Below, one piece after another: positions 1 through 64,000 of a DNA stretch of 64,000 nucleotides (position 1 is the stretch's first letter; each line of letters opens with the position of its first letter). The stretch is from positions 629,854 through 693,853 of the forward strand of contig JBDXCV010000009.1 of the NCBI GenBank assembly GCA_039980135.1. Reading direction: 5' to 3'. Both the position numbers and the translations under genes were made by a program. Under the pieces are notes generated by a model that searched no databases, was not told the origin of the DNA, and saw nothing but the letters and a program-made list of their open reading frames with translations. Source of the DNA: Alphaproteobacteria bacterium. Its GTDB lineage: Bacteria > Pseudomonadota > Alphaproteobacteria > UBA6615.

Positions 1-833
1 TCGCCGTCGAGCAATTGCCAGTAGAGCGGCGCATCCCAGCCGTTTTCGCCGACCGCGGCCCAGCCATCGGACAGCCAGAGTTCCGGGCGGCCATAACCGT
101 TGTCGGCCATGAATGCCTTCCACTCACCATTCGTCACCAGCCGGGACGCCAGCCGGAACGGCGCCAGGTGGACGCTGTGGCGTGGCCCCTCATTGTCGAA
201 GGCGAATTCGGCGCCGTCATGGCCGATCTCGACCAGCCCGCCGTCATGATCGAACCAGCGCAATTCCGGCGTCTTGCGCGCCGGGGCGGCGCGATAGGCC
301 TGATAGGCCGGCGCGACGCTGTTGTGCGAAAACGCATGGAGTATATCCATCAGGATCAACTCCTGATGCTGCTGTTCGTGATGCAGGCCCAGCGCGATGA
401 GCGGCGCGACTCTGTCCCAGGTTGCCACATCGGCATCCGTGATCAGGGCCCGCATCGCAGCGTCGACATGGTCACGGTAGGCCTTCACCTGCACCGCCGT
501 GGGGCGGGTCAGCAAGCCACGTTCCGGGCGCGGATGACGCGCGCCAACGGCGTCGTAGTAGGAATTGAAGAGAAACTGATAGTGCGGATCGAGCGGCGCA
601 TAATCCGCCGCAAAGTCGCGCAGGATCATGGTCTCGAAGAACCAGGTGATATGGGCGCGATGCCATTTGGTCGGGCTCGCATCGGGCATCGACTGCACGA
701 CCTGATCTTCGGCCGACAACGGCTCCGCGAGGCGTTCGGTCTCGCCGCGCACCCAGTTGAAATGATCGAGAACCTGCCCCCGGTCGCGCGGATGCGCGTC
801 GAGGATCGCCGGCTCGGACCCCAAGGAAGTCAC
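1..833 (-). CDS. egtB: Ergothioneine biosynthesis protein EgtB (3' end outside window)
   Basis: Non-haem iron sulfoxide synthase of ergothioneine biosynthesis, joining a thiol donor to trimethylhistidine using O2. About 278 N-terminal residues are present. A DinB-like domain begins with HRAHITWFFE; the iron-ligand motif HHEQQHQELILMD follows, and the FGE-sulfatase-like fold starts near VTNGEWKAFM. The frame is open off the left edge, so the C-terminal substrate-binding part is missing. The chosen start is GTG at 833, preceded by AGGAG with 7 nt spacing; an ATG at 840 is in another frame. No egtD is visible in the window. The family call is secure; the exact sulfur donor subtype cannot be told from this part. 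Confidence 0.9.
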   Translation of the reverse strand, partial: MTSLGSEPAILDAHPRDRGQVLDHFNWVRGETERLAEPLSAEDQVVQSMPDASPTKWHRAHITWFFETMILRDFAADYAPLDPHYQFLFNSYYDAVGARHPRPERGLLTRPTAVQVKAYRDHVDAAMRALITDADVATWDRVAPLIALGLHHEQQHQELILMDILHAFSHNSVAPAYQAYRAAPARKTPELRWFDHDGGLVEIGHDGAEFAFDNEGPRHSVHLAPFRLASRLVTNGEWKAFMADNGYGRPELWLSDGWAAVGENGWDAPLYWQLLDG

Positions 834-1068
834 GGCGCATCTCCTGTTGGCGCCCGCGTCCCGCATGACCGTCTTTCCGGGACACACAACTCCGCAGCGC
901 ACTGCTTGCCGCGGATCGAATACCGTCCGGATCAAGTCCCGGACGTGACGGTCGTGCGCGAGTAAACCAAGCCCACTCGCACGCCGTCAACCAAAAGCCC
1001 CGAGAATTTAAGCGTTTGGCCGGGCTTCGCAATATTGACGCACAGCAAGGTCCGACTATGTTGACCGC

Positions 1069-1440
1069 ATGAACGCAGATACACCGACGCCAGAAGGCTT
1101 TCACGCCCATGTTTACTACGATGCCGACACCAAGGCGGAAGCCGAGGCTTTGCGGGCGGAAATCGACTCGCGCTACGACGATGTCGTCCTCGGCCGCTGG
1201 CACGACAAGCCGGTCGGGCCGCACCCGTTCTGGAGTTATCAGGTCGCGTTCAGCCCCGAACTGTTCGGCGATATCGTGCCCTGGCTCGCCCTGAACCGCC
1301 GCAACCTGACGATCCTTGTGCATCCCGAGACCGGCGACGATCTCACGGACCATTCGACCTACGCGATGTGGCTCGGCGACAGCGCGACCCTCGATCTGAA
1401 ACGATTCCGCGAACGCGCCGCGAAGAGCGCGCAAAAATAG
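1069..1440 (+). CDS. DOPA 4,5-dioxygenase family protein
   Basis: A 123-residue single-domain protein of the DOPA 4,5-dioxygenase-like family, small metal-dependent enzymes related to extradiol ring cleavage of dihydroxyphenylalanine. Family landmarks are FHAHVYYD near the N-terminus, the central GPHPFWSYQVAF and LVHPETGDDLTDHS near the C-terminus, which supply conserved histidines. Bacterial members are often annotated only by this family name, and the true substrate is unknown. It is divergent from egtB across a 235-bp intergenic region, and the FAH-family gene begins 134 bp downstream, so all three may be separate units. Confidence 0.85.
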   Translation: MNADTPTPEGFHAHVYYDADTKAEAEALRAEIDSRYDDVVLGRWHDKPVGPHPFWSYQVAFSPELFGDIVPWLALNRRNLTILVHPETGDDLTDHSTYAMWLGDSATLDLKRFRERAAKSAQK

Positions 1441-1574
1441 CTGACGAAACTGTGTAAACGCGCGCAAACGAACGGTTTGCAAGCTCTCCCCGGACCGCTA
1501 CAACACGCGCAAGCAATCCGATGGCCTGATCGTGTTCACGCGCGGCGCCAGTCAACATCAGGGGGAGACTCAAC

Positions 1575-2417
1575 ATGAAACTCGTACGCTTCGGCCCAAG
1601 TGGCAAGGAAAAGCCCGGCCTCATCGACGCCGACGGCAAGCTTCGCGATCTTTCCAGGGTCGTTGACGACATCAACGCCGAGACCCTCTCGCCCAAGGGC
1701 CTCGCGGCGATCCGCAAGCGCGATCCCAAGCGCCTGCCGCTGGTCAAGGGCAACCCGCGCCTCGGCCCGCCGGTCGTCGAGCGCCGGGTCTTCGCCATCG
1801 CGCTGAACTACAAGGAACACGCCGCGGAAGCCAATGCGGCGATCCCGTCCGAGCCTTTCGTCTTCACCAAGACCTGCCCGCCCACCGGCCACCGCGACAA
1901 CATCGTGCTGCCGAAGGGCTCCGTGAAGACCGACTGGGAAGTCGAGCTTTGCCTGATTATGGGCCGCAAGGCCAAGCATGTGACCAAGAAGGACGCCCTC
2001 AAATACGTCGCGGGCTATTTCGCAGGCAACGAGGTCTCCGAGCGAGAATATCTGATCGAGCGCGGTGGCCTGCAGTGGATCAAGGGCAAGAGCCCCGACA
2101 CCTTCGCGCCGATCGGCCCGTGGCTGCTGACCGCCGACGAGGTGGCGAACCCGAACAACCTGCACATGTGGCTCGAGGTGAATGGTGTCCGCAAGCAGGA
2201 CAACAACACCAAGGACATGATCTACGACTGCAAGACGATCATCTCGAACCTGAGCAAGACGATCACGCTCTATCCGGGCGACATCATCTTCACCGGCACA
2301 CCCCAGGGCGTGGCCTATGGCCAGAAGAACCCGAAATATCTCCGGGCGGGCGATGTCGTGACCATGGGCATCGAGAGCCTCGGCGAGCAGCGCAACAAGG
2401 TCGTGAAATCCAGGTAA
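1575..2417 (+). CDS. Fumarylacetoacetate hydrolase family protein
   Basis: 280-residue member of the FAH / 2-oxo-hepta-3-ene-dioate hydratase / acylpyruvase superfamily, cytoplasmic Mg-dependent enzymes cleaving C-C bonds of diketo acids or hydrating them. The N-terminal part begins MKLVRFGPSGKEKPGLID. The catalytic barrel carries ALNYKEHAAE, the acidic metal-site stretch DWEVELCLIMG, GYFAGNEVSEREY (equivalent to the usual ANDVSARD region) and IFTGTPQGVAYG near the end. A strong ribosome site, GGGGGAG, lies just before the ATG. A hairpin terminator follows the stop. The substrate is not predictable from sequence; an aromatic-degradation product is likely. Confidence 0.9.
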   Translation: MKLVRFGPSGKEKPGLIDADGKLRDLSRVVDDINAETLSPKGLAAIRKRDPKRLPLVKGNPRLGPPVVERRVFAIALNYKEHAAEANAAIPSEPFVFTKTCPPTGHRDNIVLPKGSVKTDWEVELCLIMGRKAKHVTKKDALKYVAGYFAGNEVSEREYLIERGGLQWIKGKSPDTFAPIGPWLLTADEVANPNNLHMWLEVNGVRKQDNNTKDMIYDCKTIISNLSKTITLYPGDIIFTGTPQGVAYGQKNPKYLRAGDVVTMGIESLGEQRNKVVKSR

Positions 2418-2444
2418 CGGGAACTACATTCCCCGAAATGCAGT

Positions 2445-2473
2445 GGGCCGCGCACACCAGCGCGGCCCGTTTT
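2445..2473. terminator. Rho-independent terminator between convergent genes
   Basis: A 9-bp GC-only stem, GGGCCGCGC (2445-2453) pairing with GCGCGGCCC (2460-2468), closes a 6-nt loop and is followed by GTTTT on the plus strand. It sits in the 59-bp gap between the FAH-family gene and the convergent LLM oxidoreductase gene. It is best for the plus-strand gene; the stem could act in both directions. Confidence 0.8.
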
Positions 2474-2476
2474 GCA

Positions 2477-3481
2477 TTACCCCAGCTTCGGCATGACTTC
2501 GTCGCGGAACAGGCGCAGGGAGTCCCGCGAGCCGGTAATATCAATCAACAGCACATATTCGATGCCGCCCGCGCGCATGCGCTGGAGGCGCTCGACGATC
2601 TCCTCGGGCGGACCGATCAACGCACCTTCTTCGGTGGCCAACCGCGTGTCGTTGTATTGCAGCATCGTGGATTGCGGCCCGCCGCCCTCGCGGATGCGCG
2701 ACAGGCGCGAGATTCCGCTGAGCAGCCGCGCGCGTTGCTGGTGGGCCTGCTCCCGTTCGGTCTCGCTGTGGGTGATGTGCAAGGCGCGCGCGACGGCCAC
2801 ATTCATCGGGTCAAAACTCCGCCCCGAAGTCTCGACCGCATGCCGATAGGTGTCGAAACGCTGCTGTATCAGGTCGAACGACGCGATCTGGTCGAGCAGC
2901 AGGTTGAAATCATTGTCCGCCGCCCAGTTCAAGCCGCCCGGGCTTCCGGCCGCCAGCCACATGGGCGGGTGCGGCCGCTGGATCGGCGGCGGTTCAACGA
3001 CGATGTCCTGGAATGTCCAGTGCTTGCCGATATGGGTGAAGCGTTCCTCCGACGTCCAGGCGCGGCGAATTACCTCGAGAGATTCCTCAAACAGCTCCTG
3101 GGCATCGTCCGCAGGCACGTTGAAGCCATGAAATTCGTTGGCCCGGTAGCCCTTGCCCACACCGAAATCGAGCCGCCCGCCCGACAGCAAGTCGACCGTC
3201 GCCGCCTGTTCGGCGAGCAGCACCGGGTTGTGCCAGGGCAGGACAACAACGGCGGTGCCCAGGCGTATCCGCGTGGTACGAGCCGCGAGGTAAGTCAGAA
3301 GGTTCAGCGAAGCGGAAACCTGGCCGAAGCCGGTGAAGTGATGCTCGACCAGGAACACCGAATGGAAGTCGAGTTCCTCGGCCTCCTCGACATAGCCGAT
3401 GAAGTCCCGGTAGCCCTGCGTACTGTCGCGCGCCACGCCGCCGCGGCGCGAGGACGCACCACCGAACAATCCGAACTTCAT
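2477..3481 (-). CDS. LLM class flavin-dependent oxidoreductase
   Basis: 334-residue luciferase-like monooxygenase family protein (F420/FMN TIM barrel). It starts MKFGLFGGASSR, contains FHSVFLVEHHFTGFGQVS, the strand TRIRLGTAVVVLPWHNP, and GGRLDFGVGKGYR, all typical of bacterial luciferase-like enzymes, and ends with a helix-rich LLIDITGSRDSLRLFRDEVM. It probably oxidises a small organic substrate with reduced flavin and O2. It lies 32 bp downstream of the Gfo/Idh/MocA gene in the same direction, so the two likely form an operon. The same frame stays open far upstream, but the family N-terminus fixes the start at 3481. Substrate unknown. Confidence 0.9.
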   Translation of the reverse strand: MKFGLFGGASSRRGGVARDSTQGYRDFIGYVEEAEELDFHSVFLVEHHFTGFGQVSASLNLLTYLAARTTRIRLGTAVVVLPWHNPVLLAEQAATVDLLSGGRLDFGVGKGYRANEFHGFNVPADDAQELFEESLEVIRRAWTSEERFTHIGKHWTFQDIVVEPPPIQRPHPPMWLAAGSPGGLNWAADNDFNLLLDQIASFDLIQQRFDTYRHAVETSGRSFDPMNVAVARALHITHSETEREQAHQQRARLLSGISRLSRIREGGGPQSTMLQYNDTRLATEEGALIGPPEEIVERLQRMRAGGIEYVLLIDITGSRDSLRLFRDEVMPKLG

Positions 3482-3513
3482 CGCGTCACCACAATCGCCC
3501 CGCCGACCTGTCG

Positions 3514-4515
3514 CTAGTTGCGGACCCGCTCGCGCTTGCCGCTTTTGGCGGATTTGGCCAATGCCTCGAGCACCGCGACATTTCCGACCCGCTCGACGTC
3601 GGTGAACATATACTTCTTTTTGCCGGCCACGGCGTCGGCCCAGGCCTCGAAGTTCATCTTCACGGTGTCGCGCGGCTTGTAGGTCTTGTGGGTTCGCTTG
3701 CCCCCGGCGATGCTGATCGTCATGTGGGTGTCGTCCCAGTCTTCCGGGTGCGCGGTGTCCACGATCTCGACCCAGCCCTTGCTGCCAAACACGGCGAAGC
3801 GGGCGTAATACGGCGTCTTCGACACCACATTGATGGTCCCCAAGGTGCGGTCCTTGAACTGGAACTGGGTGGTCACGACGTCGCCCGAGGGCAGGTTCAG
3901 TACCCGGCGATCCGACGCGGCATTGATCCACTGGATCGGCCCGAACATCGAAATCATCATGTCGGTCAGATGCACGCCCATGCCGGTCCAGCCGGCGGCG
4001 GGCGCATCTTTCGGGTTGCCGCGCCAATTGTCCGCCTTCAGCGGCGTAAACTTGTCGTGGGAGTTGTTGGCCTCGACCGCGATGATGGTACCGAGTTCCT
4101 TGTTGCGGACCATCTCGGCCATTTTCATCCAGGCCGGCTCATAGCGGCGCTCATGGCCGAGCCCGAGGACAATCCCCCGGTCGCGGCAGGCCTTGACCAT
4201 CTTCTTCGCACTGGCAGAGGTCAGCGACAGGGGTTTTTCGCAGAATATCTGCTTGTTTGCCCGGGCCGCCTGCATCAGCAGCGCCTCATGGGTGGTGTGC
4301 GGGGTGGTCAGGATGACGCCCTCGACCCTGGGGTCCTTGAACGCCTCGGCATAGTCGGTCGTCAACTCGAACCCGCAATTCCTGGCGAGCTTGCGGGTTG
4401 CGGCCGTGGGGTTGAGTTCGACGCCGCGCACGACGCGCAGCTTGCGGTTTCCCTGCAGGGCGTTGGCGACATGGCTGCCCCACCAGCCCAGCCCGACGAC
4501 GGCGACGTTCAACAT
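3514..4515 (-). CDS. Gfo/Idh/MocA family oxidoreductase
   Basis: 333-residue NAD(P)-dependent dehydrogenase. The Rossmann motif GLGWWGSHVANAL is at residues 8-20, the catalytic-lysine motif CEKPLSL near residue 95, and the alpha/beta C-terminal domain follows with GVHLTDMMISMFG. Members oxidise sugars, inositols or related cyclic polyols. It starts at ATG 4515 after GGGAGTG and is the first gene of a probable pair with the LLM oxidoreductase. The lysine-rich tail (SAKSGKRERVRN) is unusual only in composition. The substrate cannot be assigned. Confidence 0.9.
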   Translation of the reverse strand: MLNVAVVGLGWWGSHVANALQGNRKLRVVRGVELNPTAATRKLARNCGFELTTDYAEAFKDPRVEGVILTTPHTTHEALLMQAARANKQIFCEKPLSLTSASAKKMVKACRDRGIVLGLGHERRYEPAWMKMAEMVRNKELGTIIAVEANNSHDKFTPLKADNWRGNPKDAPAAGWTGMGVHLTDMMISMFGPIQWINAASDRRVLNLPSGDVVTTQFQFKDRTLGTINVVSKTPYYARFAVFGSKGWVEIVDTAHPEDWDDTHMTISIAGGKRTHKTYKPRDTVKMNFEAWADAVAGKKKYMFTDVERVGNVAVLEALAKSAKSGKRERVRN

Positions 4516-4616
4516 GCTGCTTCACTCCCGATATTTGTTCTTGTGGCTGCTCTCTTCGGAGCCTGCCAAACTTAGCATGACGCCTATCGGCCCAAAAGCC
4601 GCTGCCAAATGGGAAT

Positions 4617-4644
4617 CGCCGCGCGAAGACAATTTCGCGCGGCG
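4617..4644. terminator. 11-bp perfect hairpin, likely terminator of the beta-propeller gene
   Basis: CGCCGCGCGAA (4617-4627) and TTCGCGCGGCG (4634-4644) form a perfect 11-bp stem with loop GACAAT. It lies 32 bp beyond the minus-strand stop at 4677 and upstream of the Gfo/Idh/MocA start. There is no T-run on the minus strand, so it may be a weak or Rho-assisted terminator or an mRNA 3'-end stabiliser. Confidence 0.5.
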
Positions 4645-4676
4645 TTACAACGGCAGAAATCCGGAAGGATCCGAAC

Positions 4677-6137
4677 CTATTTGTCAAAACCGGTCAGTCC
4701 CAGAAAGTTATATGCTCCAGCACCAGACCGGGTTGCGGTGCCCACACGGGCTTCCCGCGCAAACTTGAGCGACCCGGGCGATTCCAGATCGAACCTGGAA
4801 ACTGTGAAAGTCTGAAAGGCGCCAAGCACATACATGAATTTGCCGTCGTCGGTGATGTACATGTCCTTTGTATCGCCTGCGGGAGTCCCGGGTTTGCGTC
4901 GGGCGAATGTCGTATCGGCACCCGACCCGACCTTGCTCACCTTGCCGCCCGGTGCAACGTCGAATTCACTGATCAAATTACCCCCGAAACTGGACAGATA
5001 GAGTTTCGTGCCGTCGGGACTGAGTGTTGTCCAACATGCCTCATCGATGTCGTCACCGATGCCGGTCCCGAATTTCGCTACCTTCGTGACCGATCGGCCG
5101 TCGTCGCGAAGGACCGTCAGGCTGTTGTCGCGCTTCTCGAGGGTCAGATTGAAGTTGGAAACGAAAAGGGTCGAGGAGGTCTTGTCCCAACTGAACCCAA
5201 TGCTTCCCGCAATACCCTGTTCCTCGAAATACCGGGCGTTGCTGACGCTTCCGGCACCCTTGTCGAAATCATAGACATAAACCCGGCTCGGCTTCTGGGC
5301 GGTCGGATTCTTGGTCCCGAAATGGGCAATACCCCATGTCGATACCCCGAGCTTGGTGCCATCATTGTTGAAGGCGACTGTCGTCGGACCGCCATGGGTG
5401 CCCACGAAGGAATCCAGAGACTTTTCGGGGGTCAGTGCGCCCGTGTTCGAATCGAACGAGAACAGGAATATATTCCGCTCAGCGAGCCGTTGCTCATGAC
5501 CTCCGCCGTCTGCGTGGAACGCCGCGTTCGGATACATCTCGATTGGACCTTCGCCGGGCCCGCCTTTCTGCACATTCGGGTTGTTCCACTGATTGCCAAC
5601 GACAACCCAGTACTGGTCTTTCGAGCCCGCTTTTTTCACGTAAGCAATGCTCACGGGCCGGACGCCACCTGAACTCACATTGTCCGATAGCGCCAATCCT
5701 CCATCGGACTTGTCGACGTCAAAAACCGAGATCGTGTTACCGCCGGCGTTCACCACCAACAGGTGATCTCCGATGATCTGCAAAGCACCCTGCGCATCGA
5801 AATCGCCCGCAGCGTCTCCGCCAGCGTTAACGTTCGCGCCCCCTGCCGAGTTGGTGGAGTATGCTTTCTGAGTTCCGAGGTTGCCGTCGACAAGCCGTTC
5901 AAACGAAACAACCTGATTGACACCCTCTCCATTCAGGCTGGTGTACAGATAACCTTTGACATCGGTACCCGCAGCATACGCAGACATGCCGAGGCTCGGG
6001 GCCGCAACGCCGGCTCCAAGCAGAAACATCGGCAGCGCAATGCCGAGGCCAATTTTTCTGAAGGCGCTGCGCCGGGAACCGGACGCAGCCAACGGAGTTG
6101 CTTTAATAGGGCCAGTGATTCTGTTGTGATCAACCAT
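4677..6137 (-). CDS. Exported lactonase-like beta-propeller protein
   Basis: 486-residue exported protein. The N-terminus has a basic stretch SRRSAFRKIG and a hydrophobic segment ending SAYA, then a mature domain of repeated blades (DVKGYLYTSLN, GDHLLVVNAGGNTISVFDV, DGTKLYLSSFGGNLISEFDV, DGKFMYVLGAFQTFTVSRF) typical of the 6-phosphogluconolactonase-like YVTN beta-propeller fold. It may be a lactonase, but no catalytic residue can be assigned. Start chosen at ATG 6137 because GGAG lies 9 nt upstream; the open frame continues 32 codons further without a ribosome site. Base composition is lower in GC than the neighbours. It is divergent from the peroxiredoxin-like gene across 162 bp. Confidence 0.75.
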   Translation of the reverse strand: MVDHNRITGPIKATPLAASGSRRSAFRKIGLGIALPMFLLGAGVAAPSLGMSAYAAGTDVKGYLYTSLNGEGVNQVVSFERLVDGNLGTQKAYSTNSAGGANVNAGGDAAGDFDAQGALQIIGDHLLVVNAGGNTISVFDVDKSDGGLALSDNVSSGGVRPVSIAYVKKAGSKDQYWVVVGNQWNNPNVQKGGPGEGPIEMYPNAAFHADGGGHEQRLAERNIFLFSFDSNTGALTPEKSLDSFVGTHGGPTTVAFNNDGTKLGVSTWGIAHFGTKNPTAQKPSRVYVYDFDKGAGSVSNARYFEEQGIAGSIGFSWDKTSSTLFVSNFNLTLEKRDNSLTVLRDDGRSVTKVAKFGTGIGDDIDEACWTTLSPDGTKLYLSSFGGNLISEFDVAPGGKVSKVGSGADTTFARRKPGTPAGDTKDMYITDDGKFMYVLGAFQTFTVSRFDLESPGSLKFAREARVGTATRSGAGAYNFLGLTGFDK

Positions 6138-6299
6138 GTTTTCATTCTCCAAATCGGGTTCACACGAGAAGCCGTGTTGATGAAAACGTAGCGATCCTTG
6201 TTGATGGTTCTCCAATACCGATGAACAATGCATTCCAAAGCCAATTGCTATGGCCGTTTGCAGCTACACTGGCGCAAGTTTCTGAAAGGCGCTGTCATC

Positions 6300-6998
6300 A
6301 TGAGCAAGCCCCTGAAGCCAAACCCGGCCTTCGAAAAGGCGCGCGCCGACCATGATTCGCTTGGCGAGCAGCTGGCTGATTACCATGCGGCCCTCGACAA
6401 GCGTGTTCCCGATGTCGGGGCCGCCTATCAGTCCCTGATCGAAAAACTGCAGCGGCTCGGAACCGGCTCAATGGCCCCGAAAGTCGGCGACACCTTGCCC
6501 TCGTTTCTTATGCCCAACCTGGAAGGCCGCCTCGTGTCATCCAGGGATTTGCTTGATAAAGGTCCGCTCGTGATCAGCTTCAATCGCGGACACTGGTGTC
6601 CGTTCTGCTGGTTGGAACTGGCCGCTCTTGGCGACATCAACGCAGCTGTTGAGAAACAGGGCAGCTCAATTGTGTCGATCACGCCGGAAACCGCGACCTG
6701 GAACCGGGAACTGAAACAACGGCTCCATCTGAGCTACGATATTCTGAGTGATATCGACAACGGCTACAGTTTGGAGTTGGGCCTTACGATGCCGGTCTCC
6801 GAGGAAATCAGAACTCTCCTGGAGCCGCGCGGCATCGATTTATCGATATTCCAGAACAACAAGTCATCGTTCCTTCCCCTGCCGGCGATATTCATCGTCG
6901 ATCAGGGCTCGGTGATACGGCAATCCTATGTAAATCCCGACTACCGCCAACGCTTCGACCCAGTCCAGATTCCGGACATCTTGTCGGCAATCGACTGA
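6300..6998 (+). CDS. Peroxiredoxin-like protein (AhpC/TSA family)
   Basis: 232-residue thioredoxin-fold protein. After a helical N-terminal segment, the redoxin core has PKVGDTLPSFLMPNLEG, then the active-site region SFNRGHWCPFCWLELAAL, with CPFC in the position of the peroxidatic Cys of the subfamily whose members carry W-C-P-x-C. It should reduce peroxides or disulfides in the cytoplasm; no signal peptide is seen. ATG 6300 is chosen because homology begins there, although the frame is open from 6228. The LysR gene is convergent downstream (38 bp), and may control this locus as LysR proteins often control antioxidant genes. Confidence 0.85.
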   Translation: MSKPLKPNPAFEKARADHDSLGEQLADYHAALDKRVPDVGAAYQSLIEKLQRLGTGSMAPKVGDTLPSFLMPNLEGRLVSSRDLLDKGPLVISFNRGHWCPFCWLELAALGDINAAVEKQGSSIVSITPETATWNRELKQRLHLSYDILSDIDNGYSLELGLTMPVSEEIRTLLEPRGIDLSIFQNNKSSFLPLPAIFIVDQGSVIRQSYVNPDYRQRFDPVQIPDILSAID

Positions 6999-7036
6999 GC
7001 TAGCCTGGTTCAGATGCACAGGCGTATTCGTCGGGT

Positions 7037-7936
7037 CTAGCTCGCGCGTTTCTCGTTGATCCTTGGCCAGTCAGCAGCCCGCAGCAACTGAATCAAGCCC
7101 GAGGCTGCCGTGCTTCGCTGCCGGCCCGCGACTGCATGGACATTCACCGTCCGGCTAATATCAAGATCCGAGACATCACACGTCGAAACGGTCGAGGACC
7201 TGACCGCACTTTTCGGCAGGATACCGACACCCAAACCACTTTCGATGAGCGCCAGAGAATCTTCATCATTGGACAGGCTGTGCTGATGACGAACTGAGAT
7301 TCCGAGAGATCGCAGGACTGCCGCCAACTGGTCCGAGTTTTCACAATAGGGGCGAGCCAGGAATGCTTCCGAGGACAGCTCTGCAAGTGTCAGATCAGGT
7401 TGGCGCGCGAGTTCGTGATCTTGCGAAACGATCAGCGAAAATCCCTCTTCAAACAAGACCCATCCGTCAAGCCGATCCCAGTCGAGATTCGTGCTCGCGG
7501 TGACGGCGACCTCGATATTTCCGGAGCGCAACTCTTCGAGAATTTCGTCTCCGGAGCCGCGCTGAAACCTGAGCTCCAGACCCGGGCATGCACGCTCAAG
7601 TTCCAGGAAAATGGGGACCAGCAAATCGGGGCTGACCGTCTGAGACACGCCGATTCGGACCGGCGCACTTTCTGTGGTCCCGTATTTGTCGGCGAGTTCC
7701 TTGGCAGCCTGAGCACTGTGGAAACACTGCTGCAGGATAGGCAGCATGGACCGGCCCAATTCGGTCATATGGCTGCGGTTGCGTTCCCGTCGGAACAGAT
7801 CGCCCCCTAGTTCCTCTTCGAGCTTTTTAATCGCACGCGACAAGGATGGTTGCGCAACATGGCAGTGCTCTGCGGCGCGCGTGAAATTTAGACACTCCGC
7901 GACTGCGAGAAAATACCGAATCTGGTGAAGTTCCAT
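7037..7936 (-). CDS. LysR family transcriptional regulator
   Basis: 299-residue LysR regulator. Residues 1-65 are the winged helix-turn-helix with the typical MELHQIRYFLAVAECLNF start, TRAAEHCHVAQPSLSRAIKKLE recognition region and ELGGDLFRRERN wing. The rest is the periplasmic-binding-protein-like effector domain. CysL/OxyR-type sequence similarity near the N-terminus (HQIRYFLAVAE...FTRAAEHCHVAQ) recalls regulators of oxidative stress or sulfur genes. It is convergent with the peroxiredoxin-like gene; its own promoter is in 7937-8253. Confidence 0.92.
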   Translation of the reverse strand: MELHQIRYFLAVAECLNFTRAAEHCHVAQPSLSRAIKKLEEELGGDLFRRERNRSHMTELGRSMLPILQQCFHSAQAAKELADKYGTTESAPVRIGVSQTVSPDLLVPIFLELERACPGLELRFQRGSGDEILEELRSGNIEVAVTASTNLDWDRLDGWVLFEEGFSLIVSQDHELARQPDLTLAELSSEAFLARPYCENSDQLAAVLRSLGISVRHQHSLSNDEDSLALIESGLGVGILPKSAVRSSTVSTCDVSDLDISRTVNVHAVAGRQRSTAASGLIQLLRAADWPRINEKRAS

Positions 7937-8253
7937 GCGGCGTCACCATAACCAAAACAGAGATCAAAGTTAGCATACACATATTCCGTGGGGTTCATTC
8001 TCGCCGACCTGACACGGCATCGCGATACACACATCGAATTCATAGCGACAAAGCATTATATCCACAGGAACGCTGCCGATATCGTTTCAGCTCCACATCG
8101 GATCATGGAGATGAAATTGACGCAGGACACCACACGGACATCCACCAGACAGACTGCCCCGGCATCCCGAAGCACCGACGGCAAGGGGGAAGCCTTGATT
8201 TTAACCGTCGACAGCAGCCTCTGATCCATACTTCAAACATACGAGGCAACCTC
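7937..8253. other. 317-bp divergent intergenic region without a gene
   Basis: It separates the LysR gene (minus) from the DM13 gene (plus) and should hold both promoters. A 78-codon open frame at 7988-8224 has no family resemblance and no clear ribosome site, so I do not call it. TAAC and GTTA half-sites 16 nt apart just upstream of the LysR start could be an autoregulatory site but are too short to be convincing. Confidence 0.5.
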
Positions 8254-8751
8254 ATGAAACGTCTCATCATCATCTTGGTCGTCGGGCTGATAGCCGGCGG
8301 CGCAGCAGGTTTCGGCGCGGGAATCTTCATTTATCCATTCTGGTTCCTGAACGACGTGGCGATCGAAACGCTCACGCCCAATATCGAACGCACGAAACTG
8401 GCTTCCGGAACATTCATACATGCCAACAAGATGGACCCGGTTCACTACGGATCGGGCGACGTGTCCGTTTATCGTGAACCCGCCGGGCAAGCCGTTGTCT
8501 TTCTTCACGAAAACTTCGAAGTGGGCCCGGGCCCGCGCTTCCACGTCTACCTGGTGAATCACGCCGACATCCGTTTGCGCCAGGATTTCCTCGACGCCGA
8601 GAAAATCGATCTCGGCCGTTTGCGGAACTTTCGCGGCAGCCAGTTATATCCGGTACCGGCAGGTGTCGACCTGTCGCCCTACAAAAGCATCGTCATCTGG
8701 TGCAAGGAGTTCGGTGTTCTGATCTCGCCCGCCCGCCTGTCAGACGCGTGA
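8254..8751 (+). CDS. DM13 domain-containing membrane-anchored protein
   Basis: 165 residues. The N-terminus MKRLIIILVVGLIAGGAAGFGAG is a single hydrophobic anchor or uncleaved signal, followed by IFIYPFWFLNDVAIE, as in many bacterial DM13 proteins. The DM13 domain spans about residues 50-160 with FIHANKMDPVHYGSGDVSVY, the pair FLHENFEVGPGPRFHVYL, and the end SIVIWCKEFGVLISPA, which contains the conserved cysteine. DM13 domains are proposed to bind a redox cofactor, but no bacterial function is settled. It probably faces the periplasm. Confidence 0.85.
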   Translation: MKRLIIILVVGLIAGGAAGFGAGIFIYPFWFLNDVAIETLTPNIERTKLASGTFIHANKMDPVHYGSGDVSVYREPAGQAVVFLHENFEVGPGPRFHVYLVNHADIRLRQDFLDAEKIDLGRLRNFRGSQLYPVPAGVDLSPYKSIVIWCKEFGVLISPARLSDA

Positions 8752-8951
8752 GTCAATAAACCGTGCCACGTCGCGGGCATGCCTGGGACAGGGCATCATA
8801 GATATAGTCCTCCATGGCGTGTGGAGGCGAAGTTTCAGGTCAGTCCAATCCTGCTCCACGAGGAGCCGGGGTTTGATAATGTGTATTCGGCTTGGGCGAG
8901 GCGTTTGAACACTCAATCTTGCCCACCGGGTGCGCGAAATCACGAGGTTCC

Positions 8952-9377
8952 ATGTCAAAAATCACCCCCGAGGCGTTCAACGCCCTGACAGAGCGCGAGT
9001 TGCCGATCGCCGCCAACTACGGGTTTCGCGCCGAGGAGATCGGCGACGGCAGCGCACGGGTGCGGGCGCCGTTTAGCACGGACTTTACCCGCCCCGGCGG
9101 CACGGTCAGCGGCCCGGTCATGATGGCGCTCACGGATTTCGGCATGTACGCCGCGCTGATGGGCGCGATTGGCGAGATTACGCTCGCCGTGACCACCAAC
9201 CTGAACATCAACTTCCTGCGCCGCCCGGCACCCGTCGACCTTCTGGCGCACTGCAATGTCATCAAACTCGGGCGCCGGCTCGCCGTGATCGAGGTGACGC
9301 TGTACTCCGAAGGTGACGACGCCCCCATTGCACACGCCACGGGCACCTACTCGATACCGCCGGATGCCGCACGCTGA
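8952..9377 (+). CDS. PaaI-type hotdog-fold thioesterase
   Basis: 141-residue hotdog protein of the PaaI/YbgC-like acyl-CoA thioesterase type. Landmarks are FTRPGGTVSGPVMMALTDFG, where the central helix carries the catalytic acid, TTNLNINFLRRP and the strand HATGTYSIP. It likely hydrolyses an acyl- or aryl-CoA in the cytoplasm. The start at ATG 8952 has GAGG 5-6 nt upstream; the longer frame from 8892 has none. It precedes the dehydrogenase pair by about 100 bp in the same direction. Confidence 0.85.
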   Translation: MSKITPEAFNALTERELPIAANYGFRAEEIGDGSARVRAPFSTDFTRPGGTVSGPVMMALTDFGMYAALMGAIGEITLAVTTNLNINFLRRPAPVDLLAHCNVIKLGRRLAVIEVTLYSEGDDAPIAHATGTYSIPPDAAR

Positions 9378-9481
9378 CGGCACAAAACCCGTGCGCGGGG
9401 CCAACTGGACAAGCCCCGGATCGACTGATACGAGTCCGGCAAGAAACTGTTCAACAACGAAAATCCCAAAGGAGAGGTCCC

Positions 9482-10456
9482 GTGGCTGATAGCTCGATCT
9501 TCGCCGTCGCCGATTCACCGTTCCCGTCGCTGGAACCCGTCGAAACGGTACTCGCAAGCTTCAATCCGACCATCAGTATGGCCGCCGATACGTCCGAGGA
9601 CGCCATCATCGAGGCGGCCAAGGGCGCCAAGGCGCTGTTCGTCACCTACGCCCAGATCACCGCGAAGGTCATCGAAACGCTCGACGGTTGCGGCGCGATC
9701 GGCCGGTTCGGTATCGGCCTCGACAATATCGACCTCGACGCCGCTACGGCGGCGGGAATTCCGGTCGTCTACGCGCCGCAATATTGCCTCGACGAAGTGT
9801 CGGATCACACGATGGCGTTGCTGCTGACCGCCGCCCGCAAGACCGCGCTCGCCGACAAGCTGGTCAAGCAGGGTCGCTGGGAAATGCCGGCCGTCGTGCC
9901 GATCATGCGCTTCCGCGGCAAGACCTTGGGCCTCGTCGGCCTCGGCAATATCGCCCAGCTGGTGGCCGTGAAGGCCCAGGCCTTCGGGATCAACGTCATC
10001 GCTTCCGACCCCTATGTGAAACCCGAGGTCGCCAAGGAAAAAGGTGTGGAGCTGGTCGAATTCGACGCGCTGCTCGAACGCTCGGACTATGTATCGGTCC
10101 ACGCGCCGTTGACACCCGCGACCGAGAACATGTTCTCCACCGACGCCTTCGCGAAGATGAAGAACTCCGCCTTTATCGTGAACACGGCGCGCGGCGGCCT
10201 GATCGACACCGCGGCCCTCGTCGCGGCGCTCGACGCCGGTGAGATTGCCGGCGCCGGCCTCGATGTGCTGCCGCAGGAACCGCCGGCCAAGGATGACCCG
10301 ATCCTGAGCCGTGACGATGTGGTCATCAATCCGCACACCTCCTTCTATTCCGAGGATGCGCTGGATGACCTGCAGACCACCGTTGCGGGCGATATCCTGA
10401 CGATCCTGAATGGCGGACAGCCAAAGTGGCCCGCCAATCCGGACGTCTTCAAATAG
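9482..10456 (+). CDS. D-isomer-specific 2-hydroxyacid dehydrogenase (C-terminal-binding-protein-like)
   Basis: 324-residue NAD-dependent dehydrogenase. The substrate domain includes RFGIGLDNIDLDAAT; the nucleotide domain has GLVGLGNIAQLVAVKA with the GxGxxA-type loop; the catalytic arginine is in NTARGGLIDTAAL, the glutamate in DVLPQEPP and the histidine in NPHTSFYS. The last motif, PHTSFYSEDAL, resembles CtBP-like and phosphoglycerate-dehydrogenase-like enzymes. Translation starts at GTG 9482 after AAAGGAGAGG. The zinc dehydrogenase gene follows after 69 bp with its own ribosome site, so co-transcription and a shared catabolic route are likely. Confidence 0.9.
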   Translation: MADSSIFAVADSPFPSLEPVETVLASFNPTISMAADTSEDAIIEAAKGAKALFVTYAQITAKVIETLDGCGAIGRFGIGLDNIDLDAATAAGIPVVYAPQYCLDEVSDHTMALLLTAARKTALADKLVKQGRWEMPAVVPIMRFRGKTLGLVGLGNIAQLVAVKAQAFGINVIASDPYVKPEVAKEKGVELVEFDALLERSDYVSVHAPLTPATENMFSTDAFAKMKNSAFIVNTARGGLIDTAALVAALDAGEIAGAGLDVLPQEPPAKDDPILSRDDVVINPHTSFYSEDALDDLQTTVAGDILTILNGGQPKWPANPDVFK

Positions 10457-10525
10457 GCAGGTAAAACTGGACCCGATCAAGTAACCCGGCCGCAGGTGCC
10501 GGCAGATACCCAGGGAGATACAGCC

Positions 10526-11530
10526 ATGCGCGCAATGGTGCTCACAGAACCCAACGTGGTCGAGCAACGGGATATTCCCGAACCCACGACGGATCAGGGT
10601 GAGGCCCTGGTGCGCGTGACCAGTTCCGGCATTTGCGGGACCGACCTTAAAATTCTCACTGGCGGCATTCCGGCACCCAAGCCGATCGTCATGGGGCATG
10701 AGATGGTCGGTGAGCTTCTGAACGACGCGACTGACGCCAAGGCCGGCCAGCGCGTGCTGGTCGACCCGGTCTATCATTGCGGCACTTGCCACGCCTGTCT
10801 GCACAACCAGCAGCATATCTGCACCCGCGGCGGCCTGATCGGGCGCGACATCAATGGTGGTTTCGCCGACCTCGTGGCGGTGCCCCCGGCCAACTGTTAT
10901 GTGGTTCCCGACGAAATCGCCGACCATGAAGTCCCGCTGATCCAGGTGCTGACCACCTGCATGCACGGCCATCGCATGGCGGACATCTTCCCCGGCGATG
11001 TCGTGGTCGTGATCGGTCTCGGCGTGACCGGCCAGCTTCATGTGCAGCTGGCCAAGGCGCGCGGCGCCACCGTGATCGGCATCACACGCTCCCAGTGGAA
11101 GCTCGATCTCGCCAAGTCCCTCGGTGCGGATTACACCCTGGCTCCCGGCGACGACATCAAGGACAAGATCCTTGATATCTGCAAGGGCGACGGCGCCGAT
11201 CTGGTGATCGAATCCGTTGGCAAGGTACTGACACTCGGCCAGGCGTTCGACCTGGTGCGAACCGGCGGCGCGATCATGCCCTTTGGCATCTACACAGAGA
11301 CGAAGGCCGAACTGCCGTTCTACCAGTTCTATTTCAAGGAAATTCAGATCCTCAACGCGCGCGCGTCGAAGGGTCAGGATTTTGTGGCTTCAATGGACCT
11401 GGTGAAGCGCGGTGTGGTCAAGCTGGATCCGATGATCAGTGATCGCGAACCGCTGGAGAATCTCTCCGGCGCACTCGACATGCTGACCAGCGAAGCCAAG
11501 GGCCGGATGAAAATCATCATGGATCACTGA
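10526..11530 (+). CDS. Zinc-binding alcohol dehydrogenase (MDR superfamily)
   Basis: 334-residue medium-chain dehydrogenase. The catalytic zinc site is GICGTDLKILTGG plus GHE near residue 60; the structural zinc site is the cluster CGTCHACLHNQQHIC near residues 86-100; the NAD-binding loop is VIGLGVTGQLHVQLAKA. It oxidises a secondary alcohol or polyol of unknown identity, like threonine or sorbitol dehydrogenases. Start ATG 10526 follows AGGGAGA; ten codons of open frame precede it without a better site. Likely in an operon with the upstream 2-hydroxyacid dehydrogenase. Confidence 0.9.
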   Translation: MRAMVLTEPNVVEQRDIPEPTTDQGEALVRVTSSGICGTDLKILTGGIPAPKPIVMGHEMVGELLNDATDAKAGQRVLVDPVYHCGTCHACLHNQQHICTRGGLIGRDINGGFADLVAVPPANCYVVPDEIADHEVPLIQVLTTCMHGHRMADIFPGDVVVVIGLGVTGQLHVQLAKARGATVIGITRSQWKLDLAKSLGADYTLAPGDDIKDKILDICKGDGADLVIESVGKVLTLGQAFDLVRTGGAIMPFGIYTETKAELPFYQFYFKEIQILNARASKGQDFVASMDLVKRGVVKLDPMISDREPLENLSGALDMLTSEAKGRMKIIMDH

Positions 11531-11547
11531 GGGGGCTCAAATAGAGC

Positions 11548-13029
11548 TCACCCAGGGGACCGCATCTCACCCGGATGCATCATCGGCATCGGCTTCTTCT
11601 CGTTCAGCTCCGGCTTCAGCCAGCGCACGATCCCGGCAACCCCATCGACCCCGACGGTCGAGCCATCGGGAATCTGCTGGGTCGCACCGGCCACACCGAG
11701 CACCATCGGGATACCGCGCTCGCGCCCCAAAGACGCCAGATGGGACGTGCTGCCGCCCAGTTCCGCGACGATCGCCGACACCCGCGGGAGCACACCGACC
11801 AGCGCCGGTCCGGCGACATTGGTCACCAGCACATCGCCATGGTTCAGGCGTGAAATCTCGCATTCGCAGTTGATCACGCAGGCCCGGCCCGAGCCCCAGC
11901 CCATGCCGCCCGGATGACCGCGCAGACCCGGTCGGCCGCGCCAGACTTCGTCCAGTACAATCGGCTCCTCGACATGCAGCGGGCGCGCCTGAAGCATCTT
12001 GATCCCGTCATCGTCCTTGGCCCACTCGACCTCGACCGAGAGGCCCATCATCTCCTCGGCCACCTTCATATAGCGGGCGAGCTCGTGAACTTCGTCCGTG
12101 GTCAGGCACTGGCGGCGCGGCGCGGCGTCCTTTTGCGGTGCGTGATCATGGTCGTGGCTGTGATCATGGTCATGGTCGTGGTCGTGGTCATGGTTGTGAC
12201 CATGATTATGCGCATGGTCGTGATCGTGCTCGTGTCCCTGCGCTTGAGTCGCCGCCACGGCCGCCATCGGATTCTGGGGCGGTGCCTGATGCGCGTGGCA
12301 ATAGGCGCTGTGTTCGAATTCCTGGCCGCCAATTGCCTCGATCAGCTTGCCTTCGGCCGTCAGGTCGTATCGGTCAGGCACCACTTCACCCTGGGCCAGC
12401 GCTTCGCCGAGCCCCCACGTGGCGCTGACGGACATGCCGCCGTCGGCGGTCTGGCTCAGGCCGCCACCGGATGCTTCGGCCTCGATCAGCGGCTGGACCA
12501 GCACCGACATCGCGGTGTCGATTGCGCTGATCTCCTTGTCCTGCATGTAGCGCATGGCCTGGGGCGACCAGAGCGCGCCCCAACAGGCGCGCACGGCCGT
12601 CAGAAAGTCTTCCTCGCCCTCAATGCCGAGAAATGTCTGGAACTGCCCCGCGAAGGACGACCCCTCGGTGTCCTCCATCAGCGAGGACGACCGTACGGCG
12701 AGCCGCATGCCTGTCTCCGCCGTCAGTGCGCGGTAGGCGTCGAGGATTTCGGCTTCGATGTCCGGCGCGATGGGCTCGGAAAACAGCCCGATACGGACAT
12801 CGGCGATCGGCCCGCGCGATTCCATGAACGGCAAGTTCACCGCCTGTTCGGCGGCTTCCACCAGACCGAGGGATTCCAGCTGATGGAAATAGGCATCCGC
12901 GCCGAGCACGAAGCCGCCCGGGGTCGGCAATCCGGCATGGCCGAGTGCCGCCTGATTGGCCGCCTTCGGGCCGAACCGCGCCGCATCCGTCGCCGCCTTG
13001 TCGGTCAACGACACAACGAACTTCGCCAT
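11548..13029 (-). CDS. PEP/pyruvate-binding phosphotransferase-like protein with histidine-rich linker
   Basis: 493 residues, shorter than PEP synthase (about 790). Residues 1-240 match the PPDK_N/PEP-synthase ATP-grasp domain (ARFGPKAANQAALGHAGLPTPGGF, RSSSLMEDTEGSSFAGQF, ATWGLGEALAQGEVVPDRY). Residues 380-480 are the swivelling phosphohistidine domain with GGSTSHLASLGRERGIPMVLG-type sequence, retaining the catalytic His after Ser. The PEP-binding barrel is absent. Between them, residues 266-296 hold 16 histidines in strict alternation with mostly Asp. This layout resembles two-domain antibiotic- or substrate-phosphorylating relatives such as rifampin phosphotransferase without its middle domain. 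The acceptor is unknown; the linker suggests metal binding. Confidence 0.8.
   Translation of the reverse strand: MAKFVVSLTDKAATDAARFGPKAANQAALGHAGLPTPGGFVLGADAYFHQLESLGLVEAAEQAVNLPFMESRGPIADVRIGLFSEPIAPDIEAEILDAYRALTAETGMRLAVRSSSLMEDTEGSSFAGQFQTFLGIEGEEDFLTAVRACWGALWSPQAMRYMQDKEISAIDTAMSVLVQPLIEAEASGGGLSQTADGGMSVSATWGLGEALAQGEVVPDRYDLTAEGKLIEAIGGQEFEHSAYCHAHQAPPQNPMAAVAATQAQGHEHDHDHAHNHGHNHDHDHDHDHDHSHDHDHAPQKDAAPRRQCLTTDEVHELARYMKVAEEMMGLSVEVEWAKDDDGIKMLQARPLHVEEPIVLDEVWRGRPGLRGHPGGMGWGSGRACVINCECEISRLNHGDVLVTNVAGPALVGVLPRVSAIVAELGGSTSHLASLGRERGIPMVLGVAGATQQIPDGSTVGVDGVAGIVRWLKPELNEKKPMPMMHPGEMRSPG
12142..12234. repeat. His-Asp codon repeat inside the PEP/pyruvate-binding gene
   Basis: A 93-bp in-frame low-complexity tract of alternating His codons (CAC/CAT) and mostly Asp codons (GAC/GAT), reading as GTG/ATG-rich repeats on the plus strand. 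It encodes residues 266-296 with 16 histidines. Codon use alternates between synonymous forms, which argues that selection keeps the protein sequence and not only the DNA repeat. Confidence 0.9.
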
Positions 13030-13089
13030 ATTCCTTCATCCCTTATGTATGGAACTGGAGACGTACAATACCATGTCCAGTTATCAATT

Positions 13090-13116
13090 CGGCCGGGCGA
13101 TCGTGCCGCCCGGCCG
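13090..13116. terminator. Hairpin terminator downstream of the M24 gene
   Basis: CGGCCGGGCG (13090-13099) pairs perfectly with CGCCCGGCCG (13107-13116) around a 7-nt loop. It sits 48 bp beyond the stop of the M24-fold gene and upstream of the PEP/pyruvate-binding gene, so it probably separates two minus-strand transcription units. AATTGATAA follows on the minus strand; the T-run is weak. Confidence 0.6.
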
Positions 13117-13163
13117 AACCAATTCAAATTTTAAGCTCCGTTCCGAAGCTCAACACCGCGTAT

Positions 13164-14423
13164 TTAGTGCGGCATCGGGTCGACGACCGTGATCTGGTTC
13201 ACCGGGAAGTTGGTGATGACCTCGGTCTCGTCCGCGTGGACAATCTGCATCTCCTCGATGCGGCAGCCGAACTTGAACGGAACGCCGTGCTGCGTCTCGA
13301 GCGCGAAGACCATGCCTTCCTGGATCTCGATCGGATGATCGAGGGACCAGATGCGCGAGATGACGGGCGGATCGTACTGGGCAAGACCCAGGCCGTGGCC
13401 CCACAGGTTCGCGGCCGCCTGATCTTCTTCCTCGTAACCCCAGGCCTCCTTGGCGGACGGCCATTTCAGGGCGATGTCGCGGGTCGAGGCACCGACCTTC
13501 ACCGCTTCCATCGAGGACTGCAGCCAATCGAGCGCCTCGGCATACACATCCTTCATCTCCTGCGTCGGCTCGCGGCCAACACAATAGGTGCGGTAGTAGC
13601 AGGACTTGTAGCCATTCCACGTCAGTGCCGCCAAATCCATGAAGACGATGTCGCCTGGCTGGATGATGCGGTCACCGAAGTTACGCCAGTTCGGCCAGGT
13701 GTTCGGACCCGAGGAAACGATGACGTCCTCGACATCTTCCATGCCCGGAATGTCGTACAGGAACTTCATGATGTGCGCGGTCACCTGGTTCTCGGTGATA
13801 CCCGGCTTCAGAAACTTCATGCACTCCCAGTGGGCCGCATCGCCGATCGCGCCAACGATACGGGCACATTCCTGCTCGTCTTTGCTCTTGACCGCACGGG
13901 CGTCCATCATCGGGGACATACCGTCCGCCCACTCAATGCCCTCTTCGGCAAAGTGGTTCATCATGTTGATGTCGACGAAATCAACGCCCAGCTTCTCGCC
14001 GGCCACACCGAAACGCGCCATCTCTTCCTTGATCGCGTTGGTGAACTTGGTCACCTGCTGCGTCGAGGCACCGCCCGCTGCGCCCTTGATCCAGGCGTAG
14101 GAGTAACGGATGTTCTCGGGCGGGATCCACGGCGCGTGGCGCTCGACCTGCATGCCGATATCACCCTGCTCGAACAGGACCGGTGCGGCATCGCCACACA
14201 GCAGCGCATAGCGCAGACCCGGCTTCAGGCGGTTCCAGCCCGGCGTCAGCGTTCCCGTGATGTAGCGAACGTTCTCGTCATACATGCAAAGCATGGCGCC
14301 GAGGCCAGCCTTCTTCATCATGTCGCGGGCGCGCTCGAGGCGATAGTTGCGCAGGCGGTCCCAGTTGACCTTTTCCTGCCAATCGACTCCGGTAATGCCG
14401 AAATTCGCCGTTCCGTATCGCAT
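13164..14423 (-). CDS. M24 family (creatinase/aminopeptidase P fold) protein with an altered metal site
   Basis: 419 residues: an N-terminal creatinase-type domain (MKKAGLGAMLCMYDENVRYITG) and a C-terminal pita-bread domain. Metal-ligand positions are D263 (IVFMDLAAL), C275 (GYKSCYYRTY) where the family has Asp, H343 (LWGHGLGL), a Glu in FALETQ and one in CRIEEM. The usual DxG at the first site is DLA. The pattern resembles the M24 branch that includes the DMSP lyase DddP, which also deviates from peptidases, but DddP keeps the second Asp. It may be a non-peptidase lyase or hydrolase. No signal peptide. Confidence 0.8.
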   Translation of the reverse strand: MRYGTANFGITGVDWQEKVNWDRLRNYRLERARDMMKKAGLGAMLCMYDENVRYITGTLTPGWNRLKPGLRYALLCGDAAPVLFEQGDIGMQVERHAPWIPPENIRYSYAWIKGAAGGASTQQVTKFTNAIKEEMARFGVAGEKLGVDFVDINMMNHFAEEGIEWADGMSPMMDARAVKSKDEQECARIVGAIGDAAHWECMKFLKPGITENQVTAHIMKFLYDIPGMEDVEDVIVSSGPNTWPNWRNFGDRIIQPGDIVFMDLAALTWNGYKSCYYRTYCVGREPTQEMKDVYAEALDWLQSSMEAVKVGASTRDIALKWPSAKEAWGYEEEDQAAANLWGHGLGLAQYDPPVISRIWSLDHPIEIQEGMVFALETQHGVPFKFGCRIEEMQIVHADETEVITNFPVNQITVVDPMPH

Positions 14424-14690
14424 TCTCTTCTCCTAGAACTTTTTTTAAGGCTTCAGTTTTAGTCTAGCCAGTCCACCGGAGGCCATCCCGCATCATCTGC
14501 ATCGCGCCACCCTGACAGGCATATTCAGCTCAGACCATATCCGTTTATGCGGCGCAATCAAAGGGATGTATTGGATCGCGCCACGCAATTCGATCCACGG
14601 ACAAATTCGCACATTTCCCGCCAGCGGTCAGCGCCGCAAGCATCACAGAACTTGTGCCTCGCCCAGGACCGCCGAAGCGCAGATTGGACC

Positions 14691-16412
14691 CTATTCAGCT
14701 GCCGCCGTTTCATTTTTCACCGGATCGGTCGAGAACTCGATTCCGCCCGCATCTGTACGGTGCAGGCGCGTCACCTTGCGCCAGTCGGCATCATTGGTGT
14801 CGGGATAATCGAGACGGTAGTGCGCGCCGCGGCTTTCCTCGCGCTCCAGCGCCGCCGTCGCGAGAATCCGGCCGAGCAGCGCCAGGTTGCGGATCGAAAG
14901 CGCACTCTCGATTTCCTCGCCCCGGCCCTTGCCCGTATCGCGTGCCTCTTCCGACAGGCGCAGATTCCGCAAATCCTCATTCTCGATGCGCTCATACTCG
15001 GTGAGCGCCTCGCGCAGCGTGGCCTCGTCGCGGATCGGGCCCAGCTTGTCATGGGCCAGCATCCGGCAATGCATCCGCACATCACCCTGATACGGGCCAT
15101 CAGCCCGCTCCAGGAGACCGCTCAGCCACTCGCGCTCCGTCTCTGGAATCGCATTATCGCCGAGGGCCGGGACCGAAACCGGCTCGGAACCGATGAGCTC
15201 GGCCGCCTTGCGGCCGGCGCGACGGCCGAACGCCAGCGACGCGGCCAGGGCCGAGCCGCCGATCCGGTTGCCGCCGTGGATGCCGCCGGCTGTCTCGCCC
15301 GCGGCAAACAGGCCCGGAATCGAACTCTGGCCATAAGTGTCCACATCCAGCCCGCCGAGCCATGTATGGCTGCCCGGCGCGACTTCGAGCGGGGTCTTGG
15401 TGATGTCGATGCCACGGTGCAGGCAGGTCTTGTAGACATGCGGGATCTGCTTCTGGATGGTCTCGATCGGAATCGCCGTCGCATCCATGTAGATACCACC
15501 CGTCGAACCCGCGCGGCCCGCATGAATTTCCTTGGCCATCGCCAGGATCACTTCCGAGCGCGACGACTTCTCGGCCGTGTCCGGGAAGTAGCGCTTGAGG
15601 AACTCCTCGCCCTCTTCGTTGCGGAACACCGCGCCGGCGTTAATAAAGCCGGTGGGATGAGGTGCGAAACCGAACAGCTCCTCGGGCGAGCAGCACATGG
15701 CCTGAAAATCGATCATCTCGATGCCCAGCAAATCCGCACCCGCGCGAAAGCCCATGACATAGCCGTCACCGGTCACCTGCGGCGGGTTGTCGTTTACATA
15801 GAACAGGCCGCTGCCGCCGCCGGTCGCGAGAATCACCTGCTGGGCGGTGTAGGTCACCAGCTTGGCATTGCGGTAGTCGACGCCCCAGGCGCCGACGACG
15901 CGGCCGTCATGCTTCACCAGATCGACGATCGCGGTCAGGGAGTGTTTCTCGATCCGGTCGTCGCCGCGCAGGCGCTTCGACAGGACCTTGGTCACCATAT
16001 TGCCCGTGGTGTCATAGTGATGGCAGGCCCGCGGGTGGGAATGGTTGGGGAACATCTTCAGGTCGAGTTCGCCATCCTCACCGCGAATGAACTCGGCGCC
16101 CCATTCCTCGAGATCCTTGACGATCTGGACGATATCCTCGCACCAGGCCCGTGCCATCTCCGGGTCGATCAACTCGCCACCATATTTCAGGATGTCGTCC
16201 AGATGCTGGGCAGGGCTGTCATCCTTGCCCATCGCCGCGGCAAAACCGCCGCGCGCCACCGTCGTCGTGCCGCTGGTCGCGCGGCCCTTGGTGACCTGGA
16301 TCGTCTTGACGCCGGCCGTGGCGCATTCGAAGGCGGCCATCGTCGCCGCCGCACCACCACCGACGATCAGGACGTCGGTTTCAAAATGTTCGACCTCAAT
16401 GGAAAGGCTCAT
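14691..16412 (-). CDS. FAD-dependent fumarate reductase / succinate dehydrogenase flavoprotein-like oxidoreductase
   Basis: 573-residue flavoprotein. The FAD-binding Rossmann motif DVLIVGGGAAATMAA is at residues 11-25; the segment SGTTTVARGGFA lacks the histidine that carries covalent FAD in SdhA/FrdA, so FAD is probably non-covalent. Substrate-side motifs are RACHHYDTTGNM, GSHTWLGGLDVD and the C-terminal FAD loop FAAGETAGGIHGGNRIGGSAL. The helical C-terminal domain is present. Its ATG overlaps the stop of the upstream Tm-1-like gene (ATGA), so the two are translationally coupled. No iron-sulfur or membrane-anchor subunit is nearby, so the electron partner is unknown; it is not a complete complex II. 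Confidence 0.88.
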   Translation of the reverse strand: MSLSIEVEHFETDVLIVGGGAAATMAAFECATAGVKTIQVTKGRATSGTTTVARGGFAAAMGKDDSPAQHLDDILKYGGELIDPEMARAWCEDIVQIVKDLEEWGAEFIRGEDGELDLKMFPNHSHPRACHHYDTTGNMVTKVLSKRLRGDDRIEKHSLTAIVDLVKHDGRVVGAWGVDYRNAKLVTYTAQQVILATGGGSGLFYVNDNPPQVTGDGYVMGFRAGADLLGIEMIDFQAMCCSPEELFGFAPHPTGFINAGAVFRNEEGEEFLKRYFPDTAEKSSRSEVILAMAKEIHAGRAGSTGGIYMDATAIPIETIQKQIPHVYKTCLHRGIDITKTPLEVAPGSHTWLGGLDVDTYGQSSIPGLFAAGETAGGIHGGNRIGGSALAASLAFGRRAGRKAAELIGSEPVSVPALGDNAIPETEREWLSGLLERADGPYQGDVRMHCRMLAHDKLGPIRDEATLREALTEYERIENEDLRNLRLSEEARDTGKGRGEEIESALSIRNLALLGRILATAALEREESRGAHYRLDYPDTNDADWRKVTRLHRTDAGGIEFSTDPVKNETAAAE

Positions 16413-17692
16413 GACGCTGCTCCGGATGTGCGGGTTCCGCCCGGTGCGGACCCGATGATTTCGAGAAATGCCGCCACGCAGGCATCTGCGAAGGCGGCAT
16501 CGTTGATGTGGCACGGGAGTTCTTCGACCGTGCCGGTGGTCAGATTCTCATTCAGGGTCTGGCTGAACTTCCGGTCGGTCTCGGGTTGTTTCCACGACCC
16601 CAACTCGTTCTCCGCCAAATCATATGTCTTGCGCTTGGTGTGCTCGCTATAGCCCTCGAGCGGGATCAGCACCCGAACCGGTCCGTTGGCGGCGTTCAGT
16701 CGCTCGGCAAAGGCGCGGCCGAGTTCGGCCATCTCATCGCCATTTGTCCGCATCAGAAGATTCTGCGCGTTGTACTGGAAAAATTCCCGCTCGCGATAGC
16801 GCTCGGGTGCCTGCCCGGCCCAGAAGTTCGAATGGTCGATCGCGCCCGGCACGACGACCTGGGGCAGCCCCATCGCACCCGCACCGGTCAGGCGTTCCCC
16901 GCCCGCGTCATACACGCCGTTGGTCACGAAATCCGTGAGCTCGTGGGTGGTAATGTCGAGAACACCGGCCAGCTCGCCCTCGCGCGCCAGCCGTTCGAGC
17001 GCCCGGCCGCCGATGCCCGAAGCGTGAAACAGAATGACCTCGAAACCCTCCGCTTCGAGCAGCGCCTGCGCGCGATCCACACAACCCGCCGTACCCCCGA
17101 AGGATGAAATCGCCACCAGCGGCGGATGATCTTCGGTCTCGGCGGCCTTGTTGGCCCGGTGGCACGCGGCAGCCGCCACGCCAACGGCGGCGTTCTCCAT
17201 CGCGGCCTTGGTGATCCGGTTGAGCGCCACATCGCCGATCGAAGCGTGCATGGCGATATCGGCCTCGGCCACATACCATTGCACGGCAGCCGTCGCGGCG
17301 ACCGCGCTCACCATCGCCTTGGGCACCAGATAAGGCAGCGCGCGCATGATCGCGCAGGCCATGGTCGTGCCGTTGGCGCCGCCCAGGCCGATCGCGCCAT
17401 CGAGTTCGCCGGCATCGAAGCGGCCGCGCACGACCTTGATGGCGCCGTCTAGCATGGCGTCCGATGCCGCGCGCCGGTCCATCTTCGCCAGGCCGTCCCA
17501 GCTATGTCCGCCTGCTTCGGCAACGTCACCACCGGTCATGTCGGCGCCGGTACTGTCGTGGGGCATCAGGGAGAGGTCGACGATCCAGGGCGTGGTGCCG
17601 GCATTGGCCAGGCATGATGCGACGAACAGCGCCTCCGGCGCCTTGGTGTCCATGGTCACCAGGATGGCGACAGTCGGTTTGGCGGCTGACAT
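16409..17692 (-). CDS. Tm-1-like ATP-binding domain protein (UPF0261)
   Basis: 427-residue member of the UPF0261/Tm-1-like family, named after the ATP-binding domain of the tomato mosaic virus resistance protein Tm-1. Landmarks are TVAILVTMDTKAPEALFVA at the start, AIGLGGANGTTMACAIMRALP, ISSFGGTAGCVDRAQALLE and FHASGIGGRALERLA. Bacterial function is unknown; members usually sit with a TIM-barrel PEP-hydrolase-family partner, which is absent here. Start ATG 17692 is chosen at the start of homology; the frame is open 27 codons further. It is the first gene of a coupled pair with the flavoprotein. Confidence 0.88.
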   Translation of the reverse strand: MSAAKPTVAILVTMDTKAPEALFVASCLANAGTTPWIVDLSLMPHDSTGADMTGGDVAEAGGHSWDGLAKMDRRAASDAMLDGAIKVVRGRFDAGELDGAIGLGGANGTTMACAIMRALPYLVPKAMVSAVAATAAVQWYVAEADIAMHASIGDVALNRITKAAMENAAVGVAAAACHRANKAAETEDHPPLVAISSFGGTAGCVDRAQALLEAEGFEVILFHASGIGGRALERLAREGELAGVLDITTHELTDFVTNGVYDAGGERLTGAGAMGLPQVVVPGAIDHSNFWAGQAPERYREREFFQYNAQNLLMRTNGDEMAELGRAFAERLNAANGPVRVLIPLEGYSEHTKRKTYDLAENELGSWKQPETDRKFSQTLNENLTTGTVEELPCHINDAAFADACVAAFLEIIGSAPGGTRTSGAAS

Positions 17693-17906
17693 TTCGGGCC
17701 GTTTCTTCCCTGTTGTTTTTCTGCGTGCGGGTTTATCACATGCCGCTAGTCTGATCGCGACGCTCAACCGCAAAAAACTTGTTCCGGTTTTTCCCGGCCA
17801 AATCGTGCTTTCCGCGGATCATAGCGAATGAAAGAGTGTCTCGAAACATGCGCATGACGTTTGCGTGTTTGAGTATCTACGAACCACAACCGCGTCGGGA
17901 TCACCC

Positions 17907-18773
17907 ATGCCAGCCCCCATTCAGCCGCGCCGCAGTTTCATCTTCTCCCCCGGCACCGACCCGTCGATGTTCACCAAGGCTCTTGGGTCGGGAGCGGACA
18001 TCGTCTGCGTCGAGCTCGAGGACGGCGTCGCCCCCCACGACAAGGACGATGCACGCGAAAACATGCTCGGGATATTTGCCGAGCCACAGGCCGACGACGG
18101 CGTCGAACGGATCGTGCGCGTCAATGAACTCGGCAGTGACTACGGGCGCGCCGACCTGGCGGCCATATACGAAGCCCCATCGCCGCCGCCGGCCCTGATG
18201 CTGCCCAAGGTCAACACCGCCGAAGAGGTTCGGGGCGTGTCGGACAAGCTCGACGAACTGGGCCTCCCGGTCCGGCTGCAGATCATCATCGAGACCAACC
18301 ACGGGCTGGAGGCGGCCTACGACATCGCCCATGCCAGCCACCGGATAGACTCGCTGCTGTTCGGCGGGGTCGATCTCGCCGCGGATCTGCGCTGTGAATA
18401 TGCGTGGGAGCCGTTGCTCTATGCGCGTTCGCGGGTGGTCCATGCGGCTGCGGCGGCCGGGGTCGATGCGATCGACGTGCCGTGGCTCGATCTGAAAGAC
18501 TTCGACGGACTGCGCACGGAAGCCCGGGCCAGCGCGCATCTGGGTTTCACCGGCAAGGGCGCCATCCATCCCAACCAGATCCCGATCATCAACGAGATAT
18601 TCTCACCCGGCGACGACGAGATTGCCCATGCCCGAAGAATCGTCACGGCATTCGCCGAAGCGAACACCGGCCTCGTCGTGGTCGACGGCAAGCTGATCGA
18701 GCGACCGGTGCTGCGCACGATGGAGCGGATCATCGCCGTCGCCGACCGTGCAGCAGAACGCGCCGGCGCATAG
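17907..18773 (+). CDS. HpcH/HpaI aldolase / citrate lyase beta (CitE-like) protein
   Basis: 288-residue TIM-barrel lyase. RRSFIFSPGTDPSMFTKAL and ADIVCVELEDGVAP are the phosphate/CoA-binding and metal-binding starts of CitE-like and malyl-CoA/beta-methylmalyl-CoA lyase proteins; LQIIIETNHGLEAA holds the catalytic-site glutamate, FGGVDLAADL the second acidic ligand, and KGAIHPNQIPIINEIF is the conserved C-terminal signature. It probably cleaves or condenses a CoA thioester or a free 3-hydroxy acid. It is divergent from the Tm-1-like gene by 214 bp and convergent with the amidase gene, separated by 8 bp. Confidence 0.9.
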   Translation: MPAPIQPRRSFIFSPGTDPSMFTKALGSGADIVCVELEDGVAPHDKDDARENMLGIFAEPQADDGVERIVRVNELGSDYGRADLAAIYEAPSPPPALMLPKVNTAEEVRGVSDKLDELGLPVRLQIIIETNHGLEAAYDIAHASHRIDSLLFGGVDLAADLRCEYAWEPLLYARSRVVHAAAAAGVDAIDVPWLDLKDFDGLRTEARASAHLGFTGKGAIHPNQIPIINEIFSPGDDEIAHARRIVTAFAEANTGLVVVDGKLIERPVLRTMERIIAVADRAAERAGA

Positions 18774-18779
18774 CGCCGG
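18763..18779. terminator. Short hairpin at the convergent end of the lyase and amidase genes
   Basis: CCGGCGC (18763-18769) and GCGCCGG (18773-18779) form a 7-bp stem with a 3-nt loop that includes the lyase stop codon. There is no T-run. It may act as a bidirectional transcription stop in the 8-bp gap, but the evidence is only structural. Confidence 0.35.
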
Positions 18780-18781
18780 AA

Positions 18782-20191
18782 CTAGGACAGCAGCGGCGGC
18801 ATACCGAGACGTTCCCGCGCAGTCCCCAATACCTTCTCGAAGGCCCGCGCGACGGCCACGGCGCGTGCATCATCGCCCCCGGCGCAGTTGATCTGAAGCC
18901 CGACCGGCATCCCCGCCGCGTCCAGCGCCACGGGGATCGTGACGGCGCTCATCGCCAACAGGTTCGCCACTGTCGTGTTCCGCGCCGCCATCAGGTTGGC
19001 TTTCATATAGGCCTTGGGGTCCTGCACATCGGCGATCTTCGGTGGCGTGATCGGGACCGTCGGCCCGACCACCGCATGTACATCGGCGATCGCAGCGTGC
19101 GCGGCCTTTGAAAGCGCCGCCATTCGCCGCAACCGCCCCTGGTATTCGGCCGCGGTCAGTGACGCCATCTTGTCGAAGCGCGAGCCCACCATCGGATCGA
19201 TATCCGCAAGGAAGTCCGGCAATACGTCCTGAATGAAACTCGCAAATTCGAACGACGACAATCCGCCCGTCCGGAAAATTGCATCGACTTCGTCGAGGTC
19301 GGGAATATCGACCCTGGATATCCGCGCACCCGCCGCTTCGAGTTCCGCCAGCGCCTCGTGAACGCCCTCGGCAACACCGGGGTCACACGCGTCAAAAAAC
19401 GTCTCGCACACGCCGATGCGGAAATCACCCGCGACCGCGGTATCGATATCGGCCAGAAACCGCTCCCGATCACCGCTCGCCGCGGGGTCGATTACCGAGA
19501 ATGCGAGCGCCCCATCAGCGACCGAACGCGCCAGCACGCCCGGTGTATCGAGCGTGTGGCTCAAGGGTGTGATCCCTTCGGTCGACCAGCGGCCCTGGGT
19601 GGTCTTGATCCCGACCGTGCCGGTCATGCTGGCGGGCATGCGCACCGAACCCGCCGTGTCGGTGCCGAGCGCCAGCAGCGCCGAGCCTTCCCAGAGACTT
19701 ACCCCCGCCCCCGCGCTGGAGCCGCCGGGCGCGCGGTGATCTTTGGCATCCCACGGGTTGCGCGGCGTGCCCCAATGGGGATTCGTTCCCAGCGCGCCGA
19801 AGGCGAACTGGACGGTATGCGTTTTGCCTGAGAACGCCGCGAGCTGGCCGCGAAGCGCCCGGACGACCGGGCCTTCGTGACGCCAATCGACCGGAAGTTC
19901 GCGCGGCGATCCGGCGAAGGTCGGATAGCCGCGAACACCGTACAAATCCTTCACCGAAATCGGAATCCCCTGCAACGGCCCGAGATCGATCCCGACCGCC
20001 AAGGCCCGATCGGCAACATCGGCCTCGGCGCGAAACCGCATCGGCTCCCAACTCTTGTAGGCCGAGAATGTCGCGTCGCCCGCGTCATGAGAGGCGATCG
20101 CCGCGTCGGCGAGTGCCGTTGCCGACAATTTGTTCTCGCGCAAATCGCGCGCCAGGTCTGCGATTGCCGCCGCGTTTCGAAGATCGTCCAT
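18782..20191 (-). CDS. Amidase (amidase signature family)
   Basis: 469-residue amidase of the GatA/AtzF type with the Ser-cisSer-Lys triad: lysine in GIPISVKDLYG, cis-serine in APGGSSAGAGVS and nucleophilic serine in GTDTAGSVRMPAS (usual GSDTGGS). It hydrolyses an amide to an acid and ammonia in the cytoplasm; the substrate is unknown. ATG 20191 is chosen because GGGAGTGG precedes it; 18 further upstream codons lack a site. It is convergent with the CitE-like gene, so co-expression with it is not implied. Confidence 0.9.
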   Translation of the reverse strand: MDDLRNAAAIADLARDLRENKLSATALADAAIASHDAGDATFSAYKSWEPMRFRAEADVADRALAVGIDLGPLQGIPISVKDLYGVRGYPTFAGSPRELPVDWRHEGPVVRALRGQLAAFSGKTHTVQFAFGALGTNPHWGTPRNPWDAKDHRAPGGSSAGAGVSLWEGSALLALGTDTAGSVRMPASMTGTVGIKTTQGRWSTEGITPLSHTLDTPGVLARSVADGALAFSVIDPAASGDRERFLADIDTAVAGDFRIGVCETFFDACDPGVAEGVHEALAELEAAGARISRVDIPDLDEVDAIFRTGGLSSFEFASFIQDVLPDFLADIDPMVGSRFDKMASLTAAEYQGRLRRMAALSKAAHAAIADVHAVVGPTVPITPPKIADVQDPKAYMKANLMAARNTTVANLLAMSAVTIPVALDAAGMPVGLQINCAGGDDARAVAVARAFEKVLGTARERLGMPPLLS

Positions 20192-20396
20192 CCCCACTCC
20201 CGTCGTCGCGCGCACATGGTGATGCGCGAATAGCCATCCGAACATTTAACCAAAAGAAACTGCTCCGCAAATGCGCAGCTTGGCCGCCCAGCTTAGGCCC
20301 CTGTTAACGGATCGGCGCATACAAATCTCGCCGCATTGTGTGAGTGAAAAATAAAGGCATGCCGAGCCGGTGATACCCGGGCGGTCCGTATGAACC

Positions 20397-21941
20397 ATGT
20401 TGAAGAAAAATCTATTCTACGCCGCGACATACCGACCGGTGATCACGGTCAGTGTTCTCGCCCTACTCACGGCGGCGATCGTGGCGTACCAGGTTGTCTC
20501 GATTGTCGACGGCACACGGCGGGCAACCGCGCTCGAGGCGGCCATTTCCTATTCGCGCGCGATCAGTTCGATCCGCAACTACTACTCATCAGTGGTCGTC
20601 CCGCGCGCCCGCGCGGCGGGCACCAAGGTCACGCATGAGTATCACGATCTCGATGGCGCCATACCGCTGCCGGCAACACTGACGATCGAACTCGGTGAGA
20701 GCGTCAGCCGCACATCATCGGGCGGTGATTTTCGCCTCCTGAGCAGCTATCCATTCCCCTGGCGCACCGAGGGCGGCGCGCAAGACAATTTCGAATCCGC
20801 TGCGCTCACCGCCGTGGAAGGCGGCCAGGCCGAAGATTTCGTACAGGTGGTGGATCACGACGGCCAGGCCGAATTGCGTTACGCCCAGGCCGTTCGAATG
20901 AAGGCAAGCTGCGTTGCGTGTCATAACAGCTACCCCGAAAGCCCGCGCATCGACTGGAAGGTCGGCGATGTTCGCGGTATCCAGAGCGTTCGTGTCCCGC
21001 TTCCGGACTTTCTCGGCACGTCGGGCGGGGCGTCGAATACATCTTCCATCCTCGAACAGTTCGCGGCGATCATCGCGGTGCTGCTGGCCGCCCTGGCCCT
21101 GATCGGCTCCCTGCTCTACGGCATGAAGATACTGGTGACGCGGCAGAACCGGCTGATCAAGATCGCGCAGAAGCGAAACCGGAAACTCGCGGCGGCCAAA
21201 GTCGAGGCGGAAAGTGCCAACCGGATGAAGTCGGACTTCCTCACCAATATGAGCCACGAACTGCGCACGCCCCTGAACGCGGTCATCGGTTTTTCGGACG
21301 CAATCAGAAACAACATCGCCGGCCCCATCGGCGATCCCCAGTACACGGAGTATGCCCAACACATCAACGAATCCGGCAATCAGCTCCTGACCATCATCGA
21401 AGGCATTCTCGATCTCACCAAAATCGAGTCCGGGGAGCTCCAGCTGCCGGATGAGCAAATCGATATCGCTGCCACGGTCATACAATGCCTGGCGATGCTG
21501 GAGGACGAGGCAACACGCAAAACCGTTCGCGTTCAGTTTGATCCCCATTCCGATCTGCCGTCGCTCCGCGCCAACCAGCGCGCCATTCGCCAGGTCCTGC
21601 ACAATCTCGTCGACAACGCCATCAAGTTCACGCCGGCCGGCGGTAATGTGACGATTTCGGCGCAGCTGGCGGCCGATGGCGCGTTACAGATCACCGTCCT
21701 GGACACGGGCCTGGGCATGTCCTCGGAAGAAATCGAAATCGCGAAAAAGCCGTTCGCGCAGGTCGATGGCGGGCTCAACCGCAAGTTCGAGGGGACCGGG
21801 ATGGGGCTGCATATCTGCAACAAGTTCGTTGAACTCCACGGCGGGCACCTCACGATCGAAAGCGCACCGGGCGCCGGGACGTCGGTGACCATCATTCTCC
21901 CGTCCGAACGCCTGAGAACCGACGTGGACGCGGCGGCCTAG
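20397..21941 (+). CDS. Sensor histidine kinase with haem-binding (CxxCH) Tll0287-like input domain
   Basis: 514 residues. A first membrane helix at residues 12-34 and a second at about 218-245 bracket an exported sensor domain of DUF3365/Tll0287 type. That domain carries CVACH at residues 172-176, the c-type haem attachment motif, followed by NSYPESPRIDWKVGDVRG. The cytoplasmic part has HisKA with H287 in SHELRTPLNAVIGF and a HATPase_c domain with NLVDNAIKFTP (N box), DTGLGM (G1) and GTGMGLHI (G2). No receiver domain is fused and no response regulator gene is adjacent. It likely senses redox state, oxygen, NO or a haem ligand. The gene is isolated on the plus strand. Confidence 0.9.
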   Translation: MLKKNLFYAATYRPVITVSVLALLTAAIVAYQVVSIVDGTRRATALEAAISYSRAISSIRNYYSSVVVPRARAAGTKVTHEYHDLDGAIPLPATLTIELGESVSRTSSGGDFRLLSSYPFPWRTEGGAQDNFESAALTAVEGGQAEDFVQVVDHDGQAELRYAQAVRMKASCVACHNSYPESPRIDWKVGDVRGIQSVRVPLPDFLGTSGGASNTSSILEQFAAIIAVLLAALALIGSLLYGMKILVTRQNRLIKIAQKRNRKLAAAKVEAESANRMKSDFLTNMSHELRTPLNAVIGFSDAIRNNIAGPIGDPQYTEYAQHINESGNQLLTIIEGILDLTKIESGELQLPDEQIDIAATVIQCLAMLEDEATRKTVRVQFDPHSDLPSLRANQRAIRQVLHNLVDNAIKFTPAGGNVTISAQLAADGALQITVLDTGLGMSSEEIEIAKKPFAQVDGGLNRKFEGTGMGLHICNKFVELHGGHLTIESAPGAGTSVTIILPSERLRTDVDAAA

Positions 21942-22138
21942 CGCCAGCAAACCCCGGGCCAGACCGACCGGCCAAAAGCCAGCCACCGCGCGTGTGGAAG
22001 CTGTTGAGCGCCCCACCGGCATGCGCAAGGCTGTTCGTTAACTTTCGCAGAGAAGTATATTCACCTGCCCCCTCGCCGGGGTGCGTGTTTTCTGGCTATT
22101 GTGCGCCCAACAAATTCTTGTTTTTGGGGAGAGAGAGC

Positions 22139-23206
22139 ATGCCGGCAGACGCAAACACCATGCAGCGATACAGCCGCGCGCAGATAGAAGCCTTCATGAC
22201 GCGGTGTTTCGCCGCGACCGGCATGCCCGATGCCGACGCCGCGACCGTGGCCCGCCTGATGGCCGAAGGCGATATGCTGGGCAAGGACTCTCACGGCATT
22301 TTCCGGCTGCCCGGATATATCGGGCGCCTCAAGTCGGGTGGCTTCAACCCGACACCGGACATCAGGATCGAGAAAGAACGCACCGCAATGGCGCTGATAG
22401 ACGGTGACAATGGCATGGGCCATCTCGTCGTCCACAGGGCCGCCGAAGTGGCGATCGAGAAGGCCAAAACAGCCGGTGTCGCCTGGACCGGCCTGCACAG
22501 CTCGAACCATGCCGGTGCGGCCGGGGTCTACTCCAATATGGCGCTGGAACATGACATGATCGGCCTTTATGTGGCGGTCGGCAGCGCCAACCATCTGCCG
22601 CCCTGGGGCGGCACGGAGTCGCTGCTCTCGACCAACCCGATCGCCGTGTCCGTCCCGGCCGACAAGGAAGATTCGATCGTCCTCGACATGGCCACAACCG
22701 TGACGTCCTACGGCAAGGTCAAGGTCTATGCTCAGCGGGGCATCGAGATGCCCGAGGGCTGGATGGTCGGCCATGACGGCAGTCCGTTGACCGACGCCAG
22801 CAAGGCGGATACCGGCTATCTGCTGCCGATCGGCGGCCCCAAGGGTTACGGGCTGGCGCTGATCTTCGGCATCCTGGCGGGGACCCTCAACGGTGCCCAT
22901 TTCGGCAAGAACGTCGTCGACATGAATGCGGACGCCGCGTCGCCGACCAACACCGGACAATTCTACCTGGCGGTCAACATCTCGGCCTTCATGGATGTCG
23001 GCGACTTCAAGAAGCAGGTCGACACCGTGATCGCGGAGATGCATGGCTCACCGACACTGCCCGGTGTGGAACGCGTCCGACTGCCGGGTGAAGGCACCCA
23101 TGCGGCCTATGCGGATCGCACGGCCAACGGCATCCCCCTGCCCGACCCGCTGCTCGAGAACCTTGCCAAGGTCGCCGACGAACTTTCGGTCGACCGGTTA
23201 GGTTAG
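22139..23206 (+). CDS. Ldh family (malate/L-lactate/ureidoglycolate) oxidoreductase
   Basis: 355-residue NAD(P)-dependent dehydrogenase of the malate/L-sulfolactate/ureidoglycolate family, unrelated to classical Rossmann lactate dehydrogenases. Seen are DMLGKDSHGIFRLPGYI with the catalytic histidine, the signature TGLHSSNHAGAAGVYSNMAL, STNPIAVSVPA, VLDMATTVTSYGKV and PIGGPKGYGLAL. It oxidises a 2-hydroxyacid in the cytoplasm. Start ATG 22139 follows GGGGAGAGAG; the frame is open 49 codons further without a site. The DMT transporter gene follows by 45 bp and could export or import the related compound. Confidence 0.9.
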   Translation: MPADANTMQRYSRAQIEAFMTRCFAATGMPDADAATVARLMAEGDMLGKDSHGIFRLPGYIGRLKSGGFNPTPDIRIEKERTAMALIDGDNGMGHLVVHRAAEVAIEKAKTAGVAWTGLHSSNHAGAAGVYSNMALEHDMIGLYVAVGSANHLPPWGGTESLLSTNPIAVSVPADKEDSIVLDMATTVTSYGKVKVYAQRGIEMPEGWMVGHDGSPLTDASKADTGYLLPIGGPKGYGLALIFGILAGTLNGAHFGKNVVDMNADAASPTNTGQFYLAVNISAFMDVGDFKKQVDTVIAEMHGSPTLPGVERVRLPGEGTHAAYADRTANGIPLPDPLLENLAKVADELSVDRLG

Positions 23207-23251
23207 CTCGCGCCGGTCGCACAGCGCGACGGCAAGCCGGACCTTTCAGAC

Positions 23252-24151
23252 ATGAGAACCCAGCTGCCACCCCAGGCGAAACCCCAGGTGCCGCTTCTTC
23301 AAGCGGTCGCCTGGATGACGGGCACGCTGCTGTCGTTCACCTTGATGGCGATCGCGGTGCGCGAACTGTCGGGCGAAATCCACAGTTTCGAAATCATGTT
23401 GTTCCGGAGCGTCGGTGCGCTCGTGATCTTGCTGCCTTTTGCACTGATCATGGGGCGTGCAATCTGGCGGACCGGCAATCTGAAACTTCAGTTCGGCCGC
23501 AATTTCGTTCACTTCGCCGCCCAGCTTGGCTGGATCACCGGAATTGGGCTGTTGCCGCTGGCCGAAGTCTTCGCGATCGAGTTTACCGCCCCGATCTGGG
23601 CCACGATCCTCGCCGTTCTGTTTCTGGGCGAACGGCTGAACCGGGGCCGTATCGTCGCTGTGGCCTTTGGATTCATCGGCATCCTGATCATCCTGCGGCC
23701 CGGAGTCGTGGCTATCGATAACGGCGCGCTGGCCGTCCTGGGCGCCGCCGTGGGGTTCGCCATGACCCTGACGATCACCAAATACATGACCCGCACCGAC
23801 GCGCCGGTCACGATCCTGCTCTATATGTCCGTGATTCAGTTGCCGATGGGCATCGCACTGTCGGTGTTTGTCTGGGTAACCCCTGACTGGCTGCAACTGT
23901 TCTGGCTGTTCGTGGTCGGCGTTGTCGGCCTGTCCGCCCACTATTGTACGGCCAAAGCGCTTTCGATCGCGGACCAGACCATCGTGGTCCCCATGGACTT
24001 CATGCGGCTGCCGCTTATCGTGGTGGTCGGACTGCTGCTCTACAGCGAAACCGCTCAGTTGCCGGTGTTAATCGGCGCGCTGATCATCTTCGCCGGGAAC
24101 TACTACTCGATCCGACTGGAGAACAAGCGGCGCAAGACAATCGAGATGTGA
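23252..24151 (+). CDS. DMT family transporter (EamA)
   Basis: 299-residue inner-membrane protein with about ten hydrophobic helices in two EamA repeats. The first repeat ends GERLNRGRIVAVAFGFIGILIILRPG, a typical EamA end; the second ends SETAQLPVLIGALIIFAGNYYSIRLE. Members carry metabolites, often outward. It follows the Ldh-family dehydrogenase by 45 bp on the same strand and may be co-transcribed. Substrate unknown. Confidence 0.9.
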   Translation: MRTQLPPQAKPQVPLLQAVAWMTGTLLSFTLMAIAVRELSGEIHSFEIMLFRSVGALVILLPFALIMGRAIWRTGNLKLQFGRNFVHFAAQLGWITGIGLLPLAEVFAIEFTAPIWATILAVLFLGERLNRGRIVAVAFGFIGILIILRPGVVAIDNGALAVLGAAVGFAMTLTITKYMTRTDAPVTILLYMSVIQLPMGIALSVFVWVTPDWLQLFWLFVVGVVGLSAHYCTAKALSIADQTIVVPMDFMRLPLIVVVGLLLYSETAQLPVLIGALIIFAGNYYSIRLENKRRKTIEM

Positions 24152-24285
24152 TCAACGGTTCGTCCGCGTTCCGGCCAGACCGGCGGGACCGGCCGATGCA
24201 GAATGCAACTCACATCGCGCAGCCATGTCGCCCTCACATTCGCGCGAATTGCGACCGAGGTGGCACGTCGTCAGGCATTTCGCTT

Positions 24286-24645
24286 TCAGCGCACCTGAAC
24301 CACCCGGAATGTGCGCAACACGCCGTCATGTTCCGTGATCGAGACATATTCACCCTGCACGAGGCTATGCCGATCGAGCTTGAACAGGGGCTCATCCTCG
24401 TCCGCCGGTTCATCATCATAATGAAACGCCCAGCCGCGGCCGCGATGGATCAGATGACCGATTTCGTCAGGCTCGTTGTGCCAGAAGCGGCGGACCGTGC
24501 ATTTGTCGCGCACGTCATGCCACTCATCGCGATCCAGATGTCCATCATCGGTCAGCGGGGCCGCGAACTCGTAGCCGCGCTCCACACTGCCATCGGGGAA
24601 ATCACTGTCGCGTCCAAGCTCAAGGCGAATACGGCGCAGGGTCAT
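24286..24645 (-). CDS. Conserved-looking hypothetical protein under an FNR box
   Basis: 119 residues, hydrophilic and acidic, with no transmembrane helix or signal peptide. It starts MTLRRIRLELGRDSDFPDGS and has many Trp/His/Asp residues (DRDEWHDVRDKC, RRFWHNEPDEIGHLIHRG, WAFHYDDEP). I do not recognise a named domain. Coding is supported by codon use, a full-length open frame and a perfect FNR-type box TTGACGCACGTCAA 69 bp upstream of the ATG. It lies downstream of the FNR-family regulator gene in the same direction, 131 bp away with the box between. Confidence 0.75.
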   Translation of the reverse strand: MTLRRIRLELGRDSDFPDGSVERGYEFAAPLTDDGHLDRDEWHDVRDKCTVRRFWHNEPDEIGHLIHRGRGWAFHYDDEPADEDEPLFKLDRHSLVQGEYVSITEHDGVLRTFRVVQVR

Positions 24646-24713
24646 CGATCGAAATCCTTCGGTAGTTTTCCAAGGGTCGACCCACAGCCTAGGCGCAATG
24701 TACCGTTCGCAGC

Positions 24714-24727
24714 TTGACGCACGTCAA
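24714..24727. promoter_or_regulatory. FNR/CRP-type box upstream of the 119-residue gene
   Basis: TTGACGCACGTCAA is a perfect palindrome matching the alphaproteobacterial FnrL/FixK pattern TTGAY-N4-RTCAA. Its centre is 75 bp upstream of the ATG at 24645, which fits activation from about -41.5 if the leader is about 35 nt. Confidence 0.75.
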
Positions 24728-24775
24728 AACCGGTTCGGAAACTGCGGAGCCTTCCGGCCCATCCGGGTGCGGCGC

Positions 24776-25495
24776 CTAGGCGGCCTCGGCGGCTTCCCGG
24801 ACGGCATCGAGATCCGGGAAAATGACGTGATGCGGGTTGGGCAGCTCGATCAGCCCCTCATCGCGCAAGGCCGTGAACGTTCGGCTGACGGTCTCGATCG
24901 TGAGGCCGAGATAATCCGCAATATCGGTCCGCGACATCGGCAGATCGATACTCGCATCCCTGCCCGTACGGTCCAGATGCCGATGCCGGTAGAGCAGGAA
25001 GGAAAGAATTTTCTCACGTGCGGTCTTGCGACCCAGCAGAAGCATCTGTTCCTGCGCGGCAACCAGCTCGTCACGACTCATATCGAGGAGCCGTTCGCGA
25101 ACCGGCGGGATATCCGAAAGCAAACGCTCGAGACCGCTGAGTTTCATGCAGCACAACTCGACCGCACCGATCGCCTCGGCGCCATAGGCGTATGAACTTG
25201 CCGTTATCAGTCCGAGAAAATCGCCGGGGGTCAGGAAGCCCGTGACCTGACGGCGACCGTCCGGCAGCAGCTTGTAGAGGCGCACTTCGCCGCCGGAGAT
25301 ATTGAACACATAGTCGGCGGGGTCGCCTTCCTCGAAAATGACCTGCCCCGGTGAATAGTCGCGATGGCTGACAATCGCCTGCAGCTGATCGGTATTCTCA
25401 TAATCAACGGCGGCGCACATGGCCTTGTGGCGCACATCGCAGGTTTCACATTTGTGATGTGGCCGCTTCTGCGCTTGTTTTGGCGAGTCAGGCAT
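24776..25495 (-). CDS. FNR-type Crp/Fnr family oxygen-responsive regulator (FnrL/FixK class)
   Basis: 239 residues. N-terminal cysteines C16, C19 and C27 form C-x2-C-x7-C, the spacing of Rhodobacter-type FnrL; a further CC pair in VELCCMKL supplies the fourth ligand, so a 4Fe-4S oxygen-sensing cluster is likely. The cyclic-nucleotide-like barrel (DYSPGQVIFEEGDPADYVF) and dimer helix follow. The recognition helix LTIETVSRTF has the E-xx-SR residues that read TTGA half-sites in E. coli FNR. One FNR box lies upstream (25576-25589) and one downstream (24714-24727), consistent with a local regulon and possible autoregulation. Whether it is the cell's main FNR is not known. Confidence 0.93.
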   Translation of the reverse strand: MPDSPKQAQKRPHHKCETCDVRHKAMCAAVDYENTDQLQAIVSHRDYSPGQVIFEEGDPADYVFNISGGEVRLYKLLPDGRRQVTGFLTPGDFLGLITASSYAYGAEAIGAVELCCMKLSGLERLLSDIPPVRERLLDMSRDELVAAQEQMLLLGRKTAREKILSFLLYRHRHLDRTGRDASIDLPMSRTDIADYLGLTIETVSRTFTALRDEGLIELPNPHHVIFPDLDAVREAAEAA

Positions 25496-25575
25496 AACGC
25501 TTTCTTTCTTGGGAGCCGGCTGGCACCCCGGATATCGTCATTACATTAGCTTTTTTCAATATAGAACGCATCCAA

Positions 25576-25589
25576 TTGAGCCACCTCAA
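25576..25589. promoter_or_regulatory. FNR/CRP-type box between the FNR gene and the GNAT-like gene
   Basis: TTGAGCCACCTCAA is a perfect 5+5 inverted repeat with a 4-nt spacer, one base from TTGAT-N4-ATCAA on each side. It lies 66 bp (centre) before the TTG at 25649 and 87 bp before the FNR gene's ATG at 25495, so it could serve either or both divergent genes. Confidence 0.7.
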
Positions 25590-25648
25590 TGAACCTTTTC
25601 TGGGAAATGTTCTCATGATTCTCGACGAAATTTAACCCAGAGGTATTC

Positions 25649-26167
25649 TTGTCTGCCGAGCGTACGGATCTGTTTGGACTTACGACGGACCGGATCGACA
25701 TGGTCTTTCCCCTCGCGCGCGAGGCCGATCCTCGGCTCTCTCTCGAAGCGTGGCGTCACTTCGCCGGACCGCGCGTCGAGACGGATTCTTCCGATCAACA
25801 GCCCCCCGGGATCCTGCTTGCCGCCCGCAACACCCATATTCGCGGACTTGCGGCCTATGACATGTCTCCTGAAGCCGGGTGCGACAATGTCTTGCGGGCA
25901 CATCACATCGTCATCATAGATCGCACCCGCGAACGGCATCTGGCGATGGACTTGCTTGGCGGCCTGATGCACATCGCCGAGGCCGCGCGATGCAATCGGG
26001 TCCGGGCGCTGTTGCCGCCGACCAGCCGGTGGCTCCACACGCGTTGGTCCGACCCCGGCGGGCGCGTGTTCCGACTACCGGTCGAATGTTTGGCCGTGCC
26101 GGACAGTGCGGGGCCGCGCGATACGTCAGGCGCGACAACCGTGGTGGATTTCCGCCGAAGGACCTAG
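25649..26167 (+). CDS. Putative GNAT-fold autoinducer-synthase-like or acetyltransferase-like protein
   Basis: 172 residues. Secondary-structure pattern and segments such as GILLAARNTHIRGLAAYDM, RAHHIVIIDRTR and LAMDLLGGLMHIAEAARCNRVRALLPP suggest an alpha/beta fold like the GNAT or LuxI superfamily, but no signature is complete, so function is open. Start is TTG 25649 after AGAGG; ATG 25700 is an alternative that would remove 17 residues. It is divergent from the FNR gene with an FNR box between, and its stop overlaps the stop of the convergent permease gene by 4 bp. Confidence 0.6.
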   Translation: MSAERTDLFGLTTDRIDMVFPLAREADPRLSLEAWRHFAGPRVETDSSDQQPPGILLAARNTHIRGLAAYDMSPEAGCDNVLRAHHIVIIDRTRERHLAMDLLGGLMHIAEAARCNRVRALLPPTSRWLHTRWSDPGGRVFRLPVECLAVPDSAGPRDTSGATTVVDFRRRT

Positions 26168-27387
26168 CCGCCGGGCACAAACGCCACGAGCTGATAGACG
26201 ACCAGTCCGGCGCTCGCGCAACCACCGCTCCAAGGCACCCAGATCGGCACACGGAAGGAAGGTTGGTCCGCGGACATCCCGCGCCGCTTGAGTGCAACCA
26301 ATGAAAAATTCACCAGGGTGAAGACACTCAACACCACGACAGATGTCAGCCTCGCCATGGCTTCCAGCGGCAGGAACAGGGCCAACAGTGCGACCATGCA
26401 ACCGACAAAGAGCGTCGCGACGGCAGGCGTCTGACGCGTGGGATGGATCTTGGCGAACACAGCAGTGAGTTGCCCCTGCGCGGCCAGTCCATAGAGAACG
26501 CGCGATCCCATGATGATCTGGATCAGCGCCCCGTTCACGATCGCCAGCGTGCCGACGAAAACGATCGGCAAGGGCGACCCGCCTGTCGCATGCGCATAGA
26601 TATCGGCCAGGGGCGCATCGCTCTGGGCCAGGTCGACGCCTGACATGCTCAACAACGCCACGAGCGACACGATGAAATAGAGGAACGCGGTGATCAGCAG
26701 GGTCAGGAGGATTGCCCGCGGCATCGTGTGCCGGACATCGCGCACTTCCTCCGCAACATTGACCATGTCTTCGAAACCGATGAACGCGAAGAACGCCAGT
26801 ACGGCGCCCGAGGCAAGCAACTCCAGTGGCGGTCGCCGCACATCATCCAGGATCGTATCGACCCAGACGCCGGTTTCTGCCAGTCCGTCACGCGCCACCC
26901 AGACCACCAGGAGGAGGCCGGCGACTTCGAGCGCCGTGATCACGGCCGCCACAATCACCGCCTCGCGAATGCCCCATATCGCCAGCAGAACCAACGTCGC
27001 CAACAGGATCGCGGTGAACACAGGTGCCGGCCAGTCAAGCACGAGCCCGAGATAGCCCGTAAAGCCCTTGGTCAGCACCGCCGAGGAGATGACACCCGAT
27101 GCCGCAACCAACAGTCCCACCACCACCGACAGGCGGGGCGTTCTCAGACCTTCACGCACATAAAGCGCCTCGCCGGCCGATCGCGGCATGCGTGTGCTCA
27201 GTTCGGCGAAACTCGCGGCGCTCAATCCCGCCAGGCCCGCCGCCGCCAGAAAACTCAGCGGCGCAAAAACACCCGCGACCTCGATGACCTTGCCGGTCAG
27301 CACGTAAATCCCCGCACCCACAGTGGTGCCGACGCCGTACATCGTGAGGAGCGGCAGCGTCAGCACCCGTTTGAGTTGCCGGGTCAT
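26164..27387 (-). CDS. APC family amino acid permease
   Basis: 407-residue inner-membrane transporter, about 12 hydrophobic segments. The start LLTMYGVGTTVGAGIYVLTG is the TM1 motif with the unwound GxG substrate loop; FAELSTRMPRSAGEALYV is the TM3 consensus; FFAFIGFEDMVNVAEEVRD is the TM6 motif. It probably takes up an amino acid or amine. It follows the universal stress gene by 24 bp on the same strand and so falls under the FNR box at 28277. The length is short for APC proteins (usually 430-480). Confidence 0.88.
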   Translation of the reverse strand: MTRQLKRVLTLPLLTMYGVGTTVGAGIYVLTGKVIEVAGVFAPLSFLAAAGLAGLSAASFAELSTRMPRSAGEALYVREGLRTPRLSVVVGLLVAASGVISSAVLTKGFTGYLGLVLDWPAPVFTAILLATLVLLAIWGIREAVIVAAVITALEVAGLLLVVWVARDGLAETGVWVDTILDDVRRPPLELLASGAVLAFFAFIGFEDMVNVAEEVRDVRHTMPRAILLTLLITAFLYFIVSLVALLSMSGVDLAQSDAPLADIYAHATGGSPLPIVFVGTLAIVNGALIQIIMGSRVLYGLAAQGQLTAVFAKIHPTRQTPAVATLFVGCMVALLALFLPLEAMARLTSVVVLSVFTLVNFSLVALKRRGMSADQPSFRVPIWVPWSGGCASAGLVVYQLVAFVPGG

Positions 27388-27411
27388 GGCCGCAGCATCG
27401 CCGCCGCGCCG

Positions 27412-28221
27412 CTAATGAGACAACAGGGTGGGGACAGTCATATGCTCGAGGACATTCCGGGTCACGCCGCCGAACGCCAGTTCACGCACACGCGAATGGC
27501 CATAGGCCCCCATCACCACGAGGTCGCATCCTTCATCCGTTACCGCATTCAGGACGGCGTCGCCGACAGAGACTTCCTTGGCCGCCACATGCTTGATCTC
27601 GGCCTTCACCCCGTGACGCGCCAGATGGGTGCCAAGCTCGACGTCACGGCCGTCATCCTCGGCATTCACGCGGAAGACGACCACGCGGTCGGCCCCCTGA
27701 AGCAACGGCATCGCGTCGCGTACCGCACGGGCGCTTTCACGACGCGGCGTCCAGGCAAGCAGAACCGACGTGCCGATTTTCTCGAAGTTGCCGGCCTCCG
27801 GAATCGCCATGATCGGCGCGCCGAGCGCCAGGCTCGCCTCGCCGATCAGCCATCCATAGTCGCCGCCGCCATGTTGGGTGAGGACAAACAGGTCGGTCAC
27901 CGGTGCGACATCCTGGAGGCTTTGTACGATGTTCTGCGCTCCTCCGCGCCATTCGATCGATGCCAGGCCGGCCGCCCGGGTCCGCGTTTCAAACACCTCG
28001 CGCAACCCTTCGGCTTCCTTGTCCGCGTCCTCGTAGTAACTGGTCATGACGTCATCCGGCAGCGGGATTGCCGCATAGACCGGGATGTTCAACGGAGGAA
28101 TCAAAAGCATGCCTGTCAGATGTGCATCCCGTGCCGCGGCCAGCCGGATCGCGGCATCCAGCGTCGCCTCGTTCCGGGCATCGCTGCGCAAGAGACCAAC
28201 GCAAATGGATTGATAGCTCAT
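27412..28221 (-). CDS. Universal stress protein with tandem Usp domains
   Basis: 269 residues comprising two UspA-like alpha/beta domains. The first (about 1-145) begins SICVGLLRSDARNEATLDAA, the second (about 150-269) carries VLLAWTPRRESARAVRDAMP and ends DLVVMGAYGHSRVRELAFGGVTRNVLEHMTVPTLL, containing the ATP-binding G-x2-G-x9-G region. Tandem Usp proteins are common members of FNR/anaerobic-stress regulons. An FNR box is centred 62 bp upstream of the start. The permease gene is 24 bp downstream. Confidence 0.92.
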   Translation of the reverse strand: MSYQSICVGLLRSDARNEATLDAAIRLAAARDAHLTGMLLIPPLNIPVYAAIPLPDDVMTSYYEDADKEAEGLREVFETRTRAAGLASIEWRGGAQNIVQSLQDVAPVTDLFVLTQHGGGDYGWLIGEASLALGAPIMAIPEAGNFEKIGTSVLLAWTPRRESARAVRDAMPLLQGADRVVVFRVNAEDDGRDVELGTHLARHGVKAEIKHVAAKEVSVGDAVLNAVTDEGCDLVVMGAYGHSRVRELAFGGVTRNVLEHMTVPTLLSH

Positions 28222-28276
28222 GTCAATTTCCCTTCATGGTGTCCTCACACCGTCGGCCCAAAGGCCGCGCGCGGCA

Positions 28277-28290
28277 TTGATCCTCCTCAA
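28277..28290. promoter_or_regulatory. FNR/CRP-type box upstream of the universal stress gene
   Basis: TTGATCCTCCTCAA matches TTGAT-N4-ATCAA with one mismatch. Centre about 62 bp upstream of the start codon at 28221, a suitable position for FNR activation of the usp-permease operon. Confidence 0.7.
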
Positions 28291-28300
28291 TCCACGGGGG

Positions 28301-28331
28301 AAATAAAAAGGGCGGCCCCGCGGCCGCCCTT
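28301..28331 (-). terminator. Rho-independent terminator after the cupin gene
   Basis: Read on the minus strand, AAGGGCGGCC pairs with GGCCGCCCTT around a 4-nt loop (stem 28308-28317/28322-28331) and is followed by TTTATTT. It lies about 30 bp beyond the cupin stop at 28362 and ends that unit before the usp promoter. Confidence 0.85.
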
Positions 28332-28361
28332 CTGTCGATCGCCTGATAAGTAACGTCGCCG

Positions 28362-28940
28362 TCAGGCCGCGTCCGTCCCGGCGGTGAACCGCAGGCCGCG
28401 TTCCTCGAACTGCTCGACGATGTTGTCGCCGAAACCGGAGAGCTTCTCTGCTATCGCGGGTGTGAACGCGATATCCGTCATGTCGTGGACACCGCCGCTG
28501 ATCACCACCTGCAGGACACCCTCATCGTCGCCGATGTTGCGAAACGCCCGGCACACCCCCGGTGGCACCGAGATTGTGTCGAATTCTTCGAGCTCGATCC
28601 GCTGGCCCCCGTCATCGTTCCAGGTCACCTCGAAACGGCCCCGCAACACGGTAAATGTCTCATAGGTCTGCTGATGGTTGTGCAGTTCCGGACCGGTGCC
28701 CGGCGGGCACACGGCGTGCGTCATGGTGATACCGCCGGACCCCTGGATCGGCGCGCCCTGGTTGACCGGCGTGTCTTCCGTACCGCCCAGACCGATCACC
28801 GACAGCAGCTCGCGCGCGTAAATCACATCCTTGGCTTCCTGCGGAATATCGAGGCTTTCTGCCGCCCGCAGCGGCTTCAACTCGCGAAACCGGGAAACAC
28901 GGCATTGCATATCCTCGAGGGATATCTCGATTGTCTTCAT
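28362..28940 (-). CDS. Cupin domain protein
   Basis: 192 residues. Cupin motif 1 is intact: GTGPELHNHQQTYETFTVLRG gives H-x-H, the Glu and the terminal Gly. Motif 2 is SVPPGVCRAFRN, in which the usual histidine is Arg, so metal binding is altered. Possible roles are an O2-dependent aromatic ring enzyme or a small-molecule binder. ATG 28940 is chosen because GGAG lies 6 nt upstream; the frame is open 15 codons further. It is 73 bp downstream of the monooxygenase gene on the same strand, then a terminator, so the two form a probable operon. Confidence 0.85.
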   Translation of the reverse strand: MKTIEISLEDMQCRVSRFRELKPLRAAESLDIPQEAKDVIYARELLSVIGLGGTEDTPVNQGAPIQGSGGITMTHAVCPPGTGPELHNHQQTYETFTVLRGRFEVTWNDDGGQRIELEEFDTISVPPGVCRAFRNIGDDEGVLQVVISGGVHDMTDIAFTPAIAEKLSGFGDNIVEQFEERGLRFTAGTDAA

Positions 28941-29013
28941 CGTGATCTCCATTTTCCTTGGTTTTGCGTGAACCAAGTATGACACGGGTATCGACGGGAT
29001 CGCGACCTGAGAA

Positions 29014-30207
29014 TCAGGAAGTGGCGTCGGTCAGCCCGGTGCTGCCGTAGAGCCAGGCCAGCCGGTCGTAATAATCATCCACACTCATCGCGCGCATGAT
29101 CTCATTGCGGACCCGGGCATGCATGCCCTCGGCATGATTGATCAAATCGCCGACCACGCGCGATCCGATCTGGACCCGTGCGGTGCGGACAAGGCGCTGG
29201 TCCTGGTAGGCGGTCAGACCGGCGTGAAGGTCCGCCCGGTGGGTGTCGAGCGTATGCGACAGGCAGACCGCATCTTCCATCGCCATGCACGCCCCCTGCG
29301 CGTAATACTGCATCATCGGATGGGCCGCATCGCCCAGCAGGGCAACCCGGCCATCCACCCAGTTTTCGACGGGGTCACGGTCACACAACACCCAGACCCG
29401 CCAGTCATTGCCGATCTCGATGATCTGGCGCGCATCCTCATGAATATGGGCGAAGCCCTGACGGACTTCGTCCTTCGTGACCGGCTTGCCCGCGACAGGT
29501 TCCGGCGCATTATTGTGAAACGTCACGACGAGATTGAAATATTTCCAGTCCGACAGCGGGTAATGGACAATGTGACACTTCGGGCCGGCCCACAGCGTGG
29601 CGGCGTTCCAGCGCAGTTTTTCGGGCATTTGCTCAAACGGGATGACCGAACGGTAGGTGGAATGCCCCGACACGCGCGGCGCCCCGTCGCCGACCACATG
29701 TCCGCGTAAACTCGACCAAAGCCCGTCCGCACCGATCAAAACGTCGGTCGTAAGCCGCTCTCCGCCGGCCAGCCCGACCGACACGCCTGCGGCGTCCTGA
29801 GTATACCCCTCGACTTCGCAATTGACCCGAAGCTCGATATTCCCGCTCGCCCGGCAGGCGTCCAGCAGCACCCCGTGGAGATCGGCCCGGTGAATCACCG
29901 CGTAGGGGTTCCCGAACCGCTCCCGGAAGGGCTCATCGAGGGGTATGTGGATGATCTCTTCACCGCTGACCGCGTCCATCAGGCGCAGCATTTCGATAAA
30001 AACGGCCTTTTCCCGCGCGGCGGCGCCGACACCGAAATAATCGAGGGCGTGGAACGCGTTGGGCCCGAGCTGGATTCCCGCCCCGATCTCGCCAAACGCC
30101 GACGCCTTTTCGAGGACGACGACGTCGAAGCCCTTGTTGGACAGCCCCAGCGCGGCGGACAAGCCGCCGATTCCGCCGCCCGCAATGGCAATTGTCTGGG
30201 TATCCAT
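29014..30207 (-). CDS. FAD-dependent monooxygenase (3-hydroxybenzoate 6-hydroxylase-like)
   Basis: 397-residue class A flavoprotein hydroxylase. FAD/NAD motifs are AIAGGGIGGLSAALGL, the second FAD motif VLIGADGLWSSLR and VALLGDAAHPMMQYYAQGACMAMEDAV. The last, with HPMMQYYAQGA, is very like 3-hydroxybenzoate 6-hydroxylase and salicylate hydroxylase. It would make a gentisate- or catechol-type phenol in the cytoplasm. The cupin gene follows. No ring-cleavage dioxygenase of the standard gentisate type is present nearby, so the downstream pathway is not shown. No regulator is adjacent. Confidence 0.85.
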   Translation of the reverse strand: MDTQTIAIAGGGIGGLSAALGLSNKGFDVVVLEKASAFGEIGAGIQLGPNAFHALDYFGVGAAAREKAVFIEMLRLMDAVSGEEIIHIPLDEPFRERFGNPYAVIHRADLHGVLLDACRASGNIELRVNCEVEGYTQDAAGVSVGLAGGERLTTDVLIGADGLWSSLRGHVVGDGAPRVSGHSTYRSVIPFEQMPEKLRWNAATLWAGPKCHIVHYPLSDWKYFNLVVTFHNNAPEPVAGKPVTKDEVRQGFAHIHEDARQIIEIGNDWRVWVLCDRDPVENWVDGRVALLGDAAHPMMQYYAQGACMAMEDAVCLSHTLDTHRADLHAGLTAYQDQRLVRTARVQIGSRVVGDLINHAEGMHARVRNEIMRAMSVDDYYDRLAWLYGSTGLTDATS

Positions 30208-30278
30208 CGCGCGGTCCCGCTACGCGTTGCGATTTGCGCTCACGACGATGACCCGGCGATCGAACACAAAAGGCCAAA

Positions 30279-30352
30279 TGGAGCGGGTGAAGGGAATCGA
30301 ACCCTCGTATGCAGCTTGGGAAGCTGCCGTTCTACCATTGAACTACACCCGC
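30279..30352 (-). tRNA. tRNA-Gly (anticodon CCC)
   Basis: A 74-nt cloverleaf with CCA encoded. Acceptor GCGGGTG pairs with CACCCGC, the D arm is GTTC-AATGGTA-GAAC, the anticodon stem GCAGC/GCTGC closes loop TTCCCAA with anticodon CCC, and the T stem is GAGGG/CCCTT with loop TTCGATT. The discriminator base is T. Confidence 0.95.
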
Positions 30353-30366
30353 ATTGGGCGCCCGAC

Positions 30367-30395
30367 TCTATAGTCAACGATCCGGGGCCGCGCAA
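30367..30395 (-). promoter_or_regulatory. Sigma-70-type promoter of the tRNA-Gly gene
   Basis: On the minus strand a -35 TTGCGC is followed 17 bp later by -10 TATAGA; the tRNA 5' end is 14 bp further down. Spacing is the optimum for sigma-70 promoters. Confidence 0.55.
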
Positions 30396-30532
30396 CCGCG
30401 ACCGGGATTCGCACGGCAACAATGTTACGGGCCGACAGGGTGGACTTTTGTGTCGTCATGTAGCCAAATCGCCCCGAAATTTCCGTTGAAACGCACGAAT
30501 GTGCGTCGCAACACCGGATTCAGGCACAAGCG

Positions 30533-30949
30533 ATGTACGAAGATATCTACGATCAGATGTACAACCAGACGACCAAGGACATCTCGGTCACGGTGACCCC
30601 CATTTTTCTCGAGGACCAGTCCGAGCCCGACGAGGACCATTTCGTGTGGGCCTACCAGGTCCGGATCGAGAATTGCGGCCCCGAAACCGTGCAACTGCGG
30701 TCGCGTTACTGGCACATCACTGACGCCAACGGGCTGGTCCAGGAAGTGCGCGGGTCCGGGGTCGTCGGCGAACAACCGGTGCTCGAGCCGGGCGAGACAT
30801 TCGAGTACACCAGCGGCACCCCTCTCGCCACACCGTCAGGCATCATGGTCGGCTCCTACCAGATGCAGACCGATGATGGTGACCTGCTCGAGATCAATAT
30901 CCCCGCATTCTCGCTCGACAGCCCGCACCAGGTCGTGCGCCCGAACTGA
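30533..30949 (+). CDS. apaG: ApaG protein
   Basis: 138 residues with the ApaG fold (FN3-like beta-sandwich). Seen are the GC-rich core [31 protein letters not shown], the signature [27 protein letters not shown] and GIMVGSYQM. ApaG is linked to Co2+/Mg2+ handling and nucleotide binding in other proteobacteria; the biochemical role is not settled. Cytoplasmic. The folE gene follows by 55 bp on the same strand. Family assignment is secure. Confidence 0.93.
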
Positions 30950-31004
30950 TCGCCGCGCCTGCTGCCTTTGGCGGCCAACGCGGCCGGATAAATCGGAACA
31001 AACC

Positions 31005-31622
31005 ATGCCAGACGACAAGCCGGGAAACACAACGCCAGCGCCGGATCGCGCCCAGGCCGAAGATGCCGTCCGCACGCTTTTGCGCTGGGCGGGCGATGAC
31101 CCCGCGCGCGAAGGATTGGTCGACACACCGGCGCGGGTGGCGCGCGCGTTTGAGGAATTCTTCGCCGGCTATCGCGAGGACCCGCTCGAATATCTGGAAC
31201 GAACATTCGAGGAAGTGGAGGGCTATGACGAGATGGTCGTGTTGCGCGACATCCGGCTCGAATCCTACTGCGAGCACCATCTGGCACCGATCCTCGGCAA
31301 GATTCATATCGGCTATCTGCCGGAAAAGCGGGTGGTCGGCATCAGCAAGCTCGCGCGTGTCGCGGAGGCTTACGCCAAACGCCTGCAAATTCAGGAAAAA
31401 CTGACCGCCCAGATCGCCAACTGCATCAATGATGTGCTGTGCCCGAAAGGCGTCGCGGTCGTGATCGAAGCGGAACATCAGTGCATGACGACCCGCGGCG
31501 TCCACAAGCCCGGCGTGGTCATGGTGACCAGCCGGATGCTCGGCGCGTTCCGCGAATCCTCCGATACCCGGCGCGAATTTCTGTCGTTCATCGGAAATAT
31601 CTCGCCGGGCGCTTCATCCTGA
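31005..31622 (+). CDS. folE: GTP cyclohydrolase I FolE
   Basis: 205-residue homodecameric enzyme converting GTP to dihydroneopterin triphosphate, first step of tetrahydrofolate biosynthesis. Zinc and catalytic motifs are [21 protein letters not shown] and [16 protein letters not shown], with the C-terminal FLSFIGNI. The start ATG 31005 leaves a flexible acidic N-terminal extension (residues 1-20). It follows apaG by 55 bp. Confidence 0.95.
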
Positions 31623-31730
31623 TCTGATTCCGGCGCTGGACAGACCACCGGTTTTCACCAATCATCCGCCGCACACCAGCCCGTCGACAGTTTCGAACCA
31701 CGGGCACTCACCGGGCCACGAGAGATCCAA

Positions 31731-33179
31731 TTGCTAGATTTCCGACCCATTCTCTTCATTCTGGGCATCCTGCTCACCACGTTATCGATCGCCATGTTCC
31801 TGCCGGCGCTGGTCGATGCCGCCAGTGGCAACGATGACTGGCAGGTCTTCCTCGCATCCGCGGGCCTGACATTGTTTATCGGCGTGTCGCTGATCCTGAC
31901 GATGCGCGGCGGCGATATGAAGGTCGGCATCCGGGAAGCCTTTGTCCTGACCACCGCAAGCTGGCTCGGGCTGACCGTGTTCGCGGCCCTGCCGTTCGTG
32001 TTCGCCGGCCTGAATCTGAGCTTCGCCGATGCGTTCTTCGAGGCGATGTCGGGAATCACGACGACCGGCTCGACGGTGATCATCGGGCTCGACGCCGCCC
32101 CACCGGGCATATTGCTCTGGCGCGCCCTTCTGCAATGGCTCGGCGGGATCGGAATCATCGTCATGGCGATCGCCGTCCTGCCGATGCTGCAGGTCGGCGG
32201 CATGCAGATATTCCGCCTCGAAAGCTCGGACACGTCGGAGAAGGTCCTGCCCCGCGCGGCGCAGACATCGACGGCCATCGGGTCGATCTATCTGGGGCTG
32301 ACGCTGGTCTGTGCGCTCGGCTATTGGCTGGCCGGTATGCCCGGTTTCGATGCCATCGCCCATGCGATGACGACCATCGCAACCGGCGGATTCTCGACCT
32401 CCGACAACAGCATCGGCATCTTCGATCACACCGGCATCGAAATCATCGCGATCGTCTTCATGATCGTCGGCTCGCTGCCCTTCGTCCTCTACCTGCAGGC
32501 CGCGCGCGGCCGCCCCATGGGGCTGTTGCACGATTCCCAGGTCCGCTGGTTTCTGGCCATTGTCGTGGCGATCATGTCGATCATCAGCCTGAGCCTGTTC
32601 TTCACGCATGAGATGCCGCTGGGCGCTGCCCTCCGGACGGCGACCTTCAACGGCGTTTCGATCGTCACAGGCACCGGTTATGCCACCGCCGCCTTCGACA
32701 ATTGGGGCAGCTTTACGTTGATCATATTCTTCGTGATCATGTTCATCGGCGGCTGCGCCGGCTCGACCACATGCGGCATCAAGATATTCCGCTTCCAGGT
32801 GCTCTATGCGATCGCGACGATGCAGGTCAAACGCCTGCTGCAACCTCACGGCGTGTTCATTCCCCACTACAACCGGAACCCGATCACCGAAGAAATCGCG
32901 CTGTCGGTCCTCGGGTTCGTGTTCTTCTACATCCTCGTCTTCATTCTTCTGGCCCTTGGGCTCAGTACGCTCGGACTGGATTTCCTGACAAGCCTTTCGG
33001 GCGCGGCCACGGCGATTTCCAATGTCGGCCCCGGACTGGGCCCGGTCATCGGCCCGGAAGGCACCTTCGCGGATTTGCCCGATGCGGCGAAATGGATGCT
33101 TTCGGTGGGCATGCTGCTCGGACGCCTCGAACTGTTTACGGTGCTGGTCATCCTGACGCCCGCATTCTGGAGAAGCTGA
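31731..33179 (+). CDS. TrkH family potassium uptake protein
   Basis: 482-residue inner-membrane K+ transporter with four pseudo-repeated pore loops. Evidence includes LLQWLGGIGIIVMAIAVLPMLQ, the filter-like regions AMSGITTTGST and GGCAGSTTCGIKIFRFQV, and the end LLGRLELFTVLVILTPAFWR, the hallmark TrkH C-terminus. No trkA gene is adjacent; the peripheral gating protein must be elsewhere. Start is the TTG at 31731 with AGAGATCC upstream; no ATG gives a complete first helix. argE follows only 2 bp later. Confidence 0.92.
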   Translation: MLDFRPILFILGILLTTLSIAMFLPALVDAASGNDDWQVFLASAGLTLFIGVSLILTMRGGDMKVGIREAFVLTTASWLGLTVFAALPFVFAGLNLSFADAFFEAMSGITTTGSTVIIGLDAAPPGILLWRALLQWLGGIGIIVMAIAVLPMLQVGGMQIFRLESSDTSEKVLPRAAQTSTAIGSIYLGLTLVCALGYWLAGMPGFDAIAHAMTTIATGGFSTSDNSIGIFDHTGIEIIAIVFMIVGSLPFVLYLQAARGRPMGLLHDSQVRWFLAIVVAIMSIISLSLFFTHEMPLGAALRTATFNGVSIVTGTGYATAAFDNWGSFTLIIFFVIMFIGGCAGSTTCGIKIFRFQVLYAIATMQVKRLLQPHGVFIPHYNRNPITEEIALSVLGFVFFYILVFILLALGLSTLGLDFLTSLSGAATAISNVGPGLGPVIGPEGTFADLPDAAKWMLSVGMLLGRLELFTVLVILTPAFWRS

Positions 33180-33181
33180 TC

Positions 33182-34372
33182 ATGCCGGGGGAGTCGAACC
33201 GCGCCATTGAAATTCTGGCCCAGCTGGTCGGCTTCGACACGACTTCACACAGGTCCAATCTCGAGCTGATCTCCTTCATCGAGGACTATCTGGCGCGCCA
33301 CGGCGTGGCGTCCCAACGTATCGAAAGCGATGACGGATCCAAATCGAACTTGCTGGCCACGATCGGGCCGGCGCGTGAAGGCGGGGTCGTGTTGTCGGGC
33401 CACACAGACGTGGTGCCGGTGACCGGCCAGGACTGGACCAGCGATCCCTTCGAACTAACCGCGCGCACCGTCGACGGCGAAGCTCGCCAGTATGCGCGTG
33501 GGTCGGCGGACATGAAGGGCTTCATCGCCGCCGTGCTGGACAAGGCGCCGGCACTGGCGACAGCCGACCTGCAAACGCCGATTCACATTGCCCTGTCCTA
33601 TGATGAAGAGGTCGGGTGCCGTGGCGTGGGGCGGATGATCGCGCGCCTCGGTGACGCCGTGCCGATGCCGGCGCTCACGATTGTCGGCGAACCAACGAAT
33701 ATGCAGATCGTCACGGCCCACAAGGGCATCCGCGGCTTCGAGACGGTCTTCACGGGTGTTGCGGCCCATTCCAGCGCGCCGCATCTCGGTGCCAACGCCA
33801 TCGGATTTGCCAGTGAGTTCATCGCCTTCCTGTCCGGCCTCACCGCGGAGGCCGAGGCCGCCGCGATGCCTGAAAGCGGATTCACCCCGCCCTGGACCAC
33901 CTTCAATATCGGGCAGATCGAAGGCGGCGAAGCGCTGAATATCATCGCCGAGCGCTGCGTTGTGTCCTGGGAATTTCGCCCCTTGCCCGAAACCGACGCG
34001 GACGCGATCGAGGCCCGGGTGCGGGCGTTTCTGGACGAAGATTTACGGCCGCAGATCAAGGCCGAACATCCGGATGGCGATGTCCAACTCTCGCCGCTCG
34101 CAGCCGTGCCGCCCCTGCGCGCGGACCCGGGCTCGCCGGCCGAGCGGCTGGTGCGCCATCTGACCGGTGCGAACGCGACCCACACGGCGGCCTATGTGGC
34201 CGACGCCAGCCAGTTCCAGCAGCATGGAATTCCAACGGTCCTGTGCGGCCCCGGCGATATCGCGCAGGCGCATCAGCCCGATGAGTGGATTGCCGAAAAG
34301 GAGCTCGAATACTGCGCAGCCTTCCTCGACAGATTACAGGCCTGGTGCGTTTCCGGGGCGCCGATTCCGTAA
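33182..34372 (+). CDS. argE: Acetylornithine deacetylase (ArgE/M20 family)
   Basis: 396 residues. VVLSGHTDVVPVTGQDW has the zinc ligand His and Asp, and LSYDEEVGCRGVGRMI the catalytic Glu; the M20 dimerisation lid spans about residues 180-290. It deacetylates N-acetylornithine to ornithine in arginine biosynthesis, or a similar N-acyl amino acid. The gene abuts trkH with a 2-bp gap, and argF and argD lie close by on the other strand, which supports the arginine role. Its ribosome site, GGAGAAG, is inside the trkH end. Confidence 0.87.
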   Translation: MPGESNRAIEILAQLVGFDTTSHRSNLELISFIEDYLARHGVASQRIESDDGSKSNLLATIGPAREGGVVLSGHTDVVPVTGQDWTSDPFELTARTVDGEARQYARGSADMKGFIAAVLDKAPALATADLQTPIHIALSYDEEVGCRGVGRMIARLGDAVPMPALTIVGEPTNMQIVTAHKGIRGFETVFTGVAAHSSAPHLGANAIGFASEFIAFLSGLTAEAEAAAMPESGFTPPWTTFNIGQIEGGEALNIIAERCVVSWEFRPLPETDADAIEARVRAFLDEDLRPQIKAEHPDGDVQLSPLAAVPPLRADPGSPAERLVRHLTGANATHTAAYVADASQFQQHGIPTVLCGPGDIAQAHQPDEWIAEKELEYCAAFLDRLQAWCVSGAPIP

Positions 34373-34397
34373 GCCGGGAAACCCAGACGTCCGAAGC

Positions 34398-34997
34398 CTA
34401 GGACGCCGGGACCAGAAATAGCTGCAGGAACGAACGGATCGCCGTTTCGAGTTCACCGTCCATATCCATGACCAGACCCTCGGTCATCTCGAACCAGATT
34501 TTCTCGCGCTCGTTGAGAGAAATTCCCTCGACCACTGTCCGGCTGCGCATGGCCTCCGCGCCGACCTCACCCCGGCGTCGATTGTCACCCACATCGACCG
34601 AGATGCTCACAATCAGCTTCGCGTCGTAGCGCTCGGACTGGTCTTTGGTGACAACGCCGCGCACACCGGGTGTCGGGGCCAGGGTGGTTTCGGTGACACC
34701 GGCATCGGCAATGGTGAATACAATCCGACCGCCCTTGCCGACGGGCTTCAGCCGATCCTGCGCCCAACGGCGCATCGCCGCCGCCGGCGAAACGGGCATC
34801 AGATGCTCGACATTTGGCGCCGCGAAGGGCGATTTGAACGCCTCCACGATTTCCAGGCTGGCCGCATCGAGACGAATGGGCGGCAGATGGGTAAAGGTCA
34901 GTTCAGGGTATCGCGGCGCGGGCGATGGTGCCGTACAGCCGGCGAGCAGCAGGCCCGACAGCCCGGCCAGCGCGGTGCGCCTGTCAAAATGGTACAT
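34398..34997 (-). CDS. Predicted lipoprotein of unknown function
   Basis: 199 residues. A lipobox, LLLAGC, at about residue 16-21 after TALAGLSG predicts acylation and outer- or inner-membrane anchoring. The mature part, PAAAMRRWAQDRLKPVGKGGRIVFTIADA, is similar to a family of hypothetical alphaproteobacterial lipoproteins. No enzymatic motif is visible. It is convergent with argE (25 bp) and 39 bp downstream of the hslO stop on the same strand. Coding is supported by the lipobox and codon use. Confidence 0.8.
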   Translation of the reverse strand: MYHFDRRTALAGLSGLLLAGCTAPSPAPRYPELTFTHLPPIRLDAASLEIVEAFKSPFAAPNVEHLMPVSPAAAMRRWAQDRLKPVGKGGRIVFTIADAGVTETTLAPTPGVRGVVTKDQSERYDAKLIVSISVDVGDNRRRGEVGAEAMRSRTVVEGISLNEREKIWFEMTEGLVMDMDGELETAIRSFLQLFLVPAS

Positions 34998-35036
34998 GAA
35001 ACACCCCCATTATCCCGCTAGTTAATCTCCAGTAGA

Positions 35037-36062
35037 TCACTTAGCGGAAGATTCGGGCGATTCGATGACAGGGTTGGGCGCAGGTTTGTCCGCTATTTCG
35101 GCGGCCCGCGCCTCGACGGCCTCGGGCGTGAAACTGTAAATCTCGCTGCAGAACTCGCAGGTCACCTCGAGATTGCCGTCAACGGCCAGATCGTGGAGAT
35201 CCTCGCGCGGCAACTGGACCAGGACATTGAACACCCGGTCCGACGAACAGCGGCACCCCCGGGCAACCGGGCGCGGGTCCGTCACGCGTACGCCTTCCTC
35301 ATGGAACAGACGGAACAAGTAACGCTCGGCGGGCAATGCGGGATCGAGCATTTCGGTTTCCGTACCCGTCGCCATGAGCATCATTACCCGACGCCAGGTA
35401 TCGTCGCCGTCGTCGGATGGGAGCTGAACATTCGGATCGTCGGCGATCCGTTGCACCATGATGGCGCCGGCACGCCACGCGCCCCCCGGCCCCGTCCGCC
35501 CGGCGGACAGGGTGATGGCAGCGTCCATCTGCTGGGACTGGCGGAAATAGTGCTGTGCGCATTCCGCCAACGTGCTGCCGGTGATCTCGACCATGCCCTG
35601 ATAACGCTCTGTATGTTTGCCCTGATCGACGGTGAGCGCGAAATACCCCTCGCCCAGAAGGCTGTCCTCGGCGTCGTGCGCGGCCAGGGCTTCGTCGTCA
35701 TACTTGGCATATCCACGGACCAGATAGCGTTCCGCACCATCCGTGGTCTGTACGTCTGCCAGCAAAAGCGACACCGGACCGTCGCCCTGAATTTGCAGGG
35801 TGAAAATACCGTCGAACTTGAGCGCCCCGGCCAGTGTCGCGCTCAGGGCCAGCGCCTCGCCGAGCAGTACCGCAACCGGTTCGGGATAGTCGTGCCGGTT
35901 CAGCACATCATCGACGGCCACACCGAGGCGGGCCAGACGGCCGCTCAGCCTGGCTTCTCCGTCATCGCCGGAATCAAGCTGGAACGGCTGAATAAGATCA
36001 TCACCCGGCTGGCCCGGCGCCCGCCGATCCGAGTTGCCACCCGCATCAGGCAAAGGCCGCAC
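35037..36062 (-). CDS. hslO: Hsp33 redox-regulated chaperone
   Basis: About 341 residues. Hsp33 is a cytoplasmic chaperone switched on by oxidation and unfolding. The core has [10 protein letters not shown]...[16 protein letters not shown] and [12 protein letters not shown]; the zinc switch is CRC plus CEFC separated by about 30 residues, both motifs intact. Start is likely GTG 36062, which overlaps the argF stop by 17 nt, or TTG 36053. It is the last gene of argD-argF-hslO on the minus strand, the usual alphaproteobacterial order. Confidence 0.93.
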
Positions 36063-36966
36063 TCCCGAGCAGGCACCAGAGAAGAATGCCCTTCTGCGCA
36101 TGGAGCCGGTTCCCGGCTTCCGTCCAGACAACGGATTGCGGGCCATCCACCACCTCTGCCGTCACCTCGTCACCGCGATAGACAGGCAGACAGTGCATGA
36201 ACACCGCCCCGGGCGCGGCTTTTGTCATCAACGACGCGTCGACGCGATACGGCGCCAGCAAGGCGCGTCGCTTGTCGGCATCCTTGTCGCCCATGGAGAC
36301 CCAGGTGTCCGTCACCACGCAATCCGCGCCGGACACCGCAGCCACAGGGTCCTCCATGACGGAAATGTTCCCGCCATTGGCGTCGGCCCAGTCGAGGATA
36401 TCCTGCGGCGGGCGCAAATCCGGGGGCGATGCAACACGGAACTCGAACCCGAAGCGCGCGGCAGCATGAATCCACGAATTTGCGACATTGTTGCTGTCAC
36501 CGCTCCACGCGACCGTCTTGCCCGCGATCGGGCCGACTTCCTCCTCGAAGGTCATGATATCAGCCATGATCTGGCAGGGGTGCGACCGGTCCGTCAGCCC
36601 GTTGATCACGGGCACGGTCGCCGCCTCGGCCATCTCCTCGAGATTCGCGACGGACGATGTCCGGAACATGATGGCATCGACATACTGAGACAGGATGCGT
36701 GCCGTATCGGCCAGGGTCTCGCCGCGACCGAGCTGCGAACCGTTCGGCTCGAGCATGACAACGCTGCCACCGAGGGTCTGCATGGCCACCTCGAACGACA
36801 CCCGCGTGCGCGTGCTGGGTTTCTCGAACACCATGGCGAGGGTCCGCTCGGCGAGCAGCGGGGTGCGTTCGCCCGATGCCTTTATCCGGGCGCCGACATC
36901 GATGATGTCCCGCAAAATGGCGGCATCGATCTGATCCAGATCGAGAAAGTCCCGCGGCTCAGGCAT
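36046..36966 (-). CDS. argF: Ornithine carbamoyltransferase ArgF
   Basis: 306 residues. Carbamoyl-phosphate site [11 protein letters not shown], with [11 protein letters not shown] in the central part and ornithine-site region [13 protein letters not shown] (usual HCLPAHRG). It makes citrulline from ornithine and carbamoyl phosphate in arginine biosynthesis. ATG 36966 overlaps the argD stop by 8 nt, so translation is coupled. The longer open frame up to 37023 lies inside argD and is not needed. Confidence 0.95.
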
Positions 36967-38146
36967 CGTCGGCACTTGCCAGCACTGCGCATGCCTTTTC
37001 GATGGCATCGAGCGCCTCTGCAATCTCGCTCTCGCCGATAATCAGCGGCGGCAGCATGCGCAACACATTCTCACCGGCGACGACCGTGAGCAGCCCCTCG
37101 TCGCGCGCCGCGTCACCCAGTTCACCGTTCGTGAATGCCGGATCGACGACCATGCCGATCATCAGTCCCTGGCCGCGTACATCGGCAATGATTCCCGGAT
37201 ACCGGCCGGCGATGTCACGCAGACCGGCGCGAATCGCATCGCCCGCGTGAACGACATTGTCGAGGAACTCATCGGATGTCAGCACATCCAAGTTGGCATT
37301 CGCGACCGCCATCGCCAGTGGATTGCCGCCGAAGGTACTGCCGTGAGACCCGGCGGTCATCGAGGACGCAACCGCATCCGTCGCCAGCACGGCACCGCAC
37401 GGGAAGCCGCCCGCGATGCCCTTCGCGCAGGCCATCACATCCGGTGTCACGCCCGACCATTCATGGGCGAACAGCTTTCCGGTCCGGCCGAACCCGGTTT
37501 GCACCTCATCGAACACCAGGAGCAGCCCGAACTCGTCGGCGGCCGCACGAAGGTCGCGCAGATAATCTTCGGCGAGCGGTCGCAGGCCACCCTCGCCCTG
37601 GATCGGTTCGGCGACAATCGCCGCCGTCTCGGGCGTTATCGCATCGCGCAACGCGTTCATGTTGTGGACCGGCACGATATCGAACCCGTCCGCCGGATCG
37701 CCGAAGCCATCCAGATGCTTCGGGTTCTTGGACGCCGACAGCATGGCGATGGTCCGCCCGTGGAACGAACCTTCGAGTGTGATGGAGCGCCATTTTTCCG
37801 GGTGACCGTTCTTGGCATGGAACCGCCGGGCCGCCTTGATCGCGCCCTCCATCGCCTCCGTGCCGGAGTTGCAGAAGAACACCCCATCGGCGAAGGACAG
37901 CGCGCACAGGCGTTCGGCCATCCTGACCTGGTCGGGAATGGCGTACAGGTTGGAGACATGCCAGAGCCGCTCGGCCTGTTCCTTCAATGCGCTCACCAGC
38001 GCCGGGTGACTGTGCCCGAGCGAATTCACGGCGATTCCGGCCGCGAAATCGAGATAGCGACGGCCCTCCGTGTCGAACAGATAGACGCCCTCGCCCCGCT
38101 CGAACGAGACGGTCGGATTACCGTAATTCGGCATCACCGCGTTCAT
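36959..38146 (-). CDS. argD: Acetylornithine aminotransferase ArgD
   Basis: 395-residue class III PLP aminotransferase. Seen are [66 protein letters not shown] and the Schiff-base lysine in [15 protein letters not shown]. It transaminates N-acetylglutamate semialdehyde to N-acetylornithine; may also serve succinyldiaminopimelate. ATG 38146 is chosen for its GGAG 9 nt upstream over the ATG at 38170. First gene of argD-argF-hslO. Confidence 0.94.
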
Positions 38147-38251
38147 GATCTCAATCTCCAAACTCGCCACAATGCGCGACGCACGAATGCGCCCGCGAAA
38201 AAGGCGGTGACTATCGAAAAAGGCGCAGCGGAAGTCAACGGCACAGGGCGT

Positions 38252-39073
38252 CTAACTCTTCATCCGGTAACCCGCCGCGAACAAACGATAAACAATGACC
38301 CAGAGGATCGCGATCACGGCGATACAAACCCCTGCCCCGACCCAGGGATTGGCATCGGCCCGGCCCGTGATCGCGAACCGGATTCCGTCCACGATATAAA
38401 AGACCGGGTTGGCGCGGGCGAAGGGCTGCGCGGCGGCCGACAACTCATCGATCGAGAAGAACACGCCCGACAGGAACACGAAGGGCATGAAAATGAACGT
38501 CTGGACCGATTCCAGGTAATCCCATTTGCGCGCCCAAAGGCCGGTGATCTGGCTGAACAACCCGATCATCAGGGCGCCGATTGCGACAAAGAACAGCAGG
38601 GTCAGCGGCGCCACGGGCACCGCACCTCCCACCAGCAGCAACGCGGCCCAGACAACAGCGCCGACGATCAGGCTCGCCGAGACGGACGCCGCCGCATAGC
38701 CAAACACGATTTCTCCCGGGGTGAGCGGGAGCATGGCCAGATCGGGAAAAATTCCCTCATTCTTGTCATACACAATGGAAAAGGCGCTCGACTGAAACGA
38801 CCGCTCCAGCGCGGCGACGGCGACCAGCCCGGGCAACAGGAAATCGATGAACGGGACCCCACCCATCATGGCGTCCGGACGGTCGATGGCGAGCCCGAAC
38901 ACGCTGGCGAAAAGCAGCGCGCGGACCGTCGGCGCGGCCAGGGTAATGCCCCAGATCTTGAACCCGCGCAGCATCTCGCGCGCATACATTGTCGCCAGCC
39001 CGCGATAATTCACGACGCCGAAACGGCGCGCGACCGGCCGGCCGCCAAGGATTATGCCGTTGCGCGGAGGCAT
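38252..39073 (-). CDS. ABC-2 type transport permease (first of two)
   Basis: 273 residues with six hydrophobic segments, the ABC-2 (ABC2_membrane) type. The family region runs through residues 30-240 and includes DFLLPGLVAVAALERSFQ, the cytoplasmic amphipathic connector LTPGEIVFGYAAAS and the end IVYRLFAAGYRMKS. It probably exports polysaccharide, lipid or drug-like compounds. It sits 7 bp from a paralogous permease and no ATP-binding subunit is adjacent. Confidence 0.87.
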   Translation of the reverse strand: MPPRNGIILGGRPVARRFGVVNYRGLATMYAREMLRGFKIWGITLAAPTVRALLFASVFGLAIDRPDAMMGGVPFIDFLLPGLVAVAALERSFQSSAFSIVYDKNEGIFPDLAMLPLTPGEIVFGYAAASVSASLIVGAVVWAALLLVGGAVPVAPLTLLFFVAIGALMIGLFSQITGLWARKWDYLESVQTFIFMPFVFLSGVFFSIDELSAAAQPFARANPVFYIVDGIRFAITGRADANPWVGAGVCIAVIAILWVIVYRLFAAGYRMKS

Positions 39074-39080
39074 CTCGCGC

Positions 39081-39908
39081 TCAGGATTTGAGCTTGTAGC
39101 CGGTGACGAGCATGCGGTGGACGATCAGGAAAAGGACCAGATCAACCCCCAGCATGACAGCGGCGCCGAGCCAGAACCCGGCATCCCCCTGCCCGATAAA
39201 TCCGGAGCGGAAACCGTCGATGGCATAGAAAAACGGATTGAACTGGGCGACGAACTGCCATGTCCCGGGCAGGCGTTCGACCGAGTAGAAGGTGCCCGAC
39301 AAAAAGGAGAGCGGCACAATCACGAAATTCGTGATTGCCGCCATATGATCGAACTTGTCGGCCCAGATTCCACCAATCATCCCGAGCAGTGCCAGCATGA
39401 CCGAGGCTGCCAGCGCGAAGAACGCAATCGCAGCGGGATTCTCGAACGGCAGATCAACGATAAAGCTCATCACCGCGGTGGCCACGATTGCGACGATCAT
39501 GCCCCGTGTCACGCCGCCGGCGATATAGGCGCACATCATCTCCAGCGGGCTGATCGGCGGCATCAGCACGTCGACGATATTGCCTTGCACCTTCGACACC
39601 ATGATCGAGGACGAGGTGTTGGCGAACGAATTCTGGAGAATTGTCATCATGATCAGGCCCGGCGCGAGGAACACGACAAAGGGCACCGACCCGACCATGC
39701 CCACGCGATTCTCGAGCGCCACACTGAAGATGGTGTAGAACAGCAGCGTGGTGACGACGGGGGCTGCTATGGTTTGGGTGAATACTTTCACGAAGCGTTT
39801 GACCTCGCGGTGATACAGCGTCCACACACCCCGCCAGTTCACATGGCCGAAACTGCGCACGCGCGGTGCGGCGCCGGAGCCTGCCCGACCCCTCGTCGTT
39901 TCCGTCAT
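39081..39908 (-). CDS. ABC-2 type transport permease (second of two)
   Basis: 275 residues, similar architecture to the neighbouring permease: TMs across residues 40-265, the ABC-2 core FVVFLAPGLIMMTILQNSFANTSSS and the family motif NPFFYAIDGFRSGFIG, ending VHRMLVTGYKLKS. The C-terminal endings GYRMKS and GYKLKS are alike in the two, showing recent duplication or conserved heterodimer partners. ATG 39908 with GGAG 6-7 nt upstream is preferred to the ATG at 39920. Overlapping promoters with recX may lie in the 59-bp gap. Confidence 0.87.
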   Translation of the reverse strand: MTETTRGRAGSGAAPRVRSFGHVNWRGVWTLYHREVKRFVKVFTQTIAAPVVTTLLFYTIFSVALENRVGMVGSVPFVVFLAPGLIMMTILQNSFANTSSSIMVSKVQGNIVDVLMPPISPLEMMCAYIAGGVTRGMIVAIVATAVMSFIVDLPFENPAAIAFFALAASVMLALLGMIGGIWADKFDHMAAITNFVIVPLSFLSGTFYSVERLPGTWQFVAQFNPFFYAIDGFRSGFIGQGDAGFWLGAAVMLGVDLVLFLIVHRMLVTGYKLKS

Positions 39909-39967
39909 TCCCGTCTCCATGGGTCGGAACTTATGCGCCCGCCCCGCGCACGGCAAGCGGCGGACCA

Positions 39968-40594
39968 ATGAACGCCGAACCGGCAGACCGCGCGCCATCG
40001 ACCGGCGCACGCAGCGGCAGCAAACCACGGCGCAAGCCAAAGCCCGCGACCCCGGAGCGTCTGCGCAAGGCCGCCTTGTCGTACATCGACCGCTACGCGA
40101 CGTCCGCGGCGAACCTGCAGGAGGTGCTGATGCGGCGGGTTCGACGATCCGCGCGCCTGCATGGCACCGACATGGCGGAGGCCACCGGCTGGGCCGACGA
40201 TATCGTCCGGGACTTCGTCGCGCGAAAGCTGGTGAACGACAGGCTCTATGCCGAGAACCGGGCGGCGAGCCTGCACCGGTCCGGTGCCTCGCGACGCAAG
40301 ATCGAAATGTCCCTCAAGGTCAAGGGGGTCGGCGGCGCGGATATCTCGGCGGCGCTCGAGGCGCTCGAAGAAGCAGATCCGGACGCCGAGTTTACGGCCG
40401 CCTGCCGCCATGCCCAGCGTCGCCGCCTGGGCCCGTGGCGGCGCGACGACCGGGCCGCGCGCCGAGACCGCGACCTCGCGGCAATGGCCCGCGCGGGTTT
40501 CGGTTATCGCATGGCCAGCCAGGTGATCGACGCCGCGGATGCCGACGCGCTGGAGGACGAGGCCGCGCGCCGCGCGGAAGAACGTCAGGACTGA
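39968..40594 (+). CDS. recX: Regulatory protein RecX
   Basis: 208 residues. RecX limits RecA filaments by binding them. The RecX three-helix repeats appear as AALSYIDRYATSAANLQEVLMRRV, ATGWADDIVRDFVARKLVNDRLYAENRAASL and SRRKIEMSLKVKGVGGADISAALE. The N-terminal 30 residues are a basic/Pro-rich extension. The last 10 bp overlap the mechanosensitive channel gene on the other strand (convergent). No recA is adjacent. Confidence 0.88.
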   Translation: MNAEPADRAPSTGARSGSKPRRKPKPATPERLRKAALSYIDRYATSAANLQEVLMRRVRRSARLHGTDMAEATGWADDIVRDFVARKLVNDRLYAENRAASLHRSGASRRKIEMSLKVKGVGGADISAALEALEEADPDAEFTAACRHAQRRRLGPWRRDDRAARRDRDLAAMARAGFGYRMASQVIDAADADALEDEAARRAEERQD

Positions 40595-41772
40595 TTTTCG
40601 GTTTTTGCGTCCGCGGTGTCTTCGCGAGAGGGCGGTGCAAAAATCTCGGGGGCGTCACCGGGCAGGGCCTCGACGTAAAGCGAGCGGCTCGGGAATGCGA
40701 ACCCGGTGCCCGCGCCCTCGACGATTTCCTTGATCCGGTAGGCGAGCGCCTCCTTCACCTCGAGCCACTCCCCCCAGATGATGGTCTTGGTGAAGCAATA
40801 CACCATGATGTCGATGCTGCTGTCGTTGAAGCTGTCGATCCGCACGAATGTTGCGACATCCTTGGGATCGGCGAAGGCCTCATCTTCGAGAATATACGCC
40901 TCGATGCCGTCGCGTATTTCGCGCAACTGCGCGGCTGTCGTGTCGTAGAGCACCCCGATTTTCCAGTAGATGCGCCGATGGGTCATCTCCGAGAAATTGA
41001 TCGTGGCGGTGTCGGCCAGCTTCGTGTTGGGCACCTGAACGACGGCCTTGTCGAACTGGCGCACCATGGTCGAACGAAAGCCGATTGATTCGACAGTACC
41101 CTCGACGACCCCGTCTACCTTGATCCAGTCGCCGGGATGGAAACGTTTCTCCGCAAGCACCAGCACACCGGACAGAAGATTTTTGAACAGGTCCTGCGCG
41201 GCGAGCGCACCGGCCAGCCCGAACAGGCCGAGACCGGCGATCACCGGCCCGATTTCGACGCCCCAGAGTTCGAGAATAGCCGCGGCACCGATAAGGCCGA
41301 GCAGGATCTTCAGAGCCTTGATGATCCAATCGACCATCGTGGCGGACAGCACATCGCGGAGGTTCGACAGAATCCGGGACATGGGCTCAACCAGCGCGAT
41401 CACCCCCCAGAACAGGGTGAACACGATGAGGGATTCGGTCAGACGCAGGGCGATCTGCTCAAACACACCTTCCAGTTGCAGCAACTCGGTCGCGATAAAA
41501 AAGCCCAAAACGATCGGCGCAAAGCGCAGCGGTTTCTCGAGCGAATCCACCATTCTATCGTCGATCTCGTTACGCGTTCGCTGCGCGGCTCGCTTCAGCC
41601 AGCCGATGAAGAAACGTGCAAACAGTCCGCGCGCGACAAGCAACAGGGCGAAGACGAACACCGCAATCAGAATACGCCCAAAACTCGTGCCGAAGGCCGT
41701 GTCACGAAGCACGTCCATGAACAACACCCAGAAGGCGGTCAGCGAGGCCCAGAACTCGGTCGCGAACTCCAT
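40585..41772 (-). CDS. MscS family mechanosensitive ion channel
   Basis: 395 residues (ATG 41772). TM1-3 are hydrophobic segments at about residues 10-200; the pore helix is in AGLGLFGLAGALAAQDLFKNLLSGVL, with the MscS core VLAEKRFHPGDWIKVDGVVEGTVESIGFRSTMVRQ and a soluble C-terminal domain IYWKIGVLYDTTAAQLREI. It releases ions under turgor. An in-frame TTG at 41790 would add six residues. Length suits small bacterial YbdG/MscS-like members. It overlaps recX by 10 bp at its 3' end and sits after the motAB pair. Confidence 0.88.
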   Translation of the reverse strand: MEFATEFWASLTAFWVLFMDVLRDTAFGTSFGRILIAVFVFALLLVARGLFARFFIGWLKRAAQRTRNEIDDRMVDSLEKPLRFAPIVLGFFIATELLQLEGVFEQIALRLTESLIVFTLFWGVIALVEPMSRILSNLRDVLSATMVDWIIKALKILLGLIGAAAILELWGVEIGPVIAGLGLFGLAGALAAQDLFKNLLSGVLVLAEKRFHPGDWIKVDGVVEGTVESIGFRSTMVRQFDKAVVQVPNTKLADTATINFSEMTHRRIYWKIGVLYDTTAAQLREIRDGIEAYILEDEAFADPKDVATFVRIDSFNDSSIDIMVYCFTKTIIWGEWLEVKEALAYRIKEIVEGAGTGFAFPSRSLYVEALPGDAPEIFAPPSREDTADAKTENQS

Positions 41773-41867
41773 ATTCAGTAACCCGTACAACGTTCAAAGA
41801 GAAACGACGCACACGCTACGGTTCGGCGACGAAATGTCAAATCGGAGAGCGCGCTTCCACGCCCGGA

Positions 41868-42545
41868 TCAGCGATGAACGCGGATGATGATCCGGCGGTT
41901 CTTCGCCTGGTTTTCGGGCAGCGGGTTTCCGGCACCATCGCGGTTCGGAACCTTGGGCTGGGTCTCGGCAAATGCGACGGCGCGCATTCGATGTACGGGA
42001 ATTTCAGCCCCCCCGAACAGCCGCACCACATTCGTGGCGCGCGCGGCGGACAACTCCCAGTTCGATGCGAAGCGGGCGTTGGCGATCGGGTTGTCGTCGG
42101 TATGCCCTTCGACGGCGACCTTGAATTTGCTGTAGACCGGCGCACGCAGGGTCTCCGCCACCCTTTCAAGGATGGGCCGCGCCTCGGGACGCAGCGTCGC
42201 GGCGCCCGGCTGATAGAAGGCATTCGCGGCCAGTTCCAGCACGATACCGCGCTCGAAGGTGTCGATCCGCACGGCATCGGCGACGCCGAGAGAATCGACC
42301 AGAGTATCCAGTTCGGCGCGAAGCTGTGCGGCCGGCCGCGTGATCGAGCGCTGCCCCAGGTCGCGGGCGATCCCGGCCTTCACCTCCTCGAAGGTCAGCA
42401 TGTCGACCTTGGAAAAACTCACCAGCATGACGAAGAATGCCAGCAGCAGCGTCATCGCGTCGGCGAAGGTCAGCAACCACTCATGGTCACTATCGGACTC
42501 ATCGCGCCGCAGCGGACGATAAAAGGATTTGCGCGGGCCGAGCAT
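41868..42545 (-). CDS. motB: Flagellar motor protein MotB
   Basis: 225 residues. A single N-terminal TM contains the channel aspartate D29 in WLLTFADAMTLLLAFFVML; the C-terminal OmpA-like peptidoglycan-binding domain runs from about residue 115 with VAVEGHTDDNPIANARFASNWELSAARA. It couples ion flow to flagellar rotation as part of the stator. It lies 8 bp downstream of motA, so they are one operon. Sequence type (short, PomB-like) cannot by itself separate H+ from Na+ drive. Confidence 0.9.
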   Translation of the reverse strand: MLGPRKSFYRPLRRDESDSDHEWLLTFADAMTLLLAFFVMLVSFSKVDMLTFEEVKAGIARDLGQRSITRPAAQLRAELDTLVDSLGVADAVRIDTFERGIVLELAANAFYQPGAATLRPEARPILERVAETLRAPVYSKFKVAVEGHTDDNPIANARFASNWELSAARATNVVRLFGGAEIPVHRMRAVAFAETQPKVPNRDGAGNPLPENQAKNRRIIIRVHR

Positions 42546-42553
42546 CGGCGCGC

Positions 42554-43414
42554 TCAGGCGGCGGCGCCGGCAGGCTTCGCCTTCGCCTTGGCGGACCCGG
42601 CCTTGCCGCTCGCGCGACCTTTGAGTTGCCGGTCGATATCGTAGCGAATCGTCGGATCGAGATAGCTGTTCATGTGATCCTGAATGACCCGCGGGCTTGC
42701 CTTGTCCGCGAGCATCGAAAGGCCTTCGACGATCATGTAATTGCGGAAGCGAAAGATTTCCTCACGCTGCTGCAGTTTGGCCGCAGCGGGGGCAAAGACC
42801 AGACGCGCCAGCATGATGCCGTAGAGGGTCGTGACCAGGGCGACGGCGAGTCCGGCCCCGATCTGGCTGGGATCATCGCCCATATTGTCGAGCATGATGA
42901 TCAGACCGATGAGCGTCCCGACCATACCGAAGGCCGGCGCGGCGGTCGCCATGCTGCGCAACACCTGTGCGCCGACCATGTTTCGTTCGTAGGTCGACTC
43001 GATCACGTTTCCGAGAATCGACTGCACCTTCTCGCCGGGGTATTCGGTCGTCAGGAGTTCCACACCGAATCGCAGGAAGCCGCCGTCCCAGCCCGGCGTT
43101 TTCTTGGCCTCGGCGTCGAGACTGACGATGCCTTCCTTCTGGACAAGATAGGCCCAGCGGATGACCCGGCCGACTTCGGCATTCAGGCGCGAGCGGCCGC
43201 GGCGGTCGATCCTGAACGCGCCCAAGATGCCGCGCAGCCCGCTCAGCACATATGTGTATTCATAGCTGATGAAGGTGGAAGCGAGCGTGCCGCCGAGCAC
43301 GAGGATCGCGCCCGCACCGCTCATGAACACGAAGTAATTGTTCGTGCTCAGGGCGATTGCCGCGATGAAAAGGCCGAAACCGACCAGAACGGCAACGAAT
43401 GTGTTCAGCGACAT
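42554..43414 (-). CDS. motA: Flagellar motor protein MotA (PomA-like)
   Basis: 286 residues, four TMs: SLNTFVAVLVGFGLFIAAIALS, VFMSGAGAILVLGGTLASTFISYE, APAFGMVGTLIGLIIMLDNMG and LAVALVTTLYGIMLARLVFAPAAAK. MotA/PomA residues around TM3-TM4 and a large cytoplasmic loop with ESTYERNMVGAQVLRSMATAAPA are present. First gene of motA-motB. No other flagellar genes are near; stator genes are often separate. Confidence 0.9.
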   Translation of the reverse strand: MSLNTFVAVLVGFGLFIAAIALSTNNYFVFMSGAGAILVLGGTLASTFISYEYTYVLSGLRGILGAFRIDRRGRSRLNAEVGRVIRWAYLVQKEGIVSLDAEAKKTPGWDGGFLRFGVELLTTEYPGEKVQSILGNVIESTYERNMVGAQVLRSMATAAPAFGMVGTLIGLIIMLDNMGDDPSQIGAGLAVALVTTLYGIMLARLVFAPAAAKLQQREEIFRFRNYMIVEGLSMLADKASPRVIQDHMNSYLDPTIRYDIDRQLKGRASGKAGSAKAKAKPAGAAA

Positions 43415-43520
43415 GGAAACCTTCCCGCACGTCCGGAAGATCAGCTTCCGGCATCGTCAGAAAGGTTATCCCCCGGCGAATTGAAAAACGGTTAATGCAC
43501 GAGGAACGGGTAGCGCCCGA

Positions 43521-44759
43521 TCAGTCGTCCGTGACCACTTGGCCATCGTGCCGACGCAAGACCATGAATGCGAACCCGGCCGCCAACGTCATGTAGACGA
43601 TGCAGCCGGTCACGACCGTCTCGATCGAGACGCCGAGATCGAACAGGATTCCGAAGGTCGCCGGTGCCGCAGCGGCGGCGAGAACCATTGCGGCAACGGA
43701 CATCGCGCGAATCCCCCCCAGATTCCGAACCCCGTACAACTCGGCGAACATGGCCGACAATACTGGTTGCAACATGCCGATCCCGACGCCGAGCGCGCCG
43801 AGAAAAACATACGGCATCAAAGGATGGCTGGAGACGCCGATGGCGACGAAACAGGCGATGAATGGCAGCGCGGAGGCGGGTATCAACCGCACCGCGCCGT
43901 TGCGATCGATCATCGGGCCGATCGTCAGTGATGTGAGGACTTTCATGAACGCCATCGAAATAAAGCCCGTCGCCAGCAGTTCGATCGGCCAGCCGCGTAT
44001 TTCGGCGATATATGCCTGATGGAACAACACGCCTGTCGAGACATAGGGATAGGCGAGCAGCAACAGCATGACGCCGAGATAACGCGGATCGCGGAGCACC
44101 TCGAGGCGGGTCCAGTCACGGCCCGCGCCGGGCTGACCGGCGCTTTGCGACTGCCGGGCGAGATAGTCGCCGTGGCGCTGACCGAACCCCTTGAGCACGA
44201 TCGGGACGAGCACCAGCAACGCCAGGGCGGTCACGAGGCCGGTCGCCAGCCACACATTCCGCCAGCCAATAGCGGCGATCAGCGCCACAGTGGTGATCGG
44301 CAGGACGGTCTCGCCGGCCGCCAGACCGAGCCCTGCGAGACTCAATGCCTTGCCGCGATCTTGCGGGAAGTAGCGCGCCATGGCGGTGCCCATGATGTGG
44401 ATCGTCAAACCCTGGCCACACAATCGGGTGACGAACAGCGCCAGCGCAAACAGCCAGAGCGAATGCGCGAAGGAGAGTGCCACCATCGAACCGGTCAACG
44501 CGATCAAGGTCACGGCGGTATAGCGGCGAAGGTCGACGCGGTCGATCAACCGCCCGAGCCAGACCAGCGCGACCGCCGCAACGATGCTGACGGTCGAGAA
44601 CACCGCCCCGAAGCTGCCGTGCCCCAACCCGAATTCCGCCCGGATTTCCGTGCCATACAACGCGACATAGAAGGTCTGGCCATAGCTCGACAGCAGGGTC
44701 AGGAGAAATCCGAAACCGATGAACCGGAGATTGGCGCGCAGGAAGGCAAGATAGGTCAT
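43521..44759 (-). CDS. MFS transporter
   Basis: 412-residue, 12-TM major facilitator. GRLIDRVDLRRYTAVTLIAL is the loop 2-3 motif A region, and a large cytoplasmic loop with GQRHGDYLARQ sits between the halves. Members with the SYGQTFYVALYGTEIRAEFGL start are widespread unassigned marine proteobacterial MFS proteins. Substrate unknown. Divergent from the HIBADH-family gene across 155 bp. Confidence 0.88.
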   Translation of the reverse strand: MTYLAFLRANLRFIGFGFLLTLLSSYGQTFYVALYGTEIRAEFGLGHGSFGAVFSTVSIVAAVALVWLGRLIDRVDLRRYTAVTLIALTGSMVALSFAHSLWLFALALFVTRLCGQGLTIHIMGTAMARYFPQDRGKALSLAGLGLAAGETVLPITTVALIAAIGWRNVWLATGLVTALALLVLVPIVLKGFGQRHGDYLARQSQSAGQPGAGRDWTRLEVLRDPRYLGVMLLLLAYPYVSTGVLFHQAYIAEIRGWPIELLATGFISMAFMKVLTSLTIGPMIDRNGAVRLIPASALPFIACFVAIGVSSHPLMPYVFLGALGVGIGMLQPVLSAMFAELYGVRNLGGIRAMSVAAMVLAAAAAPATFGILFDLGVSIETVVTGCIVYMTLAAGFAFMVLRRHDGQVVTDD

Positions 44760-44914
44760 TTACGGAAGCTACTCTCTGTCATGCCCGCGCCATAGCATGT
44801 CCGCACCCCCGGCGTCGCGTTCGTCGCCCTCGCGCGGACCAAGGATGATGATATAACCCGCCGCAGCAAATCCACCGGCGCCACGCCGGACACGCAACGG
44901 GGAGTTTTTGTTCC

Positions 44915-45802
44915 ATGTCGAAACGCATCGGCCTGATCGGCCTCGGTATCATGGGGTCCGCCATCTCGGGCAATTTTCTGAAATCCGGCTACACGGTGAC
45001 GGGGTTCGATCTCGATCCCGCGCGTTGTGACGAACTGACCGGCAAGGGCGGGACGGTCGCGGCATCACCCGCCGCGGTTGCCCAGGCGTCGGATATCGTC
45101 ATCACGTCGCTGCCGACGACACGCGCCCTTGACGCGGTATGCGCCGGCGAAAACGGGATCGCATCCGCCGGCAACAAAGACGTCATCGTCATGGAATGCT
45201 CGACCTTCCCGATCGAAGACAAGCAGCGCAATCATGATGCGCTCGCCGACGCCGGCGTGACCATGCTGGACGCGCCCCTTTCGGGCACCGGCGCACAAGC
45301 GCGCGAGAAGGACCTCGCGGTCTATCTGAGCGGCGACGAAGCGGCGGCGAATATCTGCGCCGAGGTCATCGAGGGTTTCGCGCGCGCCCATTATTACGTT
45401 GGTGCGTTCGGCAACGGCAGCCGGATGAAATATGTCGCCAACCATCTGGTGGCGATCCACAACATTGCCGCCGCCGAAGCGCTGGTCATGGGCATGAAGG
45501 GCGGGCTCGACCCGCAGATGATCTACGACGTGATCTGCGACAGCGCGGGAAACTCGCGCATGTTCGAGGTGCGCGGCCCGATGATGGTGGCCGACGATTA
45601 CACCGATGCAACGATGAAGATCTCCGTCTGGCAGAAGGACATGTCCGTCATCGGCGCCTTCGCGAAATCGCTCGACTGTCCGACGCCGCTGTTCACCACC
45701 TGCTCCGACATCTATGTCGCGGGCATGGCCCAGGGCCGCGCGGAAGAAGACACCGCCGCCGTCTGCGCCGTGCTGGGCGAGATGGCGCGCCTGAAACGCT
45801 AG
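44915..45802 (+). CDS. NAD(P)-dependent oxidoreductase (3-hydroxyisobutyrate / tartronate semialdehyde reductase type)
   Basis: 295 residues, beta-hydroxyacid dehydrogenase family. Rossmann GLIGLGIMGSAISGNFL at residues 6-22, substrate motif LDAPLSGTGAQAREKDLAVYLSG at about 112-134, and the catalytic lysine region GNGSRMKYVANHLVAIHN around residue 170 agree with 3-hydroxyisobutyrate and 2-hydroxy-3-oxopropionate reductases. The gene has its own promoter and ends in a hairpin convergent with the OsmC gene. Confidence 0.9.
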   Translation: MSKRIGLIGLGIMGSAISGNFLKSGYTVTGFDLDPARCDELTGKGGTVAASPAAVAQASDIVITSLPTTRALDAVCAGENGIASAGNKDVIVMECSTFPIEDKQRNHDALADAGVTMLDAPLSGTGAQAREKDLAVYLSGDEAAANICAEVIEGFARAHYYVGAFGNGSRMKYVANHLVAIHNIAAAEALVMGMKGGLDPQMIYDVICDSAGNSRMFEVRGPMMVADDYTDATMKISVWQKDMSVIGAFAKSLDCPTPLFTTCSDIYVAGMAQGRAEEDTAAVCAVLGEMARLKR

Positions 45803-45807
45803 GGTCT

Positions 45808-45828
45808 GGCCGGGCCAAACGCCCGGCC
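45808..45828. terminator. Bidirectional hairpin between convergent genes
   Basis: GGCCGGGC (45808-45815) pairs with GCCCGGCC (45821-45828) over a 5-nt loop in the 39-bp gap between convergent dehydrogenase and OsmC genes. The T-run is poor, so it may work only partly. Confidence 0.55.
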
Positions 45829-45841
45829 GAACCCCACTGCG

Positions 45842-46339
45842 CTACATCGGCTCAACGACCCACTCGATGTGAAGGTCGACACCGGCGTCCCGGATCAGGT
45901 TGCTGACCGGACAGCGCTGCTCGACATTTGCCTTCAGCTTCTCGACCCGCTCGGCGGTCTCGTTGGTGCGGAATGTCTTGGTGACGGTGACTTTCTCGAA
46001 GTAGGGCCGAACCCCCTTCACCCCGCGCGACCCGCGCACATCGATCTCGGCGTCACACACATAGTCCACATCGCCATACTCGAACTCCAGAAGTTCGGCG
46101 ACCATATGGGTGATGGCGGCATCGCAGCCGCACAACCCGCCCATAACCGATTCAACCGGCGTCGGTCCCATGTTGGTGCCACCGCGCTCGGTCGGTTCAT
46201 CGATGACAAACCCGGGGGTATCACGCACCGAGACGACCGTACGCGCACCACCGGCTGGATTCTGACAGACCACGTTCCGGTAGCTGACGATCTTCTTGTT
46301 CGGATCGACTGACGGTTCGAGAAGATTGGAATCACTCAT
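45842..46339 (-). CDS. OsmC family protein
   Basis: 165 residues. The OsmC-type fold with PTPVESVMGGLCGCDAAITHMVAELLEFE and the C-terminal EQRCPVSNLIRDAG provides the two conserved cysteines of thiol-dependent peroxide reductases; a hydroxide/peroxide role is likely. Start ATG 46339 follows GGAG by 6 nt. It is divergent from the enoyl-CoA hydratase gene across 103 bp. Confidence 0.88.
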   Translation of the reverse strand: MSDSNLLEPSVDPNKKIVSYRNVVCQNPAGGARTVVSVRDTPGFVIDEPTERGGTNMGPTPVESVMGGLCGCDAAITHMVAELLEFEYGDVDYVCDAEIDVRGSRGVKGVRPYFEKVTVTKTFRTNETAERVEKLKANVEQRCPVSNLIRDAGVDLHIEWVVEPM

Positions 46340-46442
46340 CGTACGCTCCATTCTGAAATTGGGTGCCGGCCACATTCGACGCGGACATGGCATAATATCG
46401 GCTCTTCGCGCTCATACCATACAAAGACAGCGGAAACGTCCC

Positions 46443-47240
46443 ATGGCCTACACCGAACTCCTGCTCGACGTGCATGACGGCGTCGCGACACTCACATTCA
46501 ACAGGCCCAAGGCGCGCAACGCGCTGGGCGGTGCGCTGCGGGACGAATTCGCCGACGCAGTCCTGCAGCTCGGCGAACGCGCCGGGAAAGACATTTCCGC
46601 CGTCGTCCTGACAGGGACCGGGAAAGCATTCTGCGCCGGGGGCGATCTCCGTGTTCTGCAGGAAATGTCGGCAAAGGGCCCCGACGCGATGCGGGCACGG
46701 ATGCAGGAATCCCATGTCACGCTCGAACGCTGGCTCGATTTGCCTGTCCCGACCATCGCCGCGGTCAACGGGGCTGCGGCCGGTGCGGGGTTTTCTCTCG
46801 CGATCGCCTGCGACTTCGTGTTCGCGGCCGAGAATGCACGCTTCATCATGTCGTTCGGCCGGATCGGCATGGTGCCCGACTGGGGCGCCATGTATCTGCT
46901 GCCGCGCCTGGTCGGCCTGCAGCGCGCCAAGGACCTCGTACTCACGGCCCGGGAACTCAGCGCCGAGGATGCGCGGGCATTCGGGCTGGTGCTGGAGGTT
47001 CTCGCGGGGGACGAACTGCTCGCGCATGCCCAATCCTATGCCGCGAAATTCGCCAACGCCTCACCGGTCGCCATCGGCATTGCCAAGCGCGTGATGGGGG
47101 CGGCCTTCGAATCCGACCGCACAACCGCGCTGGCCGCCGAGGCCGATGCGCAGGCCGAAGCCAATGCCAGCGCCGACCACAAGGCTGCCGTCAAACGGTT
47201 CCTGGCCAAGGAGCCGGCGCTGTTCGACTGGAAGGAATAG
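46443..47240 (+). CDS. Enoyl-CoA hydratase/isomerase family protein
   Basis: 265 residues of the crotonase fold. The oxyanion-hole regions are KARNALGGALR and GKAFCAGGDLRVL; the second is VNGAAAGAGFSLAIACD followed by RFIMSFGRIGMVPDWGAMYLLPRL, where the usual catalytic Glu positions can be compared. It probably hydrates or isomerises an acyl-CoA of fatty-acid or aromatic degradation. It is convergent (2 bp) with the methyltransferase gene. ATG 46443 is the first with a plausible context; the frame is open 49 codons upstream. Confidence 0.9.
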   Translation: MAYTELLLDVHDGVATLTFNRPKARNALGGALRDEFADAVLQLGERAGKDISAVVLTGTGKAFCAGGDLRVLQEMSAKGPDAMRARMQESHVTLERWLDLPVPTIAAVNGAAAGAGFSLAIACDFVFAAENARFIMSFGRIGMVPDWGAMYLLPRLVGLQRAKDLVLTARELSAEDARAFGLVLEVLAGDELLAHAQSYAAKFANASPVAIGIAKRVMGAAFESDRTTALAAEADAQAEANASADHKAAVKRFLAKEPALFDWKE

Positions 47241-47242
47241 CG

Positions 47243-47860
47243 TCAGGTAGCGGACACACGCGCCACAATGTGAAACACATGCCAGTGTTTCGTCTCGCCG
47301 CGCGGGGTGGTGGAATCGTCTTCTTCCTCGACGAAGTGCTCGATGTCGAAACCTGCGAGCAAGGCTTCGACTTGCACGCGGGTGTGGAAGGTCATGCCGT
47401 CTCGCCCCACCCAGCTGTCCCGATCACCATAAAGTTGCCCGGCGAAGCGCCCGCCCGGGCGCAACGACGACGCGATCCGCTGCCACACACGCGCGAAATC
47501 CGTCGGCGTGCACAATGGCAGCGCGAAGCTGCTGTTCACCAGATCACATTCCGACCAGGCCGCATCCTCGAACCGGGCGACCATGCGGGACAGATCGGCA
47601 TCGGGCGGCAGGTCCGGTCGTGCCTTGAGGGCGTCGATGGCGTCCGTCTCGGCATCGATCGCCAGCACCCGCCAACCCCGGCGCAGCATTTCAATCGCGT
47701 CCCGTCCCGAACCCGCCCCGAGATCGACGGCAAACCGCGTCGCATCCGCCGGCGCCGCATCGAACCGGTCGAGCGCAAACATCAATGTCTCGCGCGGCGG
47801 GCGGCCGCCGGTCTTGGCGTAATAGGCGGCCCAATCGCGGTCTTTGGGTTGCGCGCTCAC
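47243..47860 (-). CDS. Class I SAM-dependent methyltransferase
   Basis: 205 residues. SAM motif I is FAVDLGAGSGRDAIEMLRRGWRVLAID and motif II sits in ECDLVNSSFALPL, with SLRPGGRFAGQLYG as post-II. It is last in the operon with the Fe-S and molybdenum subunits, its ATG overlapping the Fe-S stop by 4 nt, so it belongs with that metabolism, either O-methylation of a phenol or modification of a cofactor. Substrate unknown; overall closest in layout to TehB-like small methyltransferases. Confidence 0.88.
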   Translation of the reverse strand: MSAQPKDRDWAAYYAKTGGRPPRETLMFALDRFDAAPADATRFAVDLGAGSGRDAIEMLRRGWRVLAIDAETDAIDALKARPDLPPDADLSRMVARFEDAAWSECDLVNSSFALPLCTPTDFARVWQRIASSLRPGGRFAGQLYGDRDSWVGRDGMTFHTRVQVEALLAGFDIEHFVEEEDDSTTPRGETKHWHVFHIVARVSAT

Positions 47861-48708
47861 CCGCCCAGACGAATTTCGCCCAGATTGACGCTTACCCCCA
47901 ACGTCACGTCACGCTGTTTGGCAGCGTGGTCATCAACAGAAACCTCGATCACATAGCCGCCGCTGTCGGGATCCAGGCGGTCGAACTTGAAATCGCCATA
48001 ACCGTCAGTCGCGGTTTCCGCGACCGGCTGCCCGTCTTGCGACAACACTACCCGTGCACCCTCAACGCAATCGACGACGCCGTCGCGTTCCGCCGAGACG
48101 GTCCCGCCGATGAAGCATTTCGCGTAGCGCCAGAGATTCTTGTAATGCACCCGTGGTTTGGTCTCGAGATCGGGCCGGAGCGGCTCAAGGCCTTCTTCCT
48201 GCGTAACCTTTTCCATCGCGCCATCGTCAACCTTGAGCGAACGCAATGCCCCGGTCGGGCAGACATCGACACAACGCGGTTCGCTCCAGCCCACGTCCAG
48301 CAGGTGGGCATCGAAGATCCAGTGCTGGGGAATTTCCAGCTCTTCGTTCCAGAAGATCGCGCCATAAGGACAGGCCTCGACGATCTGTTTCTGTCCCTTC
48401 GATTTGTCCGGATCGATCACGACGATGCCATCAGCGCGCTTCTTGATCGCGCCGTCTTCCGCCGCCGCGATGCAGGGGGCATCGTCGCAGTGCTGACACA
48501 TGGTCGGCAGATAGGCCACATCGGTCATGGTCCCCTGCCCGCGCTCACGCCGCTTGATATCGATCCAGCGATGGCCGTGCTTGGGCATCTCCGCCGTGTA
48601 GCCGGCGAAGCTGTTACCCACATGTTCGTCCTGCACCGCCAGGGTGCAGTTGTTGCAATTCGTGCAATTGGCAACGTCGACGATCAGGTTCCATTTGGGC
48701 TGGCTCAT
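47857..48708 (-). CDS. Three-cluster Fe-S subunit, transhydroxylase beta-like, with C-terminal beta-barrel domain
   Basis: 283 residues. Cysteine groups are C15-xx-C18-xx-C21, [13 protein letters not shown], a lone CPYGAIFWN and [10 protein letters not shown], enough for three 4Fe-4S clusters as in transhydroxylase and other DMSO-reductase-family partners. Residues about 200-283 form a separate domain ([19 protein letters not shown]...FDRL) of carboxypeptidase-regulatory/transthyretin type; the beta subunit of Pelobacter transhydroxylase also ends in a beta-barrel domain. No Tat signal, so cytoplasmic. It overlaps both neighbours by 4 nt (ATGA-type), which fixes it as the electron-transfer partner of the molybdenum subunit. 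Confidence 0.88.
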
Positions 48709-51695
48709 GCCGCACCTCCCACACTCAGGGGTTCGATCCGCTCATATTCGACGACCCCGTCCCAGGGTGCGATCTCGACCATGGCCGTGCTGTTGGCCAT
48801 CGAGTGGGAGTTCTTGATCTGCGAACGCTGCGGCGACAAAAGGTTGAGGCACCCGCCACGATCAACGGACCGGCCGGGCTCTCCCATCGGGTCATACACG
48901 GCGGCGGATTCATATCCGTGGGCGACGCCGGGCTGCAGGCGTTCGGTCAGGAGTGCCGCGCAAAGGACCGCACCGCGATCATTGAAGACCTTCACCAGAT
49001 CACCGGCGGAGATGCCGCGCGCCGCCGCATCCTCCGGGTTGAGACGAAGCACCCAGTAATAGTGACCGTCGATCAGCACCCGGTGATCGGGAATGTCATT
49101 CAGAAAGCTGTCCTTGCCATCGCCATGGCTATGGAAACTGAACCGCGAGTGTGGCGTGAGCAGCTGCAGCGGGTAACGATCACCCAGTCCGTCGGCGTTC
49201 GGCCCCTCCCAGGCAGGTTGATACTTCACGATCGGGGGGCGTTCGGCATCGTCCGGTGCAAACCGTTTCAGGCTCGAACTTTCAAACTCGAACAGCCCCG
49301 ACTGGGTCTGCAGCCCCTCGAGAAACTGCTCGGTATAGTCCCCCGGCAGCGGCATCGCCTCGGGGATATTCTTCTTCTCACCCTCGGCGAACCAGCGATA
49401 GGCGGTCGGCGCGCGCAATTCGGGCGCCTCGGGCGGGACCACGAAATAGCCACGCTCGATGAATTTCTTCCAGGAGATATGCTGCGGCAGGTCGGAGGCA
49501 TCGAACATCCGCTTGACCCAGTCGATGTCGCGCATGCCCTCGGTGTAATAGGCGCCGAGGCCGAGCCGGCAGGCGAGCCGTGAGAAAATCTCATAATCGG
49601 ACTTCGATTCTCCGATCGGCTCGATGCACTTGGCCTGGAATGTGATGATCCGGTTGTTGGTCTGGGAGTGGAAATGCGCGCCGTATCCGCCAGCGTTGGC
49701 CCACTCGCCGATATCGTAGCGCTCCATGCTCGTGCAGGCCGGCAGAATCACGTCGGCGAAACGGGTATCGCCCTCTTCCCAGATCGCCTGGCTGACCACG
49801 AACTCCAGATTGGGTGACCGGTACATCTCCACGAACCGGTTGGAATCGCTCAAGGTGCCCAGGACCGCCGTGCCGTAGCGGTAGAGCATATGTACCGGCG
49901 AATGGCCCTGTTTGGGGTAGCTGATCTTGGTGAACTGACCCTCCATGGAAAGCGCATCCCACAGGAAGCCTTCCGCATGGCCATCGATGATCGCGTCGGG
50001 CAGGCGCAGGCGCGGAATTTTCTGGGTGGACGGGTTCATGGTCGGCAGCTGCGGCATGCGCTGATAGAGCGCGCCGGCCATCGCCGTGTTGTTCAGATCG
50101 CCCGAGATGCCACCCTCGGCGTAGCCGGGGAAATAGAAACTGAAGTCATGCGGCACGCCGAGCTGCAAATTGCTGACATTGATCCCCGGCTTCCCCAGCC
50201 CCTGCATCCCCATGAGACACACCAACGTGCGGGTCCATTGTGTCCCCGTCGCGTTACGCGCCGCACCACCGAACGCGTTGCCCATGCTGCCGGCCGCCAG
50301 GTAGGTGCGCCTGGACGCCCATTTGCGCGCCAGCGCGCGCACATCCTTGGCCGGCACCCCGGTCTCGGCCTCCTGCCATTCCGGGCTCTTCGCGACCCCA
50401 TCCTCGGCCCCGAGGATATAATCGCGCCAGGCCTCGAAGCCCTTGGTCCGGGTCGCGACATAGTCCTTGTCGTAGGTGTCTTCCGTAATCCAGACATGGG
50501 CGATGGCCAGCGCCAGCGCCGGCGAGGTGGTCGGCTTCGGCGCGATCCACTTGCCACCCAGAAACTGTGCGGTGTCGTTGTAGTAGGGATCGATATGGAC
50601 GATATCGATGTCGATATCGCGCAGCCACTGGCGCCGGATCGTGCCCTCCTGGCCACCGTAAACACCGTTGGTGGCCTCCGGGTTGCTCGACCAGAAGACG
50701 ATCATCTCGGCATTCTCGAGGCAATCCTCGATGGTGCCGAAGGGCTCGCCGCCACCGACCCGCAAGCTGCCGCCCCAATGATGCATGGCGCCCCAGTACC
50801 AGCCTTCCCAGCTGTCCGGATTGTGATGCACATCGGTCGTGCCGATGGCATTCATGAAGCGCAGCTTGGCGCTCAGATAGTAGCCGATGTTGCCCCAGTT
50901 GTGATGCGAGCCGTTGCTCGATGCGATGGCCCCCGTGCCATGCTCGCGTTTCATCCGCTTGATCTCGCCCGCGACGATGTCGAGCGCCTCGTCCCAGCTG
51001 ATGCGCTCGTAACCCGACACGCCCCGATTCTGGATATTGCGTTCGCCGTTCGGGTCGAAATCGACCCGCTTCATCGGATAGTGAATCCGGTTGGGCGCGT
51101 TGACCATCGCCTTCCAGTTCATCGCATGGGGAGACAGCATGCCCTTGCGTGGTGGCGTGAACTCTTTACCGCGCGCCTTGATCGTCCAGGTGTCCGCATC
51201 CTGGGCATCGAAGGCGACCGGCGTGGTCCGCAGAATTGCGCCGTCGCGGACATAGACAAACAGCGGCCCACCATTGGTCATGGTGCAGAACCGCGTGGTC
51301 CCGTCTTTCATCTTGCGGCCGAAACGCCAGCCTGCCGAGAGGGCGGCCATCACAGTTTGCGCGAACCACAGCGCGTCGTCATCGGGCCCCTCGAGGCGCA
51401 CCAGGAAATTCTTCAGGGCATCGATCTGTTCGAGCTGATCGATCGGCGGCATCAACAGCTTGGCGCCGATCCTGGCGGTCTTGAATACAAGAGACACCGT
51501 CGGCGCATCATGCAGTCCCGCGCCCGAGCGCACGCGGCCATTTTCAAATATGATGTAGCGGCCGGATTTGCCATCCTCGCTGCGTATCTGGACGACGAGA
51601 TTGCGTTCAAGCAAACGGGCGCGAAACGCCGGATAGCGCCATCGGGATACCCGGAACATCCACGACAGGCCCCATAGAATGATCTTGAACAGCAT
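48705..51695 (-). CDS. Molybdopterin oxidoreductase, pyrogallol transhydroxylase alpha-like, with N-terminal SCP2-like domain
   Basis: 996 residues; transhydroxylase large subunits are about 875. Residues about 20-125 look like an SCP2-type sterol-carrier domain ([21 protein letters not shown]), then the Mo-bisMGD fold begins ([17 protein letters not shown]). No N-terminal Fe-S Cys motif and no Tat signal. Active-site pattern: H264 in SHHNWG, D294-S295 in [10 protein letters not shown] and Y525 in PGYAEGG. From memory, Pelobacter acidigallici transhydroxylase uses His144, Asp174, Ser175 (Mo ligand) and Tyr404, giving offsets of 120, 120, 120 and 121. The C-terminal MopB_CT barrel is intact ([15 protein letters not shown]). 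Molybdenum or tungsten not distinguishable. Partner gene overlaps by 4 nt. Confidence 0.9.
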
Positions 51696-51725
51696 GCGTC
51701 TTCCCCAAACCGTCTGCCGGCGGAA

Positions 51726-52529
51726 TTATTCGGCGGTGTAACCGCCGTCGATGTATAGCGTGTGTCCAGTCACATAGTCGGAGGCCGGCGACAGCAGGTA
51801 AACCAGACCGCCCATCAGGTCATCCGTCTCCGACAGCCGACCGACAGGAACACGCTCCAACATGGCTTCACGGGTGGCCTTGCCGGGGTCCTCATCCGAG
51901 AACATCCACTCCGAAAGCGGCGAACGGAAGACCGTCGGTCCGATCGCATTGATATTGGCATTCTTGCCACCCCACTCGCACGCCAGCGCGCGGACCATGC
52001 CGTCGAGCCCCGCCTTGGAGGCGCAATAGCCGGTATACCCGGTGGGTAACCCGTGACGGCCACGCGTGGACGACACGACAACAACCTTCGAGCGCCCTCG
52101 GTCCGCCGGCTGTTTGGCAAACTGCCGGCCCGCCGCCTGGCACGCCAGCCAGTAGCCGTCCAGATTGGCGGACATTACCTTGCGCCAACTCTCATAGGAT
52201 TGTTCTTCGATATACCCAACATCGTTCATGCCGGTGGCGACGAACATCAGATCGAGCGCGCCGTAGGCTTCGACCGCGGCGGCCACCATATTGGCTGCAT
52301 TCTCTTCGGTATCCGGTAACCCGGTCGCGGTGGCGACCCTGGTGCCGATCGCGCGCAGCTCCTCGGCCTTGGCCTCGACCTTGTCGGGATTGAGGTCTGC
52401 GATCGTGATATCGCAACCCATCTGCGCCAACGCCACCGCGGCCGCGCCGCCGAAGGCGCCGGTTGCGCCCATTACCAGCGCGGACTTCCCCGAAATGTCG
52501 AACATGGAAAGTGGTGAAGGTTGAGCCAA
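51726..52529 (-). CDS. SDR family oxidoreductase
   Basis: 267 residues. The NAD(P) motif is MGATGAFGGAAAVALAQMG and the catalytic triad Ser-Tyr-Lys lies in VVSSTRGRHGLP...YTGYCASKAG; the end NYVTGHTLYIDGG type (here DYVTGHTLYIDGGYTAE) is classical SDR. Start TTG 52529 has GGGGGA 7 nt upstream; ATG 52505 has no ribosome site. It lies 30 bp upstream of the molybdenum subunit in the same operon. Phloroglucinol reductase is itself an SDR protein, so a reductase role after transhydroxylation is possible, but the sequence alone does not prove it. Confidence 0.9.
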   Translation of the reverse strand: MAQPSPLSMFDISGKSALVMGATGAFGGAAAVALAQMGCDITIADLNPDKVEAKAEELRAIGTRVATATGLPDTEENAANMVAAAVEAYGALDLMFVATGMNDVGYIEEQSYESWRKVMSANLDGYWLACQAAGRQFAKQPADRGRSKVVVVSSTRGRHGLPTGYTGYCASKAGLDGMVRALACEWGGKNANINAIGPTVFRSPLSEWMFSDEDPGKATREAMLERVPVGRLSETDDLMGGLVYLLSPASDYVTGHTLYIDGGYTAE

Positions 52530-52595
52530 GATACGGTCCCCCGGGTTGGTCGTTGTCGCTTGTCGACGACCAGACTAGCCGGTTTTATCGCCGGC

Positions 52596-54200
52596 TCACC
52601 AGTGACCAATGAGAATACCCGACTTTCCTGCGCGCACCTTGAATTCCCGCACGAAGGATTCGGGTGCCGTGACCCGATACTTCAACCCGCTCTGCCAGTC
52701 GGCGAGCCGGCGGTGCAGCCGGGTACGCTCTGCCTCATAAGTCGGATCAGCGCCCAGATCCTGCAATTCATCCGGGTCAGATTCGAGGTCAAACAATTGT
52801 GCCCGGTAACCTTCAAAGGCGATGTACTTCCAGCGGCCCTCGCGCACCATGAAGGTACGGCACTGATCGGACGGTCGTTCCAGCGGGTCACGCACGTCCG
52901 AATAGAAAGCATAGTCGAGCTCGCTGAAGACCGCGTCACGCCAATCGTCCGGGTCCTCACCGCGCAGCAACGGCAGGAGCGAACGACCCTCGACGATATT
53001 GTCAGGCACCTCGAGCCCGGCGGCATCAAGGATTGTCGGGACCACGTCTATCGCCTCGGCAAATCGGTTGTCCACCGAACCGCGTGTACGGTCCGCCGCG
53101 GCGTCGGGATCATAGACAATGAGCGGAATGCGCGAAGACTGCTCGTGATACATCTCCTTCTCGCCCATCCAATGATCACCGAGATAGTCGCCGTGATCGC
53201 TGGTGAAGACGATCATCGTGTCGTCGAACCGCCCGGCCTTATCGAGCGCCTCGAACACGCGGCCAAGATGGGTATCGATTTGCGCAATCAACCCCATATA
53301 GGCAGGAATCACGGTCTCGCGCACTTCGTCGCGCTGAAATTCGCGACCTTCCTCGCGGGCCATGAAGGCCTGAATCACTTCATGATCCGTGTCGCGTTCC
53401 TCGGCCGAACGCACCGCCGGCAGGATGTCATCGACGCCATAGAGATTGTGATACGGCGACGAAACGATGTAGGGCCAGTGAGGCTTGATATAACTGAGAT
53501 GCAGGCACCAGGGGTCGTCCCCCTGCTCTGCAATGAACGCAATGGCCCGGTCGGACATGTAGGCCGTCTCGCCGAACGCATCGGGCACGACTGCCGGCAG
53601 CCCGCAATTGCGCATGTTCCAGCCGCTCAGCACATTGCCGTCCGGGTCTGCGGCGGAGTTGGCAAAATCATGCCAGGGATTGTCGCTGTCGAACCCGTTC
53701 GCGCGTAAATAATTCGCGTAGTCGGATTCAATTCGCCCCGCGGCGGCCGGGTGGATGCCGTCGTCGCGCACCACATACTCAAATCCGCCTTTCATGAGAC
53801 CGCGTCCGGCCGCGCTCTCCGGCTCGATGCCCAAACGGGCCATGCCCACCTTGTCTGCGGAGTGATGCGTTTTACCCGCCAACGCGACCTTCATATCGGA
53901 CGGACGGAGCAGATCGCCAAGCATCATTTCCCCGACCGGCAACGGCACAAAGTTCCAGAATGCGCCATGGCTCGCCGCGTAGCGGCCCGTGTAGAAGGAC
54001 ATGCGTGACGGCCCACAGACGGGTGCTTGGACATAGCTTTTCGCGAACCGCACACCGCGCGTGGCCAGCGCATCGATATTCGGCGTTTTCAACGTCGGAT
54101 GGCCCGCGCATGACAGATAATCGGCGCGCAGCTGATCGCACATGATGAACAAGACGTTCCGGACAGTTCCCACCGACACACCCACCGCTTCGAGCCACAT
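52596..54200 (-). CDS. Sulfatase / phosphonate monoester hydrolase
   Basis: 534-residue alkaline-phosphatase-superfamily enzyme. The formylglycine site is C62 in PVCGPSRMSFYTGR (C-x-P-S-R); metal ligands include D22-Q23 (IMCDQLRAD, the DQ form of phosphonate monoester hydrolases and some sulfatases) and FTSDHGDYLGDH. No signal peptide, so it acts in the cytoplasm on an imported sulfate or phosphonate ester, perhaps of a phenol given the neighbours. It is first in the operon and 119 bp from the divergent IclR gene. A GTG a few codons inside could be the true start, since conservation begins at RNVLFIMCDQ. Confidence 0.9.
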   Translation of the reverse strand: MWLEAVGVSVGTVRNVLFIMCDQLRADYLSCAGHPTLKTPNIDALATRGVRFAKSYVQAPVCGPSRMSFYTGRYAASHGAFWNFVPLPVGEMMLGDLLRPSDMKVALAGKTHHSADKVGMARLGIEPESAAGRGLMKGGFEYVVRDDGIHPAAAGRIESDYANYLRANGFDSDNPWHDFANSAADPDGNVLSGWNMRNCGLPAVVPDAFGETAYMSDRAIAFIAEQGDDPWCLHLSYIKPHWPYIVSSPYHNLYGVDDILPAVRSAEERDTDHEVIQAFMAREEGREFQRDEVRETVIPAYMGLIAQIDTHLGRVFEALDKAGRFDDTMIVFTSDHGDYLGDHWMGEKEMYHEQSSRIPLIVYDPDAAADRTRGSVDNRFAEAIDVVPTILDAAGLEVPDNIVEGRSLLPLLRGEDPDDWRDAVFSELDYAFYSDVRDPLERPSDQCRTFMVREGRWKYIAFEGYRAQLFDLESDPDELQDLGADPTYEAERTRLHRRLADWQSGLKYRVTAPESFVREFKVRAGKSGILIGHW

Positions 54201-54247
54201 TCACGTGAACTCTATGCAACCAATGTATGACGACACCTGACATTTCC

Positions 54248-54273
54248 GGAGGTTTTCGCGGAGTGAAACCTCC
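54248..54273. promoter_or_regulatory. 26-bp inverted repeat, candidate operator of the IclR regulator
   Basis: GGAGGTTT (54248-54255) and AAACCTCC (54266-54273) are perfect 8-bp arms separated by 10 bp. It lies between the divergent sulfatase and IclR starts (47 bp from each), the usual place for an IclR-family operator controlling both. The arms read as a hairpin too, but a divergent intergenic location favours an operator. Confidence 0.6.
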
Positions 54274-54319
54274 TGCTAGATTGCGCATCAGAATTATCCA
54301 AATTCCTCGGCGAGGTTAA

Positions 54320-55120
54320 ATGGCAGGCCTGCAACCCATACGCGCGATCGAGCGCGGCATCTCCGTGATGCGCGCGCTCGAGGAACTGGGCACGGCCAGC
54401 CTGCATCAACTGCATGAATACACCGGGCTGCATCGCACCACGCTGCTGCGAATCCTGCTGACGCTGGAGCAACAGGAGCTGGTGCGGCGCGGGCTTGGCG
54501 ACGGGCTGTATCGCAACACCTTCGGGCTGCGGCGCATGACCGGGACGCTGGACGAATTCGACCGGCTGGCCGAGATCGCCGGGCCTGTCCTGGGCCGCCT
54601 GTGCGAACGGGTCAAATGGCCGTCCGATCTCATGGTCCGGAACGGCAAGTTCATGGAGATCAAGGAAACCAGCCGGCGCCAGACGCCTTTTCTGGTCAAC
54701 CGCGATGAGGTCGGGCATCAGGTCGGGTTCGCGGTCACGGCGGTCGGGCGCGCCTATCTCGCATTCTGTCCGCGCGCGGAGTATGACGAAATACTCGACG
54801 AACTCGCCAGGTCGGCCCATCCCGCAGACCAGCTCGCGCGCACACCGGAGAAGCTCGAACCCATCCTCGAACAGGTCCGCGCGCAAGGCTATGCGACCCG
54901 CGATGAGTTCTATATGGGCGGCAACTACGGCGAAGGTAAGTTCTTCGATGACGGCCTGAGTGCGATATCCATACCCGTTCTGGCGGGCGACCAGGTGCTC
55001 GGCTGCGTCAATCTCGTCTGGATGCGCCAGGCCGTGCCGGCGGACGCCTTCGTGGCCGACCATCTCGCGGATTTGCGCGCCGCCGCCGATGAGATCGTCG
55101 CGGCCTACGATGCCGGCTAG
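54320..55120 (+). CDS. IclR family transcriptional regulator
   Basis: 266 residues: winged HTH at residues 1-75 (LQPIRAIERGISVMRALEE, TGLHRTTLLRILLTLEQQELV) and an effector domain at about 80-260 (VGFAVTAVGRAYLAFCPRAEYDEIL). IclR regulators typically answer aromatic-pathway intermediates and control adjacent operons. Divergent from the sulfatase gene, so it probably regulates the sulfatase-SDR-molybdenum operon and itself through the 54248-54273 repeat. Its sequence around LHEYTGLHRTTLLRIL is near-typical of MhpR/PcaR-like members. Confidence 0.9.
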   Translation: MAGLQPIRAIERGISVMRALEELGTASLHQLHEYTGLHRTTLLRILLTLEQQELVRRGLGDGLYRNTFGLRRMTGTLDEFDRLAEIAGPVLGRLCERVKWPSDLMVRNGKFMEIKETSRRQTPFLVNRDEVGHQVGFAVTAVGRAYLAFCPRAEYDEILDELARSAHPADQLARTPEKLEPILEQVRAQGYATRDEFYMGGNYGEGKFFDDGLSAISIPVLAGDQVLGCVNLVWMRQAVPADAFVADHLADLRAAADEIVAAYDAG

Positions 55121-55184
55121 GCGCCGGCGCTAGTTCCGGTGGTGCAATGCCAACGAAAGGCTCTGGCGTGTCTTTCAGCAGCTG

Positions 55185-56576
55185 TCATCGTTCGGCAAAC
55201 GCATAACGCAAGGATGCCGAAACCGGGCGCACCAAAAACTCCAGAAGAGAACGGGATCCCGTGTTGATATTCGCTTCGACGGTCATGCCCGGCAGGACCC
55301 TGCGGCGGTCGATACTCGGTCCGAGTTCGTTCTCGGCGAGCACAACGCGCGCCTCGTAATAGATGCGTCCCTCATCGTCAGCGAAGCTGGTGGCAGACAC
55401 CCGTTCCAGCTGGCCGGACAGGGTCCCGTAGCGCGAGACATCGAACCCGCTGACGGCGACATTGACGAGCTGACCCCGCCGCAGGTAGCCCACATCGCGC
55501 GGGTCGACCCGCGCCTCGACCACAAGAGTCTCGTCCCCCGGGACGATATCCATGAGTGTCTGACCCGCGGAGATCACGGCGCCCGGCCCGGAGAGCGACA
55601 AGGCATTCACCGTCCCGGAAACCGGTGCCAGGACATTCAAACGGGCGAAACGGTCGCGATATCTGGCCAGCGATTCGCGTAGTTCCGTGAGTTCCGAAGA
55701 CACGGTTTCGAGTTCCTGCGCCCGGTCATTGCGCCAGTTGATCGCGTGCTCAAGGATCTGGTTGCGTGCCTCCACCACGGCGCTCTCGGCAAGGCGCAGA
55801 CTGCTTCGTACCTCTCCGAGGCGCCCCCGCAGACGCGCAAACTCGCGCTGGATTTCAAGCATGGAGATTCGGGAGCCCACTCCCTTGTTGAAGAGGTCCT
55901 CCCGGATTTTCCGCTGATCGTCCATGTATGTGATCTGCTCGGTCAGGCTGGAAATCTGTACGCGCAGGGCCTCAACCTCCAACTCGCTCTGCCGCAGACG
56001 ATCACGAAGAACGGTCTGCTCGGCGACGTAGCTTTGCCGGGCCGATTCGAGCAGCCGGCGCTGGTCTTCGGCCAGTTCCAGATTGTCGACCGCAATCGAA
56101 TCGAACTGTTCGGACCCGCCGTTAATCTCCGCGCGCAGCCGCATCGCCTTCGCCCGCAGGTGAATGTACCGGGACTCGAGCTGCTCGAGATCAGCGCCGC
56201 TCGCCGCACTGTCGAGGCGAACCAGAATATCGCCGGCGGCCACCGCATCCCCGTTCCGCACTAGCAGCTCCTGGGCAATTCCACCCTCAAGATGCTGGAC
56301 GCTGCGGATCGCGCCTGACGGCATGATCGTTCCCGCGGTGCGCGCCGCCGTCGTCACCGGTGTGACCGACGCCCACCCCACCGCGCCCGCAAGCAACAGG
56401 GCTACGACGGCGATAAAGGCCAGGAGAATGCGGGGTGGGCCGGCTTCCTCGAGACGCACGGAGTGCGAGAGATAACGAAACTGGACCCGCGGCGTACCGC
56501 GCGCGTCCGATACCGGCGCCAGCAAGCTGCCGTTCGACGGGCGCGTGCCATGCGGTGTCATTTCCGATCTGGTCAT
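55185..56576 (-). CDS. HlyD family type I secretion periplasmic adaptor
   Basis: 463 residues. One TM at about residues 45-70 (AFIAVVALLLAGAVGWAS), a lipoyl/barrel half (GGIAQELLVRNGDAVAAGDILVRLD), a long coiled coil at about 140-310 and the C-terminal barrel end with GPSIDRRRVLPGMTVEANINTGSRSLLEFLVRPV, the HlyD/PrtE signature. It links the inner-membrane exporter to a TolC-type channel. No tolC gene is seen nearby. It follows the first exporter gene by 21 bp, and the RTX cargo is divergent upstream. Confidence 0.92.
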   Translation of the reverse strand: MTRSEMTPHGTRPSNGSLLAPVSDARGTPRVQFRYLSHSVRLEEAGPPRILLAFIAVVALLLAGAVGWASVTPVTTAARTAGTIMPSGAIRSVQHLEGGIAQELLVRNGDAVAAGDILVRLDSAASGADLEQLESRYIHLRAKAMRLRAEINGGSEQFDSIAVDNLELAEDQRRLLESARQSYVAEQTVLRDRLRQSELEVEALRVQISSLTEQITYMDDQRKIREDLFNKGVGSRISMLEIQREFARLRGRLGEVRSSLRLAESAVVEARNQILEHAINWRNDRAQELETVSSELTELRESLARYRDRFARLNVLAPVSGTVNALSLSGPGAVISAGQTLMDIVPGDETLVVEARVDPRDVGYLRRGQLVNVAVSGFDVSRYGTLSGQLERVSATSFADDEGRIYYEARVVLAENELGPSIDRRRVLPGMTVEANINTGSRSLLEFLVRPVSASLRYAFAER

Positions 56577-56597
56577 GATGGATCCGTCCTTTGCTTT

Positions 56598-58763
56598 CTA
56601 GAGAACATGGCCGGTCAGCCGCGGCACGGTATCTTCCGGAACACCGTCCCCGACGATTTCGCCGTTCACCATTGCCACGACGCGGTCGGCCAGCATCATG
56701 TGGCTGGGCCGATGGGTGACCATGAGCACGGTGCGGGTTCCGCGAAGAGCATTTATGGCCGCACAGAACTTGCGGTCCCCGTCGACGTCGAGTGCGTTCG
56801 CGGCTTCGTCGAGCAGCAGAACAGAAGCAGGAGACAGGTAGGCACGCGCCAGCGCCAGGCGCTGGTGAAATCCGGCGGGCAGGCTCAGCGAACGGTTGTC
56901 TCCGATCCTGGTATCGAATCCGTCCGGTAGCGCATTGATATCATCCAGGAGGCCCGCAACATCGCACGCTTCCGATAATTCCGAATCGCTGGCCGACAGA
57001 TTTCCGAACCTGAGGTTCTGGGCAATTGTTCCGTACAGGACCTGCGCCTGCTGCGGCACGAACGCGACCGCGCGGCGCAGCTCGACCGGGTCGAGCTGGC
57101 GGATGTCGATCCCGTCGAGGGTAATCGTTCCGCCCTGGGGTTCATAGAGACGCAGCGCCAGGCTCAGAAGCGACGACTTGCCGGAACCACTGGGCCCGGC
57201 GAGCGCCACGATCTCGCCTTTCCGTGCCGAGAAACTCACGCCAAGCAGGGCAGGCTCATGCTGCGGTAGGTATCGCAGGCTGACCCGGTGAAACGCGAGC
57301 GTGCCGGAGAATATCTTGCGTTCCCCGATCGCCTGATCGGGCGCGCGCTCGACCTTCAGTCGAAGCAATTCGTGGAACTGGCGGATACTGAGGACGACCT
57401 GTTCCAGCCGGGCGATAAGGTTGAAGCCCGTCTGGATTGGCGCCAGGACACGCCATGTGAGGGCCATCGTCGCGATCAGCGCGCCCATGGTCATCTCGCC
57501 CGTCGCGATCGCGCCAACACCCAGCGCGAGAACCCCGACGCCCCCGAAGACCATGATCATGTGCGAAATTGTCTGGACAACGCTCGTCAGGTAGTTGGCT
57601 CGGAATGCGGTCATCGCGGCATTCGCGGACTTCCTACGGAACCGCTCATACCAGGTGTCCTCGGCGCCCATCAGTTTGATGCTTCGCATCTGGCCCAACG
57701 TCTCGACCACGAATGCGTGCCGCTCCGCCCGCTCACTGCTCGCGGCCTTCACCCGGCGGCGCATCGCCGGGAACATCAAGAGACCCAGAATGCCGTAGAT
57801 CACGATCAAGCCGAGCGGGATCAGGACAACCGGCCCGGCGATCAAACCGATGACCGTCAGGAAAACGATCACAAATGGGAGATCGAAGACGACCGTGACG
57901 AGTGGCCCGGTAAAGAAGTCCCGCAGGGATTCGAATTCTTTGATCAGCGCCAGTTGTTTGCCGACCGGCGCGCGTTCGATGAACGCATAGGGCAGGTGCA
58001 AAATCTGCGCGAATGCGCGGGTGCCGATCAGGAACTCCAGACGCGCGCTGAGGAAGGCCTGCCCGCGAGTCCGGATCGCCCGCAACAGGAACTCGACGCC
58101 CAGCGCAATCACGATGCCGATCGACAGGGAGGAGAGGAACATCCCCGAACGGCGGCCGATTACCTGATCGTAGATCACCATGATCGAGAGCGGCACCACC
58201 AGCGCCAGTATGTTGGTGATCATGCTGGCGACAAACATGAGCGCGAGAAGAGATTTGAAACGCCTGACGATCTCGGGGAACCAGGACATGCCGCCGGCCC
58301 CGCGCGAAGCTTCGCCCCGCCGGGCGGCGTCGAGCACATAGGCGCGCCCCCGCCAGTAGTGCGGGTTCAGGTCGTACTCGCCGCCGCGATCGGGATCGAA
58401 GACCCTGATCCGCTCGCCGACCCGTTCAATCAGGACATAAATTTCGCCACGGCTAGTCTCGTACAGGCAGGGAAACATCCGGCTGTCGAGCCGTTCGGCG
58501 GCAACGGACAGGCTCGTCGTCGGGAACCCCAGGAGCGCGAGAGTGTCCCGCAGATCGTCAATCGTCGGATCGCGGACGAAATGCGGCAGCGATTCAACCA
58601 GTTGATTGGGGTCACCTCGCCATTTCAGCGCTGACAGAATCGGGACGAGACAGGCAGCGATTCCGCGCAATGTCCGGTCCGCCTCGCCGCCGTAACGCAG
58701 GCTCTCGCGCAGCAGATCCGTCTGCGCCATGGCCTGGGGCAATGTTGCGAGAAACGCAGTCAT
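56598..58763 (-). CDS. Type I secretion ABC exporter with inactive C39-like domain
   Basis: 721 residues. The N-terminal 130 residues are a C39-peptidase-like domain without the catalytic Cys, as in HlyB, used for cargo recognition. TM domain about 165-440. The nucleotide domain has Walker A GPSGSGKSS, Q-loop FVPQQAQ, Walker B VLLLDEAANALD with the catalytic Glu, and H-loop VTHRP. The signature position is SLSLPAGFHQRLALARA, lacking LSGGQ. Its start ATGA-overlaps the second exporter by 4 nt, so the two are coupled and probably heterodimerise. Confidence 0.9.
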   Translation of the reverse strand: MTAFLATLPQAMAQTDLLRESLRYGGEADRTLRGIAACLVPILSALKWRGDPNQLVESLPHFVRDPTIDDLRDTLALLGFPTTSLSVAAERLDSRMFPCLYETSRGEIYVLIERVGERIRVFDPDRGGEYDLNPHYWRGRAYVLDAARRGEASRGAGGMSWFPEIVRRFKSLLALMFVASMITNILALVVPLSIMVIYDQVIGRRSGMFLSSLSIGIVIALGVEFLLRAIRTRGQAFLSARLEFLIGTRAFAQILHLPYAFIERAPVGKQLALIKEFESLRDFFTGPLVTVVFDLPFVIVFLTVIGLIAGPVVLIPLGLIVIYGILGLLMFPAMRRRVKAASSERAERHAFVVETLGQMRSIKLMGAEDTWYERFRRKSANAAMTAFRANYLTSVVQTISHMIMVFGGVGVLALGVGAIATGEMTMGALIATMALTWRVLAPIQTGFNLIARLEQVVLSIRQFHELLRLKVERAPDQAIGERKIFSGTLAFHRVSLRYLPQHEPALLGVSFSARKGEIVALAGPSGSGKSSLLSLALRLYEPQGGTITLDGIDIRQLDPVELRRAVAFVPQQAQVLYGTIAQNLRFGNLSASDSELSEACDVAGLLDDINALPDGFDTRIGDNRSLSLPAGFHQRLALARAYLSPASVLLLDEAANALDVDGDRKFCAAINALRGTRTVLMVTHRPSHMMLADRVVAMVNGEIVGDGVPEDTVPRLTGHVL

Positions 58764-60553
58764 GACGCGACGCCCGCCCGCATCCCGTGGGGCACGGGAT
58801 CGATCACCAGGCCCGCATCCCCGGAACCAGCGTCTGGCCGCGGGCGAATCTGCCGGTTGCTGATTTCCAGCACCCGGTCGGCCATGCGCACGAGGGACGG
58901 CCGGTGCGTGACCATCACCATCGTCTTTGCCCCCTTCATCTCGGCGAAGAATCGCTGCAGGAGTTCGTCCGACTGAAGATCGAACGCGGAGTTCGCCTCG
59001 TCGAACAGGACAATCTTCGGGCCCGCTGCAAGCGCGCGAACAATAGCAATGCGCTGACGAACACCGGCCGCCAGGATGTCATTGCTCGAGTTGCCGAGCT
59101 TGGTGTCGAGCCCGTCGGGAAGACGTGCGAGGACCTTGTCGAGCTCCAGCGTACGAGCAATCTCCATCGCCGAATCGAGCCGGTCTTCACCGGCAAACAT
59201 CGTCATGTTCTCCCGGATCGTTCCACGATACAGCGTTCCGCGCTGCGGCAGGTAGGCGATCTGCTGGCGTAGCACCCGGGGGTCGAGATCGGCGACCGAA
59301 ACGCCGTCATATCGGATTTCGCCCGCCGTGGGCGTGAGCAGGCCCATGGCAAGCCAGAGAAAGGTGGACTTGCCGGAGCCGTTCTGCCCGACGACCGCGA
59401 CGGTCTCACCCGTCTCGACCGAGACATCGAGGTTGCAGAAGAGGGCATCCCCGGTCCCGGGATAGACGAAGCCCACGTCGTGGCAGCTGAAACCGCCGCT
59501 GATCTCGGGAACCTCCAAGCCGCGGCCTTCAGATTCAGACGGCAGCTGCATGATCTCCTGCAGTCGGGATTCCGCCACCTTGATGTTCTGGAACTGCACC
59601 CAGACAGCGATCGCCCGGAGGATCGGCTGCACGGATCGGCCTGCCAGGAGCATGCACGCGGCAAGCATGCCAAGCGTCAGGCGCTCCTCGAGCACGAGCA
59701 CGGCGCCCGCGCCCGCGACGGAGATCATCGTGAGGTTCGAGAAAAGTGCCCCATGTGCCTGTGCAAGCCCGGATTTGAGGATGACCTCGTGCACGGCCTC
59801 GGAGGAACTTCGCAGCAGCCGCTCGTAGCGTCGCATCATCAACTCTTCGAGCGCCAGCGCCTTGACCAGCTGCATGCCGCCGAGCACCTCGATGATGAAA
59901 CTGTAACGCCGGTCATCGATATCCTGGCGCGCGGTCAGGGCTTTGCGCAGCTTGTGACCAAGCCCCAAGGCGAGCAAACCGACCACCAGAATGATGACCA
60001 GTGGTACAACAACGAGTTCGCCCCCGATGAAGGCAATCAGTGCCAGGAACAGTGCGACGAAGGGAAGGTCGATGAGGGCCAGCATCCCCTGCCCCGAATA
60101 CAGATCCCGGAGCGTCTCGATCGCATTGAATCGCGCCAGCTGCGTGCCCGGAGGTTCGCGTTCGAACTCCAGGGAACTGGTCGAAAGCATGCGATCGACG
60201 ATGCGGCAGCCCACCGCATGCTCGAAGCGTGCAGCTCCCCAACTCGTGATGTAGGCACGCGCCAGCCGGAGTGCGCCGTCGAGTATGACGACCGCGGCCA
60301 GCCCGGCGAGCAGGTAGATGAAGGTTTCCTGTCCGCCGTTGGGAATAACACGATCATAGGTCTGCAGGATCACGAGCGGCAGCGCGAGTGAAAGCAGGTT
60401 GATCACGACCGACGAGAGCAGAATGTCGATCCGACCGTATGCGCTGCGGCCGAGGGAGCGCAGCACGCGTGGCATCTGTCCCGGCGTCATCGATGTTGCA
60501 GTTTGGGTCAGTCTGTATCTCCGCAAACGGCGCCCCGGCGACGCTGCGATCAC
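58760..60553 (-). CDS. Type I secretion ABC exporter without peptidase domain
   Basis: About 577-597 residues: six TMs (about 45-320) and a nucleotide domain with Walker A GQNGSGKST, Q-loop YLPQRG, Walker B IVLFDEANSAFD and H-loop VTHRPS. The signature is DILAAGVRQRIAIVRA instead of LSGGQ. GTG 60553 is the longest start; ATG 60490 is also possible since homology begins near RVLRSLGRS; neither has a strong ribosome site. First gene of the operon, divergent from the RTX gene. Confidence 0.9.
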   Translation of the reverse strand: MIAASPGRRLRRYRLTQTATSMTPGQMPRVLRSLGRSAYGRIDILLSSVVINLLSLALPLVILQTYDRVIPNGGQETFIYLLAGLAAVVILDGALRLARAYITSWGAARFEHAVGCRIVDRMLSTSSLEFEREPPGTQLARFNAIETLRDLYSGQGMLALIDLPFVALFLALIAFIGGELVVVPLVIILVVGLLALGLGHKLRKALTARQDIDDRRYSFIIEVLGGMQLVKALALEELMMRRYERLLRSSSEAVHEVILKSGLAQAHGALFSNLTMISVAGAGAVLVLEERLTLGMLAACMLLAGRSVQPILRAIAVWVQFQNIKVAESRLQEIMQLPSESEGRGLEVPEISGGFSCHDVGFVYPGTGDALFCNLDVSVETGETVAVVGQNGSGKSTFLWLAMGLLTPTAGEIRYDGVSVADLDPRVLRQQIAYLPQRGTLYRGTIRENMTMFAGEDRLDSAMEIARTLELDKVLARLPDGLDTKLGNSSNDILAAGVRQRIAIVRALAAGPKIVLFDEANSAFDLQSDELLQRFFAEMKGAKTMVMVTHRPSLVRMADRVLEISNRQIRPRPDAGSGDAGLVIDPVPHGMRAGVAS

Positions 60554-60600
60554 GCAGTCGCAGGGGTCGAATACCTACTCTTGTATTCCTGGGTTGAAGA

Positions 60601-60622
60601 TTGGTTAATTTCCGATAACCAA
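60601..60622. promoter_or_regulatory. Inverted repeat in the T1SS/RTX intergenic region
   Basis: TTGGTTA (60601-60607) and TAACCAA (60616-60622) are 7-bp perfect arms with an 8-bp spacer in the 168-bp divergent gap, 47 bp from the longest exporter start. Position and symmetry suit a dimeric regulator of both sides; no regulator gene is adjacent. Confidence 0.4.
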
Positions 60623-60721
60623 GATTTATAAAATGCCCGGAATGCTAAACGGAGTTTAAACCCCGGCGCGCTAGGGTTTCGGCTGGAAACGTTACGAACC
60701 CTCAACCCCGGAGCGCGGCTT

Positions 60722-62893
60722 GTGGCCGATCGCGAGCCCTTGAAAGATCTGTACGACGGCGACCTGAAGCACGGCGATGGGCGCGATTTCGACGCGCACG
60801 ACGGCGATATTCGCGACGGCGAGCTTTGGATCGGTGACGAAAGGAAAACGGTCCACCGCGAGGAATCGACCGCGTCGAAGCAGGCCGCGATCACGACCAA
60901 CAGCAACGTCCGCCCCACGGCAGACGCGACCAATGCAAACCTGCACACCGGCACTGTCGCGCAGGAACCCGGCACCGCGGAGTCCGGCGCCCATGCGCCG
61001 GTGCAGGACGAACAATCCGGCTCGGCCGACGAAGCGGTCCTCGACGACGAAGCGTTGCCCGGCCGTGGCGCCGCGACCGCTCCACCGAGCAAACCGAACG
61101 CGCCACCGTCATCCGAAACCGCCGCACGTGCCCTATCAGCCGACCCCGATGGCGAACCGGCCCCGCCCGTCCCGGACGCGGTGCCCGCAACCGAACCGGA
61201 TACAAGCCGGCCGCCGACGCGAATGACGGCGGAAGAACCGCAGAACACCAGTGTCGCTCCCGCACCGAATATCTTCGCGGGCAGCGCCGAACCCGCCACC
61301 CCGGCGACGGAACCACCCTTCGATCCCGGGCCGGGACCTATTTCCGAACCACCGGACGAGACCGCGAGCACACCCTCCCTGCGGATCGGAAGCGCGTCCG
61401 TTTCGGCCGTGGGCTTCAGCCCCGGGAACGGCACCGGCACGGGAACGGCGGGTGACGATGTCCTACAAGGCGGTGCCGGCGACGATTCGATCGACGGCGG
61501 CGACGGAAACGACACCCTGTACGGCGACAACAACCCGGCCAGCCTCCTGAACGCCAGCCTGAACATTTCCGCGTCTCTAACCGATACGGACGGCTCGGAA
61601 ACCCTCTCCATTCTCATCGAGGGCGTACCGGTAGGCGCGGCGCTTTCCGCAGGCACCGACAATGGGGACGGCAGCTGGACGCTGAGCGAGGCTCAGTTGG
61701 CGAAACTGACGATTGCCGTGCCCCAGGGGACAGCCGACTTCGACCTGACCCTAACGGCCACGGCCACCGAGTCGAACGGCGGTGACACGGCAAGCAGCAG
61801 CACCACGATCTCGGTTGTGGTCGACCCTGGCCGGGACGGTGACGACACCATCGTCGGCGGGACCGGCAACGACACGATCTACGGACAGGGCGGCGACGAC
61901 ACGATAAGCGGCGGCGCGGGCGCAGACACCATCGACGCCGGGTCCGGCGACGACATCATTCACGCCAGCGGCGGCGGGGATACGATAGACGGCGGCGCCG
62001 GGTCCGACACGATCAACTACTCCGCCGCCGCATCCGGCGGATCGGTCAACCTCTCAACCGGAACAGACAGCACCGGCGCCACGATCAGCAACATCGAGAA
62101 CCTGGTTGGATCGAACAGTGGTGACACGCTCGTCGGCAACGGTGAGGCGAATGTCCTGTCGGGCGGCGGCGGAAATGATACATTGAGCGGCGGCGCGGGC
62201 AACGATAGGCTCCGTGGCGGAGACGGAAACGACATCCTCGCCGGCGGCGAAGGGGCCGACACGCTTAACGGCGGAGCGGGAATCGACACCGTCGTCTATG
62301 CCGACGCGACAAGCGGCGTCACCGCCTCGCTGGGCGGCGTCGGCAACATTGACATCGCAAACCTCAATGACGAGGCGGACGGTGACCAGATCACCAATGT
62401 TGAGAACCTCATTGGCTCCGGCCACAACGACAGCCTGACCGGCAACAGCGACGCGAACCTGATTCGCGGCGGCGGCGGCAACGATTCGATCATGGGCGGT
62501 GCCGGAAACGATACGCTCGTCGGCGGAAGCGGGAACGACACGGTCTCCGGCGGCAGCGGAAATGACACTATTTCCGGTGGCGACGGCAACGACACGCTTC
62601 GCGGCAATACCGGCGACGACGTGCTCAGCGGCAATGCCGGCGACGATCTGTTCCTCTATTCGTCTGGCGACGGAGACACCGCCGTCCACGGCGGCGCCGG
62701 CTGGACCGACACCCTGCGCATCGACGCGCCGTCTGCGGGCGGGACCAACTGGACCATCGCCTTCGACGGCGGGTCGTCCGTCAACAGCGTGAAGGACGGC
62801 TATGCGGACCTGACCGCCGACGCGTCGGGCACCATCACCTACAGCGACGGCAGCGTCATCACGTTCGACGGCCTCGAGAAAATCGAGTGGTAA
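60722..62893 (+). CDS. RTX-type calcium-binding secreted protein
   Basis: 723 residues without signal peptide, as for type I secretion. Residues 1-240 are acidic, Pro/Ala-rich and low complexity. A short RTX block (GGAGDDSIDGGDGNDTLYGD) is at about 248-270, then a cadherin-like domain at about 271-371 (DTDGSETLSILIEGVPVGA), then GGxGxDxxx nonapeptides in blocks at about 373-440, 476-523 and 581-643, and a 70-residue C-terminus rich in DGSSV/DGLEKIEW that likely holds the secretion signal. Start GTG 60722 after GGAG. No protease or lipase domain seen; may be an adhesin or biofilm matrix protein. It is the predicted cargo of the divergent exporter. Confidence 0.92.
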   Translation: MADREPLKDLYDGDLKHGDGRDFDAHDGDIRDGELWIGDERKTVHREESTASKQAAITTNSNVRPTADATNANLHTGTVAQEPGTAESGAHAPVQDEQSGSADEAVLDDEALPGRGAATAPPSKPNAPPSSETAARALSADPDGEPAPPVPDAVPATEPDTSRPPTRMTAEEPQNTSVAPAPNIFAGSAEPATPATEPPFDPGPGPISEPPDETASTPSLRIGSASVSAVGFSPGNGTGTGTAGDDVLQGGAGDDSIDGGDGNDTLYGDNNPASLLNASLNISASLTDTDGSETLSILIEGVPVGAALSAGTDNGDGSWTLSEAQLAKLTIAVPQGTADFDLTLTATATESNGGDTASSSTTISVVVDPGRDGDDTIVGGTGNDTIYGQGGDDTISGGAGADTIDAGSGDDIIHASGGGDTIDGGAGSDTINYSAAASGGSVNLSTGTDSTGATISNIENLVGSNSGDTLVGNGEANVLSGGGGNDTLSGGAGNDRLRGGDGNDILAGGEGADTLNGGAGIDTVVYADATSGVTASLGGVGNIDIANLNDEADGDQITNVENLIGSGHNDSLTGNSDANLIRGGGGNDSIMGGAGNDTLVGGSGNDTVSGGSGNDTISGGDGNDTLRGNTGDDVLSGNAGDDLFLYSSGDGDTAVHGGAGWTDTLRIDAPSAGGTNWTIAFDGGSSVNSVKDGYADLTADASGTITYSDGSVITFDGLEKIEW

Positions 62894-62908
62894 CGCCCGC
62901 TCGCCGCG

Positions 62909-63670
62909 CTAGTTCCCGGCAAAGGTGACGCGCCCCCCCGTCGGCAAACCGGCGATCTCCGGCGGCGCGATGCCGGCGACCTCGAGGATCATCTTCTTCA
63001 GCACCGCCTCGGCAAAGCTGATCGTCTCGTCGACCGTGACGACGAACGCCCCGGTGCCGCCGATGATCTGTTCACGAAACTCCGCCTCCAGCGAGACCGC
63101 GCGCAGAGGCCGCGTGCTGCCGGGCCGGCTGATCGCCAGTCCGTTGATCGTAATCCCGGCCGAGATCGCATTGTCACGCGCGAGGAACAGCGGCATGCCG
63201 CCGATATTCCCGGCGTCGGCGGAGATGTCGATGATCCGCCGCAGGCCTTGATGGGAATTGGTCTGAATCAGATTCTGGGAGTAGGCGATGGCATTGCTGA
63301 TCGAGTTGTAGCCCCATGCCTGACGCGGTGCATCGACCAGCGCCGCGCCAAATGCGGCGGCCGATTCAGGGCCATCGATGACCGTCCAGTCCACGATCGT
63401 ATGCTGGGATTGCGCGCTTCCCCACTCGACATAGGCGATGATGCTTTTGCCGTGGATACCCCCGGTCAGCAGTTCCAGGACGCGCGGGTTGCGCACCGCG
63501 TTCGCATATCCTTCGCGCTGCAGACGCAGTTCCGCATCATCGATCGAGCCCGAACCGTCGGCCGCCAGGACCAGTTCGAGGTCCACGGGCTCCTGGGCTG
63601 ACGCCAAGTTGACCGGCGCGAGCAAAAGTATCGCCGCCGCGATCAATCTAACACCCGGACCAAATATCAT
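62909..63670 (-). CDS. DUF1194 (von Willebrand A-like) exported protein
   Basis: 253 residues. A signal peptide (VRLIAAAILLLAPVNLASA) ends near residue 26; the mature domain starts DLELVLAADGSGSIDDAELRLQREGYANA with a MIDAS-type D-x-S-x-S, and continues ADAGNIGGMPLFLARDNA. DUF1194 proteins are vWA-like and of unknown role. It is convergent with the RTX gene by 15 bp; no functional link is certain. Confidence 0.88.
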   Translation of the reverse strand: MIFGPGVRLIAAAILLLAPVNLASAQEPVDLELVLAADGSGSIDDAELRLQREGYANAVRNPRVLELLTGGIHGKSIIAYVEWGSAQSQHTIVDWTVIDGPESAAAFGAALVDAPRQAWGYNSISNAIAYSQNLIQTNSHQGLRRIIDISADAGNIGGMPLFLARDNAISAGITINGLAISRPGSTRPLRAVSLEAEFREQIIGGTGAFVVTVDETISFAEAVLKKMILEVAGIAPPEIAGLPTGGRVTFAGN

Positions 63671-63700
63671 TTCACACCCGCTAATTATGTGATGAGTGAA

Positions 63701-64000
63701 CTAACCCGATTTCTCTGTTCCGGGCAGGATAGCAGCAAAGGCCGTTCGATATATCTGCAACGTTGTCAGGAAAACCGCCGCCAGTATTGGTCCCACCACA
63801 ATCCCGACGACACCGAACGCCGCAATGCCTCCGAAGATCGACAGCAAGACAAGCAGGTCTGGTATCTGGGTCTCCTCACCAACCATCCAGGGGCGCAGAA
63901 TATTATCAACCAACCCCACCACGAGAACACCCCAGACAAGCAGGCCGATGGCGGCGAACGTCTGCCCCACCGAAAACAGATAGATCACGGCCGGAACCCA
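63701..64000 (-). CDS. AI-2E family transporter / PerM-like permease (N-terminus outside window)
   Basis: About 99 C-terminal residues of a polytopic membrane protein. GLVDNILRPWMVGEETQIPDLLVLLSIFGGIAAFGVVGIVVGPILAAVFLTTLQIY is the C-terminal hallmark of the AI-2E_transport/YdiK family. The frame stays open to the window end (VPAVIYLFSVG), so only the 5' part is missing. The family includes autoinducer-2 exporters and Na+/H+ antiporters; role unknown. Confidence 0.85.
   Translation of the reverse strand, partial: WVPAVIYLFSVGQTFAAIGLLVWGVLVVGLVDNILRPWMVGEETQIPDLLVLLSIFGGIAAFGVVGIVVGPILAAVFLTTLQIYRTAFAAILPGTEKSG

Follow-up and report, generated by a model that had tools for sequence, protein, structure and literature searches.

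The window (the whole stretch of DNA analysed, 64 000 nucleotides, from a marine bacterium) carries a dikinase-like gene on its minus strand. The gene and the features of its product are as follows:

11548..13029, minus strand: dikinase-like gene, 493 aa, with an ATP-grasp and a phosphohistidine domain and no PEP barrel (open reading frame; Pfam; full-length orthologues in 11 genomes)
11968..12978, minus strand: ATP-grasp domain (PPDK_N), residues 18-354 (Pfam)
11632..11844, minus strand: phosphohistidine (swivel) domain, residues 396-466 (Pfam PEP-utilizers)
11740..11742, minus strand: H430, predicted phosphorylated histidine, in GGSTSHLAS (invariant; aligns with the PEP synthase catalytic His)
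12142..12234, minus strand: alternating-His tract, residues 266-296, a variable loop within the ATP-grasp domain (translation, alignments)
12289..12312, minus strand: H240-x3-C244-x2-H247, candidate metal ligands just before the loop (invariant in 12 of 12 sequences, tractless orthologues included)
12106..12108, minus strand: C308, fourth candidate ligand, just after the loop (invariant in 12 of 12)

Only two Pfam families scored above cut-off in the 493-residue protein, PPDK_N (PF01326; E 1.3e-54, 186 bits) and PEP-utilizers (PF00391; E 1.5e-17, 63 bits), and the inter-domain linker proper was located at about residues 355-395. The C-terminal PEP/pyruvate TIM barrel (PF02896) gave no match at E values up to 0.001, and the chain ends at 493 aa. 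The best family matches, NF005057 and TIGR01418, cover residues 3-469; with 239.3 bits (cut-off 598) and 228.9 bits (cut-off 739.75), respectively, neither reached the score of a full-length PEP-synthase equivalog. An earlier note on this DNA had described the protein as devoid of the PEP-binding barrel and as something other than a PEP synthase, and both statements were borne out by these searches. Two matches to zinc transporters were rejected as low-complexity matches: ZIP (PF02535) reached 23.2 bits (cut-off 35.1) over residues 246-310 only, that is, on the His tract, and a PDB match to zinc transporter 7 fell on the tract as well.

Residues K22, R113, E333, E335, Q347, R349 and H430 were invariant in all 12 sequences compared. 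They include the nucleotide-binding K, R, E, Q set of PPDK_N (K22, R113, E333, E335 and Q347) and the catalytic His of the swivel domain, which is held in a GGxTSH motif; H430 was aligned with the catalytic His of PEP synthase by phmmer alignment to solved PEP synthases. The counterparts in Clostridium symbiosum PPDK are presumably K22, R92, D321, E323, Q335 and H455, and the spacing of E333/E335/Q347 is the same as that of D321/E323/Q335. Because the catalytic residues are invariant, the ATP-to-histidine half reaction should be intact, with the ATP-grasp domain phosphorylating H430 of the swivel domain in what would be an autophosphorylation. Since the chain itself lacks a PEP barrel, the acceptor is placed outside it: the phosphoryl group would pass from H430 to an acceptor that another protein binds or that sits at a small-molecule site outside the dikinase chain.

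Translation of 12142-12234 on the minus strand gave HEHDHDHAHNHGHNHDHDHDHDHDHSHDHDH, 31 residues with His at every odd position (16 in total), exactly as the earlier note had it. The tract is far from chance, since 2.4% of the residues elsewhere in the protein are His (binomial P = 1.6e-12 for the loop). Its assignment to the linker between the ATP-grasp and phosphohistidine domains proved wrong, because the PPDK_N match (residues 18-354) extends on both sides of the tract and the end of the ATP-grasp domain ('LTTDEV.ELA...VEVEWA...LQARPL') comes after it, in Pfam and in phmmer alignments to the PEP synthases 8a8e and 2ols. The 2ols alignment breaks at query residue 221 (2ols 239) and restarts at query residue 299 (2ols 284), and the tract therefore lies within what is, in the 2ols enzyme, a stretch of some 45 residues before the end of the ATP-grasp domain. 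With the tract placed in an internal loop of the ATP-grasp domain, it does not follow that the length or metal state of a linker sets the movement of the swivel domain. Of the two-domain phosphotransferase with metal-dependent movement or activity that had been proposed, the His-phosphotransfer machinery looks intact and the swivel-linker movement is unsupported; since the tract is missing from some orthologues, it is unlikely to be the basis of any metal dependence of activity.

Orthologues were sought in 60 related genomes and then in the family, where full-length genes were present in 12 of 24 genomes (window counted in). One further case, in another family and with the gene cut by a contig end, was obtained from a sample of the class (about 385 genomes); in the phylum sample, no copy was found beyond that of the window. 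The loop between H247 and C308 comprises 60 residues with 16 His in the window protein and, in the other orthologues (residues/His), 54/12, 54/13, 50/10, 26/4, 36/11, 23/4, 27/7, 26/4, 26/3, 25/1 and 17/0. Enrichment in His was clear in nine of the 12 sequences (binomial, P 1.6e-12 to 1.5e-3), borderline in G015 (P = 0.024) and not found in G019 and G013, which have lost the tract; the His-rich loop, whose presence in orthologues the earlier note had wanted checked, is thus shared by most of the family members carrying the gene. The tract has grown and shrunk, since 4 to 16 His occur within one genus and tractless G013, the most divergent orthologue, forms the longest branch (tree built without the loop, midpoint root only).

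Such variation would also be produced by a near-neutral, low-complexity CAY-GAY expansion in an exposed, disordered loop, functionless and flanked by Cys and His residues with some other role. Loop lengths of 60, 54, 54 and 50 were found among sequences 91-97% identical, and 26 in one that is 86% identical; the tract is absent or nearly absent in two orthologues, and its DNA has a tandem structure of period 6 and period 18, so slippage contributes too. However, the His codons are a mixture of CAC (9) and CAT (7), all 16 of which still encode His, whereas residues other than Asp occupy 6 of the 15 intervening positions; silent variation at the kept His set against replacement at the alternate positions points to selection for His rather than to repeat slippage alone. 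His enrichment also recurs in separate genera, and within the same genome, tracts of this kind occur mostly in metal proteins. A functionless expansion is accordingly held to be possible, if on the doubtful side.

The tracts elsewhere in the genome were located by a DNA pattern, with weaker matches taken in only in part. At least seven other proteins carry them, and five of the seven belong to metal-handling or metalloenzyme families, namely CobW, a CbiX-type chelatase, two nitrile hydratase alpha subunits and a ZnuC-like ABC ATPase (ZnuC label by eye). The remaining two are ThrS, which is a zinc enzyme, and a membrane protein without a Pfam match; alternating-His tracts are therefore not exclusive to metal handling. 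In the threonyl-tRNA synthetase (L075, G000:C3 18500-21600) the insertion is short, HGHDHDHD, and stands directly before the segment NRMLALKPMNCPCH. The two nitrile-hydratase alpha-type proteins, L071 (G000:C1 89500-92600) and L076 (G000:C3 828500-831500), both have His-Asp-rich N-termini within the one genome.

The segment around the loop (residues 223-319) contains only seven positions invariant in all 12 sequences: G227, G235, H240, C244, H247, C308 and L309. Four of the seven are Cys or His (P about 6e-5, simple binomial on background frequency), in a segment where 7 of 87 positions are invariant, against 210 of 383 elsewhere. The HxxxCxxH motif was not seen in aligned ordinary PEP synthases of the same class, which have a 'GaKxxKMIY'-like sequence there; a Cys at the position of C308 is shared by one of them (L017). 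In G013 the Cys/His set is retained despite the missing tract, with a one-residue gap needed to place H240. An AlphaFold2 model computed from five close sequences had a pLDDT of 29 and was discarded.

With H240, C244, H247 and C308 invariant in 12 of 12 sequences while the tract varies, the conserved Cys/His site is probably older than the tract, and the family would thus present a plausible sequence of events; the simplest reading is a putative metal site closed by both ends of the loop, to which the tract was added later. Metal binding by the protein is likely, judging from the sequences compared. The H240-x3-C244-x2-H247 / C308 set, in the C-terminal part of the ATP-grasp domain, would most likely bind the metal, with Zn as a first guess and Co or Ni possible, and the alternating-His tract would be a later and variable addition serving to capture or buffer metal close to this set, much as CobW and HypB proteins have His stretches next to their metal sites. 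The tract would then be neither an inter-domain hinge nor needed for catalysis as such. A metal-chelating role, as first suggested, remains plausible in view of the invariant HxxxCxxH...C flanks and of the tracts in metal proteins of the same genome, with the linker location given up.

Metal might go further and gate the enzyme, in that its binding at HxxxCxxH/C and the His loop would open or close the ATP-grasp domain and so switch phosphotransfer. The Cys/His set does lie in the domain that is reported to close on ATP binding in RPH and PPDK (PMC12167813), and H240, C244, H247 and C308 do not vary, but the set could equally be structural and no metal-responsive box was found near the gene; gating is considered very unlikely. 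A Zur-like box, which the earlier note had proposed to look for upstream, was searched with a simple consensus pattern and had no match anywhere in the window, which leaves zinc regulation without support. No metal gene was noticed beside the dikinase gene.

The conserved neighbours of the dikinase gene in the window are:

13164..14423, minus strand: M24-family protein, obligate neighbour (Pfam Peptidase_M24)
14691..16412, minus strand: FAD-binding fumarate-reductase/succinate-dehydrogenase-like flavoprotein, conserved cluster member
16409..17692, minus strand: UPF0261 (Tm-1-like N-terminal domain) protein, conserved cluster member
9482..10456, plus strand: D-2-hydroxyacid dehydrogenase, conserved cluster member
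10496..11530, plus strand: zinc-type alcohol dehydrogenase family protein, conserved cluster member

This cluster (M24, dikinase, UPF0261, FAD protein, 2-hydroxyacid dehydrogenase and zinc-type dehydrogenase) is kept across genera with rearrangements, and Gfo/Idh/MocA and FAA-hydrolase proteins are usual further members; it represents an uncharacterised pathway. Across genera, and with one other family included, the M24 protein shows 83-90% identity; in the class sample, four genomes carry its gene, the same four that carry the dikinase gene. The M24 protein is distantly DddP-like (99 bits, cut-off 600; PDB match 4s00). On our reading of the alignment, its invariant Cys275 seems to take the place of the second metal-binding Asp that is usual in M24 enzymes, and for this reason the protein may not be a normal metallopeptidase.

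Candidates for the acceptor were considered among the neighbouring genes. A CitE/HpcH-like protein at 17865 was rejected as the missing acceptor domain, being absent from the clusters of other genera. In G013, a PF09370 PEP-hydrolase-like TIM barrel is encoded directly downstream of the dikinase (L034:8273-9115, minus strand), and the plant protein Tm-1 combines UPF0261 with a TIM-barrel domain in one chain (PMC5028733). The PF09370 barrel is a possible acceptor partner but stays only a lead, because in the other genera examined it lies elsewhere, beside neither UPF0261 nor the dikinase, and because two genomes that lack the dikinase have it too.

The barrel-less architecture is already known, since the same truncation is found in VadK (Rv1127c) of Mycobacterium tuberculosis, a two-domain protein that autophosphorylates His422, in its swivel domain, and pulls down methylcitrate enzymes (PMC13400623). 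The likeness, matched by architecture as described, consists of an ATP-grasp and a phosphohistidine domain with the PEP/pyruvate domain missing in both; however, VadK regulates the methylcitrate cycle and the gene neighbourhood of the present dikinase differs. A VadK-like regulatory kinase, which would bind and control the metabolic enzymes of the cluster instead of catalysing a pathway step, would fit the shared two-domain architecture (VadK pulls down PrpC and PrpD; PMC13400623) and the M24 protein as obligate neighbour. No methylcitrate genes were recognised in the cluster, though, and this alternative is regarded as unlikely.

In the two-component dikinases HpeHI, CreHI and PpsAB, the ATP-grasp and acceptor parts are on separate chains (PMC12167813). 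They resemble the present protein in that ATP-grasp and swivel chemistry is split over chains and in their location in catabolic gene clusters, but there the swivel and acceptor domains share a chain and the ATP-grasp domain stands alone, whereas here the swivel domain is joined to the ATP-grasp domain and the acceptor domain is missing. PEP synthase (PF01326 + PF00391 + PF02896) provides the best family matches and shares the catalytic residues; in contrast to it, the present protein has no C-terminal barrel and has an extra loop with HxxxCxxH and the His tract. The metal GTPases COG0523, HypB and UreG, in which His stretches come and go between homologues (PMC2770081), likewise pair a metal-related motif with an (HD)n tract that varies and is often absent, but they are GTPases without sequence kinship to the dikinase.

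Our preferred reading, to which we give about an even chance, is that of a phosphohistidine dikinase subunit that lacks the barrel, probably has a metal site, and carries a dispensable, expanding loop rich in His for metal capture. The enzyme is probably of a known kind, in a metal-binding version, and not a new machine. Each ingredient is already known from relatives (VadK, the two-component dikinases, the metal GTPases), so it is the combination, not the parts, that is new. If the Cys/His set binds metal, the protein would be a dikinase whose ATP-grasp domain has an additional site for a transition metal and a capture loop rich in His; no such enzyme was met in the literature searched. Found only alongside one M24 protein in the genomes searched, the barrel-less dikinase would mark an uncharacterised pathway with an identifiable acceptor. 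A fuller version, a metal-gated barrel-less dikinase that gained a Zn (or Co) site and a capture loop and takes its acceptor in trans from the M24/UPF0261/FAD cluster, in an undescribed catabolic pathway of marine alphaproteobacteria, appears quite unlikely.

Just before the swivel match, at 11860-11916 on the minus strand, H372, C384, C388 and C390 (CECE motif) are invariant in all orthologues and possibly form a second Cys/His site.
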